Below are positions 1-64,000 of a stretch of 64,000 nt of DNA, one piece after another. The notes under the pieces are model-generated. The model saw only the letters and a list, made by a program, of their open reading frames with translations, searched no databases and was not told the origin of the DNA. This DNA comes from Coffea arabica (Eukaryota > Streptophyta > Magnoliopsida > Gentianales > Rubiaceae), in contig NC_092329.1 in NCBI RefSeq assembly GCF_036785885.1, positions 8,060,001-8,124,000 on the forward strand. Reading direction: 5' to 3'. The position numbers were made by a program, and so were the translations under genes. Numbering within the stretch: the first letter of the stretch is position 1; the number at the start of each line of letters is the position of its first letter.

Positions 1-1072
1 AGAATGGTGAGCTAATAATTCTTGGTTCGTGGGAAGCCACCACTATTTTCATAGGACATGAAATGCAAGAGATGTTTGTTTAATGGAGTGAGGGACATAT
101 ATATAGAGGATTTCTGAGGGAACATGTGGAGAAATTATTGGGTTGAGATGGATAGAATCTAAGGCGATCAGTTGTTGACGGGTGGTCAGGCTCTCTAATC
201 TTTTTGATTGCTTGCTCACTTTTTTGACTGTTGCTCGTCAATGGAACATTAAATTATTACTTAGAATTAGTAAATTCACTGAGACACATCCAAACAGAGA
301 AGTGTTTGCTTTAGACTTCTTCTTTACTGCTTACTAGGTGCATACCCACATTTGGTTCATTTTAATTTGATCCAACATACCATATATTTGGATCCATTAT
401 TGTTTTTAATTGAGACCCTTTTACATCTTTTTATCAACCGAATTGGGTACGAGCCCTATTTAATAATTCAATTTAGTATTTAAATTTAATGGATTTAGAT
501 TTTAATATGTTTGGTTGCATTTGATAACAAAAAATAGAACATCTGAAGTAATTAAACGGTATTAAATTTTTTAGATAAAACTTGGTCTAAAAAATAAGTG
601 ATAAGCTATTAATTTATCACTTAATGTGACATATACTCAAATGCATCAAATTTAGTATTTAAATATGGATTAATTTTTCCTACACTGACAGTGTATACAC
701 TATCAGCGTTGGATAAATGATAACTATGCAAAATTTGAATTTGCACACATGTCATGAATCAAATGATGATAGTGTATACACTGTCAGACTTCGAATTTCA
801 GTTTTTAAACTTCAATTTTATCTTTTACTGATAGTGCAAATAAATTCTTGTTCAGAGTTCGTTTCAAGTGGCAAATTAAGTCCGGTATTCTTGTTTGTGG
901 AATAATTACACAAGTCCAAAAGGTTGGTAGTTGGTAGCACAAAGCGAATGAATTTGATTTGTAACACAATTCCAACTCGCAAAAGTAAGTAAATGAAAAC
1001 GTTTTTCATATATAACCCGTTTCCATAGTTTATTTTGCACCTAGATACATTGAGGCATGGAAAAGGAGTATG
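1..1072. other. Intergenic, no gene seen
   Basis: AT-rich sequence without a supportable gene. It holds one short palindromic repeat (681-787). The short open frames here lack family motifs, splice context and plausible starts. The right part would carry the 3' UTR of the minus-strand PSK gene. Confidence 0.6.
681..787. repeat. Short palindromic MITE-like repeat
   Basis: The left end reads CACTGACAGTGTATACACTA and the right end carries GATAGTGTATACACTGTCAG, so the ends are inverted copies of each other around a short AT-rich middle. A related fragment lies at about 10794-10850 (GATAGTGTATACACTGATAA), so this is a dispersed family. No clear target duplication was found. Confidence 0.6.
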
Positions 1073-1435
1073 CTAACGGCCATTTCCGCCCTGGCTGTCA
1101 TTTGTGTAAATGTAATCGAGATGAGCCACAAAACTTTTCTGCATCAAGCACTCTTCTTCATCCTCCGCTCCTTGGCAGCTTGCTCCTTCAACCCCCACGA
1201 ATTTCTCCGCCTCAGGATTCTACAACAGAGTTATTAAACAATAAAAAAAATCAAAATAATAAAACGAAAAAATAAACCCCAGAAAAAGGGGAAGGAATCA
1301 AGCATAGTTATTAATCTGCAGGATGGCCAGTACCTCTTTAAGGGCTTTCAGCAGAGAAGGATCACCGCGAGCCGTACATGTAACGGTGAGTAACAGCAGA
1401 ATGGCTACAATGAAGATGGCATTTTGCTTTGACAT
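1073..1435 (-). CDS. PSK: Phytosulfokine precursor (variant YIYTN peptide)
   Basis: Precursor of the secreted sulfated peptide hormone phytosulfokine, which acts on leucine-rich-repeat receptor kinases at the cell surface. Exon 1 is 1435-1334 (34 codons) and exon 2 is 1219-1073 (48 codons plus stop), phase 0, with a GT donor at 1333 and an AG acceptor at 1221-1220; the protein is 82 aa. Residues 1-23 form a signal peptide with a run of Ile and Leu. The family signature is clear: an acidic stretch, ECLM at 57-60, AHLD at 66-69, then the pentapeptide at 70-74. Asp69 before Tyr70 is the context used by tyrosylprotein sulfotransferase. The oddity is Asn74 where classical PSK-alpha has Gln. The 8-residue tail after the peptide (DSQGGNGR) would be trimmed. 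Position 61-62 is QK rather than the common RR. Length and two-exon structure are normal for the family. Identity is nearly certain; activity of the variant peptide is unknown. Confidence 0.93.
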
Positions 1436-2017
1436 TTTTATTTTGGGGGGTAAAATAACCAGATCAAATATTAGTAATTCTGATTGATTTGGGTCGGAAG
1501 GAAGGAAATATCTTTTACGGGAAAGAAGGGAGGAAATTAAACGGAAATGAGATTGCCAGCCTAAGACAAAGCTGTCGTGTACAAAGCATTTTATCGAATT
1601 GGTCTAAATGCTGAGAATTAGATTTGGGCCATTTGGAAGAGTCAAACTTTCCGACCTTAAAGATCATTATAATGGGCCATCCTTTACTCTGTTTGATATT
1701 CACTAGACCCAAAAAAAAAGGGGAGATGTACTATCATTTCTCAATGCTAGATACTTGATCTCGTGAATCATGTCGCACGCAACTTAGTATGTTGTTGATC
1801 AAAGCATACAACTCATTTAATTTTGGTGAACCAATTGAATGATACTTCAAACTCTTATTTCCTGTTATGGTGAATCTATTTTTGTTTCTAAAGGATACTC
1901 AAAGACTTTTGGATGGGAAGTGAGAAAATAGACGAGACGAGATTCAAACTAAAAGCTTCACGATTACTTGACTAATATTTTCATAGGGAGGGACGATTTG
2001 GATGGTACAGATGAGGG

Positions 2018-2061
2018 AGTGTAAGTGAAAGATTTCGAATTCGAAATCTCACACTTACACT
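2018..2061. repeat. 44-bp near-perfect palindrome
   Basis: Two 22-bp arms meet at TTCGAA without a spacer. The arms differ at two positions. The outer parts read AGTGTAAGTG on the left and CACTTACACT on the right. It could form a hairpin or be the fused ends of a small inverted-repeat element. Confidence 0.75.
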
Positions 2062-4118
2062 TAAAAAAAATTTTTTTGACTAAGATTTCCACTGATTATA
2101 TTGAGTTTGGGTGAATATGTTCTATTGACATGTCGGGCCAAGCCCTTGATTTGTGTGCTTATGTGGTTCCTTAGTGGGCCTAGCAGTTTTGAAACTTGAT
2201 CCATGGAGAGGTTTCAAATATCAAATGGCTTTCTTACTGATCCAGTAATAGGAATGCTTGGGCTTTTGAGTATCAACCTAGTGGGTAGGACAAACAGCCC
2301 AAGACTAGCTTTTAAGGCAATAATCGCAGAAGCCCAAACTAGTGGGTCTAGGCCCGGACCGTTGACAGACCTAATTTAGTCATGCAAACAGCAGTTAGTA
2401 ACCACTTATCAATGAGACTTGAATTGGAAATTACTCTTTCGAATGAGGTTTCATATTTGCAATAAAAATTTAGTAACTAATGATATTAACAATTAAATTA
2501 TGAAATGTTGTTATCATCAGAGTTTATCTACACAAAATGACTTTAAAACAATATGTTTATGTGATAGACACAAACATAAAAACTCTTAAAGATCAGGAGG
2601 TGGAGACTGCAAAATCTTCTAACTTGCGTCTATCGTATAGTTGCTTCGAGTAGAATTTCTCTTTTATCATTAATATACATTAGCACCAAATAGTTCGATC
2701 GTCTAATCATAGTCTCCCATACTTCTTAGGAAGCGAGAGAGATTTTCAAATTTGAGAATGAGGGTTCCCAGTCATTTTTATTTTCTAATTGCCATGCGAA
2801 AGAGTTTAGAAATTTGCAAATTAGGGTTCTCAGTCTTTTTTTTTTTTTTTTTTTACCTGTGACAAAATTAGAGAAATCCAACAGTGTGAAAATGCAAACA
2901 ATTTTGAGCTCAATAACATTAATTACAAGTAATTCACACAGATGGTGAGTGAGGGATAATAATAGCCTTGCGTCATAGTTGATTAGGAGTATTCAAAATT
3001 TTGGTTTCTGTATATGTGACTCCAAAATGATGTATTTGTATGCCGGTATATGCTTGTAGATGAGCATGAAGAAGCAGAATAGGCAAATATATACATATGG
3101 CCATCTAGTGGTGGTTTTGGTATCATCGACCAATTATATCTACATCACCTAAATTAACTAGGGATTGATCACTTGAATAAATAAAACTTCATTCTCAATT
3201 GGACCATTCATTGTACTCTATTTATGGCAATATATTACTAAATGTTTCAACTCCCAATTATGCGTGGGAGCAGGTAGTTTGTTTGTTGACATGAAATTGT
3301 ATTCTCAGATGCATTGCGTCGTATTCATGGCCCATGGCCATATCCAGTGTTGTTAATTTGCAAGATATACATATACATATACATGGTGAGTATTCCTAAG
3401 GTAGTGAGATCTAAATTCCATGTTCATATATTGATGCATGACATGGTTTGCGGGCTGAAGAGAGCCGGCCACGAGCATGATCTTAAAAGTTAAAAGGAGA
3501 AGAAGAACCCTAATTAATGTATACATGTATTACTCAAATATACCCTTTCTTTTTTTCTTGTTTATCAATAGCTAGTAATATATCCCAATATTTAAAATAT
3601 CAACACTTACATTACATGGGTCTACAACAGATCTTATATACAAAGAAGAAAAATTTTGTTATTCTAAAATGAAATTGTAGAGGCTAATCCCAATGATGAA
3701 AAACACTTTAACGCTTGACTCTCATCATAATGTTGGACACGCTTGTTCTTTTTTATTCCATGTCTCGTCCACACCTTTCCATTATTTCTCATGTATGGCT
3801 TAATCTATGGTGCGAGACTGACGTGCCTGTTTACTAATCTGTGGATATTTCTTTAGGGACAAAGTTACCCTTTTCTTCACCTCTTTTTTTTCCTTCTCTT
3901 GAACCTTCAATATTATTTTCTACCCTCAAAAAAAAAGAAAAAAAAAACCCTTCTATATTTTCTCAAGCTCTCATTCCTTATATATATATATATATGGAGA
4001 GAAAGACCTTTAAGGGTTTGACTAGAAAAGAAACAAGAAAACAAAACCAGAATAATTTTTCCACAATGATTCTACAACTTAAAGATCTAGCTAAAATGCT
4101 ACGCTTGTATATCAAAAT

Positions 4119-4238
4119 TTTTCAAATAATATTTTGCTTGCATCATAAACATATTTCCTAATCCACCTTTTTATCTCACATACATCACATCAAAAAATTC
4201 CTATAGTAATTATTTCAAATACTCTATTCAAACAAACC
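4119..4238 (+). repeat. Dispersed repeat, copy A
   Basis: Resembles 8040-8150 in the same orientation. Shared blocks are TTTTGCTTGCATCAT, CCACCTTTTTATCT and ACATACATCACATCA, followed by TAATTATTTCAAATA. The two copies are diverged, with small indels. No ends or target duplication were defined. Confidence 0.6.
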
Positions 4239-4655
4239 AGAACGGGCTAAATTACACTTGAAAATAACCAATAACCATCACTTAATTAATTTGTCATATT
4301 TTTCATGCAAGCATATGGACTTTCATATTGCTGTACTTATATGCCTCTGCACAAACGTATATATGTATAAAATGTGTTTTGTCATGGCTGTATACATGCA
4401 AAATATGTCCCTTTCACCACTTATAACTGTTAATAATTAGCTACCAAACGCGCTCTGAGATCTCACTTGCCAAACTAATCCATTCATTAATTAGCGCCAC
4501 TAAAACCTCTAATGATGACACCATTTTGCGTTGCCAATACAACTATTTTGTAATTTCACACATCCAGTAAGGCCATGCCTAGACAATAAAATTAGACTCC
4601 TTATAAATCCTCAGTCAAGAATTCAAGATTTGATCTCTAAAAGAGTGTAGTGAAT

Positions 4656-4705
4656 ACTCAAGACAGCTTTTCACCCAAAAAAGAAAAAAAACACTCAAGA
4701 CAGCT
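4656..4705 (+). mobile_element. Minimal retroposon scar (poly-A with target duplication)
   Basis: The 13-bp direct repeat ACTCAAGACAGCT at 4656-4668 and 4693-4705 flanks only 24 bp, most of which is an A-rich tail (4669-4692). This is the expected trace of a target-primed retroposition that was truncated almost completely. It sits about 90 bp upstream of the start codon at 4798. Confidence 0.65.
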
Positions 4706-4797
4706 CGATAAATATCTTCTCTCACCATCTCATATTCTCCTTCATCTGCTGCCATCAAACAACCAAGAAGCTAGCAGACTTGTGATATTTCCAATCC

Positions 4798-5148
4798 ATG
4801 GCAGCAACAACCAGCTCCTCAAGTAGCTGCGCCACCTGCTTCAACCACGGAGCCACTTCAGTCGAGACCAAGATGGCCCGATCTTCACCAAATAACCACG
4901 GTTGTTCACCAGGGTGCGGAAGGCTTGATGGGGTGGCCATGTGGATAATAAATGGTGTTGCTAGCGCATTCTTTGCTTCCTTAGATAGATGTTCTTGCAT
5001 CCGTATAGCAACTGTGGATGATACTGATGATTCCAACGACTTGCCCCTGATCTTCAACGATGGAAATAATAGTACAAGTGCACTTGATGGTAGCGGTCGA
5101 AGAAGAACAAACAGCAAAGGAAAGAGAGATGGAGTTTTAATTTATTGA
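4798..5148 (+). CDS. Small uncharacterised plant protein, 116 aa
   Basis: Intronless open frame of 116 aa that I judge to be a real gene, but I cannot name its family. The start codon context, CCATGGCA, is favourable. The N-terminus is rich in Ser and Thr and has several Cys (11, 14, 36, 40). The centre, WIINGVASAFFASLDRCSC at about 49-67, is the most protein-like part and looks conserved: an amphipathic or weakly hydrophobic helix followed by a Cys pair. An acidic stretch (DDTDDSND) and a basic Ser/Gly-rich tail follow. There is no signal peptide and no clear membrane span. TATA-like sequences lie at 4602-4608 and 4708-4714. The antisense frame across the same bases is a shadow. Function unknown. 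Confidence 0.6.
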   Translation: MAATTSSSSSCATCFNHGATSVETKMARSSPNNHGCSPGCGRLDGVAMWIINGVASAFFASLDRCSCIRIATVDDTDDSNDLPLIFNDGNNSTSALDGSGRRRTNSKGKRDGVLIY

Positions 5149-5567
5149 AGACTGAATGATTGAAGCAAATTAAGGGTGTCTTTTCCTTGGTAAGTTTAAT
5201 TGTGCTATGGGGTCTGGACTTGGATGTACTTGTGAAGCTTATTTTGGATCGATGCGGGGTTGGGATCATATGAAGAATGCTGGTTTTCTATGTTTATGTA
5301 ATCTTAATATTGATCATCCTCGATGATGAAGAAAAGTATATGTGGTTAATATGTATCCGAAATTTCAATTGATCAAATTATTTACTCTTTCCGTATGTTT
5401 ATATTGATCTTATTCATGCTTGCAACCGACTTAGGAGGTGGAACTAAATGAGCTGTTTTTGTTTTGAGTATAAGATTAATTTCCAATTTTCTCATGGCCA
5501 CATTTAAATCAGCAAAGTCAGATGTTTGAAGCAAAACTATTATTCTTTCTTCTGTTCTTCTTTTGTT

Positions 5568-5587
5568 GGGGGGGGGAGGGGTGGGGG
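5568..5587 (+). other. G-rich tract, possible G-quadruplex
   Basis: Runs of 9, 4 and 5 guanines are separated by single A and T bases. The nine-base run could supply two of the four tracts needed for an intramolecular quadruplex. It lies about 420 bp downstream of the stop codon of the small gene. Function is speculative. Confidence 0.5.
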
Positions 5588-6252
5588 TACCCTATTAAAT
5601 TAAGCTTCAATAAAGTGGTCTTGTAATCCCTGTTTTTGTTTTCTTTGTGAAGTTCCTCTTTGGTCGATAACTCAAAAGATATCCCTTCTTCTTATTTTCT
5701 ATAGTGCTTTTGCAAGTTGTAATTTGTTCATTTGCTTAAAGTCAATTTGGAACTTGAGCAGCGGGCCACATTACGGTCTAATGCAGCAGATGTATATAAG
5801 AAACACAATCAATTATCAGGGTCTGATTTAAAACCACACACACAAAAAAAAATAAAAATTCTACTTGACATTTCATTGGGCTGTATTTCGCTGTACCATG
5901 CACCATGATCATAAATAATGGAGGCAGTCTGGAGCCTCAACACCTCCTCAATTATTTAAAGTCTACACAGTTGTTATTATTTTAACTAAATTTCTACTCT
6001 TTTTATATAAACTTGGCTTGCTCATGATCCTTCCCTAATGTGTCATTGTGGACATAATTCAAGTTAGCATGTTCTTTCCTCCTCTTCAGAATTTTACTTA
6101 ACGGCATGTCTGACAAATTTGTGTTTTATAGTAGCAAGAAGGTGTGAAGAGGAGGGCTCAGTGGTTAGGGGAGGATTTTTAGAGTTTTTATTGAATTCAA
6201 GTTTGACAATTACAAAGGAAAAGACTGTGAGTAGGGGTGGGAGGTAAAAAAA

Positions 6253-7657
6253 AGGGATAATTTCACAAATCTCCCCTGACATTTTTTACAATTACAAAGA
6301 GCTCCTCTTAAGTTTTAAAAATTATATATACCTCCCATACTTTTACTATTTCGTGTCCTTTTGTACAAAATTAAAAAAGAAAAATATAGTATATTCAATT
6401 ATTTTCTTCTACACTTTGCATAAATCAACAAACCAAATCCTAAGAACCATCCAAACATAAGTTTTAAAATCAAATAGCAATCTAAAAAATCCCAAATTGC
6501 ATACACAATATCAATACTTGCCACTAGGGGTGTTTCACGAATCGAGCCGCTCGCGATCTCGAATACGAGCTCGACTCGAGCTCGTCAATATCGAGTTCGA
6601 GCTAATTAAGTCGATCTCGAGCTCGAGCTCGAGCTCAAAAACATTAAGCTCGTTGGCTCGCGAGTTCAATTATATATATTTTTTTATTTTTTATTTTAAT
6701 TGTAAAATTACATATATATCTCTAATATTTTATTATTTGTTAAAAAAATTATTGTTTTATTCATTTTTTTAAAAAAATTATTTTTTATTTTTTTAAAATA
6801 AAATAATAATAATTATTATTTTTTTATTTTTTAAGCTCGATCTCGACTCGAATTTGACTCGAGCTCGAGCTCGAGCTTGATATTTTGAGCTCGTCGAGCT
6901 CGAGCTCGAGTTCGAGCTTCACAAAATTAACTCGAGCTCGGTTCGATTAGCCAAAACTCGACTCGAGCTCGACTCGTTTGCACCCCTACTTGCCACGATA
7001 AAAAAAAAAAAACACACACACACACACACACAATCCAATTGACAATCAATTTTATAGCCCAAAATAAATATCAATACTCAAATATAAGTTAATTTGACCT
7101 AGAATCACTATTACAACTCTCTTATGGCCTTAAAAATATTAATATCTCAAAAGTGGAGAATAATTCTACCTTCACAATAAAATCATAATAAAAAAATTTC
7201 TAATCCAATGAAAAAAAGCATTATGTAATTATTGACATTTTATAAAAGTTTTTCTTAACAACAAATAAAATATGACAAATTTCACATTTTTAGTTCTTTT
7301 TCCTATTTCAATCATTAATTTCATTATTTATTTCTCTATCACTGTGAGTCTCTTCATTTCCTTCTAGTTTGACACATAATCTGCTCCCTTTATAGATTTT
7401 GTAATTTCAATTTACTAATATCCACAAAATTAAAGATAATAAAAAGAGGTTATATTAACTAGAAAATAGACATGAGATAGCAAAATAGATTTTTTTAGGT
7501 TTTGTAAATTTATTGTCTTAAATTTAAAATTGTCTACTAAGTAAATGGCATTATAAGTATTTTACTATGTTAAAGGAGATAAGTGTAATTTTTCAAACCT
7601 AAGGGGAGACGAATGAAATTGTCAGAAACCTCAAGGGAGGTTTCTGAAATTATCCCT
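6253..7657. mobile_element. MITE with ~27-bp terminal inverted repeats, host of a nested MITE
   Basis: The left end AGGGATAATTTCACAAATCT is matched by an inverted copy at the right end, which reads AGGGATAATTTCAGAAACCT on the minus strand. The similarity covers about 27 bp with few mismatches. The interior is AT-rich, non-coding and holds a (CA)n run near 7012-7032. The element is interrupted by a hAT-type MITE at 6525-6988, so it is the older insertion. I could not define a target duplication because the left flank is a run of A. Confidence 0.75.
6525..6988. mobile_element. hAT-type MITE, GAGCTC/CTCGAG motif family
   Basis: A 464-bp element flanked by the perfect 8-bp duplication CTTGCCAC (6517-6524 and 6989-6996). 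The termini are TAGGGGTG on the left and CACCCCTA on the right. Both ends consist of about 100-150 bp of reiterated GAGCTCGAGCTCGA-type sequence. The core at about 6670-6830 is nearly pure A and T. There is no coding capacity. Eight-bp duplications and TAGGG termini fit the hAT superfamily. Confidence 0.88.
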
Positions 7658-8039
7658 AAAATATGTAAAAAAGATGAGAAGACAGATTGCGAATCATCTA
7701 TCTTCTGATTTTGTGCCATCATTCGAGAGTAGCGTACGCACCAAAATTGGCACAAAGCACTAGCGTGCTGGCTGATTCCTGCTTTTATAATTAGTACCAA
7801 AAGAATTGCAAAAAAGAAAAGTAAACGAGCATTAAAGTAGCTTTTGTTCTTGGTAAAACACTACTTTTTATCATGATTATGTCGTTTAAATTATGACACC
7901 TTGAGTGATCCACCGAATATGATACTTTTTTTTTTGTCGCAACGATAACATTCTTATAGTCTAATCTCAGCTAATCTAGGAAGGAAGAACTGATGGAAAT
8001 AGAAATTTGGATTGCAAGAATTTCAAATAAAAATCTCAA

Positions 8040-8150
8040 ATTTTATTTTGCTTGCATCATACACACAATTTTCAACCACCTTTTTATCTTACATACATCA
8101 CATCACAAAAAGTGCTACAATAATTATTTCAAATAACCTCCTATCCAAAC
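8040..8150 (+). repeat. Dispersed repeat, copy B
   Basis: Direct-orientation relative of the segment at 4119-4238; see the shared blocks given there. It could be the internal part of an unidentified transposon. Confidence 0.6.
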
Positions 8151-8224
8151 AACCATATCCATCGGAGAAAATCACTAATAGAAACTCCATATCCATAAGA
8201 GAAAATCACTAAAGATAATCACAT

Positions 8225-8324
8225 ACAGTGGCAATTTGGTAGGAAATAAGGATTCAACCCTTGACCTCTGAACACCACTAAGACTTTAAGTGTTTGATGG
8301 TGACCACTAGGCCAAAGGGCTCCT
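8225..8324 (-). mobile_element. tRNA-derived SINE-like sequence
   Basis: On the minus strand the 5' part reads GCCCTTTGGCCTAGTGGTCA. This contains a polymerase III A-box-like TGGCCTAGTGG (8304-8314). A B-box-like GGTTGAATCC follows at 8250-8259, about 45 bases away, which is tRNA-like spacing. It is not a functional tRNA because the acceptor stem and cloverleaf cannot be formed. The 3' end and target duplication are not clear. Confidence 0.6.
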
Positions 8325-8526
8325 GGCAAATATGGTACTTTTTTTTTTTTCTCAACATAGGGAATATCCCAAATTTTGTCAGACTAATCTCCCTGCGCTT
8401 GTGCACCCCGCCTCCCAAAGATACACAAATTAAGAAGGTGACTCAAACACACGATGTCGGGACCTAACTAAACTACCCCGAAACCATCCGAGCCAACCCC
8501 AAGGGGCAATGGCGAATATGATACTT
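8325..8526 (-). mobile_element. tRNA-derived SINE with poly-A tail and target duplication
   Basis: The body is about 8341-8510 on the minus strand. The A-box TGGCTCGGATGG (8484-8495) and B-box-like TGTTTGAGTC (8440-8449) lie near its 5' end. Its 3' end is a run of about 13 A, seen as T at 8339-8351. The flanks 8325-8340 and 8511-8526 match at 14 of 16 positions (GGCAAATATGGTACTT against GGCGAATATGATACTT). This is a complete SINE insertion, placed directly against the 5' end of another SINE-like sequence. Confidence 0.78.
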
Positions 8527-8897
8527 GTTACTTTAGATTTTAATGAGTTAAAAACGGTGAAAAATGGTGTGGACTAAGCCCAATGAATAATGATATTGGG
8601 TTTGTTGATGCATAATCGAGAGTTAGGCCTTGTCACTTGGTTTTAAGATGATTTTGCCAGGGTGTTTACCAATCACCATAAAGGGCTTCGAATGAGGGAG
8701 CCTAAGTTTTCAGACGTGCAGAGAGATTAGGCCTGGGTTAACCAGGCGGCAATCTTGCATGCTTGTGTTGGAATATATGAAATTTGAGGCTCAAGCCTAA
8801 AAATGCGCCTGAAAGTCCACTTTTAACTCTGTAACCAGCAATTCAAAAAAAAAAAAAAAAGTCTTTTTAAAAATATCCTCTACATTTAAAACTATAC

Positions 8898-9279
8898 AAA
8901 ATCATTTCCACGTTTCTGCTAGAATTGCTGAAGCTGTAGCTGCTCGGGAGGCTTTTGTATTTGCGAGGGCATTACTTATTCTATCTTTCTCCATTGAAGG
9001 TGATGCATCCGCAGTTATCCGGAAAATGCGGCACACAGAAGAAGATGATTCCTCTGCCATTTGAATAGCTTAAGTAATGTATATTTGAGATGGGTGCCAT
9101 GGGAATCAAACAAAGCTGAACACGTCTTTGCCATTTCACGCTAAGTCTTAACAATTCGGTTGAATTTTTTTGGAACTCAACGCCTGCCTTTGTCAAGCAA
9201 ACAGTACTGGATGATTTCCATTAAGTCTCATAAATAAAATTTCTCTCTTTTTTTTTTATCAAAAAAAAATCATTTCCAC
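8898..9279 (+). mobile_element. 5'-truncated LINE, RNase H tail
   Basis: The 14-bp direct repeat AAAATCATTTCCAC at 8898-8911 and 9266-9279 flanks an insert of about 354 bp. Translation of the insert gives the end of a plant LINE RNase H domain (RVT_3 type): AEAVAAREAFVFARALLIL, then EGDASAVIRK, then broken frames that still resemble the usual tail up to SLINKISLFF. It ends in T- and A-rich sequence. Stop codons and frameshifts show it is dead. The exact target duplication suggests it is not very old. Confidence 0.85.
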
Positions 9280-9659
9280 ATTATAAAAAACGTACTAAAT
9301 TTGTTCCAAAATCCAATTCCAATCAAATTTTTGAGATGCATGTCCTAGTCACATGCGTATTAAATCAAGGGCAGAATGGAAAAATAAAATTCTTTCCCTC
9401 ACAAAATTTAATGAGAAAACGATCAATTTCATTCCTCATAATGTGTTTCTTCGTTACTTATGTTTTCAATGATACTATTTATTCATCTTCATATTTAAAA
9501 GGATGCAAATCAACCCTAATTTACTTGAAACGTACAATCCTGTCCCAAAGTTAAATTTTTATCGCATGCCTTGGCTCTGTCTATATAAGCAAATGATAGG
9601 GAAAAAAAATGAGCAGACGACAAACTAAACATTGTTGTTATTAGTAATGCATGTTTCGT

Positions 9660-10324
9660 TAGGGGTGGGATAAAATATTTGTTGATCCGAAAACCCTCTA
9701 TATCCAATCTGAAAAATAGGGTACCTGATCCGCATTATTTAATTGAGTCAAAAGACGATTGGAAACCTGTTTATATGCGGGTCGGATAAGGGTTATATAA
9801 TTAAGAATTCCTGAGTACTTAACCTGTCCCGCATATATATATTATTTATTTTTTTTATGCACATACTACAAAATAATACTTTTACAACTAATTAAGTAAT
9901 TTCATTGAACAAATTGCACTACAAATACAAGAGACCATAGTTTGTTTACAATATTTATTTATAGAGGTCATATCTTATATTTTTTAGAAAAGAGTTTAGT
10001 TGATGTGGAATATATATTTAAACAAAAAGGTACTACTTGTTTCTTGGTAGGAGACTTTTTTGTCAGAAAAATCTTCGTTAAGTTTTAGATAAATATGTAA
10101 GATACAAAATTAAATTAGTATAAATTATTTTTTAAAAAAATTAAATAATGAGCGGGACGGGGCAAGTACCCATTAATCTGACTCTATCTTAACAAGCACC
10201 CGATTATTGAATATCCGCTGATATGTGGGGCAAAAAAGAATAAAAAAATAGTTGACGCGTAAAGTGCGGGTCGAGTCAATTAAATGGTGCATGAAATTGG
10301 TACCCAACCTTTGCCCAATCCTAA
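9660..10324. mobile_element. Probable degenerate hAT-type MITE
   Basis: The left end is TAGGGGTGGGA and the right end is GCCCAATCCTAA. GC-richer ends with GCGGGTCGG and GGGTACC-like motifs surround an AT-rich core. The plan matches the other hAT-type MITEs here, but the motif arrays are decayed and no target duplication is convincing. Confidence 0.5.
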
Positions 10325-10793
10325 TGTCCATCAAAAAGGAAAATTCCGTATATGAATCTATTGATGCAATAGCAGATGAAAAGATAGCAAAATTTGTTTA
10401 TGTTTTAATCATATTTTATTTATTTATTAAATAGGAAAGAACTAAGATTTAAAAAGTAAGTTACGAGAAATAAAGTCCTCTGGTCTTAACTTCAACCACT
10501 AGACTAAGGCCTCCTCCTTTCCCCAACGACAATTTTTATTAAAATCGATAGTTTCATAATTGAGTTTTTCTAGCTGTACATTACCATTTACTAATAATTA
10601 AACATGTATTATTCAATGAAGCACAAAACACGTATTATTCAAAATGAAGCACAAAGTCAGGTTTTATTTTTGTAATGGCCCCTAAAACAATATAAATATG
10701 GCTTGAGTCGCAATATAATATGGCTAGAGGCTAGAGCATGCGACTCTCAGCCATAAGAGCAAATCTACCATGGTTATATGAATGAAATTCAAA

Positions 10794-10850
10794 TTTTACA
10801 CGTGTCATGTATTTAACGGTGATAGTGTATACACTGATAATATATACAAG
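10794..10850. repeat. Fragment of the 681-787 repeat family
   Basis: Shares GATAGTGTATACACTGATAA and nearby ACACGTGTCATGTATTTAAC-like sequence with the repeat at 681-787. Only part of the element is visible. Confidence 0.5.
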
Positions 10851-11432
10851 ATTAATCCCCAACTAAAAAGTTTATTTAAATTTGATAATGGCATGAAATT
10901 CCCCGCTTCTTAAATCCCAATCATTCTCTACTTAGAAAAAATTGATAAATAAAAATTTCAGGATGATTTTGTATCCTTTTAACGGTGGGCAAGAAAGAAA
11001 ACATTAAGTGTTAATATATAAAAGTACTAATTACGTTTGTTGGACAAAAAAGAAAGAAAACATTAAGTTAATTGAATTTTGGTCCTGGGACAGAATTGGT
11101 ATGTTTTCAAAATGTGAGCGATTATTTAGCATCATTTGGAAGATGGGGACAAAAAAAAGTATTTTGAGAAAAAGTGAGGGACGAATTTGGTCATTTGTCC
11201 TTCCCAGCTCAATTTCATCGAGTATCTTCGTTCCCGTGGAAACAGGTGGAGAGAGAGAGAAAATCCACTGTGTCCTGCGTGGCATCAAATCCACGCGTCT
11301 CCTCCACAAGTCTCTACGGAAATTCACTATTTTTTGTGCAGTTTAAGTTCGTTTTGTAATTGAATTTAAGAGTTTCTTTGCCATCTGGTTAGGTTAATAG
11401 TTCCGGCGACAGACGGCCGAAGTCCAAAAAAT

Positions 11433-14400
11433 ATGCTGCGTGACGGCATGACCCAAACTCCTAGTCGGTAAGCCCAAGTACAGAATTGCAATTCCGTTTG
11501 TGTAATTTGTGGAGTAATTTGAATGATTAGTATTTCAGCTTATCCGAGTTTTTAATTTCAGTATTAAAGTAGAAACTGTTAATTCTGTAATTTTGGTTTA
11601 TTGGACTTGCTTCTTTGTTGTTTTGAGTAATTGACCTTGCTAACTTTGACTTATTGAGGAAGATTCAGCTACAATGCTCTGGGATGTTTTTAGCTGGCAG
11701 TGGAAGTGCATATTTAATTCAGGAGTTTGTATTGAGTTTTTACTTAGAAATATGGAGAAAAGAAAAAGACTGAATATAATTTTGTAGCATTCTTTTTTTT
11801 AACAAGTAGTTTGGAAAATGGTGAGGAAGCAACTTCGATGTAGTACAGTGCAGTTGTTTTTAGTTATTGTGGGAACGGGAAGTTACTGCTGCAAATAAAA
11901 GTACTGCTGTAAAGAAAGAAGGGAAAATTTATAGTGATAAACACTAGCGAACTTTCATGGTCTAAATCATAATAATGAGCAATAATTTGGTGAATAGATT
12001 TTGCCTACGAGAGTTGTGAAAAGGAACAATGAAAATAAAAAAGAAAATCTTCTTGGCTTATTTTTATGTTTCTTTTTTAAGTTTTTCCTATCATGAAACA
12101 GGTTTGAGTTGTTGAGTATGGTGAGAAAGCATTCCAAGTTTCTAGCAAAACCTTCAGCAGATGAAGATGATGCCTCGGATGTGGAAATGGATACCCATTT
12201 CTGGCATGATGTATTGAATATGTATTTTGTAAGCGGTAAGGAGTCTAGGGGCCGTCAGGAGGATGATATGCTGTTCTTTGTTAGAAAGGTGGTGTTTTGT
12301 TTTTCATATGATGCTTGGTTTATTTTCTTGGTCCCAAAGGTTGAGTTACATGTCCCCTGTGGTGAAATCTGATATTGCATGTTCTGCTAAAAGGGTTCGG
12401 ATGGAAATGGTTCAAGTGAGAGCGGGGAAGACAATTCTCCTTTCTTCGTACGCAGGTGGGCACCTAAGGTAAATGCTGGATAATTTTGTAATTTATGTTC
12501 CTTTATGTGGGTTGAAGCAAATTTTCAAGTCCTTTTAACATGAAACTCTGTACTTCAGTAATTCATGAATGTTGAAACATGCCAACTCTCTATAGACTAG
12601 TTTTGAACATCAAAGTTAACATCTTTATTAGTAAGCAAAGACTATATTTTGACTCTTATTGACCCTTCTTCTTGTTTTCTGTCTGCAGTTGGATGAATTA
12701 GTTGGTGATAGTTTATTAACAGTGGACTGGCGGCGCTCATTTTACTTGAATTTAATTGCTCATAGCTCCTTTACTGTTACAGTTGCTATTTGCAGGTGAT
12801 GTCCTTTATTCAGTGCAACTTTAATTATTAATTTGTTTCTTTAAAGATGCTCTTCTGACATGTAAGCTTGAGCTTTTTATTCTTCATTTTAGCAGAAAGA
12901 TAATAGGCATCAAAAAAGGAGAGAGAAAAGATGGTATACATGTAATTTGATAGTATAGTTAAAAAAATATGTTTCATTCACCACATTGGGTATAGACATC
13001 TTCTACTGATCATTAGACATTGTTGTTATTTTGTGTGTGTGGTTATTTGGTTCTTCCATCTTTGCTATGCCATACATGTGTAATATGAGGGCTATATGGT
13101 AGTTTGGTTTGGTATGTGTGCAAAAGGTTTGTTCTGCTGTTTTTAGTAGCATTTTCTTGATGGTGTCGTGTTTCCAGTCATCAGGTGCTTCGGAATTATC
13201 AGAGTGTCCAAGGCAGACCTCTGGCTCCAATATACAAGGTATTTGTGCTAAACACTGTGTATTCTTAGACAATAAAATTTCTGCTTAGAACTGCATGAAC
13301 TATGTTTTCAATGTTTATGATTGATATTCTCTTTGAGTCTAGCTTCTGTCGCTTAAAAGCATTAAGTGCGACCCCAAAAGACTGCTCTAACCTGAATGAA
13401 CCGTTAGGACCATTTTCTTTATGGTAACTAAGAAAAATTACATATGCATCTTTTCCACTTCAGATGGTGGATGCATATTTTCCTCATTCTCATTTCATCC
13501 TTCAAGATATATTGGTCAGATTTGAATGCACCAGTTTCTTTGGCCTGTTGATAGGTTGTGAAGACTGTCTATGCATCTCCAAGTCGTATCAATTTCCATT
13601 TGGACTCTAGAAAGGCAGGTTTTTGCTAGAACTGTCCTATTCTTATGCTTGAGTTTCATACAAGTTTCTATATACATTCTTATAATTGTCCATTCAGGAA
13701 GTAGAAACAACCGCTGCCTATCCAGATATATGTTTCGCTGTTGACGACTTTGATTCCACATTTGATGCAGTGGTAAATATCTTTGTGGTTGTCGATTAAT
13801 TAGATTTTGTTGTTCTACCTTGAAGGTTGTGCTGCTTTAAAGCATTGGGTTGTTTGTTTTGTCATTTAAAAACACCAGTGGCCAGTTTGATTTGTAGAAC
13901 ATTACTCTGCTCTATGCATTTTGTATTTAGGTAAAGTACCAATAAACTAGTTATCTTTGCAGTCTGACTACCTGAAAAAACGAAAAAGCCATTTATGAAT
14001 TTGTTCATTTTAATCATCCAGTCCTGCAAATTTCCCCTTTCTGCTGTCTTTACCTAACTCTACCACTTTAGGTTTCTTGGGATGGATAGGTTGGGGTAAT
14101 TTTGTTAGCTTCATACCTATTCTCTAAAGAGCTGTTGGACTGTAACATTGATCATCTTATCAGAAACATTTTGTTTGGCTCATCAATGACTTTGAGGGCA
14201 CACCAAGAAAATTGACAATAAAGATTTTGGTTAATAGGGCCCTTTTTTTTTTTTTTTTAAATTGAATCTCTATTGACTTAAAATTTTTGGGCATACCTTT
14301 CTTCTTATTCTCTGTCAACATCTTTCATGTTCTGTAAACCTTCTATCATAGTTCATGATTTTGCATTGATTATGACTGCCCTGCTTAAGTCTCTGTGTAT

Positions 14401-17400
14401 TCATGTTGATACATTTAAAATTGCAGTTTACCAAGTGAAAAGACTAAGCTCACTCTAGTATTTCTACAAGTCACTATCTTCTTGTTCTTTTGTAGGTGTT
14501 GACAGATGTAGATCATTGTTATTGTGTAATCCTTAATGCAAATGATGGGGCAGCATTTCCATATGAAAATTTACGGCAAGATAACAGTTCTAGAGACAAT
14601 TTTTCTTTGAAGAGTGGCACAACAGCAGTGAAGACAAAGAGTTCTAAGGTCTGGAATGAACTGATCATTTGTTGGAATATAAATTTCTGCTCTCTATGTT
14701 GCTAACTGGTAATTTAAGGATCGTGTTGGACTTCTTGGTTCTCGGTTGGTAGATACACTAGCTGTTGTGGCATGATCTCTTCTGTCTGCCAGAAGTTTTT
14801 AATTGAATTTACATGCCATGCCATTGATGGCAAAGTGAAGCTAAGATTAGAGAGGAGTCACAATAGCACCTGTATCTTTCTTAATTAAATATATGTAAGA
14901 ACTGAAGGCATTTTGGGTTACAGTGGAGAATAGAGAGGGCCAGACAAGTTACTTGTATTTTATGAAAGAACAGAGAGTAGGTTAGTTAGTTAGATTCTCT
15001 TATCTTTTTTCTTTTTGGTAGCGAAGGGTTTTTCATCTTTGAAAAGTGGATATTACTGGAAAGATTTTAGAAGGGAAGGAAAGGAATTCAATTAGAATAC
15101 AAAAAGGGTATTTTATCATAAGAATCCTTTTTATTTTTCTCAAATTTAAAACTGGCAACTCTCAATCGCATCTATAGTTTTGAAATATGTTTGAGGAGAT
15201 TATTATTAGTGTATGGGTATGTCTCTGTTTCATTCCTCTCTCCAGAAAAATGAATAGCATGGGGCAAATTCAAATATTATTTGCAAATTTTTATGGCATT
15301 GACAGTCCATACTCCAATGAGCATGATAAGAGATGTTTTAAGAGAAGTTTATGCACAATAATGTTTAAACATGCACCAGAAATTATCAATTCTAGGTTTT
15401 TAGCCTAGATGTTTCTGATTGATTTTAAACACTCAGTCAGTTTTCAAATGTCAAGCTCAGGTACTTGACATTTTTTCTGGAACATAGTTACATTAGTTTT
15501 GAATGACTGGACATGGATGGTGATTTGAAGTTGCTGCTTTTGTGTGCAGACTACTCTTTTCTCAGGCTTTGTTAGCTATCAGATGGTCCGAGATGCCTAC
15601 GATGGTAAGCTGAGTTCTGTGTTGTAATGTTCCATCAATAGTAAGTTACGCCATTGTTTTTGCTCATTCTCTGTACTTTAAACCTAATTTTTGAGTTCAA
15701 GCTGACTGTTATTGATTTGCAATATGTACTACCTAGAGGATAATCTTGGCATTTAGTGATAACCATAAACAGTAGCTATATTTGCTGTAAGACTAAAAGT
15801 AGTGTGATGACCACGAGATTTTGGTGCTGGAATCAAATCATTTGAGGTGCTAACAGGTACAGCTCACTGAATGTGGCTTTTTCAGATGCACTCATATTTT
15901 TGGGGGAGCTTTCCATTTTATTTGAATGGCCATAGTTTGACTTGGCATGAATAATCAGTCAAGACTTGAATATCAGTGTAGTTCAAAAATGAAATTGCAG
16001 ATCTGTTAGGCCCTTGTTCTGTCCAATGGACATTCAAGTTTTATTCTAAATTGAGGCTTTTCTTTACATGGCGATTATTCTCCTCAAAGTTTGTCCACTG
16101 TTAATCTTGGCTTCTAATGATCACCTTGAACAATTGTTAAATTTGCTGTAAGACTAAGAGTTTGTGTTATAACCATGAGCTTTTGGTGTTGGGAACCAAA
16201 CCATTTGAGGTGCTAACAGTTACAGCGTAATGAATATGGGTCCTTCGAATGAACTTATATTTTTGGCGGACCCTCATTTTTTTGTGGATTGCCATAGTTT
16301 GAATTGGCATGAATAATTGATCAAGACTTGAAAAGCAGTATAGTTCAAAAAGAAAATTACAAATGTGTTAGACCTCTATTTGAGTTCATTTATATGGAAG
16401 TGGAGATGTATATTTCTTTTTTATCATCCTGTTCTGTCAAATGAACATTCAAGGTTTAATTTTTACATGGCATTTTTCTCCATAAAGTTTGTCTGGTGTC
16501 TGGTTGGTAATTCAAGTTGATCTAGTTTTGTTGCTCTATTTCTCCTGAGTTTACAGCTGGGAGGACTGGATTTGGGAGCCTTCTGTCACTTGCTCATTCT
16601 CCAGGCAAAGCAGATAGACTTTACATGAAAGGACCTGGAGGACGTGGCGAAGTTGAGGTGGCTGTTTCTGGTGTTGTAGGTAGAAAACTCACTGATGCTT
16701 ATACAATTGTGGAAACAATAGTTCTTTTTGAAAATTTTGTTTCCATGTTGCAGAAGCATATATGTGCTGATAATTTTGGGACCTTTGTTTCAAATTTTAT
16801 TAATAGTTGGATGCATTGGTGTCAATTACATCTTTGTAATTAATTATACTCAACTGTAGGGAAACATTTAAAATACTAGCATGTTTTTTTACCAATTTTC
16901 AACTTTTGTCTCCTTTTTGAGTGGGCTACCAAAGTTGCACTATTGCTCATCTGTTCTTTACAAGCTCCTTTCTAGTACATTTTCTTTCTAGAACTGTTCA
17001 AATTTCTGTTACTTCACTATTTGATAAGTGCATTGTATTCTCAGGTGCTGCTTGCATTTAGAACCTCGATGTCTCTTTCTTTCTGGTTGATCAACTCAGT
17101 TAAGTTTTGGTATCTAAGGACGGAATTTGATGTGCTACTTCTCTTTCTTGCAGACCAAGGCAAGGAAGAATGGGATCATCATTCTAGTAAAGGATTAAGC
17201 ATTGGCAAAATTGTAAGGAGGGCAGCATCTGTTGCTTCTGTCGCAGCAAAGCATGCTTATGCTGCTGCTTCTTCCACCCGCAGTTCTTATGAGGAGATGC
17301 TTCCCCTGAGGTGCTGCTTGATGTCCATATCACTGCCATGGGAACATATTGCTCATGATCTTTTATTCAAGGTAATAATAGCTTTGGCCTTTTAGTTACT

Positions 17401-17561
17401 CTAGCAATTGTGGGTGAAGCATCTTTCTCTCCGGACTTTTTAGTCCTTGGACTAGTTTCACATCATATTAGCTGTTTCTTCAATATAAGGTTCCATATCA
17501 AAATGTTTCTGACTTGTCCTCCATGTTCTTAATTTAGGGAAGTCCTCCAGTGAACTTGTAG
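11433..17561 (+). CDS. KIAA0930-like protein (DUF2045)
   Basis: Plant homologue of animal KIAA0930, a conserved eukaryotic protein of unknown function (DUF2045). Exons: 11433-11467, 12102-12288, 12394-12468, 12689-12795, 13178-13238, 13555-13614, 13698-13772, 14496-14648, 15550-15604, 16557-16679, 17154-17371, 17538-17561; the total is 390 aa and every junction keeps frame. Family blocks in order: FWHDVLNMYF at 45-54, EDDMLFFVRK at 65-74, VYASPS in exon 6, YPDICFAVDDFDS at 183-195, LFSGFVSY at 254-261, MKGPGGRG at 293-300, and the C-terminal LMSISLPWEH. Length is close to the human protein (about 404 aa). No signal peptide or membrane span is seen. The start at 11433 gives MLRDGMTQTPSRFELL; Met6 is an alternative. 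Intron 6 uses a GC donor. Intron 9 carries a tandem duplication. The ORFs running into introns at 12109-12372 and 17021-17395 are partial views of this gene. Confidence 0.9.
13615..13697 (+). other. GC-AG intron of the DUF2045 gene
   Basis: The donor is AAAG|GCAGGT and the acceptor is TTCAG|GAAG. Only this junction keeps frame, giving SRK|EVETT. The alternative GT four bases downstream breaks it. AG|GC with strong exon pairing is the usual context for GC-AG introns. Confidence 0.8.
15737..16500 (+). repeat. Diverged tandem duplication inside intron 9
   Basis: Two units of roughly 370-400 bp lie head to tail, about 15737-16105 and 16106-16500. Shared blocks include TTTGCTGTAAGACTAA, CATTTGAGGTGCTAACAG, GGCATGAATAAT, TCAAGACTTGAA and CATTCAAG. 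They keep the same order with many substitutions. The duplication is limited to the intron and adds no exon. Confidence 0.8.
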
Positions 17562-18355
17562 GAGTACATGATGTCTGGTGATAAGTGGGATTTTGTTTCA
17601 GCATGTTTAAAGAAATTTTTCTAAAAGATGAATGCTGGAAGAAGGAGGTGATTTTGAAGCGAGCTTAAAGAAGACAAACAGCACTCAAAACTTAGTGGAT
17701 AAACCCATATTCCCCGCTCTTTCATGGGAGACCTGTCCCCTGGAAACAACACACCCAAACTCGGCTGTATGATTGCTGGCATAGAAAATTCACAAGTTTT
17801 GTGTATGGGAACGGGTCATGATGTACATTCTTGCTATTTAGAATCAACAGGTCATTCGTTATTGGTTCACATGCTCTTTAGCTTGGAAATATTTGTCTCT
17901 TGTATCATTAGATGAATCTATTTCATATATATAATTGTTTTACCTAGGTTCTTCTTAGATTTATTGATCAGACGGGCAGTTGAGCCTCAGGAGTTTCTCT
18001 TTTTCTGGTTCTCTTGCTTTCCAGGTTCCTTTTCGTTGGCCAGCTTAATTCTGGGTTTAGAGCCATTACTATATTCGGATCCATCTTTTTTCTGTCCGTT
18101 AAGGTTCTTTGGTGCTAGTTTTTCGGGGTTTGCAGAAGGTTTCCTTCTAGATAAATTTAGAGTTTATTGTTTCAATGAAGGTATTGACATCCAAAGGTGC
18201 TAAACGATGATTAAAGCCTTTTTCATGCGTTCCATGTCTCAGGTTGCACTAAACTATTCAGAAACATGAGCAGGAGATTTGTATGCCCCATCATACTTTC
18301 ACATTGTTCTCGGCTCAGCTTTCCGGTGGGGTGGGCTATCCAGTATTGCATGTTA

Positions 18356-19112
18356 ATAAAGGTGGCAAAAATTTGCAAGACCCAATGGGCTCCCGTACCC
18401 AAATTTAATTTGGGCGGGATGGATATGTAAAATATGAGACTGGATTTAACTGGAAATAAATTCAATAATTTTCATTTAAAATACAACTTTCATTGGGACA
18501 AATTTGGGACTTCATGGATCTTTCTTTCTTCCAAAACTTAGGAACATTGATTTTCCTAAAAGTCAAAAACCACCCAACAATTTTGAGGCATTTGATTAAC
18601 AAAGTTTGATACGTCCAGATTGAATTTCAGAAAGCAAGTTTACTTTCAAATCTCATGAAATTTAGTTATGGAAAACCGAATTTAGAAAGAAAAAGATCAA
18701 TTGACATGGGTTTTACTGCATGGTTTTTTTCACAATGCAAAGAATCAGAACCGATCAACTTCATCTTGACATAGACTGTACAAATACGTAGAAGATGGTC
18801 TACCGGAGAAACATGAGCAGTGCTTAGTCATAGGAAGTAGAAATTTGGGTAGATACAAAATTGAATCATCAAACATTTCAGGAGAATCCATGACTTTGAT
18901 GTTGGAAAATTTTACAAAGTTAAACAAGCTAACTAAATGATGTTAAAAGCAAGTAATATTGAGACACTTGATTAGTCAAATAAGAGTTAAAAAAATAAAA
19001 TGTGATTTATTTGGTATTTGGGCGGTATTAAAATGGGTAGTCTCGCCCATATTGATCTCATGACTAAGTATTATGGAACTGTTTGGGTATAGCCCATATT
19101 TTGCAATCCCAA
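18356..19112. mobile_element. Possible degenerate MITE
   Basis: The left part carries AAAGGTGGCAAAAATTTGC then ACCCAATGGGCTCCCGTACC; the right part carries GGGTATAGCCCATATTTTGC then AATCCCAATTA. This vaguely repeats the inverted GC-rich end plan of the hAT-type MITEs. The ends are uncertain and no target duplication was found. Confidence 0.3.
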
Positions 19113-19723
19113 TTAAGTCCTATGTTCAATGGAGAAGATTTGGATAGAAGAGAAGCAAAAGAGAGAATGAAAACCTTTTCTTTTCTTTGGGAACTCTTGA
19201 CTGATGGTGAAATCAAAATGTCTCAACTGATAAAATCAAACTTCAACAAGATTTAATGTTCACTGACTTTTCAAAAAGCATAAAACTGAAATCTAGAAGT
19301 ACACATCGACAGCTACTTAACTTGATGGATCTCTTATAGCTCAATCAACAGTCAAACCAAAATTAAGATTTTAGAAGAATATAACGCTGTTTATTTAATT
19401 ACCCTTGTTGCAATTGCCTATGATAAGTACAAATTTCTACAATAACAGTTTAAGTAACAGTGTAACAACACTGAACTAATAGAAAAAAAAAACCATGCAT
19501 TTCTTCTCGATTCTCCCACGTAAGTTGAGAAGATCTTACCACGTTTTTTATTCTTTTTTCTTTCTTTTATGTTTCGTACTCCAGTTTGCTTTGCTCCCTC
19601 CTGGACTCGCAAACTAGTCCTAAAGGCAGAAAAGAAGATTCAAGATCGATCCGGACACAGGACAGGCCATGAGAAAGTGGAGAGAAAAGCAGTAAACGAA
19701 GTCTCTAGCCAAACTTATACTGT

Positions 19724-19770
19724 TCTCTTTTCTTTCTGATATGGTATCTCTTTTCTTTCTGATATGGTAT
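19724..19770 (+). repeat. Two-copy 23-bp tandem repeat
   Basis: The unit TCTCTTTTCTTTCTGATATG plus three bases occurs twice back to back, starting at 19724 and 19747. Confidence 0.75.
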
Positions 19771-21189
19771 CTTTCAAGAACTACCGAATACATAATTTGT
19801 GTAATCTTAGATCCAACCTTATATATGTATATGTACATACATAGCAGTAATCCATATACATTTGCATCCAGTCTTTCAATGTTACATCAGACCCTTGAAT
19901 TCTTTGATCCATCTCAGTGTTTCTATCAGCGGCTGTCTTAAATTCTTATTCATATTCCTTCTGCCCTTGAATTCAGGAACAGTGTATATGCATGTAACCC
20001 ACTTCCCACACCGCCCATTACCATTCCAAGTTCCCCATGTCTTCTTTACTTTGCGCAAAAGATTTTCCTTCTTAAGGGAAGTCGGGGAAAGTTGAAAGCT
20101 ATATGGAATGGGGAAGTTTCTAAAAGTTATGAACAACATCTGAACATGCAGCCTACTAGCAAGTAGAAATCCACGAAGAAACCAACATTTGGAACGCGGG
20201 ATGCCAATGCTTTTTTTTTTTTTTATAACTTTACTTTATCTGGAACAAGTACAAAGCAAACCTGAAAATAAATAGGCTGCATGTTCCTCTCCACTTTTAT
20301 TGGCTTGATGGTAACAGGACAAGAAACATTTAACTGCCAATCAAGAATACTATAGGTAATACTACCAACTAAAAACAGACCGGGAATATTCTTCATTTAG
20401 TGCTAATGCAATCTAACGAACCAAGACAAGATCTACTTTTGCATTTTTCTGACTCTGTTAATTAATTAATTAATTAATTTGTCTAAACACATTTGTTTGA
20501 TTTCACTTACATTTATTCTCTAGCCTTGTAACAAAAAAATGGAAGAGTTTTTACGTAAGATTTAGTCAGACCGGAAGTTTTTATCATGTACGTGGGTACA
20601 AGATCAAGCTGCAGGATGCATATGTTTTCACTAACTCACCACGGACAATCTCCAATTCTTTGGGCATGGGACCTCCACTTATTTGAGACCCTAAATCTTT
20701 GGGAATGTCATTCTTGCTTGTAGAAACTAGACAAACTGACTATATAGTTACTGATTAAAGGGAAAATGGAATTTGGAACTCTTTGTTCATTCCTTTTTTA
20801 TTACTCATACAAAAGAAAAGCTTCTTACTCCCCAACTAAAAAAAAAAAAAAGGCTATATGGTCACTAACGATTAGTCTAGTTTGTGACATCCACAATCAC
20901 TTTCACTATTTTTTTTTTTTTTTATGGTTCTTCTTTTGAACTGGACATCCTTTGGCCATTAAAGGACAAAAGCACAAAGAACCACATTCCACATGGCTCT
21001 CTTAGGATTGAAAACAGTGACAACTTTTTATCATCTAAAATTCGTAATTCACATGACTACGGCAGGGGCTGTCTTTCAATCTTCTGTTATATCCGGCATA
21101 TGATTTATTGTTTCTTGTTTTCTGGTTTGATTCTTCGAGATTAAGTTAATCTTCTTTTAGTACGTACCAACTTGAAAAAAAGCACACGA

Positions 21190-21196
21190 TGACGTC
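21190..21196 (+). promoter_or_regulatory. ACGT-core (C-box/CRE-like) site upstream of the bZIP
   Basis: TGACGTC lies about 215 bp upstream of the presumed TATA box. It holds the palindrome GACGTC, a classical plant bZIP target. It may allow auto- or cross-regulation by bZIP proteins. This is a motif match only. Confidence 0.4.
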
Positions 21197-21405
21197 CCCA
21201 GCAACCCTCACCATCAAATGCCATCTGATCATACACAAATGTTCCAATGTCTTACACACACAACACACACTTACTACTAAAATTCCATTTTTTTTTCCTC
21301 CCTTTCTGAAGCAATACACTACTCAAAATTCTTTTGGACGCAAGCCCTCCTCCCTTTTTTGAAAGTTGAATCCTGAGTTGGTCCCACATGCCATTTCCCA
21401 TTCCC

Positions 21406-21415
21406 AATAAATACC
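21406..21415 (+). promoter_or_regulatory. Candidate TATA box of the bZIP gene
   Basis: AATAAATACC lies about 110 bp before the start codon, leaving a pyrimidine-rich leader of about 80 bases. No ATG precedes the main start in that leader, so there is no sucrose-control uORF of the kind found in group S1 bZIP genes. Confidence 0.45.
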
Positions 21416-21520
21416 TGTCCCCTACGCCTTACTTCTTCCCTTTTCCCCTCTTTTCCTCCCTCCGGTTCATTTTTTTGTAGCTACGCTAGATTTGGTGATT
21501 TTGATTTTGATTTTGCAAAA

Positions 21521-22003
21521 ATGATGTCCTGCGAAGAGCCGGTTCATTTCCATTTCCCCCCGGTTCTTGAAGATCCTTTCGCTGGTAGTGACCTTCATGA
21601 CCTCGTGTCTCTAATTCAATCAGGATTCCCAACTCATGCCAACTCCGGTTCGGAAACAACCCGAAATGGATTGCCTTCCAATTCAACCTCCGGTTCCGAA
21701 ACAAACAGGTCAGTTTACTCGGTAGAAGAAAGGAAGCGCAGGCGAATGATCTCCAACCGGGATTCAGCTAGGCGGTCCAGGTTGAGAAAGAAGAAGCAAT
21801 TGGAAGAACTCACGAACCAAATGAACCAGCTCAAACTCGAGAATACAGAATTAAAGAACCAGTTGTGCTTGGTTTCACACCAATATCGCGCGGTTCAAAT
21901 GGACTCAACCCGACTAATGGCCGAGTCAATCGACCTCCGACAGAAACTGGCCAATTTAAACCAAATCTTGGTTAACATGCAGCTCCCATCATCTTTGCAC
22001 TAA
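21521..22003 (+). CDS. Group S bZIP transcription factor, 160 aa
   Basis: Sequence-specific DNA-binding factor that should act in the nucleus as a dimer on ACGT-core elements. The basic region spans about 69-93 and keeps the N-x7-R signature (Asn79, Arg87) with the core NRDSARRSR. The zipper follows: hydrophobic heptad positions at Leu97, Leu104, Leu111, Val118, Val125, Leu132, Leu139 and Leu146, a long zipper as usual in group S. The N-terminal 65 residues are acidic, then Ser/Thr/Gly-rich with an internal near-repeat (SGSETTR and SGSETNR). The gene is intronless and short, again as in group S. One departure is Asp81 where most plant bZIPs have Glu (NRESARRS). The first ATG is followed at once by a second; either could start. 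The lack of an upstream ORF argues against subgroup S1. The exact orthologue is not clear. Confidence 0.93.
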   Translation: MMSCEEPVHFHFPPVLEDPFAGSDLHDLVSLIQSGFPTHANSGSETTRNGLPSNSTSGSETNRSVYSVEERKRRRMISNRDSARRSRLRKKKQLEELTNQMNQLKLENTELKNQLCLVSHQYRAVQMDSTRLMAESIDLRQKLANLNQILVNMQLPSSLH

Positions 22004-22219
22004 CGTTCAGAAAACCGAAATTGAGGCAAATATCCTACTAGTTAATCACCAAACTGCCCAAGCTCTATATTTCTTGGCCATGCCATGCATACGTACGTCG
22101 TGTTGGGCTTTTATGTCTTTTCACCTACCATACGCTGTTGCACCACCCAAGATCTAGTCAGGGTTTGCTTTTCTGAAGGTTGATTCATCAAAACCTATTT
22201 GTCTTCTTATAGCTCCACG

Positions 22220-22270
<51 letters not shown>
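22220..22270 (+). repeat. Compound microsatellite (CA)n(TA)n(TATG)n
   Basis: Three adjoining simple-repeat tracts in about 50 bp, lying 220 bp after the bZIP stop codon and possibly within its 3' UTR. Confidence 0.9.
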
Positions 22271-22271
<1 letters not shown>

Positions 22272-23036
22272 GGCAGCTGAGAATTAGGGTCAAAAGGCTT
22301 GGTTTGTGTTGGAGCTTTAGAACTGAATCACCTCTAGCTAGACTTAACAATAAGCGGTTTTGTAAAGTAATGCATGGTTCCAGCTCTATCATATGATTAT
22401 AATTAAATCGTCAATGTATATATATATTAGTCAATCGACGGTGATTAACATCATCCGCGTTTCTTGCTAAATCTACTAGTGAAAGCTATCCTTTTGGATC
22501 TAAAGATGCGGGTGGTAAATAATATATGTTTTTGTTACTGCAAAATAAAAATGCCGCTTTGTTGCTTACCCCACAAAAGAGAAACAAACAATAATTGTTG
22601 CTTTGTTTGGATTGGACCCTCGCCGCAAGCTTAATTTACATTTTACCCTATTGTATCCTGCGCAAAAGGATGTACACGATTGAAAACGAGGGAAAAAGAC
22701 GAACGTGAATCTAATAAGTTTATACTCAAATTATGAATCCAAGTGATGGCATAAATTTTGATTGTTAATTACTAAAGCGGGTCTGCCCTAAGTGTCGGCA
22801 GTTTCAATATACCAACCTCTATCGTTTAGATTTTTGTATAGTTGTACGGTTGTTGTATGCTTATATCATTTCGTTGTACACGAAAATTATATTTGCGAAC
22901 ACTAATTTCAATATATAAATGCAATTATACGTATAAGTGTACATTAAATTTTAAAAGAAATACAACATCACAATCCCTGAAAATCTTATATTTTCAAAAT
23001 ATATACGGAAGCTTCCCTGTAGTTATGTGAGCAACT

Positions 23037-23424
23037 TATGGCTGCAAATGAGTCGAGTTGAATCGAGTTTTGCCATAATTGAGTTGAGTTTCGACTGAAT
23101 TTCAAGCTCGAACTCGACAAGTTTTTAATGTAAAACTCGAGTTCGAACCTAGTCAAAGTTAAAAAACTAAAAAATAATTATTTTATTTTTTAAAAAAAGA
23201 ATAAAATAGTCATTTTTTGTTAATAAATAATAAAAATATTAGGAATATATATATAATTTCACTATTAAAATAAAAAATAATATATATACACTCACACACA
23301 TATAAGAGTCAGCTCGCGAGTTAACAAGCTGAATTTTTCTATACTGAACTCGAGTTCGTTAACTCAACTTAGTTGGTTTGACTTTGATATTGATGAAGCT
23401 CGATCTTGATTCATTTGCACTCTA
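23037..23424. mobile_element. Degenerate hAT-type MITE of the CTCGAG class
   Basis: The left end TATGGCTGCAAATGAGTCGA and the right end CATTTGCACTCTA are inverted partners around CTCGAG- and GAGTTCGA-like motifs and an AT-rich core. It resembles the better-preserved element at 6525-6988 but has many substitutions. No target duplication was recognised. Confidence 0.6.
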
Positions 23425-24399
23425 AACTAGCGGCGCCACTTAAACAGAGTTAACTTCGTGCAAATCTTTCAGAAAAATTATTAGAAAAATCTAGTTTATG
23501 CAGGTTACTCTATGAACTAAAGGTCCTTATAGTACACTTCAAGATTTGTGCTGTCGTAAATAGCATTTCCTGCATGTCTTTAACAAAGTGGGATCTACCT
23601 ATCTGTGTTACATATTGTGGATAACGACAAACACTTTACATGCAAGAACGAGAAAAACACTAATGTGTAACTAGTATTATGTAGCTTTTGGATATCAATA
23701 GATCGGGAAGTAGCATATTCCATAAAAAGAAGATAGGAACGTAGGACGTCAAAATTTTTTGTTCAAGTAAGTCTAAATGTAATTAACACGTACAAAGTAA
23801 TAATTGAGCTCACAATAAAGATTCTCTATCATTAATCTAGACTTGGATATGACCATGTTTCAAACCTGGATATGATTGTTTCAATAATCCAATCTTTTTC
23901 ACTTTCCCACACTGTACAAACTGGGATATGTATGTTTCAAAATCACATACCAGACCACGTTAACAGGTTATGAAAAGGAATCTGATCCAAATCTGAAAAC
24001 ATTACATAGCTTCTTAGTGTTGCTTTCCATGAAAATGGCATCTTTTTTGCTTTTCGGAACATGTTTGCGGGCAAATGCATTAGGGGCACAGAATCGGCGT
24101 TACAAAACGAAGAAAGTTAGAACCTTGCATGCTATGTCAAAAAATGGTCTACGAATTATCTTTCTTTCTTGAGTCACAACCATATAGCCTGTACGATTGT
24201 GACAAGAGTGATATATATGCAAAAGTGGCTTTGAAGATTCTTTAAGTTAGATTGGATACAAGTGATGCAGTTGCTAGAAAGTGGGAGCTTCTTTACGAAT
24301 TCAATCCTCCCCCAAGTTGAGGAAAACTCCTTTTATGGTGGCCGTATCCGAATGGAGCTGGAAAATTAATTGTTGGGTAAAAGTCAGTATCTATCAACC

Positions 24400-25073
24400 A
24401 CACGTCATTAGGGGTAGTCACAGTTCAGATTTAAATTGGATCCGAATCGGAATCAAACCGGCAATTTGTGGAATCGGATTTTGGAAATCGAAACCTGAAC
24501 CATAACCATGACTAAAGATTCAAGTTTAGGTTCAACAAAAAATTTGAACCGAAATTGGGACTGGAGTTTAGGATTCATTCAAACTATTTTAAAAAATATA
24601 TTTGGTACCTAAACCTATTTGGTTAGTTTAGTATTCAATATCAATAGTCGACACCTAATATCAGCAGTTCAAATTCTAGCCCAACAACCCAGTCCCATAA
24701 TCTATACCTCATAACTAATTTAAATTACAGACCAATTCATCCAAAACAACAATAAGACATTTTTTTTCATAAAATTTGCATCAATTTTTCTTTTTTCTTG
24801 CATATGATAATACAATAAAGTTGTTATTATTATTATTTTTACATCCATTGTCATATTTTCTTAAAATTAATTTTATAATAACAAATGTTTAAGCATAACT
24901 AAAAGAACCAAAACCGTCATTGGAATAAAATCGAAACCAAAGTCGCATTGAAATTAGAGGTTTAAGAACTGAACCCATAATTTCCTCTTTCTCTAGAAGG
25001 ATCGGTTTAGATTGCACCTTTCAGAAAAAGTCGAAACCGAGGGTTCTGAATCTGTAGCCATGTTTACATGTCA
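24400..25073. mobile_element. hAT-type MITE, GAACCG/CGGTTC motif family
   Basis: The flanks ACACGTCA (24400-24407) and ACATGTCA (25066-25073) match at 7 of 8 positions. The left end begins TTAGGGGTAGTCACAGTTCA and the inverted right end ends TTCTGAATCTGTAGCCATG plus TTT. Variants of GAACCGAAAT and GGTTC occur near both ends, around an AT-rich core. There is no coding capacity. Confidence 0.7.
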
Positions 25074-27681
25074 TTGCCTTCTTTTGGGTTAAGTGCTAGT
25101 CCTCTTCTATAACATACAATTTCAATCTAATCAATACAATATAAATATTTAATGTATAGTTACGTCTAATTGATAAATTCCCACCTATTTTTATTCTACT
25201 CGAACTTTTTGTTGTCGTCTAGATCAATTGCTTTATGCATCACATAGACAGAAATGCAAGATGTACAAAGTATGAGCTCACATGGAAAATGAGCATATAC
25301 TAGTACAATAATAGAGGACATGTAAGCTTTAGATTGGTAAAACTAATAAATCTTGAACTGTAGGTTTAGATAGCCTCTATTTTCTACTCTAAGCTTTATT
25401 AGGACCTATTCCAATCCCCAAGTGCTAGATCTAATTGTGATTGATGTCAAATCAAGACCAATTTTTCTAGCATACAAAGAGACACAACGTACAATGGGAC
25501 CAGGTCTCTAAGTGAAAACCTTTTTCTTTTTCTCTAGTCCAAGCTTTTCCTTGAAGGACTCCCACCACGGTTTTTGCAAAGCTAAAGGGGTAACTGCATG
25601 ACTAATCTAATTAAGAAAAAAAAACAAAAAGAGAGATGCAACAATATACTATTGACACCAACAAAATTTACGTGCATAAGACTCCAAGATGATATAAAAT
25701 ATTTAGAAGGATAAGGATCAGAAATACTTGCAGGCGGATGTCAAAATTGCATCTCTCCCGTCGTTAATCTGGTGAGAGACTTGTGATAAAACTCTTTCAT
25801 TTTTTTTTTTAATCTCGTGTCCAACCATATCTTTTTCTTTATTGCTTCTTTCTTTACAACTGTCCGAGTGCAAGTATCTTACCGGGCCCCGGTGTAGCTC
25901 TATATTTCTTGGCTGCATATTGCAAAATTTAAGCACGAGACTAGAGGGTTTCCTGTTGATTCCTGTTGACACTTTGACTAGAAGGACAGTCTCCGAAGTC
26001 CCAAAAACTCATCTTTCCTTGAAAATCATGGGTACCTAAAAATTCTGCAAAGCATCGATAAGCTTCAGAAAATGTTCAAGAAAAGAATTTCTACTTTTGT
26101 CAATTTCTAGCATATATTCTCCAGGGGAATATATTTAATCTGTTCATCGGTATTTTACATTTTTGTCATCACACCCCAAAAAGCACGCATTGCTGGTAGA
26201 AAAAGGAAAGTGTAGCATCACCCGTGCATGCATTTCGACACAAACCAATAATGAATTATCAGGTTGAAGAAAAGTATGAGCTTTGGACATGTAGTCCCAT
26301 CCCACCACGAGGAAGAAAGGAAGAAAGAAAAGTTTCTTATTATTAAAGGAAAAAAGAAAGAGAAAATCAAAGACCACAAGCATAATCCTTGTGCAGATTT
26401 CCACAATCATTAAAAGACACCTTACGTCCTTAAAACTTTAATCATATGTTAACATGCAGCAACTAGAGCTCTATATTAATAGTATATGTTCCATTTAAGA
26501 TCAGTCTAGTTTCTTTAGCGTCTAGTGTTGCATGGGCCATAGCTCTATAAGCTTCCTTCTTCCCTTACTTCATTTCCAAGTTTTTGTAGTTGATCAGCTA
26601 CGAAAGTTCTGATCATGCACAAGTCTGTACCCTTCTTTTTGACTAAGGAAGAATGAATGGAAAAGTTGGATTATCACCTAATAAAGATGTTCTCAAACAA
26701 AGATATATCTTCGTTACCTTTGTGCGTCTACGAATTGCGGCCCTTTTTTTCGCTGCCCCTTTTGATTTTCCAACATCCATGCATGGTTCTTTTTTACTAC
26801 AAAAAAATAAAAATAAAAAACTTTGGCTATAAAGTTTTAAGATAAGTCTGAATTGTTCCATGATATTGTAAGAGCTACTTATCAATCAATTCCGCCTTTA
26901 TGAATGATAAAGATTGAGCTCATAGGCTCGCAAGCTTTCTTTTTGAAAAAACATAAAATTCCAAAGCATGCAATATATGTATGGACTATGATCAGTTCGT
27001 CGTTTTGATTTTCGCTTAAACCTGATAATGCTATTTGACTGGGCTATGTTCTTAATTACTAATAGCTGTTCGAGCTTTTTCAAGGTTAAAAGTTGGATAG
27101 TAGTGTAATTAGATGCATGAAACACCTGTAAAATTTAGATTTCAAATTACTTTCATTCATTCAATTTCATTCATTCAAGTCTAACAGATTGACTGTCTGT
27201 GTATAAGATATTAATACCTAAAAATTGTTTTGAACTATTTTGATTTGCATTTTACTTTGTTATTGACTTATTTTAGGCTACTTATTCTAAGTTAAGTAAA
27301 ATAATTAACATTAATTTTTTTTTCTAGAGCACTTTCCATCATTAACAAATACATATATTTCAAGCTCAAACAACTTTTACCCCAAAAAAAAGTATACTTT
27401 TTTTCTTAATGGCTTTAAAAAGTTGAACAAAGAGATTAAATCCCAAGATTTTGGGGATGAATTTATCAATTCTTGAGATCATGAGTGTTGAAGGAATATT
27501 CAGAAGAATAAAAGAATTTGATATGTTTGTGGTCGACGATAATTATTTGTTTTAACCAGGTTAGTACTTAAACAATTGATGAAATTAATGATGCATGCAT
27601 CACCATATGAACATACACAATCACATTTATTGCATCCCATTCATGAAGAAACTTGTTCAAATTAACTTCACGTTTGCAACA

Positions 27682-28324
27682 CTTGAGAATAGGGGTGGCA
27701 ATGGGGCGGGAATCCCTCCCTCACCCCCCGCCCCCGGCTTGCCTCGCCCCGTTTTCTTCGCAGGGGCACCCGTGGGGTTAAAAAAAATTTATTATATAAT
27801 TTCATTATAATTAAATTTGAGCAAATAATCAAGTACTAAAATATCAACATATCACCAAATTATTATTCATTGCAACTTCACAATTGAAACTCATAAAAAT
27901 AATTAAACAAAAGTTATTTGAATACAATATAATATGATAAAACAAATATAACTAAAATAATCAAGTTTTTACTTTTGATACAAATACAATCACTAAATTA
28001 TTATTGTGTTTTTTTAGAAAAAAACGTTACTGTATTAAGTGTAGTTAGGAATTTAATATAAATGTATTAATAAATTTAGTATAAATAATTAATAATTTTT
28101 ATTAATAGATATGTATAATTAGTAGTATAATTGATAATATCATTACATATATAATTATGCACATATATATATATCTTTTTTTTCTAAACGGGTGGCGGGG
28201 CAGGGGAGTATACCCCCGTCCCCAGCCCCGTTTCTAAACGGGGGGAAAAAATTCCCCTCCGCCCCCGCCCCGGCCCCAATAGACCCCGGCGGGGCGGGTG
28301 CCTGTTGCCATCCCTACTTGAGAA
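27682..28324. mobile_element. hAT-type MITE, GGGGCGGG motif family
   Basis: The 627-bp body (27690-28316) is flanked by the perfect 8-bp duplication CTTGAGAA. The termini are TAGGGGTGGCAATGGGGCGG on the left and TTGCCATCCCTA on the right. Both ends are arrays of GGGGCGGG- or CCCCGCCCC-like motifs. The core of about 400 bp is AT-rich. The contrast in base composition is very sharp. Confidence 0.88.
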
Positions 28325-28368
28325 GCCTTGGGCATCAGTTAGCCATACCTTAATATCGTTTATGAGAT

Positions 28369-29131
28369 CTACAATAAAACCTCTATAATTTAATATTCAA
28401 TGTATTAATAATCTCTATTAAACAATATTTTTTCAGTCTTGATTTGGGCTAATGAGGTGAACAAATAATTTTGACAAAATAATAAAATAATAAAATTTTT
28501 TGAAATCCTTACATTCCATTCATGTCATAAATTAGTAATTCATTAAAAATGCATGTAATAATTTTCCCAAAAGATGAGTCTACTACTGATTTATGAACAC
28601 CTTTTTAGATAAAAAGTCGTAGTCTAACAGTGACATAGGTAAGAGGACAGTAGTTGACCATAGTTTAACAATGAAATATGTAGGAAGACTTTGAGTTAAT
28701 TTATTATAAGAAAACTTTCTTATCATTTATATACACAATAAAGTTAATCTAATTCCTTATAGACATTTAATAAAATAGAATTGGACATCTATGATGTAGT
28801 ATTTCTAAATCTTTTTTACCTCTTGATAATAGAAAAATGATATTAGTTATATATACATTGAAGACATTAATATAATTAAATTATACTTGCAAATCAAGTA
28901 GATATGGATTGTTTTATATTTCTTAGGCTTTTAGCCTCCTTTTACTATTAGAATAATTCATATTTTTATAAATTAAAATAAAGCCTTAGTTGATGAAATG
29001 AGTATTTTTTTGAAATATAAGTACATTCAATAAATTAAAAAATTATTAATTTATTGATTAAATAATACTTCTTTAAATTAATAGAATTTATACTGTCCCA
29101 AATTTATTAATTTATAGAGATTTTACTGTAG
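28369..29131. mobile_element. AT-rich MITE with CTCTATAA-type terminal inverted repeats
   Basis: The left end CTACAATAAAACCTCTATAA is mirrored by the right end, which reads CTACAGTAAAATCTCTATAA on the minus strand. Further CTATAA/TTAATA-like sequence continues inward on both sides. The interior is non-coding. No target duplication was clear. Confidence 0.7.
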
Positions 29132-29347
29132 TAGTTTTCTTTTGTGTAATTTTTGCCCTTTTGGTTTTTTGGTTGGCATTTCTGTCCCGGAACCCCATTG
29201 TACTGGGCTCTATTGGGCCTAATTAAAACACATCAGAATGTGAAGCGTACAAACTTACACCTGAATGAGGGTCGAATTGTCAAAATGCAAGATTCGCTTT
29301 TGATTGAAAACCGGAGTTTGCATCCTGATCTTAAAATGCCCATCTAA

Positions 29348-29355
29348 CCAACGGT
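29348..29355 (+). promoter_or_regulatory. MSA-core-like motif upstream of the kinesin
   Basis: CCAACGGT holds the AACGG core of the mitosis-specific activator element bound by three-repeat MYB factors. It lies about 300 bp before the kinesin start codon. Flanking positions match the full consensus only in part, so this is a weak candidate. Confidence 0.25.
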
Positions 29356-29657
29356 GCACCCAGAGCTGATTGGACAGAAAGGTTAGCCCAACATCCTAAG
29401 ATTCCTCTTAACTTTTCGTTTGGGTCACACCCTTCTGCTTCTAGCAAAGAGCCCAATAATTAAAGGGGCCCAAAGGTAGGGGCATTTCTGTAAACTTATT
29501 CCATTTTCAAATCACAAACGTCTCTCAGAACAGCCCGCCTATACAAAATCAAGACCTTACCTTAGATCCGTATGTGTATGTGTGTGTATCTGTAGTCAGT
29601 ATCACACCCTAAGTGTGTGCATTAGTGTGTGAGACAGAGAAAGAGCTGAGAGAGATA

Positions 29658-32600
29658 ATGGAGAAAATCTGTGTAGCAGTAAGAGTAAGACCCGCGGTGG
29701 ATGACGAAGGCTCTAATGGAAGTGGAACATTCTGGAAGGTTGAAGATAATCGCATTTCACTTCACCGAGCTCTAGGCACCCCAATCTCTGGACTTTCCTA
29801 CGCTTTTGGTAATTTTTTTGGTTGTGGAAGCCATATTGGGAATTTATTTGTTGGTTTGTATTTTGTTATTTTCGGGAGGAATGATTATTTTGATTTTGAA
29901 TTTGCAGATCATGTGTTCGATGGGGGCTGCACGAATTCTACGGTTTATGAGCTTTTGACTAAGGACATTATTCACGCTGCTGTCGAGGGTTTTAATGGTG
30001 ATTTTTCTATTTTATTTGGAAAATTTTTGGATTTTTCTTTTAATTGAATTAATTTCTTGAGCTACAAATCTAGTTTGAGTTGAATTAAGTCAAAATTGTC
30101 AACCAGTAAGAAAATTACACCATTTTTTTAAAAGCTATCTTAGGAAAATATAGAGATATAAGTTCTGGATAGCGGATAATGAGCTCTACTGTGGAAAATA
30201 CACACCCTGACGAGGTAATTTTGTATACCATAGGAACTGCATTTGCATATGGACAGACTAGTAGTGGCAAAACGTATACGATGAATGGTTCTGAAGATGA
30301 TCCTGGAATTATCCACCGAGCTGTCAAAGATATATTCGTGAAGATCAGGATGGTAGTCACATCATTTTCTTTTTTTGGCCTTTTTTGTTTCGAATACCTA
30401 ATTTATTAGTGCTAGGACTTCAAATTTACTAGATTTTCTTCATTAATATTTGCAGACAACTGATAGAGAGTTTCTGATACGAGTTTCATACATGGAAATC
30501 TATAATGAGGACATTAATGACCTGTTTGCTGTGGAGAATCAGAAACTGCAAATTCATGAGAGTTTAGAGGTGAGCGATGTGATGAGATTACTTTTGGTGG
30601 TCCTGCTTAGGAGTTTGTATAATAACAATGATATTTATTGGATTTCAGCGTGGTGTTTTTGTTGCGGGCCTTAGGGAGGAAATTGTAAATAGCGCTGAGC
30701 AAGTGCTCGAGCTTATACAGCATGGAGAAGGTTTGACCAATAATGTTGGAGAAAAAGTATTTTCCCCCCTGTTGAGTTCTTCAACTGCTCTCACATTTTA
30801 CAATGTTTTGTGCAGTAAATAGGCACTTTGGTGAGACCAATATGAACGTCCGAAGTAGTAGATCTCACACTATCTTCAGAATGGTGTGTTGTCAGCTTCC
30901 TGGAATGCTTCAAGGACCTATTATTACATTTTTACCTTTCACAAAATTCATATTCAATTATGCCATTTTTGTGACCCAGGTAATTGAAAGCAAAAGAAAG
31001 GACACAGGTTCTGGTGATAATTCAAGCTCTGATGATGCCATCCGTGTCTCTGTCTTGGTTTGTGCATTCTCTGACCTTCAGAACTCAATAGTCGTCTTGT
31101 CGTACCTTTGAAATTTTTGTCAGGAAAACTCTTTAAAGGAGTAAAGGACGACATACCATATTGCCTAATAAACATGAGATCTTCTGTTCTTCAAATGGAT
31201 CTTTCCCTACACGCCCTATTTGTAGAATCTGCTGTCTCTAGGGGAAAATTGTTGCTAAGATGTGAAACAGTCTTTCTTCATTTTCTCTTAATTCAGTCAT
31301 TACAGCATTTAATTTGAGGAAATTCTTAAAAGCATTTCTTTTTGCTCTTGACCCCAGAATTTAGTGGATTTAGCTGGCTCTGAGAGAATAGCTAAAACAG
31401 GAGCTGGTGGAGTTCGTTTAAAGGAAGGAAAGCACATAAACAAGAGCTTAATGGTTCTTGGTAATGTGATCAACAAATTAAGTGAAGGTGGAAAGCAAAG
31501 GTACTGATATTCTTCTGCAGGTGATTATTTATCTTGCAACTGAATGATCAACTTACCTGACATCTCCTTATGTAGGGGACACATTCCTTATCGTGATAGT
31601 AAGCTCACACGCATACTTCAACCTGCACTTGGTGGAAATGCTAAAACTTCAATTATTTGTACTGTTGCACCAGAAGAGGTAAAGAAAAAAGTTTTGTTTT
31701 CTTTGAAATTTTCAAGAATTGAAGGTTAATTTCTGATGGAATGTGTATGTGATATGGTTAGATTCATATTGAGGAAACAAAGGGAACACTTCAGTTTGCC
31801 AGTAGAGCTAAACGCATTACCAACTGTGTTCAAGTAAATGAGGTATGTTTACTCCACCATATAACATGTACTTGGCTTTTGACCTCCCCTACAAGTTTAC
31901 TTATCTCAAAATTTGGGGGATTCAGACTGACTTGCCTTCAGTGGCCACTGATTTGTTTTGAGCAATTAGTTGATCAGAGTGAAATCAGACTGGTTTAGTG
32001 ATGCTTAAGGAGTCTTATTAACAGAGTGATGCTCTTATTATGTCTGTTTGGTTGTCTTTTGTGGTACAATTTATTGGAACTGGAAGAAGTGGTTAAGAAG
32101 ATTATACATTTCTATTTGAAAAGATGATTGTCCTAATTAATGCCATGCTTTTTTTGTCTATAATTTTGTGAGCTAATTAAAGGTGGATTGGATGTAGATA
32201 TTGACAGATGCAGCATTATTGAAGAGACAAAAGATTGAGATAGAAGAACTACGCATGAAACTTCAGGTGGTAATAATTAATTTTGACCTGAATCCATATG
32301 AATGAGACCCAAATACATCTCATTTACTGTAAAATACTCTTTCCAGGGATCTCGGGCTGAGGTGCTGGAGCAAGAGATTTTGAAACTGCGGAATGACATG
32401 TTGAAGGTAATTCATCTCCTTAATATGTCTGGCACTAATCTTCTCTTGGCTTGATATGCTTTCTCATTGTCCATATGTGCAGTATGAGTTAGAGCACGAG
32501 AAGCTTGCCATGGAATTGGAAGAGGAGAGAAGAACGCATAAAGAACGGGAACAATGTATCCGGGATCAACAGATGAAAATTGATAATCTTAGCAGTCTTG

Positions 32601-35600
32601 TAACATTCTCAGGTCCTGACCAGGTAGAAGCTTTTGATGCCACAGTTTTCCTCTTTTTTTTCTTTTCATGCTTTTGTTTTCAAATTCATCATTTTAGTGT
32701 CATTCTCTGCCTTGTAGGTTGAGAAATTGTTGATTGACTAAGTTTGTCTTGGAGCGGCTATATAATTTTCTTCTTTTTGGTTTCACCTCCTCTTTTTGAC
32801 AACATGATGTTCTATTCTTCTTACTACTGATAATTCTAATAGTATGTTCATTGGAGCAGTGGTGAATTCCATGCATCCACCATCTGCTTTCAATTTGTTG
32901 CTATTTTTAATACTGCTAGAATGGGAATCTTCAATACACTGATAAAATGACAACCATTTACTTCATTTCAGTAGCATCATATGTATGACATTTGGATGTC
33001 TGTCATTGTCGTCTTGCTGTAGTTGTTGATATTCTTATTGGCAAACTTTTGCTTCTTGTGGTGGGAAACACCTGATAACAACATCAAAGCGCGAAATAAA
33101 TAGATGATTTCTCCATCTTGATAAATGATTTTGTATGCTTCTCCTGTCTCAAGAAACATCTTATAACGTTTGATGCACAAGAAATGACTCAGAAATTACT
33201 TAGTATCTCCATTTCTTTTAAAATTTTCTCACATGTTATTTCTGTAATGGTTGGTTATATTTTACTGGATCTCTTGTGTGCTTGAGTCTAGAGTGGCTAC
33301 TAGAGATTTTGATTTCTTTTGTTTGATCCAGGAATGTTTCAGAGCAAGTCTGAAGGAGGAAAGTAGTGACAGCAATAGCATGTGCAAAGAGGATGCTTTT
33401 AGTACACCATGCTTTAAGGCAATTCCCAATGCCTTTGTTGCTAGGCGGTCACATTACTCTAACCAACCTGAGTGCAGCCCTCTTCCAGATACACTCATTG
33501 ATTTTGCTGATGAAGACACATGGATGAGAATGAACAAAGGCTATATTGCTGATCTTGATGCAGTTCAAATGACTCCTGCAAGAAAAGTTCTGTCATTTCC
33601 ACCGGGAAATGTAACCTTCCTGATCCTTACTTGGTTGCATTTTTTCTTTGGCTTTCTCTCATGTGAAAGTATCCATTAGTGGATTTAGTTTCTGTGTGAG
33701 CTATAGGCACTTGGTTATATGACAAGAGAACATGCTAACCTTTTGAAGGGAAAGACTAGGCTTCTTTCCCAACACTCAAAGGTCAAAAGATGTTAATCAA
33801 CAAAGATAAAGAAAGAGGGAACTTTGTGATTAGCACTTGAATGTTTATAAAACAGATTTAACTTCTCAATTTCCTAAAGCATTTGCAATGACTGAGTATA
33901 AAATACCAAGTGCAGCAATAAAGCCTGGTGCATCTACTTTTTAGCTTAACTAAAACCTACCTAATAATTCTTGGATTGGCAATACTAACCCTATTCTTCT
34001 GTTAGCTCTATTGAGTTCGTATGGGTGGTAACTTTTCAATTGCGTTGTCCTCTACCATCTCATTCTAACCTCTTTTTCGAATATTTTGGTCAACCATTCT
34101 TATCATCCCAATTTTCCAGACTGGTGCATATCTTAAATTTACTAAAATGTGTACAGCATCTTGCCCTTAGACCTTTCAGTGGTTCTGTCTTTACCATCTT
34201 AGCAGTAATTGTTTCTCATCTTAATTTTATTCAAAAGGTAAATAAAAAAGATAGATGATGTTCTGGTTCAGTTACTTTGAATTCTTGGCAACATCTGACA
34301 TTTTTCCTTTCTATCAAGAATTTTGTTTTGCAAAGAAGTAGTTATCTCAAGTAGGAATAATTTGTGAATGTAATACCTCGTTAATGCTTCAGTTTTTATT
34401 TATGTACAGTCTGTGCCTATGCAAATATCTGTATTTTTTGGTTGACCATTATCATGTACCAGGATACATCTTCGGAGGATTTCAAGCAACAGATCCAGAA
34501 TCTCCAAAGACAACTTACCCTTGTTTCAGAAGAAAGAGAAACACTAAAGGTCAGTAAGCTTCTATATGATTGTCTTCTCATTTGTGAGATTTATCTATCG
34601 CATTTCCCTACTATTTTCTCGTGAATTATCAGACATTTGAACAAACAATAAGAGTCAGAAAATATCTAGATTCATAACTAATTGTAAAATTTAACTAACG
34701 GAAATTTCTGCACAAATTTTAGGAAATTACAAGCATGGATTGTCGGTGAGCTTAATAGCTTACTAGGGAAGATTTTACCCCCTGAATCATAATATGAATT
34801 TATCCATCTGTCAATAGTATATGTTGGATAAAACTTAGCTAACTATAAAGTGGAATTTCTTGGTTATGTTACGATATTACTACAGCTTAATGGCTGACTT
34901 CATAATATTTGAACTAATTTTGTCAGCATGGTACTTTTGCATGGAATGATAACAAAATCTTCAATGTGTTGTAGTGTAATACAGAGTGGAATAGTGAGGA
35001 GTTGTGTAGATACTTGTGCTACGAAACCTACATGCTTGAACATATTGTCCAGATGATGATTTGATGTGAAGTTAGGACACTGATTAATTGAAAGCAATTC
35101 TAAAGCAAGTTAAAAAATAATTGTCCACACATGAGAAGCAGTCCGATTATATCTTCAACAGTGTCATGATTAAACTTTCATTTTTGGTTATCCCTGGTTT
35201 GGCAAGCACCTTATCCTAGAATGTCAAATCCAAGATAAATTTTTTCACAATTTATGTACGAGCAGTCCTTTTGTTCGTGCATTTTTCATCTTATGCATTG
35301 ATGTGATATCTACAGAGACAGCGTGCAGAACAAGTATCATTGAACTACCAGTTAACAAGAGAATTATGCGGATTACAGAATGAAGTGTTGGAAATACAGG
35401 AGATTCCTCAAAGGTTGTGTGAATCTGTTATAAATTGCAAAGATGTATATAAGGATGTTTTATCTGTTTTACAGGTAAGCTCCCTGTGTGCAATGCTACT
35501 AGTTGTCACGTATGAATTTTGTAGCTTAAGAAAGTTCCCTAATGGTAAATACTATTCTTCCCCTGTGAACAGACTTTTGTTGCTGATGAGAAATCTCCTA

Positions 35601-37069
35601 CTGCAAAGTTACTCTCTAGCACAAGAGACATCGGTATTTGTCTTTTTTCAACTTTGGAGTCTCACTTTTCAATGACTGCAGATGGTAATAGACTCTCCAC
35701 GGCTGATAATTCTTTACTCCAAGAGCAATGCAACCTCCTTTGTGAGAGATTGCTTAGCACAATCTCATCCCTGGTTCTATATGATGCACCAATTCTCAAG
35801 CAAGAGAACAGCAGAAGTCCACCATACAACTGCAAATATAAGGTAGCTGCCTGGTTACCGATATCACATCTTAACTTGCCAATTTTCTTTGTGTTTTTCA
35901 TATTGACTATAGGTTGCTGTCTCTGCTCTTTTTGGAGTAATTAATTGTAACCATTTTCCCATTTGAATTCCGTGGATGTTTGTTATTTGCTATTGCAAAT
36001 TAGTCTTGAGGAATGAGACATACCCAAAAACGGTATTTAAGCTTTTTGGTTCACATTGTTCGAGGATTGCTTATGGTGATGCTATCCTCCTCTTCTGAAG
36101 TTTGCGTTCATGTTCAATTGTCCACTTTAAGATAAAGATGAATACCAGTGAAAGCCCTCACTTCACTCTCCTCTACATGGATGTTTCCTTTCACATTTCT
36201 CTTTTAACTAACATCTTTCTTGTGCATTGTTTGTGCTGTACGTGATTTTCTTTGTAGACATTTGTGACTAACCAAATATAATTGTATTCTGTTTCTATTT
36301 CTGTTGCCTATAGAATAAACAATCTTGGTAATAGCATGATTCCTCCAATCTTTCAAATTAATTTGGTAATTTTGTTGTGCTTGTCATTGAAATATTGACT
36401 GTTTTATGAAAATGTTGCATGAGAACAAGAAAGTTAGACTTTGAAGGTTATGGCGCTATTTTATTGCAGTATATACACAAACAAAAGATAGAAATGTATG
36501 TTCTGTTAGTACTCTAGCTGGACAGTACAATAAAGGTTTCCCTATAAAGGACATAGGTCTGAACTCCTTTCTTAGCTAGACATTTGGAAAGTTGTGAATA
36601 TCCTCTTACTTAGGGCTGATTTCTCAATTTTATCAAGGGCTTGGGAGAAGAAATTGCTTCTTGGAAAAGGATACAGGATAATGAAGTTGAAGCAATTAAG
36701 CAAAAGTACATGGACTTGAAGAAAGAGTTGAACACTAGTAACCAGCATCTTGAGGTTTCTAAAGATAGGTATCAGATCCTTGAGAGAGAGTTCCATCTTT
36801 TGAAAGGAGAGAAAGATGCTTTGCTAGTAAGCGTCTCCAACTCATCTCAAACTCTTGCACTGGTTACTGACCAAAAAGAGAAGGCTTTGCAGGATTTGAG
36901 AATTGAAGCACAGAGGAGGAAAGATCTTGAAGAACAGATCAAAAAGTTTAATACAGCTTTTTCCTATCGGCAGAAATCGCTTGTGTCTTTCCAAAGTGAC
37001 TTCAAATCTATCATTGATAACTTGAAGGCACAGAATCCAGTTTCATTATCCAAAGCTCATGGATCTTGA
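29658..37069 (+). CDS. KIN7N: Kinesin-7 (CENP-E-like) motor, KIN-7N type
   Basis: Microtubule motor with an N-terminal kinesin head, placed in the CENP-E-related kinesin-7 family. Exons: 29658-29808, 29908-29997, 30234-30352, 30456-30569, 30649-30730, 30816-30883, 30980-31057, 31358-31500, 31576-31678, 31762-31842, 32198-32266, 32347-32406, 32483-32623, 33332-33610, 34463-34549, 35316-35474, 35573-35842, 36638-37069; the total is 841 aa. The P-loop GQTSSGKT is at 87-94, switch I NVRSSRSH at 196-203, switch II DLAGSE at 238-243, and the motor ends near [18 protein letters not shown] coiled coil follows (EIEELRMKL onwards). Exon 14 encodes an acidic, Ser-rich linker, and exons 15-18 encode more coiled coil. 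All catalytic motifs are intact. The length fits the short plant members of this family (about 820 aa in Arabidopsis). The role is inferred from family: spindle or phragmoplast microtubules, with cell-cycle-controlled expression. The short frames inside introns are shadows. Confidence 0.93.
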
Positions 37070-38970
37070 ATTTTGTTCCACCATGTTAAAATAGACTTTT
37101 CAGCCAGACAACGTACTGAAGCTTAATTGTGTATTCAACTATTTAATCTTGTCTAGCCTGCATCACAAAACTTGTTTGTCTTAATGAGAAAAGTCGACTT
37201 AGGGTGTATAAATATATTTTAGGCCAGTTCCAGGTACTGCACTAAAATTCATTATTTGTATGTGTATCTTCAATCAAATTCTCCATACGTTGCTATTTTT
37301 CACCTCAGCGTGTACTAAGTGTTTCAAGTAATCCATGAAAGACGTTCTAAAGTGAGGGTAATTCAAGATTGTAAAGAGACGTTCTATTTTGTGAAGAGAT
37401 CTCCAAAAGCTACCTCACAGGAATAGAGATTCCCTTTGTAGAGGCGAAATCTTTGTTCTATGTGCCAATTTAGCATCTTTTTTACTGACCAGGAATCAGA
37501 AGAAATGCTTGTTGTTACAGTTAGATTCACTGCTTAGACAAATTAAATAGCTCCTTCTGTTTTAACGAGTTTGGTCCTGATTTGTCCTCTATAGATTTCC
37601 TTTGCTTCTCTCGAATCGTTCAGACTATCTGTTGAAGTTTCAGATATATGAAAAGCGAGCGACACGGATGCATAATGTTAAAGAGTTGGACTTTCTCCTC
37701 TTTTGTCTCTACTCGTTGACAAGGAAACAGGTATGATGGAAAACACTGAGGTTTAATTTTATATTTTAAGTTCTTCACCTGTTTCTACCGACAAAGCTGC
37801 TGCAGCTTCAAAAACCCTGCAAAAACTACAATAATGTAAAGTTTGCTGTTAGATCGTTGGTGTCCATTCTCCTCTAGAATCCATTCTCGGGACGGACCTT
37901 AGGCAATGGTCAGCCAAGTATAAGAACTTGGCCCTTATGGTGTCTAATCACACGGCTTTGGATCCTCACAGGTCCCCCCTCCTAATGTAATGTACAGAGA
38001 GAGACAGAAACGAAAACAAACACAGTAGTGATAACACCTGCACATAAAACATCAATCATCTTCCTCTGTACAAAATTTACGTACAAATTGACCATTAGAC
38101 TGTGTCTCATCTTATGTGACGACAAAATCAGCTGCTGTGCCCATAATAAGATTGCTTACTCACAGGCATTTTGTATTTTTTGGCTCAGAGAATGTTCTAA
38201 CTTGTTAATAATACATTTTTTTTTATTTTTTTTGGTCCAGCTGAACATGTTGACAAAATGTGGTCTGAATGGAACTAATATAATTGTTTTTTTCTTTTTG
38301 AGTTTCAACCTTCTCTGGTCTGAAGGCATCTATAGTTGGTAAGATGGATGGATGAATCAAACTGCATTTATTAATTTGTCTGTAACATGGCATTTCGCTC
38401 TCAATCTCAATATGCATACATTTTTTCACAAAACAGGCTACGCCATTAGCAGAGACAATAGTGGTAGCAGACAATACCCATATAAATATATATATGTATG
38501 TACGTGTCAGGTTGGCAACCTCATACACAAACAAGGTTCAACAGTCATTTGCATTGGCCAAAAAAATATATATGTATATATTTCATCTTAAAACATTTTC
38601 ATGGATTAAGTTTAATCTTCCAAGTTGGTTTGGCAACTGATCAAGATGTATGGATCATAACAGAACTGACGCATGCCTTCTGCTTCAGAGTGAAATAAGT
38701 GGCGTATTAATGGTCATCCCCAATAATTAGTGGGACTGTGTAAAATAAACTGATATAGTTTGTGCTGCTATGAACGCTATCTGCTGCCAAATATTTATGT
38801 ATACAGGGACCATATATAGATAACTAGACAGTCTTGTTTTTGTATTTTTTTTTTTCAAAAAAGTTTTTCTCTATAGAAGATTGGAAGAAAGTAAAATTAA
38901 GATATTAGTTGAGTTTAAAGTCCCACCCCCCATTTGACAAGACTTGTCATGTTTGTTACAGGTGAACAAA

Positions 38971-39249
38971 ATGGCCATTGGATTCAGACTATTCTATTGC
39001 TGTTTTATTTTTGTTTTTAGTTTTCTACTTCTTTATGATGAATTAGACTTTTCTACAGCTGCAAAGATAAATTTCAACATGGTTGATGGAGACCACACAA
39101 AAACTGATTCTCATAAAGTAAAACTGAATCTCATTATGAATCAATGCAACTGTCTGTCCCCAAGCAAGATGAACTTTATCTGCGACATTCTACGCACCCT
39201 CGCAATGAAGACAAAAAAACAAAGGGTTATTATCACTTTACTCCTTTAA
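38971..39249 (+). CDS. Doubtful small ORF with signal-peptide-like start
   Basis: The ATG at 38971 opens a 92-residue frame that begins with a strongly hydrophobic segment (about residues 5-20) much like a signal peptide. A short polar region with acidic and His residues follows. The last eight or so codons lie inside a MITE, so the reading frame ends within transposon sequence. A possible splice donor follows the codons for DSHK at about 39117. I see no known peptide-hormone motif. It may be a chance frame or a gene truncated by the insertion. Confidence 0.2.
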   Translation: MAIGFRLFYCCFIFVFSFLLLYDELDFSTAAKINFNMVDGDHTKTDSHKVKLNLIMNQCNCLSPSKMNFICDILRTLAMKTKKQRVIITLLL

Positions 39250-39837
39250 ATTACATCCTTACTGTCAGTTTACTCCCTAGCGTTATTTTTTAATCACTTC
39301 ATCCCTATAAGTAATTCAACTCAACATGTTAATAAATTTTGGACAAAAATACTCTTTTACTCTATAGCATTACTACATTATTATTATCTTTTTAAATTAT
39401 AGTGATACAATCGCTTTAATTCTTAATATTATTTTCTAGGCATTTTACCTCATCGTTAATCTAACTAGTATGGTAAAAAAAATTTAAATATATTTACCCT
39501 TTTATATATAATTAAAAATAAAAAAAGTTGAAATGGTTATTCTTCCTTTTTTTTTCACTTTAAGAGATCCAAAAACATAGAAATAAACAAGTTTTCTCAA
39601 ATTTCTTTTTTCACACTTATTAATATTAGGAAAAGAAAAAGAGATAGGAAAGAAGGAGATAGAAAATTAGATTTTGGTAAAAAATAATAATAATAAAGAA
39701 GAGTCTAACATTATCGTATTACTTTAAGATTGTCGAGATTATGATTGGAATTTGATAGTAACCAAAAAAGTGAAATAATTTTAAAATAATAAAAGTATTT
39801 AATTCTTTTTTATTTGTATTTTTTAAAAAATGAATTG

Positions 39838-39875
<38 letters not shown>

Positions 39876-40274
39876 TTTTTTCAATATTAATAAGATTGTC
39901 AAGAAGAAAGAGATTAATACTTTGATTTTTTTTTCTTGATACTAAAAAGGAAAAGAGCCGGTCTAAATTTTTTATTATTTTTATTATACAAAGAGGATGG
40001 TACTTTCTTCTAAAGTTTTTTTAACTTGTTAAGTTGGTTTAATGGTGGGATAAATTGTCTAAAAAATAACTCTAAATGGTAAATTGATAATAAGACTATA
40101 GTTTATAGGCGTAAAGTGATAATAATTTTAAGAACTAAACATGTCTTTTCATTTTAATTAACAAATTCCGTTAAATTTGATCGTTAGTTTTGAGGGTAGA
40201 GAGATTAAAAGATAACGTTAATGAGGAAATTAATAGTGGCACCGAACATTAAGAGGGTAAAGTGATAATAACCC
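39224..40274. mobile_element. 1.05-kb MITE with GGGTTATTATCACTTTA termini
   Basis: The left end GGGTTATTATCACTTTACTC is matched by an inverted right end (GGGTAAAGTGATAATAACCC as read on the plus strand). The flanking eight bases, AAAACAAA and AAAACATA, match at 7 of 8 positions. The interior is AT-rich and non-coding, with a (CT)n microsatellite. Several internal copies of a related AAAGTGATAATAA-like motif occur, at about 40113-40126. Confidence 0.75.
39840..39873 (+). repeat. (CT)n microsatellite
   Basis: About 17 CT dinucleotides in an uninterrupted run inside the 39224-40274 MITE. Confidence 0.95.
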
Positions 40275-42027
40275 AAAACATAATTAATGACTACTTATAT
40301 TCTTTTCCTTTTCATCTATATGTGTGTAGGCGTTTTGGTCCTTAAATTTACGACCAAAAGTGAGCTTTCTTTTTTCCTTTTGCAATTCAAAAGAATTGCT
40401 AGGCGTTTGTCATCACTAATGATTGATTAGATCCTATTAATTAGTAGTATCTTCTAAGAAATGTGCTTGACATTTTCTAAAGTCAAAACTAAAACTGCCG
40501 CTCTCACATGTCTTCTTTGCTGTTTGTTCTCGACATGTATTTCACCAAACAGACAAATTAGCGCCTTGCAGCAATAAACATTGATAGAAACTTTGCCAAA
40601 AAAAAATTTATTTATTAGGACCATTAACCCCTTGTTTATATCATGAGGAGTTGATCTCCATTGTTTATATCATCAAATCTTGTCACCTAAAATTAGAAGC
40701 AATTTAAGTCGAAGATAAGGGGGACACGAAAGCGAAGTTTGAGGTCGAAGCACATGCATATTTACTTCAAACACGCAAGAGACAAAAAAAAAGTGTGGTG
40801 GTTAACCCCTTCAACAATCCTGTAGTGTTGGGAATAATTCTTGATGAACATGAGCCAAATTAGTTTCCACCAAAAAAAAAAAATGAACTAAATTAGTTAC
40901 CATTTATAACCATTTCGGAATAGTTAATCTCTTTTTCTATAAGAGAAAACCCTCTTGCATTGAAAGAAAATATATAGACAAAAACTGCAAATACATTGCC
41001 AAAATGGGTGAACTTGATCGATTTGCATTTGATCCCCTGCTCGCTCAAACTTGTGATTAAATGTCTTGAAATGGGTAAGTGGTACCACTTCCAAGCTGGT
41101 TTAATGAGAACAAAACTAGGCAAAAGAAACTGTGACATTACCCGAATTTGTTTAATGTTAATTATGGCACCGTACCTAAAATATAACAATAGATCAGAAA
41201 AGTATGTTGATTTGACTTGATGCAAGTGCCAAAAAATTTTAAGAAAACAATAATAAATTCTAGATTTTTTTTTTTTTTTAAAAAAGTGACAAATGTAATG
41301 AAGCTCTTTAGACCATTAATAGACTTCAGTTTAGCAAATCGATCATCGTTTTCCATTTAGGTGCACAAGTAGCATATGAATGAAAGTCGTGGATACGAGA
41401 TTGTACTCTTATGGGAAATCTTCTCGTCTATTTCCACTTTCTTGTAATAATTGTAAATTAAAGCAGGTTAGCTAATTTGCATGGTACTTCTGCACTTCTG
41501 TCCTCATAAACCCGGTTTTTTTTTTTTTTTTGTGTGGTTCCAATGTTCATGAACTCTGTACCGACGACGAGTCATTAAAGTTGAGATCTCAAGAATTAGA
41601 AATTTTAAATTCTAATCCTCTGGTCCCTTCCCCGCATCTTAAAATCCTACCATTCCCTTGCTAAAAAAAAAAGAACTCTATTAATTTCTGGGTAAATTGC
41701 TAAAATGCTCCTTCCCATGTTAATATATATATATATATATGTGTATATTAGGCCTTCATATTTAAAGCGAAGCATTTTGGTTTGCAATACATTTTCAAAT
41801 TATCATATCATTTTTATTAGAAATGTTTGGTTAGCATGTGCCTAATAAATATTGGTTAAGAGGGATCTCAGATGTTTGTTTTTTAACAAGAGTATTATCA
41901 ATTTGAAAAGTATCTAAATACATGAGTTGTGTACATCCATATGATAAGCTTAGTGTAAACCCATGCTTATCAATTTCGAAATCCCATCTCTCTCATCCTT
42001 CATTTACCAAATCTCATGCTTAGGTCG

Positions 42028-42573
42028 CTTGCAGATAGGGCTGTCAACGGGCCGGGTCCGGGCCGGAATTCATTATTCCGGACCCGGACCCGAATTACTA
42101 TGCCGGATCCGGATCCGACCCGTTTACCCGACGGGTCTTTTATTCTATGTTCCGGATCCGGATCCGGCGAGTCCCGGATCCGGATCCGGGTCTACCCGAA
42201 CAAATTTATCAAAATTTATAATTTCTAATAAAAATGAGAAAAATATATATTTGTAAACTAATTTCTAACTAATGCAAAAAAAAAACCAAATAAGAAAAGA
42301 AATCAAATTAACTTTATTAAAATACATCACCCTAATCAAATTATATTGATAAATATTAATTTTTTAAATTATTAATTCATTTATATCCGGATCCGGGTCT
42401 AATACGGGTCGGAATACTATATTCCGTATCCGACCCGTTTTTTTGTTTGACAAAACGGATCCGGATCCGGATCCGGGAAACGGAATTAAATCCCTACCCA
42501 TACCCGCAATAATTTCACGGATCCGGTCCGGATCCGGGTCTAGACCCGACCCGTTGACAGGCCTACTTGCAGA
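42028..42573. mobile_element. hAT-type MITE, GGATCCGG motif family
   Basis: The 530-bp body (42036-42565) is flanked by the perfect 8-bp duplication CTTGCAGA. The termini are TAGGGCTGTCAACGGGCCGG on the left and CCCGTTGACAGGCCTA on the right. Both ends hold many copies of GGATCCGGATCC-like sequence, and the middle is AT-rich. There is no coding capacity. Confidence 0.9.
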
Positions 42574-43183
42574 TAGCTGAGAGGCAAGAATTGGGGAAAA
42601 GATCTTTATTTGTGTTCAACTACTATATGGAAAAGTAAACCTAGCTTTTTTTCAACATGGAAAATCTTTTTATGCAATTATTTTTCTCATTTTTTGGCCC
42701 AATTGTCATGCTGTCACAGTGAGAAGGGTTAAATGCTCAAGGAACCTATTTTACCTCCTAGATTAATTCTGTGTGGGGTGGATATGACATATGGTGTTGG
42801 AAACACAGTTGACCATGTGATTTGGTACAAAACTCATAGATCCAATTGGTGCCCAGAAAACTATATATCATCTTTAAACCTAATAAAACCATTTCTTGAA
42901 CATTTGAGGATCATTTTAACAATTTTTCCCTTCATTAACTACCCAAAAGAATTTTCCCTTTCATTGGTGGCGTTTTGGGGGAGCAGTTTGGGTGTGAGGT
43001 TTTTCTTGGTAGTTCAACGAGTCTAGAAGCTATCTGTCTTCCATGCTTCTGCCCTCAAGCAATGATACTGTAGTGTTTGTCGTGGCAAACTCCAAAAGGA
43101 CAAAAACTTTCGGGACCATCTCACAAAATCTACCAAATACTTTTTAATCTGTAATTTTCTCGAGTACATGTGTGGGCATGTCT

Positions 43184-43809
43184 GTTGGAAGCTCTGTTTT
43201 CAGACTCGGACCGGACCGGCCGGTCGAACCGGTCGAACCGGAAACCGGCCAGGTAGCCGGTCCGAGTCACATTAGAAAACCGGAAATTTAAAATCCGGTC
43301 AAAGCCGGTCAAAAACCGGGTTTGACCGGGTTTGACCGGGAAAAAACCGGTTTTTCCGGTTCAACAGTAATTTTTTTTTAAAAAAATTCAAACTTTTTAA
43401 TATTATGTTTTGACCCCCTAAATTGTTAAAACTTATTGATATAGCTCAAATATTTGATACTTTATAAATATTGTCCTAAAATTTGATGTTATTTTTCAAT
43501 TAAATTCATAATTTTAATTCTAAACTTGTTAATATTTATTAAATAATATAAATTGCTACTTGATTGTTCTAATTTCTTTGTATTTTCTTGTTAAATATAT
43601 TTGAAACATCAAATATATATGAATATGCCTTTATTAATATCAATATATTATTAGATATTATATATATAATATTTTAATTTTTAAATAATTTTTATTTATG
43701 ACGTCATCCGGTTCGACCCCTATCGACCCCCGGTCGAACCCATTGACCCCTGACCCCTGACCTCGGCCGAGTCGCTATCCGGTCCGGTTCTGAAAACATA
43801 GGTTGGAAG
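43184..43809. mobile_element. hAT-type MITE, ACCGG motif family
   Basis: The 610-bp body (43192-43801) is flanked by the perfect 8-bp duplication GTTGGAAG. The termini are CTCTGTTTTCAGA on the left and TCTGAAAACATAG on the right. Arrays of ACCGG, CGGTCGAACC and GACCGGGTTT occupy both ends around a 300-bp AT-rich core. It lies about 400 bp upstream of the DUF4378 start codon. Confidence 0.9.
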
Positions 43810-44200
43810 AGAAAGATAGATAGAACCAACGATCTCTAGGCTATACAGCTTTAAGTGCAAAGATACCTTGTGATTCAAAGATTGCATGACAGAAAGGTTA
43901 GGTAACACATTTTATTGTTCTCCATTTCAATGCTCCCGTCCTTGGAAAACAAAGCTTCATATCTTCATTTATCTTCACTCATCCCCCAAATTCAACTCTC
44001 CGGCCTTATTTGAGTCTCCAATCTTCTCTTTGCTCCTCTCCTATTACTTGCTACCTTCCACTCCTGAACATGCTTTGTATAGTCCCATCCAAATATCCAA
44101 TACCAAAGCAGCAGCTGTTCTCTTTCCGCTTCTACTAGACAACTTTAAACAAGAGCATACACGATATAATCTTTAGCCAAAAGAAATCATTTACCTTCCC

Positions 44201-45443
44201 ATGATGTCTTCCATCATGTCCAAGCAGCTCGGAGACTTTCTCCAAGAACAACAGGAACCTTTCATCTTAGAGGTTTATCTTCTTGAAAGAGGTTACAGCT
44301 CCAGCAGTATAGGAACATGTTTGAAAAGGTCAGTCAGCTCTGGTTTAAGGAGAAACAGAAAATTCATCCCAAATTGTTCAAGAATCGTGAGAGCTCTATT
44401 TAGCAGAACTCTGACTGTTACTGAGGACCAGAAAGTCAGCAATATTTCTGGAATCAGAAGTGAAGGTGTTTGTGTCTCAGAGATGGACAACATCAAACAG
44501 GAAATGGCAGATGATGATAAATTTTCCTCCGCGAGCAGTGCAACAATGTTCAACTCTTGCTCAGAGAGTGATGGAGAAGATGCACATTACGCATGGAGAA
44601 AAGATGGCTTTTGGGGAATACCAGACTACTATCAAGCCATTAAAGATGAAAATGAGGTAGATTGGGACTCAATAATCACTGAATTCTTCATATCAAAACT
44701 CAGATGAGCCATTCTTGCTACTATAAAATTTCTAAATACTTCATTGATTCAGTTTGGTTGTCCTTGAAGCTAACAGGTTACCGCAGACCGAAGGTTTAGA
44801 TTGGAAAATGGCGAAGACGGCAAGCAGCTTAGCCCAGTTTCAGTTTTAGAACATACACAACCTGCTGATGGTTCACCATTTTGCAGAAGTTGGTCCTTTT
44901 ACTCGAACCTTGGTTTACATACAAGTGACCTTTTCTTGAAAATCTGACGTTTTGTACATATTTTTCTATTGGAAAACAGAAGATGGTGATGCTAGAAGAC
45001 ACAAGCAAATTTCGACTACAGTGTGTGCATGTAAATCAGAGAAGCCATTTTGTTCTGGTTTCGGTGAATTTTGCAAGCCTGATGCATCATCTCAATACGC
45101 GAAAAACAAGAAAGCAGTGCAAAAATCAAAACTACTTCTGTTTGACTGCGTTAGAGAAGTGGTGGAGAAGCACAAAAAGTACTACCCAGAAGGCCAACAA
45201 ATTCAACAAATTATGGGGCATCAGAAGCTCTGGGAGCTCATATGCCAAAACATATGGTTATGGAGCAAAGAATCAATTCATGAAACCAATACCACCCATC
45301 TACTACACCTTGATTTGTTATCTTCTGCTCAAGAATGGAGCAATTTTGAGCATCACAGGCAAGAAATAGGTATTCAGCTTGCAGATGCGATGCTAGAGGA
45401 TATCAGCTATGAGGTTATCACAGACATGACAAAGAATTCATGA
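44201..45443 (+). CDS. DUF4378-domain protein, 351 aa
   Basis: Plant-specific protein with a C-terminal DUF4378-like region. Exons are 44201-44656, 44777-44912 and 44980-45443; all phases agree. The N-terminus carries LGDFLQEQQEPFILEVYLLE, a block I associate with a group of short DUF4378 proteins. The middle is rich in Ser, Glu and Asp. Exon 2 contains LSPVSVLE, a motif common just before the DUF4378 domain. The domain itself runs from about 246 (LLLFDCVREVV) to 345, ending QEIGIQLADAMLEDISYEVITDM. DUF4378 is found in TON1-recruiting-motif proteins linked to cortical microtubules, but I see no certain TRM motifs beyond this, so the role is open. Either MetMet or Met6 could start; the first is taken. 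If intron 1 were retained the frame would stop at 44707. Confidence 0.82.
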
Positions 45444-47535
45444 ACGTATGTAGATCTCAGAAGGGTTGTACTCAGAATTTTGTGGTGATATGAACATTTG
45501 TACTCGAAAGCAGTTCAAATTATCCACAAGCTGTTTAGCAAATCAATTGTTAAAACATAAGATTTAACTGACGCACATACCATTTTCTAGAGCATCCATA
45601 CAAAGTTAGAAGTATTTATTTTCTGGTCAATGTCTCGCTTAATCAAAACTATGGCAGACATTGATGTTTGAACCGCCAAGAAATGGGCAAATCCTCCGAA
45701 GCCAAGATTATAAAAGCTACATTTACTACTGGCAAACATTTCATAACTTTTGTGTGAAGGATGGATGCTTTTGTCCCTACCACACGCGTTAATTTTTATT
45801 TAGGACCCGCCACAGTAATAATTCTAGCTATCCATTATAGCAGGACTGATGTCTTTTGACCTTTAGTTGTATTTTTCTTCCTGCTTTCTGTATAAACTTT
45901 TTCCGGACAGCAGATGGGTAATTTGGCGCAATTTGAATTCAAAAATTATACTCCTGAAAAATCACCGTGGAAGCTTAAAAAAATTCATGCCGCATGAGGA
46001 CACACTAGGCCTCGAAAAGTTTGTCAATTCTTCATAAAAAGGAAGCAAACTCGATTCAAATAAAAAAATGCTAAAAAAGTCTTTCTTCTCTGTGCCACCA
46101 CTTACCATTGAGCCCTACCATTATAATCAAGTAACTACCTACTATGCCCTACCACCATATGGAGTAAAGCATGCCTTTGTAAGAGATCCCATTTTCTTTT
46201 TCTTCACCTTTGCAAGAAATCCTACTATACCGAGTGCAGAAAAGAGTGCAATCCTGCAGTTCTACCCAAAAAAAAAAAAAAGAGGAGTGATTCTCGGGAC
46301 AATTTGCCATACAGTGGTTAATATGCAAGGCCTTCGAACCATAATCATGGATTTCTGGCGACAGTAGGGAACCAAATATCCAACCCCAGCACTGCCCAGT
46401 CACCCCCCTCCCCCCACCCCCAACCCAAAAAAAAAAGGGAAACAAACAAGAAGAAAACAAGTAATAATTCGCTTGAAGGGGGAAAAAATGAAGCAAGAGA
46501 AGACAAGGCCCAGTAAGAATGTGAATTTTCTACTCAATTACCAGGGGGAGTACCCGCGTATGGTTCGGGTTTAGTGCCTGTGATTACAGATGATTTTTCA
46601 CTGGACAAATAATAATGCATTCTGAAAAGAAATAATCATCAAATATGACAGAATTAATAATAGTACATTCTAATTACAGCACATGTACACTTTGCTTTAC
46701 CAATACTTTTACAATTTTACCATTTTCAAAAAAACCTCTACAGATATCAAAAATCACCCAAAAGCAGATATAAGTTGTTTCAAACAAAGGATTATCCTCT
46801 AACAGCTAGTTATAGCAACATGTTAATTACACAATGTATTAATATGTCTTTATGTTAATTGCACAACAAAAGCCACACTTCAATTAAACGTGTCTATAAC
46901 ACCATTTCAGTAATTATACTAACACATAAGCTTGTATGAGTTGTATTCGATACAAAAATGGGTGCAAAATAATTTCATATTTCAAAAATACCCAAATGCC
47001 TCCATAAATCAAAGCTTTAAATGTACCAAAATGAGGGCATTTTGATAAATATATCTAAACACATGCTACCCTCAGTTGTACCAAAAATTTTAAAAAAAAC
47101 TACACAACATTTCACAATTCCAAAAACCCTCTATCCATGCGATTGAAATTCAAACCCCCCTTGACCACAAATCATTCTTATATAGTACAAGGAAATGCAC
47201 AACAGATTTGTCATCAAACTAATTGCAATGACAAAGCGTCTTTAAAATTTATGAATAGACTTTGTTTCATATTTTGAAATCGTACACCGTTTTTCCGTCT
47301 GCAGCCCTAGTCAACCAAATAACAGCAAAATACACAGTAAAACTGGCAAAGAATACACATCACACGCTGTCATGACACTGCTCGATCTTCAAGAACACAC
47401 ACTAACTCCTAAATTGCCTGATTAAATTACTTGATCAACACAGACGTCCTTTCAGCATCTTAAGCGGGTATAGAGGTAGAAGAATAGTGCCCCATTTTCT
47501 TAAAAAACAGCTAGGTCTGATATGTTAATCTTATA
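45444..47535. other. Intergenic, two convergent 3' regions
   Basis: The region lies between the stop codons of the plus-strand DUF4378 gene and the minus-strand PRP40 gene. It contains the 3' UTRs of both and AT-rich spacer. A C-rich tract lies at 46402-46427 followed by an A run. I see no gene; the open frames at 46068 and 46149 are low-complexity. Confidence 0.6.
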
Positions 47536-50500
47536 TTATTCCATTTCCACATCTTCACCAAGCTCACCATCTTCAAGCTCCTCATGCCCACCACCTCGAC
47601 GAGATCCATCCCTATGATCTTTTCTGTGTCTTTTATGCCTTGTTTCACAATCAGATTCAGGTGAATGCCCATGCTGCCAATGAACAAAAGAAAATCATAA
47701 AACAGATAGAAGTTGCTACCATAAGCTATATAATCATAACATGCTTAAAACAATTATAGCCTGGATAACAGAAAAAGATACCTTCCTTGACTTTTTACGG
47801 TCACCGCTATGCCGACGAGACTTCTTAGTCTCCTCTTTCTCATCCTTCTCAGAACTTGCATCATCAGTTACACTGTGGTGCCTCTTTCGATGTTTCTTGT
47901 CTCTGTCTTTTTCCCTTTTCTTCTCTTCTTTGAGTCCATGATCATCTTTTTCCTTTTTCTTCTCTTCTTTGAGTCCATGATCATCAATGACATCTGCATT
48001 TGCAGTATCTACTTCGTCTTTCTTCGATCTTTCTTTCCCTTTTTCTTTTTCTCTTTCACGTTCCCTTTCTCTCTCTTTCTCTTTGTCTTTTTCTTTTTCT
48101 TTCTCTTTCTCCCTTCTCTCTTTATCCTTCTTCTTCTCTTTTTCTTCTCTTTCTCTCTCTTTTCTAGCCTATGTCAAAAACAATTAATGAAAGGAAAAGA
48201 GGAAAGTAACAATCTCAGCTTTTAGCATAAAAGAAAAAGCTCCTTCAAAATATTGACCAGCAAAATCTTCAATCAAGATAAAGGTAACACCATAAACTAA
48301 CAATCATAGGCACAATATTTTGGGAAAACTCATCAGCCACAAACAAATAGTAAGGACTTTTCGAAGGGGAAAAAAAAGTAAATATGCACATTGCCGTTTG
48401 TTATCAGGGTAGACACACCAAAACAGTCAATGAAAGAGCTGGTTCAGTCAACTTGCACATTCAAATTGTCAGACCATGTTTTCTAATAAAAGGCATCAGC
48501 AAAACTATGCATATAACATAACATCTTTTCACAAGTGTTGGCTCAAGAAACCGTACAAAAAGGCATTCCATTTTTGGTGATATGTATACAAATTTCATCA
48601 GGGGCACTTTCTTGCTGGTATCAAATCCAATTTTAGATTTAATGCATTCAGTCAAACATTCCAACTTATTTTGATTCGTTTGTGCATATATTTTAAGCAG
48701 AGAGAATTGAAACAACTCCATCAACGAAGTTGCCTAATATAAGTTGCAAAGAAAAGATGTAATGTTTTGAAAGTACACTTGCAATATTGCACAGAAACAC
48801 GATGCACTTGAAATTAATTCTGACAAAATAAAGAGATATGCATGTAGATGAGGAAAGAGGAGAAAAAAGAGATGACATGTAGATGATTCAAAATGATAAA
48901 AAGAAGGGTTGGGAAATGATTAAAAGAAAAAGTCGGAAATTGATTAATATGGAAAAATTGTTCAAAATATCCCTCACACTTTGCCAAATGAGTTTTTCGT
49001 GCTTCACTTTTAAAATGTTAATTTTACATCCCTTACAAATTCAAGTTAGCAAAATTTGGTTCCAAGTTTTTGACTACTTTTTAGCCTAAAATCTCCACAC
49101 GACCCACATGCTGTCATTTTTTATGTACCAGAAAGTCAGATCTCAAATTTTTAGTAGCAAAAATGAATATAAGTTGGGTCAGATCCCACTTTTTTGGCCA
49201 AAAAAATGAATATGGTTCAGGTTAGATCCTACTGTTTTAGAGGCAAAAATGAATATGAATTGGGTATTTGTTAACTACAAATAAGATATACCCATTTTGC
49301 CCCCAGAAAAATGACCATGTCTGGGTGACGTGATGGATTCAGGGTAACAAGTGGTCAAAAACCTATACCAAATTTTATTGACTTAATTTTGTTAGGGATT
49401 TAAAGTTACTATTTTAAAAGTGAAGGATGAAAAAATTCATTTGACGAAATGTGAAGGAACATTTTGAATGATTTTCCGATTAATATCAAAGCCCAAAGAT
49501 ATCTAATCTATGCAACTAGAATACTAGACCGCATTTACTTGTAAAAACAATGATGCTCGAAATTCTTCAAAGTTCAATATCTTGTTTCAGGTGACAAAAT
49601 AATGATGAAACTTAATAGCACAGTACTGTTGCTGGATGGATAAGACACAAAAGTACTACAGGAGAATTATTTCACCTTTTCCTCCTCTCGCTTGCGTTCC
49701 TTTTCCTTTGCCTTCTCCTGCAAGCGTGCAATATATTCTTCAAAGATTTCCTTGCAAGAATTCTCCTCTCCAATGGATCTAGTAAAAGTTTAATTAGAAA
49801 AAGTACTATGAGAAGTCCAGCAAATTGAAGTGAATAACATTTCCAAGCTTGCACTTCATACATAATTGACGAAAAATTTACCTATATTCTGAGCTGTCTT
49901 CAAGCAATTCTTTTGATTCCTCCCAGTTAGATGTTGCAGTTATTTCCTAGGAGATGGTAGACCAAATGTCTATTAAAAGAGTTCATATACATGCTATGTG
50001 ACAACAACATGAGTATGAACTCCCCCTATAAAAAATTACACATACCTTAATGGTGCTCAGCAAATCGCTGAAGTCTTTAGCAAGACGCTGACGCTTTTTA
50101 GCTTCTTTCTCCTCCTTTTCTTTGGCTCTCTCTAGTAGATCCTCGAAAACAAGCTGCAAAGAACTGACTAGTAAGCGCAAAGGCAAATGGTGGGCCGTAC
50201 TATGACACAAGCACCAATAAAATAACTTGAATTTCAGCTAGAAACGCATTGCAACTGATTGGAAAACAGAGTCACCAGGAAGGTTAGAGATGCTAATTTA
50301 ACCCCCACTCATGCCTCATCGGACCAGTTCTGTCCAAAGTGGACAGCCTTCAAGTGTTATTAGACAAAATTTCAATAACATGCTTGATAAAGCCCTGTTT
50401 TAGTATTACTTTTTCTCAAACACATGGTTCTGTTCATATAAAAGATGATAAGCCACTAAAATATTGAATCAAAGAGAACAAATAGAAATTCATTGACACA

Positions 50501-53500
50501 AAATCAAGGGAAGGGAAAAAATGTCAAAGTAACATTATCCTTTCACAGCACTTGAGCAGATTTCAAAGGTCACAAGCTAGGTTCAAGTCATCACTGCCAA
50601 AAACAATTCCAGAAGGGGAAAATGATTGACCCAAAAAGAAATATATCTGATACTGTAAGTTGATCAATGTAAACCAGACATCAGAAAGAAAAACATAAAT
50701 AAGATAGCTAGTGAGAAAGCATTCATGCTTAGCACATATTTTCCCAACTGTATTGCAAGTTGTTTTGTGCTTATAGGAGATGCATGTCCAGACACAAAAC
50801 AAAACCAACCTTCTTGTGGAGAACAAAACAAGGAGTCTAGACATATGGATCTCCACATGCCTCTCCCAGATATAGGCTCAGGTACAAGAGCACAGCATGA
50901 AACTAATGCATTATCTAGGTACATATTACCCCAAAATAAGATAAAAAGAAATACAGGGAAAAAAAAACATTTGCGACAGCAAGCAAAGAATAACTTAAAA
51001 ATCCTAGTTTTCAATGTTCATACCTGTAAATTAATATCTGATACCTCTGAGCTGATGCTCTCCTTAATAGCAGCCTTAAAGTCTTCCAATGTCCACATTG
51101 GCAAAACAGAGATCTGAATTCATACACAAGGAAATATTTAAAAACTATGCAGATCAGAATACTCATTGGATAGATAACTAAACAGCCTAGATAACTTTAC
51201 CTTTTCCAGCTTCACTGCATCTTTTATCCGTGTCTTGTCATCATGATACTGAAGAAAAAGAGAAGGAAAAATGTAAAGAGAATCAGCTTCCTGCTGATAA
51301 ATATTAGAGATTTTGAATCTCAAATACTTATCATAAAGTTCAACATTAATAAACCAGAAGTATATGGCTTGTATGGCTGTAGCTATCCATATCAATGCAT
51401 GTGCCCATGAACTATATGAATGCTTTTCCAAGCTTTGATAAGAGGATTCCCTATTAATCTACTTACAGAAAGAAAATTGTAGCCGTTGAATGACAAGTTT
51501 CGCAACGAAGGATGTCAAAGTGCCTCATGTACAATCCGTAATACCACGTAGCTAACTTATAGTAGTTTCTTGACTTCCCTTCTTTGTATATTCACTTCTA
51601 TTGATCATCAATGAAAAACTCATACGAGAGGTAACTTATGGTAATTAATAGCTCAGGAAGTGCAAAATTAAGCACAAAGCAAACAGAAGAGCCAGTTTAA
51701 TGCTTTTCATCGTCTAAAGTTAGTGACCATCATACCAAAAAGTGCCAGTAAGGCACATGAAAGCTCACAAGGCAAACAAGCAAGCTTCTTGAATTTGTTC
51801 CTCTTTTTCAGCTTTCCTTTCCATAAAACCAACGTACCTTTTTTTTGTCTTATCTATGGCATTGAATAGTTTGATTAGGATAACTGATTATAACTACCAT
51901 AAACCCTCAACATCTATTGACTTCATTGAATTAGTTGCTTGGGAGCTTAATTTTCTATGCATTTTAGAGTGCTAAACAGCTTCAACCTTGATATTTAAGT
52001 TTGTATTACTTCACTTTATATGAGTATACAACATGTACTTTTCACGTTCAATCCACTAATCTGCAGAGTTTTTATTCTAGAATCTGTCTCTTTTCTTATC
52101 TTCAATGTTTACTTGTATCATTGTTAATAACTGTAGACTATATATTAAAAAAAATCATGTAACATTGAGCTTCACTTCAATGAAGTGTGTGCTTTGCGCT
52201 TAAGTGCACAGAAGGGCCTCTTCTGCTTTGCACTCTGTACATTTAACTAGATTATGATCAATGCATGAGACTTCTCCAACGCTTCGAAGAACACCTAAAC
52301 ATTTTGCCTCCAATCAACACATGTACGACAGACTGCTTTTTGCATTGGAGTATCTAGAAAGGTATAAGGATAATGCAAATATCTCTTCAGAATCAAAGTA
52401 AAGAGCAGGCTCAACTGTCTCCCAACATGCCCCATAATAGAAGCAACAAGGAAAACATTGACTAGAACCAAAATAGTGGTAGCAAAATCTTTAGTTTGCA
52501 AATAGGTATAGCTGCCATTGGGTGCATAATACAGACAGGAATGGAAATTTTTTACCTGAAATCTTACTCTTATATGTACAAAATTAACTATAATAGGAAC
52601 AAAGCTATGCATAATAAAAAGTACTAATGGGAACAGAGATGAAGGATAATGGGAACAAGTACTAATTCTCTACAGTGATCACCATAAAAGGTACCTGGTT
52701 TTCCAATTCTTCCAAAACATCCTCGAACAAATCCATTGGTGTAGATCCAGAAGTGCTCAATGCAACAGCCTGATAAGCCTCAGTATCTTTGACCTACCAA
52801 GCAAAACACAGAAAGAAAAACTAAGTGGATCAGATTATTCCAGAGACACCATCTTCTTAGCTAACCAAAACCTCTGATATCTACTTAGTCCAAAATCGAG
52901 AAGACTCATACCTTCTGACAGTAATCACGCCAAAGAGTTTTAGCATTCAAAATGCCGGCAGCAATATGTTCTTCCATCAACTTGCGAAAAGCATCTCGAT
53001 TTTTGCGCTCAGCCCGTCTCAATTGTTCCTTAAAATTATGTTAAAAAAGAGACAGAATCAATTAGTACCTTAATCTGGATGGACAAATGTCAAGAAAGTA
53101 ATTCAATAGCAGACCTTTTCTTTCTTTTTCTGCTCCTCCTCCTCCCTCTCCAAATCTCGGATGTATTCCTGCCATAAATACCAAAATCAGCACCAATACA
53201 AGAAACCATTCTCACAGTTCAAGAAAACAATATTACCTGGAAGATCTCCAAACGATCAATCTTGTCAAGGCGTGAACATCTTTCATCGTCTTCCAAGAGA
53301 TCTTGAACTTTCCTCCACTGGCTATCTACCTGCAGTCATCAAAGGAATGGGAGATATTGGACAAGGATAAACAAGATTAAAGGGCGGGTTTGGCGATTTT
53401 TTTTTGTGGTTTTTTTTGGGGGGGAGGGGGGGAATGGATGATACATGGATTCTAACAATAAGAAAGCTAAAATAAAAATAAATACCTTAATAAAGCCACA

Positions 53501-56500
53501 AGTTTCCAGAAATTGCCTATACTCTGACCTATTCCGGCGATGCTCCTCCTGTGCCTTAACTCTTTCCTGCATTCATGCACACCATTACTTATCGCATTGA
53601 AGTTAAGAAAGAATGCACACAGGATGTGCGAAATCCAAGAAACTATATAAATAAGTCTATAACACTGCAATTCATAACTGCTGAACAAATACTACTGGTG
53701 CTCATCACAAGTCTAAGTGAAACTGAATATTTACCAGCTTTCAAACTAGTCTGCAGAACAACTTTCTTAGTTTTTTCTTTTTTGGTCCCATTCAAGAAAG
53801 CAAGGTTCTAGTCAATAGAACTTGTTATTGCATGATACTACTAGTAAAGTATATCTAAAGCAACACAACAACAATAATTTTTTATACAAATAAGAAATAC
53901 CATAGTATTTTTTTTTTTTTGTCAGAAATACCATAGTATATTAGACTTTGATAAGTAATAGATAAACTAAAAGCATGGCTGGCCAAACAAGTAAATATTC
54001 ATTCTTCATATATAAGCACAAGCAGAGACTGGATACCTTTTTCTGAAGATCCACCAGGTAACTTCTAAAAAGATCCTCACGATCTGATTCTTTTTCCACA
54101 GCTTTGAAACGTTCATCATCTTCTAACATCGTTACTGCTTTGCTGCTCAGTAGGAAAGAGTTTATAAGAAAAATATGATCTTGTCATCTATGATTGATAG
54201 AAAACAAGATGTGATCGATTGAACAAGAGAAGAGAACAAATATAAACCTCCATCTTGTCAATGATGTAAGCTCCCTGCACTCCTGACACAATATTCACAG
54301 AGTGAAAGTCACCATTCAAATCAGTAAAACTTTCAACAACATAAGCAATAACATCAATACAAATCACCAAGAATTTAAACTGAATAATAGATGAAACTAT
54401 GCATGAGCTGCATGACTACATAGAATTCCCACCCTAGTCTAGCTTTAGCAATTATGATTGGGAAATGAAAACTTTTAAGTTAACAATGCCATGGTAAACA
54501 TGCACAATGGAAGATTGCTATTCAATAAAACTCTGATACGTATACAAAAAGGCTCATGAATTTGATAATAAACAGTTTCAACTCACGCTACGGCCAAAAA
54601 AAAAAAGAGCTTAAAAGTTTATTTCCACGTACAACTTGTTAATAGTAGAAAAAAACCAACTTAAGAATTGATAATGAGAAAATGACCGACAAGAAGCAAC
54701 TTACTTCCAACATCTTCGTAAATTCTTCTTTTGCTTTTCTTTGCCTCAAACGTCTCTCCTCTGCCTCTATCTTTTTCCTTTGCATCAAGTACTGTTAATG
54801 ATGTACAATAAAGATGAAAGAATCAGAAGCAAAAACAAGAGCAATTAAACTACAGAATACTAAGGGAGAAAACCCTTCTGGCAGCAACATATAATTACCT
54901 CATTGAATGCCTGTTTCCTCTCACCAAGTGTTTTTAGGGCACCATATCTTTTGTCATTAATAATAACCCGCATAGCCTGAGATGCAAGTCAAAGTTCAGC
55001 AAAAGCAGTTAAAGCAACCTCTGTTCTGCAGCCCTGACACCTCTTTAGGCATATACAAAATCATGGTTACAAGAAATAGGTAGGGAATCGGCATGAGAGG
55101 TGCAGAGGAGAGGAGAATAAATGAATAGAGGAAAAATAAGATGCAAAAAATTAGAGTCAATTCTGGGGTTTAAGACAAAAAGATTCAATTGCCACAGCTG
55201 AAACCAATTTTCTGACTGTTGCATGGGATGATTAAAAATCTGGCGAGGTTGGAAGTGTCGCTGGGTTTTCTAATCATGAATATACATAGAGATGAGACAT
55301 AGAAATAGGGAGGACAAGGTATCATTGAACCAGATTAAATAATATTCTCAATTTGCTAAACTGATCGTGTGGTTTTAAGTTATACTTTCTTCTATCCCAG
55401 ATGAAGAATACTTTGAAACATCGCATAAGTATGTAATGATATCAAAATTTTGAATCTTAGAAAACATCTTCTCAATTTTACCACTTCCTTTACGAATTAT
55501 TAAGATCAAATGCAAAGATAGCCATTCCCATGTCCATGCTGCTAGACGGTAGCCAAAAAAAAAGTTGAGGATACCTGCTCCCAAGTCCAATCTGCCTCAA
55601 CATTTGCAGACTCTAGTAATGCTTTAAAAGCATTTTTTGCCTCCTAAACAAAAATGTAAAAAGGTCAACAAATACAGCACTCTATTTTTATCGAAGCCCA
55701 ACTGTCCAAGAAAAGTATGAAAAGATCATTTACTAAATATGCACCTGTTTATTGGTGAAAACTAAAGGTTCATCGTCCATTGGCTTTTCTTCTGAGGTTG
55801 TCACATTAACTTTTCCTGCGACAGCCATGCCCTTCTTTGCCTCCTTAAAGCCACATAAAATTAAACTCCATATAAACAAATCTTGGCGACTTCAAACCAT
55901 TAATTTTTTGGTAGATATTTATAAGGGTGCCTAATTGAGCATGAGAAACCTCTATGTTCAAGGACAACTACCCTTTCCGCTAATTAAAAGAGACAAACAC
56001 AACTTCAAAGATTATATTTCAGCTCCCAAGCACAATCACACTCAGATGTCATAAACAGATAAGAGTTGAACAGTCAAACTTCAGATGAAACATGAAAAAC
56101 AACACATACCTCAATATCCTGAGAAGAAGCTTCACCAGTAGAACCTTCAGCAATGTGTGAAGAATTATTCTCCACATTATGCATTCCCAAGCTTCCTGTT
56201 GTAGGAGCAGGTGAAGCGGATGTTTCACCTAGAGAGGGCACACTAACCATACTTGTTACAGCAGGTTGTACTGTTGGAACTGCTGGTGATCCAAAAACGG
56301 CCACAGTGGGAGAATTAACAACAGCAGCCACAGGAGTTACCGCAATTGGGCTAGAAGCTATGGCAGATACTGTTGAAGAAGTGGAGCTAACTGAAGTAAC
56401 AAGAGGTGGTTGTCCAACGGAGGTGCTAGTTGGAGCAGTAGGCACACCCATTTCTAAATGAGATCCAAAGGAAGCTGCCTTTTCAGCTTGTTCACGGGCC

Positions 56501-59500
56501 CGCTGGCGGCATTTGCTCAAGTATTAGTCCAGATAATAGTTGTAGGCAAAGCATTATACAACACTAATGGAATACAGAAGAAACCTTTAGCTCCTCAGGC
56601 ATTGTCCATTTTGATTCCTTTGTTTCCTTATTGTAGTAATACCTGAAAAGATTAGAAACTAGTTAAATAGACAAACACAAAATAACCTGTAAAAACACCC
56701 CCAAACAGGGAGATATTGTTTAATAACAACTGTAGTTAGTGCTCACTTTCTACCCTCAGGAGTGGTAAATTCTTTCCAAACTGTCGATGCATCAGCTCTC
56801 TGTCAAACAAGAAATTCACAAATAATAAGTAAATCACATCCTCCAGAAAGAAAAGAAAAAAGCAATACAAAGAATTCAGTAGAAACAATGAAAACGTAAC
56901 TAGACATTTCTAAAAGAGAAATGGATGTGATTCCAAAGGAAAGAAATCAGACCAAGAAATAACAGAAAAGTAAACTATAAACGTGGAGAAATTAAAACAT
57001 TCATCACCAGCAACAAATGTGTTAAATACGATAGCAGATCCACATTAGAAAAAGCCATGATAAGTCAGAGATAAACATACAGCCTTCACGCGAGCTGCCA
57101 AAGGCTGCAATCAACTGTTTAAGCATGTGCCAAAAAAATGCTAAAGATGATCATTGGTTAGAGAAATTATGCCAGAAAGTGCTGGTAGCATACCACTACT
57201 ACCAATCCAAAAAGTTTCAGAGAAAAATGAAGAAACATTGTACAAGACAGGAATCTACATTAAGCTGTAAAAGACATTCACAGCAATCATGTACAACAAA
57301 CTTGGCATATTGCTAAATCACTGGAACAGCACTAGTAAGCATAGCTGCCTTGTAATTTTTACCATCAGAGTAAAAATTAACAGTTGCGAATATAAGTAGC
57401 AGAATTTGTACCTGAAACCTTTGAAAGAACATAGAGATCAGGCAAGTCATGTGCCAGAAGCTAATGCATTAGATGGATGAAACAATATTAAAAGCAAATG
57501 AGTGCCGAAGATAGCTGAAGAAGAAGAAGAAGAAGAAGAAGACTAATCATTCATAGCATCACATAACTTGATATGCAAACACACCAAGCAAATCTTAAAT
57601 AGCTGGACAAACCAAAAAACAGCACAAGAAATTCTAGACTGCAAGGATTACTACATAATAACTCTAAAAACTCATTGACTACTTAAGGACACCTACACCC
57701 TAAAGACGAATTTATACAAAAAAGTCATGTGAGTAGAATGCAAGCCAATATTGACATAAGTAGCAGGGAAAAAGAAGATCAAATAAAACCACAAATGCAA
57801 ATGAACAAGATTATTTCAGACGTGAAATGCACAGTACCACTCAGCCTCCCACAGGACTATAAAAAAACCAAACATTGCTGCTACAATTAGACCATAAAAG
57901 CATTCCATTAACCAAATACTACAAAAGAATCCCTACATTACAAAATGTGAATAGCAAATTGTTGCCTGCCTTGAGAAAGTGAAACCGCCTTCAAAGTAGC
58001 ACTAAGAGCAGCCGTTTTATTCCCTTGGCTTGCCATGACATCTACAAACCAGTGGAAGACCATGCAAAGAAAAGGAGAACAGGAATAAAACAATTTGGAA
58101 CAATTAAGTGCTGCTTAATTGTGAACGTCCAATTTGCACAAAACTCAATATCATACCCCAAGCATGCTTCGGTTTGCACAGAGGTAAAACTATTCTTCCG
58201 AAGAAAAGCAGTTAGATTATTGACTCACCTCTATGGGTGTCATCAGTTCTAGAGGCTTCTCCCAGCTAGATTGTTGTGTGACCTTGTTGTAGTAATATCT
58301 GGGTACAATCACCAAAAAAGAAAATCAACTTGAGAGTCCCAGAATAAGATCTCAAAAAATTATTTAAAAAGTTAAAAACCAGAGGATCTTACACGAGCAA
58401 AACCCTAGTCCAAATTAAAAAATGAACCTTTAAAAATTATAACCAGAAAGAGTCTAAAAGCACCTCCCAAGAACAAAAAAGCTCCTAACAAAGTAACTAA
58501 CCTTCTTCCATTAGCAGCCTCAAACTCCTGCCAGTTTGATGGAGTCTGTTAAACAGAAATGAGAGTGTTAAAAACCTGAAGTCCATAATTAAACAAATAC
58601 ACAATGAAGAACACCCTGACTGAATCAATACCAGTGGATCAGTAGGCAGACAAAAACATATTATTTTTAGCATGATTTTTTCATCAGTTCGAAATATACC
58701 AAGTTATGCATTTCTTCAGAAAAGCATTTGCATTTTCTTTCTGCATCTAAATGCTAATATCAAAAACCAGGCTAAGAAAAAACATAAGAACCTTCAAGAT
58801 CCACAATTTCACTGTGCCATATTGGCATCATTTAACTACATAATGGCCAATAACAAAAATGAAATCGGGAAACCGTTTTAACTAAAGCCTTCAGGGAAAT
58901 ATCTAGATTTCCAACTTCAATTCCCCAGATATATAAGAAACTTGTAAAAAAAATGTAAAAACCCATCTCATACAAATCATTCCACAAACACCAAATAATA
59001 CAAGACAACTCATAGGAACTTGAACTTTCTGAAAGTGCACAGACAAATCAGAAACATTTACTGTTGGGCACAAATAAATACCAACAACCTCAAGATCTCA
59101 AGTCTGACAAATAATTTTAAAAATTCATAAATATTGAAAAAAAAGGCAGAAAAAGTTTATGTATTGCAACAAAAGGACTTCAAAGGGATAAAAGAAGACC
59201 TCAAAAGAATGCTTGTCTAAATGCCGGCAGAAAAGGACACATTCCGCATAGAGAGGAAAATATGTAACAGCATGTGAACCAATACTGACAATCCAACACT
59301 AGGGAGTCTTTCAAGCAATTTTCTGTTTGAGACAGGGTAATTGGATACAAGTAAAGGACAATGAGAACTAACTGAGATCGCGGCAGAGGGTTGCTGAGTT
59401 GTGTGCTGCAAATGTGTACCAGTAGGAGCACCTTGACTTCCAGGCTGCAGCCACGGTCCAGGTGCATGAGTTTGATGTTGGGATGGAATATTCATGCCAT

Positions 59501-60499
59501 TTTGTGTCTGACCAAAAGAAGACGGTGCAAACTAAAAGAGCAGCAAAATCAATAACAAGAAGCAAGAGTTTGGAATGCAGATAAGAATGCCACTGTCATT
59601 TCTTACAGTATAAGATGATGAGAATTGAACTGCTGGGCCACCTACACCGTGCAGATGATTATTCAAGGTGGATCCTGTTTGCTGAGGCTGCTGCGCTCCG
59701 GAAGTAATAGGCATATTTTGTTGAATTAATGGATTATGAATTGGCTGAGATGAAGGTGCAGCAGTACCAAGCTGAGAAGGAAACTGCTGCATTGGTTGGG
59801 AATACTGCAGAGGCTGAGTTTGTCCATGTGGCAGTCCGACATTCTGCACTTGACCAACAGGGCGAAATTGCTGAGCAGTTGATATAGGAGGAAACAGTTG
59901 GCCTTGCTGTCCAGGCATGGCAGGACGGAACTATTACCCCCAAAAAAAAATGTTCATCACCATCTATGTATCCAACTCATAAAAAAAAATAAAATAATTA
60001 GCATAAAACAGAGAATAAGTTGGTAATATACTTGCATAGGGAAAGGAACGCCATAATTTGGAGGTGCCACTGATCCCACTGCAGGAGGCCGAAGAGGCTA
60101 TAAGGTATAAAACAAACAAGATCAAGTCAAAAATTACAATAAAATAACACAGTATCAATACCATTTGAGCACTTCTCAAGGAACAACATAATCACATGGT
60201 AAAGCAGCAATACTAAAGGTTCTTCCTAAACAAAATCATCATCAAAACATAAACAATCATCATTCTTCATCTCATAAACAATACAATCACGCATTTGCTT
60301 TTACATTCAACCCAGGTTTTCCAATTTCAACGTTTCTAGCTAATTAAGACAAAATAACCATTGAACGGTAACTCATTAACAAATGCTAATACAACCTTAA
60401 AATTTTACGGACAGAAACAAATTAGTCTTTCAATTTTTCTCGGAAGTACATGTGTTCGTGTACCTGTGCACCGGATGACTGGGGAGGATTATTGGCCAT
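47536..60499 (-). CDS. PRP40: Pre-mRNA-processing protein PRP40 (WW and FF domains)
   Basis: U1 snRNP-associated splicing factor; WW domains bind proline-rich ligands, including the polymerase II C-terminal domain in plants. Exons in order: 60499-60464, 60097-60032, 59930-59607, 59531-59373, 58545-58502, 58298-58229, 56799-56747, 56642-56585, 56502-56110, 55843-55745, 55643-55575, 54976-54899, 54791-54705, 54282-54248, 54142-54037, 53566-53486, 53329-53237, 53168-53115, 53028-52912, 52793-52695, 51248-51201, 51113-51024, 50153-50046, 49946-49882, 49778-49676, 48168-47782, 47673-47536; 1019 aa in all. A Gln/Pro-rich N-terminus (1-195) precedes WW1 (Trp200 to Pro225) and WW2 (Trp241 to Pro266). 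A Ser/Thr/Val-rich linker follows, then FF repeats from about 435. Residues 846-974 are a Lys/Glu/Arg tract, and the tail ends GEDVEME. Size agrees with Arabidopsis PRP40A/B (about 960-990 aa). A or B type cannot be decided. Confidence 0.93.
47908..47985 (-). repeat. In-frame 39-bp tandem duplication in PRP40 exon 26
   Basis: [13 protein letters not shown] is followed directly by [13 protein letters not shown]. The nucleotide copies (47985-47947 and 47946-47908) are almost identical, so the duplication is recent or maintained by slippage. Confidence 0.9.
48942..49486. mobile_element. Mutator-like MITE in PRP40 intron 25
   Basis: The body, 48951-49477, is flanked by the perfect 9-bp duplication GATTAATAT (48942-48950 and 49478-49486). 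The two ends are inverted copies over about 90 bp: both contain TTCAAAAT, CAAATGA, CTTCACTTTTAAAAT and an AAATCCCT- or ACATCCCT-like block in the same order. Long TIRs and a 9-bp duplication point to the Mutator (MULE) superfamily. The middle repeats AAAATGAATATG-like units several times. It sits wholly inside an intron. Confidence 0.88.
57081..57104 (-). other. Candidate 24-nt in-frame cassette exon of PRP40
   Basis: In the long intron between the exons ending PIE and starting RADAST, the minus strand shows TTGATTGCAG, then 24 bases, then GTATGTTT. The segment would add PLAARVKA between WW1 and WW2 without changing frame. Both neighbouring junctions are phase 0, so inclusion is possible. The main product, as known in other plants, joins PIE to RADAST directly. 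Confidence 0.35.
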
Positions 60500-60531
60500 G
60501 ACTGCGCATCAACAACCCTAACCCAAAGCAG

Positions 60532-60743
60532 CTGCGATAATAATAATAATCACTCATGAAATAATCAATCATCAACAATTTTCCAATATAATTCGCACAA
60601 AAACACTAACAAATTGTAGTATTCAAAAGCACATACATAAATTATAGTATGATAATAAACTGAAATGAATTAGAAACTACCGATTAAAACGTATAACCGA
60701 ACCCAAAACCTGAAATTAAAGATATAAGAAAGAGATGCATTAC
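60532..60743 (-). other. Probable 5' UTR intron of PRP40
   Basis: On the minus strand a donor CTTCAG|GTAATG at 60743 and an acceptor TTATCGCAG|CTGC ending at 60532 bracket about 210 AT-rich bases. The leader exon after the acceptor runs about 30 bases to the start codon at 60499. Upstream lies a GC-richer stretch around 60835-60870 that may be the first leader exon. Confidence 0.55.
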
Positions 60744-60870
60744 CTGAAGATGGAAAATAGAAAAATAATAGTAGAAAATTGAGCCGAGACTTTAATGCTG
60801 CAAAAATTATATAAACCCTAAATATTGAGCAGCGCCGGGTCGATTTCTCAGATTCGGGCTTGGCGCGAGG

Positions 60871-63000
60871 ATGGATGGTGCACAAATGCTGATATTTGGA
60901 GCTTGGACTGGACTAGTGTAAAATGGTAATTATGGGCTTTCCTGCATTTTTGTTTTCAAAAGGTTCTTTTTATTGTGCTTGTAAAAATGGCTGAAAGTTA
61001 AAACTGGATATGGGCCGAAATTGGCTACTGTGAGGCCCAGGATAGTAGACCTCTTATTTTCCATTTGCAATCTGTTTTCTTTTGTTCATCTTTGACTATT
61101 ACTTAGAACTTTTAGGGTCTGTTTGTACGGTGAGTTTTTTAGATGTTTGCATAAAATTTTACTCTAATTTACGGTAGAAATTGTAGAAAAACTTCTATAT
61201 ATTTGAGGGTTGGGAAAAAATTTTCTTTTTTTTTTCTTTTCCTTCCTTTTCCTTTTCCATTTTCTTTCTTTTTCATTTTCCTTTTCTTTTTCCTTTCTTC
61301 TTCCTCTCTCCCTATTACCACCATCCAACTCCCAGCACTCCCACCTCCCTTCCCACATCCTTCCCCTCTCTTTTTATTCCCACCATTCTCTCTCTCCACT
61401 CCCCCTTCATTGGACCCCCTTCCCTTCTCTTAACAAGCACGCCAACTAGAAACGGGAGAGGAAGTGGGCAATGGGATGCGTGGAAGGGAGAGGAGGAAAG
61501 AAGAAGGGAGAAAAGGAGTGAGGAGAAAGAAAGTGGAGGAGGAAGGAAAAGAAAGGAGATGGAAAGAGGGAAACACACGCAGCTAGAAACAAAGAAAGGA
61601 GGGAGGGGGAGGCGGGCTGCAGGGGAGGGATGGGAGGAAACAGGAGAGAAAAAAAAAAAGGAGGGGAGAAGGGGGTGAGCCAAAAAGAAAGAGAAAAAAA
61701 AGAATGGTGGCTGTAGGCGATAATGGGCGTTGACAGTGGTGGTTGATGGCTGATAGTGGTGCGTGAAAGAAAAGAGGGGACGAGAATTTATTTTATTTTA
61801 TTTTATTTTTTATTTTAGTATATTTGAGTGTGCTTTTGAAGTTATTTTTGGAGATACTGTAGATTCCAAATACAATATCAAATACAAAAAAAAAAAAAAA
61901 AACAGATGACTCCAACAACAACCTCGGTTTGGTTCATATACAAAGGTGAACAGATTTTCGCACCAACAAAATAATAAACAAATAAAAAGTAAACGGTTAG
62001 ACGAAAGCCTTTCCAATGTGGCATATATAGGCAGGGTGGTCTTATAAAATACATCTCATTCACTTCTTTACGTCAACATTTTAGTGCATACCCAAATGCG
62101 TGATGACTATTTTTTAGGGAACGTATAAACATAGTCCGAGGAGTGCAACATAAACATTTGGAGGAACAAATGTTTCTTATTCATGGCTAATAATGAGGGA
62201 CTTAAAAGCGAGTTAACTAATGTAGGGTAACTTTGAAATTCATCAACACTTGGAGTCTACAAGCGTCTTAAGCTAACATGAATGAGCGAGCACTTGTACG
62301 CCTGCTTCAGTTTTAGCTTCGGTGCATAGATCATGCTTTTGTTTTCTTTTGCAGGAACGAAGTGATCAAACAGGGTCAGTTGCATTCACTATTTTCCGGC
62401 TGTCAAAGTTAGTATGCGGTATCATGAATATGACATCATATTTGTCAGAAATTGCTGCAAAAAGTTAAATATTAATCTAGTAAGGGTCCCAAGTTATCTA
62501 TGAAGTGTAAAACCTTTTTTTTCTGGAAAAATAAGATGATTACCAGTTGATGCAGCTTTGTACCAGATAATCATCGGACTCTCCATTATTAAATTGAAAG
62601 GGTACTCGCACAATGAGAAGTATATTATCAAATTGTGCAGCAGAAAGAAAGAAGGAACCAAGGATAAGACTTGCACACATTCTATCATCAAAGCAACTAA
62701 GTACATGGATTTCCTCCTTTTTTTCTCATTGGCAAGGTAATTATCTTCTTGTTACTCGACATAGCAAAACCAATTATAGGACAAAGTCTGAAAAAAAAAA
62801 AAAGGGGAATGGAGAACTTATGCAGCCCGAACATCATTATGTAATTTGTTGCCTCTCTAAGCTTCACCAGAGGGAAAAAAAAAAGAATTATTGAGGAAAA
62901 TATGAGAGAACCAACAATCTAAGCATGACTGGTACATGTATGATTCAAAGCATGTGATTGAGTGATCAAGCAAACAAAAGTTTCATCTCCCTTTCACTCT
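60871..63000. other. Intergenic, low-complexity
   Basis: Promoter side of PRP40 on the left and 3' side of the DUF688 gene on the right. The main content is a pyrimidine-then-purine block at 61222-61700, framed by AT-rich sequence that may belong to an unidentified repeat (61116-61890). No gene is supportable. The frames at 61164-61683 are products of low-complexity sequence. Confidence 0.55.
61222..61700 (+). repeat. Long polypyrimidine then polypurine block
   Basis: About 210 bases that are almost all C and T (61222-61432) are followed, after a short mixed joint, by about 250 bases that are almost all G and A (61453-61700). The halves are roughly complementary in composition but not a clean inverted repeat. 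Confidence 0.8.
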
Positions 63001-63486
63001 TCAAGACTCTCTCTGGGATTTTGAGACAGGAAGTTGAGAAATCCTAACAACGCTATCATCTATAACATTGCCTGAGTGCTTACATGAGAAAACAGATAAA
63101 TTCTTCTTCAACCCAAGTCCAACATCAATCCTGTTAATTACACCTGATAACCCTTTATGATTTTTACTGGTGCTCTTTGTGCACTCTTTATATGCTAGAA
63201 GAAAAGGATCATCGTTCTTCTTGAAGCTAATTCTCCTGGAAGAACTTCTCAGCGGATGTTGGAAGTTAGGACACGGCGGTGGAGGGATTTGCAAATCACT
63301 ATGAAACGATGCCCTGGACTTTTCCGGCGGGCACGGTGGAGGCGGCAGCTTTGCAATAGGAAAATCACCCTGATCACCACTTGTATGATGATGACGAAGA
63401 CCATTCTTGCTATCCTTGCTGACCCCTGGCTTGTTTTCCCAGGAAAAGGGCACGGTTCTCTGGGAATGGACTTTACTGTTATTCAT
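63001..63486 (-). CDS. DUF688-like proline-rich protein, 161 aa
   Basis: Intronless plant protein of unknown function. The N-terminal block VPFSWENKPG (12-21) is the hallmark of the DUF688 group, where VPFxWExxPG is typical. Two short proline stretches (LPPPPCPP and IPPPPCPN) and a later DDPFLLAYKECTKS block also fit that group. The C-terminus is basic and Ser-rich. No signal peptide or membrane span is present. The ATG at 63486 is chosen: the open frame extends to 63528 only by way of a TTG, and the context AAAAATGAAT is good. A TATA box lies about 70 bp upstream of the ATG. The family has no established biochemical role. Confidence 0.75.
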   Translation of the reverse strand: MNNSKVHSQRTVPFSWENKPGVSKDSKNGLRHHHTSGDQGDFPIAKLPPPPCPPEKSRASFHSDLQIPPPPCPNFQHPLRSSSRRISFKKNDDPFLLAYKECTKSTSKNHKGLSGVINRIDVGLGLKKNLSVFSCKHSGNVIDDSVVRISQLPVSKSQRES

Positions 63487-63553
63487 TTTTGTGGTAGAAA
63501 AGAGCAATATAGGTAAGCTAGGAAACAAGAAGACTAAAAGGATTTTGCAACGA

Positions 63554-63560
63554 ATTTATA
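63554..63560 (-). promoter_or_regulatory. TATA box of the DUF688-like gene
   Basis: The minus strand reads CCCTCTATAAATTCG, a strong TATA box. Transcription would then start about 30 bases downstream, near 63525, leaving a leader of about 40 bases before the ATG at 63486. Confidence 0.65.
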
Positions 63561-63566
63561 GAGGGT

Positions 63567-64000
63567 TTTGATCATGAATTGTTCGCTTTCTAACTGAATA
63601 TCCTCCTTATGTCATGCAAAGAAAACGTGAAGGAAGAGGCATGCTGCAGCTTTTGAGCAAAACTAACAAGAACAAAGATGATGAAAAATAACAGGCATAT
63701 ATCACACAACAGTGAAAGGGTGCAGGCTTTTCCAGGTCAAGATCATCAGACTACATACCGGTGAGATCGAGTAGCATTTCTAATACAATGGTTGACTGAC
63801 TTCATGCTGATAGCAATGCCAATAGCGACACATATGGCGTGTTAGACAATGCAGACTTTTTTAAGGAAAACACAACTTGCCTAATTTTTAAAGGGTTTAA
63901 ATAACGCGAAAGTCTTGTATGGTAATTCTGAAGTCCAATCCTTATCTGACCCCCAACGAAAAAGACAGAGAATCCAAACCTAAAACTTATATACACAAAT
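63567..64000. other. Upstream region of the DUF688-like gene
   Basis: AT-rich sequence with no recognisable gene or repeat. It may hold further promoter elements of the minus-strand gene. Confidence 0.5.

What the first reader, a model, noticed from the sequence alone, without database searches (positions are those of the whole stretch)
1073..1435. Phytosulfokine gene whose hormone reads YIYTN, not YIYTQ
The precursor is a clear PSK by its ECLM...AHLDYIYT signature, signal peptide and two-exon structure, but the fifth residue of the mature peptide is Asn. Codon AAT cannot arise from a Gln codon (CAA/CAG) by one change, so simple sequencing error is unlikely. Asn-ended PSK variants have been described from legumes; I cannot tell whether this lineage is one, so this may be either that type or an independent origin. 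Receptor affinity could differ.
Basis: partly seen in the sequence, partly recalled or inferred. Interest (0 to 1): 0.75.

Follow-up and report, generated by a model that had tools for sequence, protein, structure and literature searches.

The report
Asn-ended phytosulfokine gene in coffee
An intact coffee gene encodes a variant of the plant growth hormone phytosulfokine that ends in asparagine, a form that the literature describes as specific to legumes, so this variant is probably not tied to root nodules.

Summary
Minus-strand positions 1435-1073 carry a two-exon, 82-residue phytosulfokine (PSK) precursor whose hormone core reads D-YIYTN-D, with codon AAT for Asn. YIYTN is already known as PSK-delta of legume nodules and is called legume-specific in print. 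The source is not a legume: assembly size, scaffold N50, chromosome pairs and caffeine-pathway genes point to the Coffea arabica HiFi assembly, Rubiaceae. Both subgenomes carry the gene with the same Asn codon, an open frame and splice signals; homoeologue Ka/Ks is 0.28 on only 8 substitutions. It sits beside a YIYTQ PSK on the same strand, an old tandem pair (Ks about 1.1, wide error). It is one of six homoeologous PSK pairs; the other five read YIYTQ. Only the Asn pair has Asp directly after the pentapeptide, the context that SBT3.8 cuts in Arabidopsis PSK1. Best reading: a functional second PSK acting through PSKR, its Asn more likely of independent origin than shared with legumes. Expression, peptide, receptor binding and other species were not testable.

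The parts
1334..1435 (-). Exon 1 of the PSK precursor gene: start codon, signal-peptide-like hydrophobic stretch, pro-region start (MSKQNAIFIVAILLLLTVTCTARGDPSLLKALKE)
1220..1333 (-). Intron, GT...AG, phase 0, 114 bases
1073..1219 (-). Exon 2: acidic pro-region, ECLM...AHLD signature, YIYTN, short tail, stop codon
1100..1114 (-). YIYTN hormone core; Asn codon AAT at 1102-1100; Asp directly before (DYIYTN) and directly after (DS)
   Evidence: same in the C19 homoeologue
1..1072 (-). Spacer between this gene and the tandem YIYTQ PSK gene, on that gene's promoter side; the YIYTQ gene itself begins about 45 bases beyond the window's left edge (its exon 2 matches at C20:8,059,507-8,059,644)
   Evidence: spacer 1117 bases on C20

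Best explanation
It is a functional phytosulfokine precursor gene of Coffea arabica, present in both subgenomes, that arose by an old tandem duplication of a PSK gene whose other copy reads YIYTQ. Its product is inferred to be secreted, sulfated on both tyrosines by the Golgi sulfotransferase TPST, released in the apoplast by Asp-dependent subtilases cutting at the Asp before and the Asp after the pentapeptide, and read by the ordinary PSK receptor (PSKR with a SERK co-receptor). The Asn form most likely arose here independently of the legume PSK-delta and serves growth signalling rather than nodulation. Shown: gene structure, peptide sequence, presence in both subgenomes, tandem partner, Asp on both sides, low Ka/Ks on few changes. 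Inferred: secretion, sulfation, cleavage, receptor, role and independent origin.
For: Intact two-exon frame and PSK family match. C19 and C20 homoeologues both encode YIYTN; Ka 0.022, Ks 0.080, ratio 0.28 (4 nonsynonymous, 4 synonymous changes), similar to the tandem YIYTQ pair at 0.34. Organism: G000 has 1,197,963,845 bases in 131 contigs and C15 is 53,737,150; the published C. arabica HiFi assembly is 1,198 Mb, 132 scaffolds, N50 53.7 Mb (PMC11018527, table passage). Two caffeine-pathway-like exons, of 13 exon pieces translated, match PDB 2efj and 2eg5 at 118 of 128 and 108 of 116 residues (counted by eye). A tree of 12 coffee PSKs separates the Asn gene plus tandem partner from the rest, UFBoot 79. 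Asp before and after YIYTN in both homoeologues; SBT3.8 cuts AtPSK1 as DYIYTQ|DLNLSP and SlPhyt2 needs the Asp before the peptide. Position 5 is tolerant: Q5K and Q5A promoted root growth more than PSK (PMC11994915).
Against: No transcript, peptide or binding data were available. The Ka/Ks test rests on 8 changes in 79 codons and cannot on its own exclude relaxed constraint. The Arg-Arg-Thr before the peptide in the partner is Gln-Lys-Ser here, and the tail length differs between homoeologues. No legume, other asterid or other Rubiaceae PSK sequence could be compared, so independent origin is an inference; the alpha-delta Ks has a 95% range from 0.6 to saturation, which leaves room for a very old split, and UFBoot 79 is moderate. 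Other position-5 changes (Q5L, Q5F, Q5W) were calculated to weaken binding, so tolerance is not general.
Confidence: 0.72

Rival explanations
1. The coffee and legume Asn genes descend from one Asn-ended PSK that already existed in the common ancestor of rosids and asterids and was lost or overlooked elsewhere.
For: alpha-delta Ks is about 1.1 with no upper bound, so the tandem split may be very old; the Asn gene sits on a long branch. Surveys of single species could have missed it.
Against: Surveys seen in passages for tea (14 genes) and for Brassica napus, with B. rapa and rice, report YIYTQ and no delta-clade member, and a review table gives Arabidopsis six YIYTQ genes and one YIYTH. In the coffee tree the Asn gene pairs with its own YIYTQ neighbour (UFBoot 79).
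Confidence: 0.25
2. The gene is a decaying tandem copy: PSK constraint is relaxed and Asn5 is one step in loss of function, as suggested in print for the Arabidopsis PSK6 that reads YIYTH.
For: Substitutions in the RRT motif kept by the partner and a variable tail; lower Pfam score than the partner, 37.9 against 60.4 bits; AtPSK6 is called a possible pseudogene (PMC11534595, passages).
Against: After a Ks of about 1 from its partner the frame, start, splice sites, Cys, Asp(-1), both Tyr and the identical pentapeptide all persist in both subgenomes.
Confidence: 0.15
3. The Asn codon is a sequencing or assembly error.
For: None found.
Against: Two changes from Gln would be needed, and both homoeologues carry the same codon in regions that differ at many other sites.
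Confidence: 0.01
4. The source is a legume and this is the ordinary legume PSK-delta.
For: The pentapeptide is identical to PSK-delta.
Against: Assembly statistics, chromosome pairs and DXMT/XMT-like genes point to Coffea arabica. No legume marker search was answered, so the case rests on the positive match to coffee.
Confidence: 0.01

Closest known systems
PSK-delta of legumes (MtPSKdelta, LjPSKdelta; Yu et al. 2022, cited in PMC10796568)
   Same: Identical pentapeptide YIYTN; two-exon precursor of about 80 residues with signal peptide and Asp at -1, as described for PSKs in PMC9662189.
   Different: Found in coffee, an asterid; its neighbour is a YIYTQ gene. Whether legume PSK-delta has a downstream Asp or a tandem partner could not be checked, no sequence being held.
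Tandem YIYTQ PSK of coffee chromosome pair C19/C20 (PSK-alpha type)
   Same: Same strand, about 1.1 kb between the two coding regions; related signal region and acidic pro-region.
   Different: Gln at position 5, ends YIYTQNHNP, RRT before the peptide, apparent GC-AG intron.
Arabidopsis PSK1 (DYIYTQ-DLNLSP)
   Same: Asp directly after the pentapeptide, the context cut by SBT3.8.
   Different: Gln at position 5; Arabidopsis, not coffee.
Arabidopsis PSK6 (YIYTH)
   Same: A PSK precursor with a changed fifth residue.
   Different: His instead of Asn; low expression, regarded as a possible pseudogene.

Membership tests
Phytosulfokine precursor (Pfam PF06404) | Match above the curated Pfam cut-off | tested here: met
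   41.5 bits against 25, E 2.9e-10
Phytosulfokine precursor (Pfam PF06404) | Two exons, about 80-120 residues | tested here: met
   82 aa, two exons
Phytosulfokine precursor (Pfam PF06404) | N-terminal signal peptide | tested here: inconclusive
   strongly hydrophobic N-terminus by hydropathy; no signal-peptide predictor run
Phytosulfokine precursor (Pfam PF06404) | Asp directly before the pentapeptide near the C-terminus | tested here: met
   HLD-YIYTN
PSK-delta | Pentapeptide YIYTN | tested here: met
   against PMC9662189
PSK-delta | Belongs to the legume PSK-delta/epsilon clade | not testable with these tools
   No legume precursor sequence held; Yu et al. 2022 not held
PSK-delta | Restricted to legumes | tested here: not met
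   Source is Coffea arabica; the restriction is a published statement, not a biochemical property
PSK-delta | Disulfated mature peptide detected, nodule expression | not testable with these tools
   no expression or mass-spectrometry data

The most novel reading that the evidence does not exclude
Asn-ended PSK evolved separately in the coffee lineage and in legumes, each time as a copy kept beside Gln-ended PSKs in the same genome. In coffee it also has a downstream Asp that gives it its own Asp-dependent release, so that the plant has two PSK signals with separately controlled maturation and no link to nodules.
Probability: 0.35. Interest if true: 0.65.

Novelty: new member of a known kind. 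Interest (0 to 1): 0.47.

Why it matters
Published work presents YIYTN as a legume-specific hormone form that promotes nodulation. An intact gene for it in coffee, which from general knowledge does not form root nodules, means that Asn5 is not by itself a nodulation signature. It also gives a simple comparative test: whether the fifth residue of PSK changes receptor affinity or stability, or only marks a gene whose expression and processing differ. PSK promotes somatic embryogenesis in carrot and conifers (PMC10796568, passages), a route also used to propagate coffee (the latter from general knowledge).

Tried and rejected
PSK-gamma in coffee: two YVYTQ matches on C16 looked like PSK-gamma, but the filter found no signal-peptide-like exon in the 1.4 kb upstream. 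The unit recurs in diverged copies on C1 and C2 (80-89% identity for the seven best copies). The one C1 copy that I read (YIHTQ) does have a hydrophobic open stretch about 0.77 kb upstream that passes the same filter, so an exon 1 is not excluded there. I read these as dispersed exon-2-like copies, probably pseudogenes. They are left out of the count of 12 genes: two matches on C16, four on C1 and C2 (three of these four not read at sequence level), and one on C22 below the cut-off.

Receptor side: I wanted the coffee PSKR island domain. The Arabidopsis PSKR1 query was checked against PDB 4z63 and is identical over 142 of 142 residues, but the genome search did not complete. Nothing is claimed about coffee PSKR.

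Dating: Ks of the tandem pair is too close to saturation to give a date. Exon junctions of the eight other coffee PSK models in the tree were placed by hand, and exon 1 was picked by eye where one search listed several candidates; the four C19/C20 models were cut by script at splice signals that I chose.

Organism: searches for rubisco and legume lectin families as taxon markers did not complete. Contigs C5-C10 were not measured, so 22 chromosomes is inferred. The published assembly has 132 scaffolds against 131 contigs here. An earlier count gave about 95% for the caffeine-gene identity; the counted values are 92% and 93%.

Literature: the term YIYTN occurs in one paper of the held library. 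A wider search for PSK-delta returned nine papers: five on PSK or legume nodulation, one (PMC10490125) that only cites Yu et al., one (PMC12841938) on Brassica napus, two unrelated. I opened six of the nine, PMC9662189 in three of four parts and the other five in passages; PMC11678618 and the two unrelated ones were seen only in the listing. None of the six reports YIYTN outside legumes in what I saw. A search for phytosulfokine with Coffea held 19 papers, 15 listed; no listed title is about PSK genes of coffee, and none was opened for that purpose. Figures and supplements were not searched, so an earlier sighting there is possible. PMC7918699 (passages) was looked at for receptor contacts and is not used.

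Full report
What is there. On the minus strand at 1435-1073 lies a complete small gene: exon 1 (1435-1334), a 114-base GT-AG phase-0 intron (1333-1220) and exon 2 (1219-1073), giving an 82-residue protein that ends ...ECLMQKSFVAHLDYIYTNDSQGGNGR. Pfam assigns it to the PSK precursor family at 41.5 bits, cut-off 25.

Which organism. The window lies in a genome of 1,197,963,845 bases in 131 contigs. The long contigs whose length I saw (C1-C4, C11-C22) are 40-77 Mb, and PSK loci fall on adjacent numbers as pairs (C1/C2, C3/C4, C11/C12, C13/C14, C19/C20). Of 14 contigs sampled from C23 on, 13 are under 0.2 Mb and C130 is 6.9 Mb. C15 is 53,737,150 bases. The published Coffea arabica HiFi assembly has 1,198 Mb, 132 scaffolds and scaffold N50 53.7 Mb (PMC11018527, table passage). 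As an independent check I took methyltransferase exons from this genome and gave two of the 13 translated pieces to the PDB search: the best matches are 2efj (3,7-dimethylxanthine methyltransferase, 118 of 128 aligned residues identical) and 2eg5 (xanthosine methyltransferase, 108 of 116). The best other enzymes lie far below, 254 against 52 bits and 238 against 99 bits once these two entries are set aside (identities counted by eye; that both PDB entries are from Coffea canephora is recalled). Coffea is Rubiaceae, order Gentianales, an asterid. It is not a legume and, from general knowledge, does not form root nodules.

What is known. YIYTN is the core of PSK-delta. PMC9662189 (three of four parts read) calls PSK-delta and PSK-epsilon legume-specific. 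[quoted passage not shown] PMC11820598 (passages) says that PSK-delta is identified specifically in legumes. The tea survey PMC11942274 (passages) is softer, saying predominantly found in leguminous plants; its 14 tea genes share YIYTQ. The Brassica napus survey PMC12841938 (passages) found YIYTQ and no delta-clade member. The founding paper, Yu et al. 2022, is not held; I saw only its title in reference lists. Within the held library I found no report of YIYTN outside legumes (searches; six of the nine papers opened); figures and supplements are not covered.

The gene family in this genome. The PSK profile gives 19 matches at E up to 10, 18 of them over the cut-off. Twelve form six homoeologous pairs with an exon-2 match and a hydrophobic candidate exon 1: C1/C2, C3/C4, C11/C12, C13/C14 and two neighbouring genes on C19/C20. 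Ten of the twelve encode YIYTQ and two, the C19/C20 homoeologues of the window gene, encode YIYTN. The remaining seven matches are two on C16 (YVYTQ), three on C1 (one read, YIHTQ; two unread), one on C2 (unread) and one on C22 below the cut-off. The C16, C1 and C2 ones belong to one repeated unit. No exon 1 was found for the C16 copies within 1.4 kb; the C1 copy that I read has one weak candidate.

History. The YIYTN gene lies on the same strand as a YIYTQ gene, with about 1.1 kb between the two coding regions, in both subgenomes. Homoeologues differ by Ks 0.080 and Ka 0.022 (ratio 0.28; 4 and 4 changes), close to the partner's 0.063, 0.021 and 0.34. The duplication therefore predates the split of the two diploid parents of arabica. 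Between the neighbours Ks is 1.1, bootstrap 95% range 0.6 to saturation (0.96 for the C19 copies), so the duplication is old. A maximum-likelihood tree of the 12 proteins separates the neighbours from all other coffee PSKs with UFBoot 79 (eight of the 12 models joined by hand). This favours an Asn that arose within this locus, apart from legumes, but without other species it is not proof.

How it most likely works. By established PSK biology the precursor is secreted, sulfated by TPST, cut by subtilases and perceived by PSKR with a SERK co-receptor (PMC10796568, passages). Two features are specific here. First, the pentapeptide has Asp on both sides. Tomato SlPhyt2 needs the Asp before the peptide, and Arabidopsis SBT3.8 cuts between the peptide and a following Asp in PSK1, reported as the only Arabidopsis PSK precursor with that Asp (PMC13082318 and PMC10796568, passages). 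Of the twelve coffee genes only the two YIYTN copies have the following Asp; the others continue with Asn, Gly or His. The simplest inference is release at both ends by Asp-dependent subtilases, possibly regulated apart from YIYTQ release. Second, position 5 accepts some changes in the receptor: Q5A and Q5K had calculated binding changes of -0.70 and -1.38 kcal/mol and promoted root growth more than PSK, while Q5L, Q5F and Q5W were calculated to bind less well (PMC11994915, passages and section 3.4). Asn is not in that table, and the words Asn and Q5N do not occur in the text. Lys, one of the two possible one-step intermediates from Gln to Asn, is thus an active hormone in the species tested there, which makes the path plausible without loss of function. 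This is inference from other species.

Verdict. The feature is real and intact. The peptide is known; the lineage is new for it as far as the held literature shows. It is a new member of a known kind whose main value is to remove the legume restriction from PSK-delta and to offer a clean test of what the fifth residue does.

Noticed in passing
G000:C20:8059507-8059960 region (L010) and C19 homoeologue (L009): The tandem YIYTQ PSK gene appears to use a GC-AG intron (AAG|GCAAGT...CATAG|GAT) in both subgenomes.
   Followed up: partly
G000:C16:42911399-42912999; C1:56.37, 56.59 and 56.62 Mb; C2:51.05 Mb: A repeated unit carrying a PSK exon-2-like stretch (YVYTQ on C16, YIHTQ in the C1 copy read), locally duplicated on C16 (338 bases, 99.4% identical); looks like dispersed PSK pseudogenes.
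   Followed up: partly
window 21521-22003 +: A bZIP transcription factor gene about 20 kb from the PSK pair. From memory, Arabidopsis PSK2 and PSK4 also have bZIP neighbours, which would make this an ancestral PSK locus; not tested.
   Followed up: no
G000:C2:680-703 kb, C1:806-808 kb, C17:35.9-36.1 Mb, C18:32.9-33.1 Mb: Caffeine-pathway-like methyltransferase genes, in clusters of several copies on C2, C17 and C18, used here only to identify the organism.
   Followed up: partly
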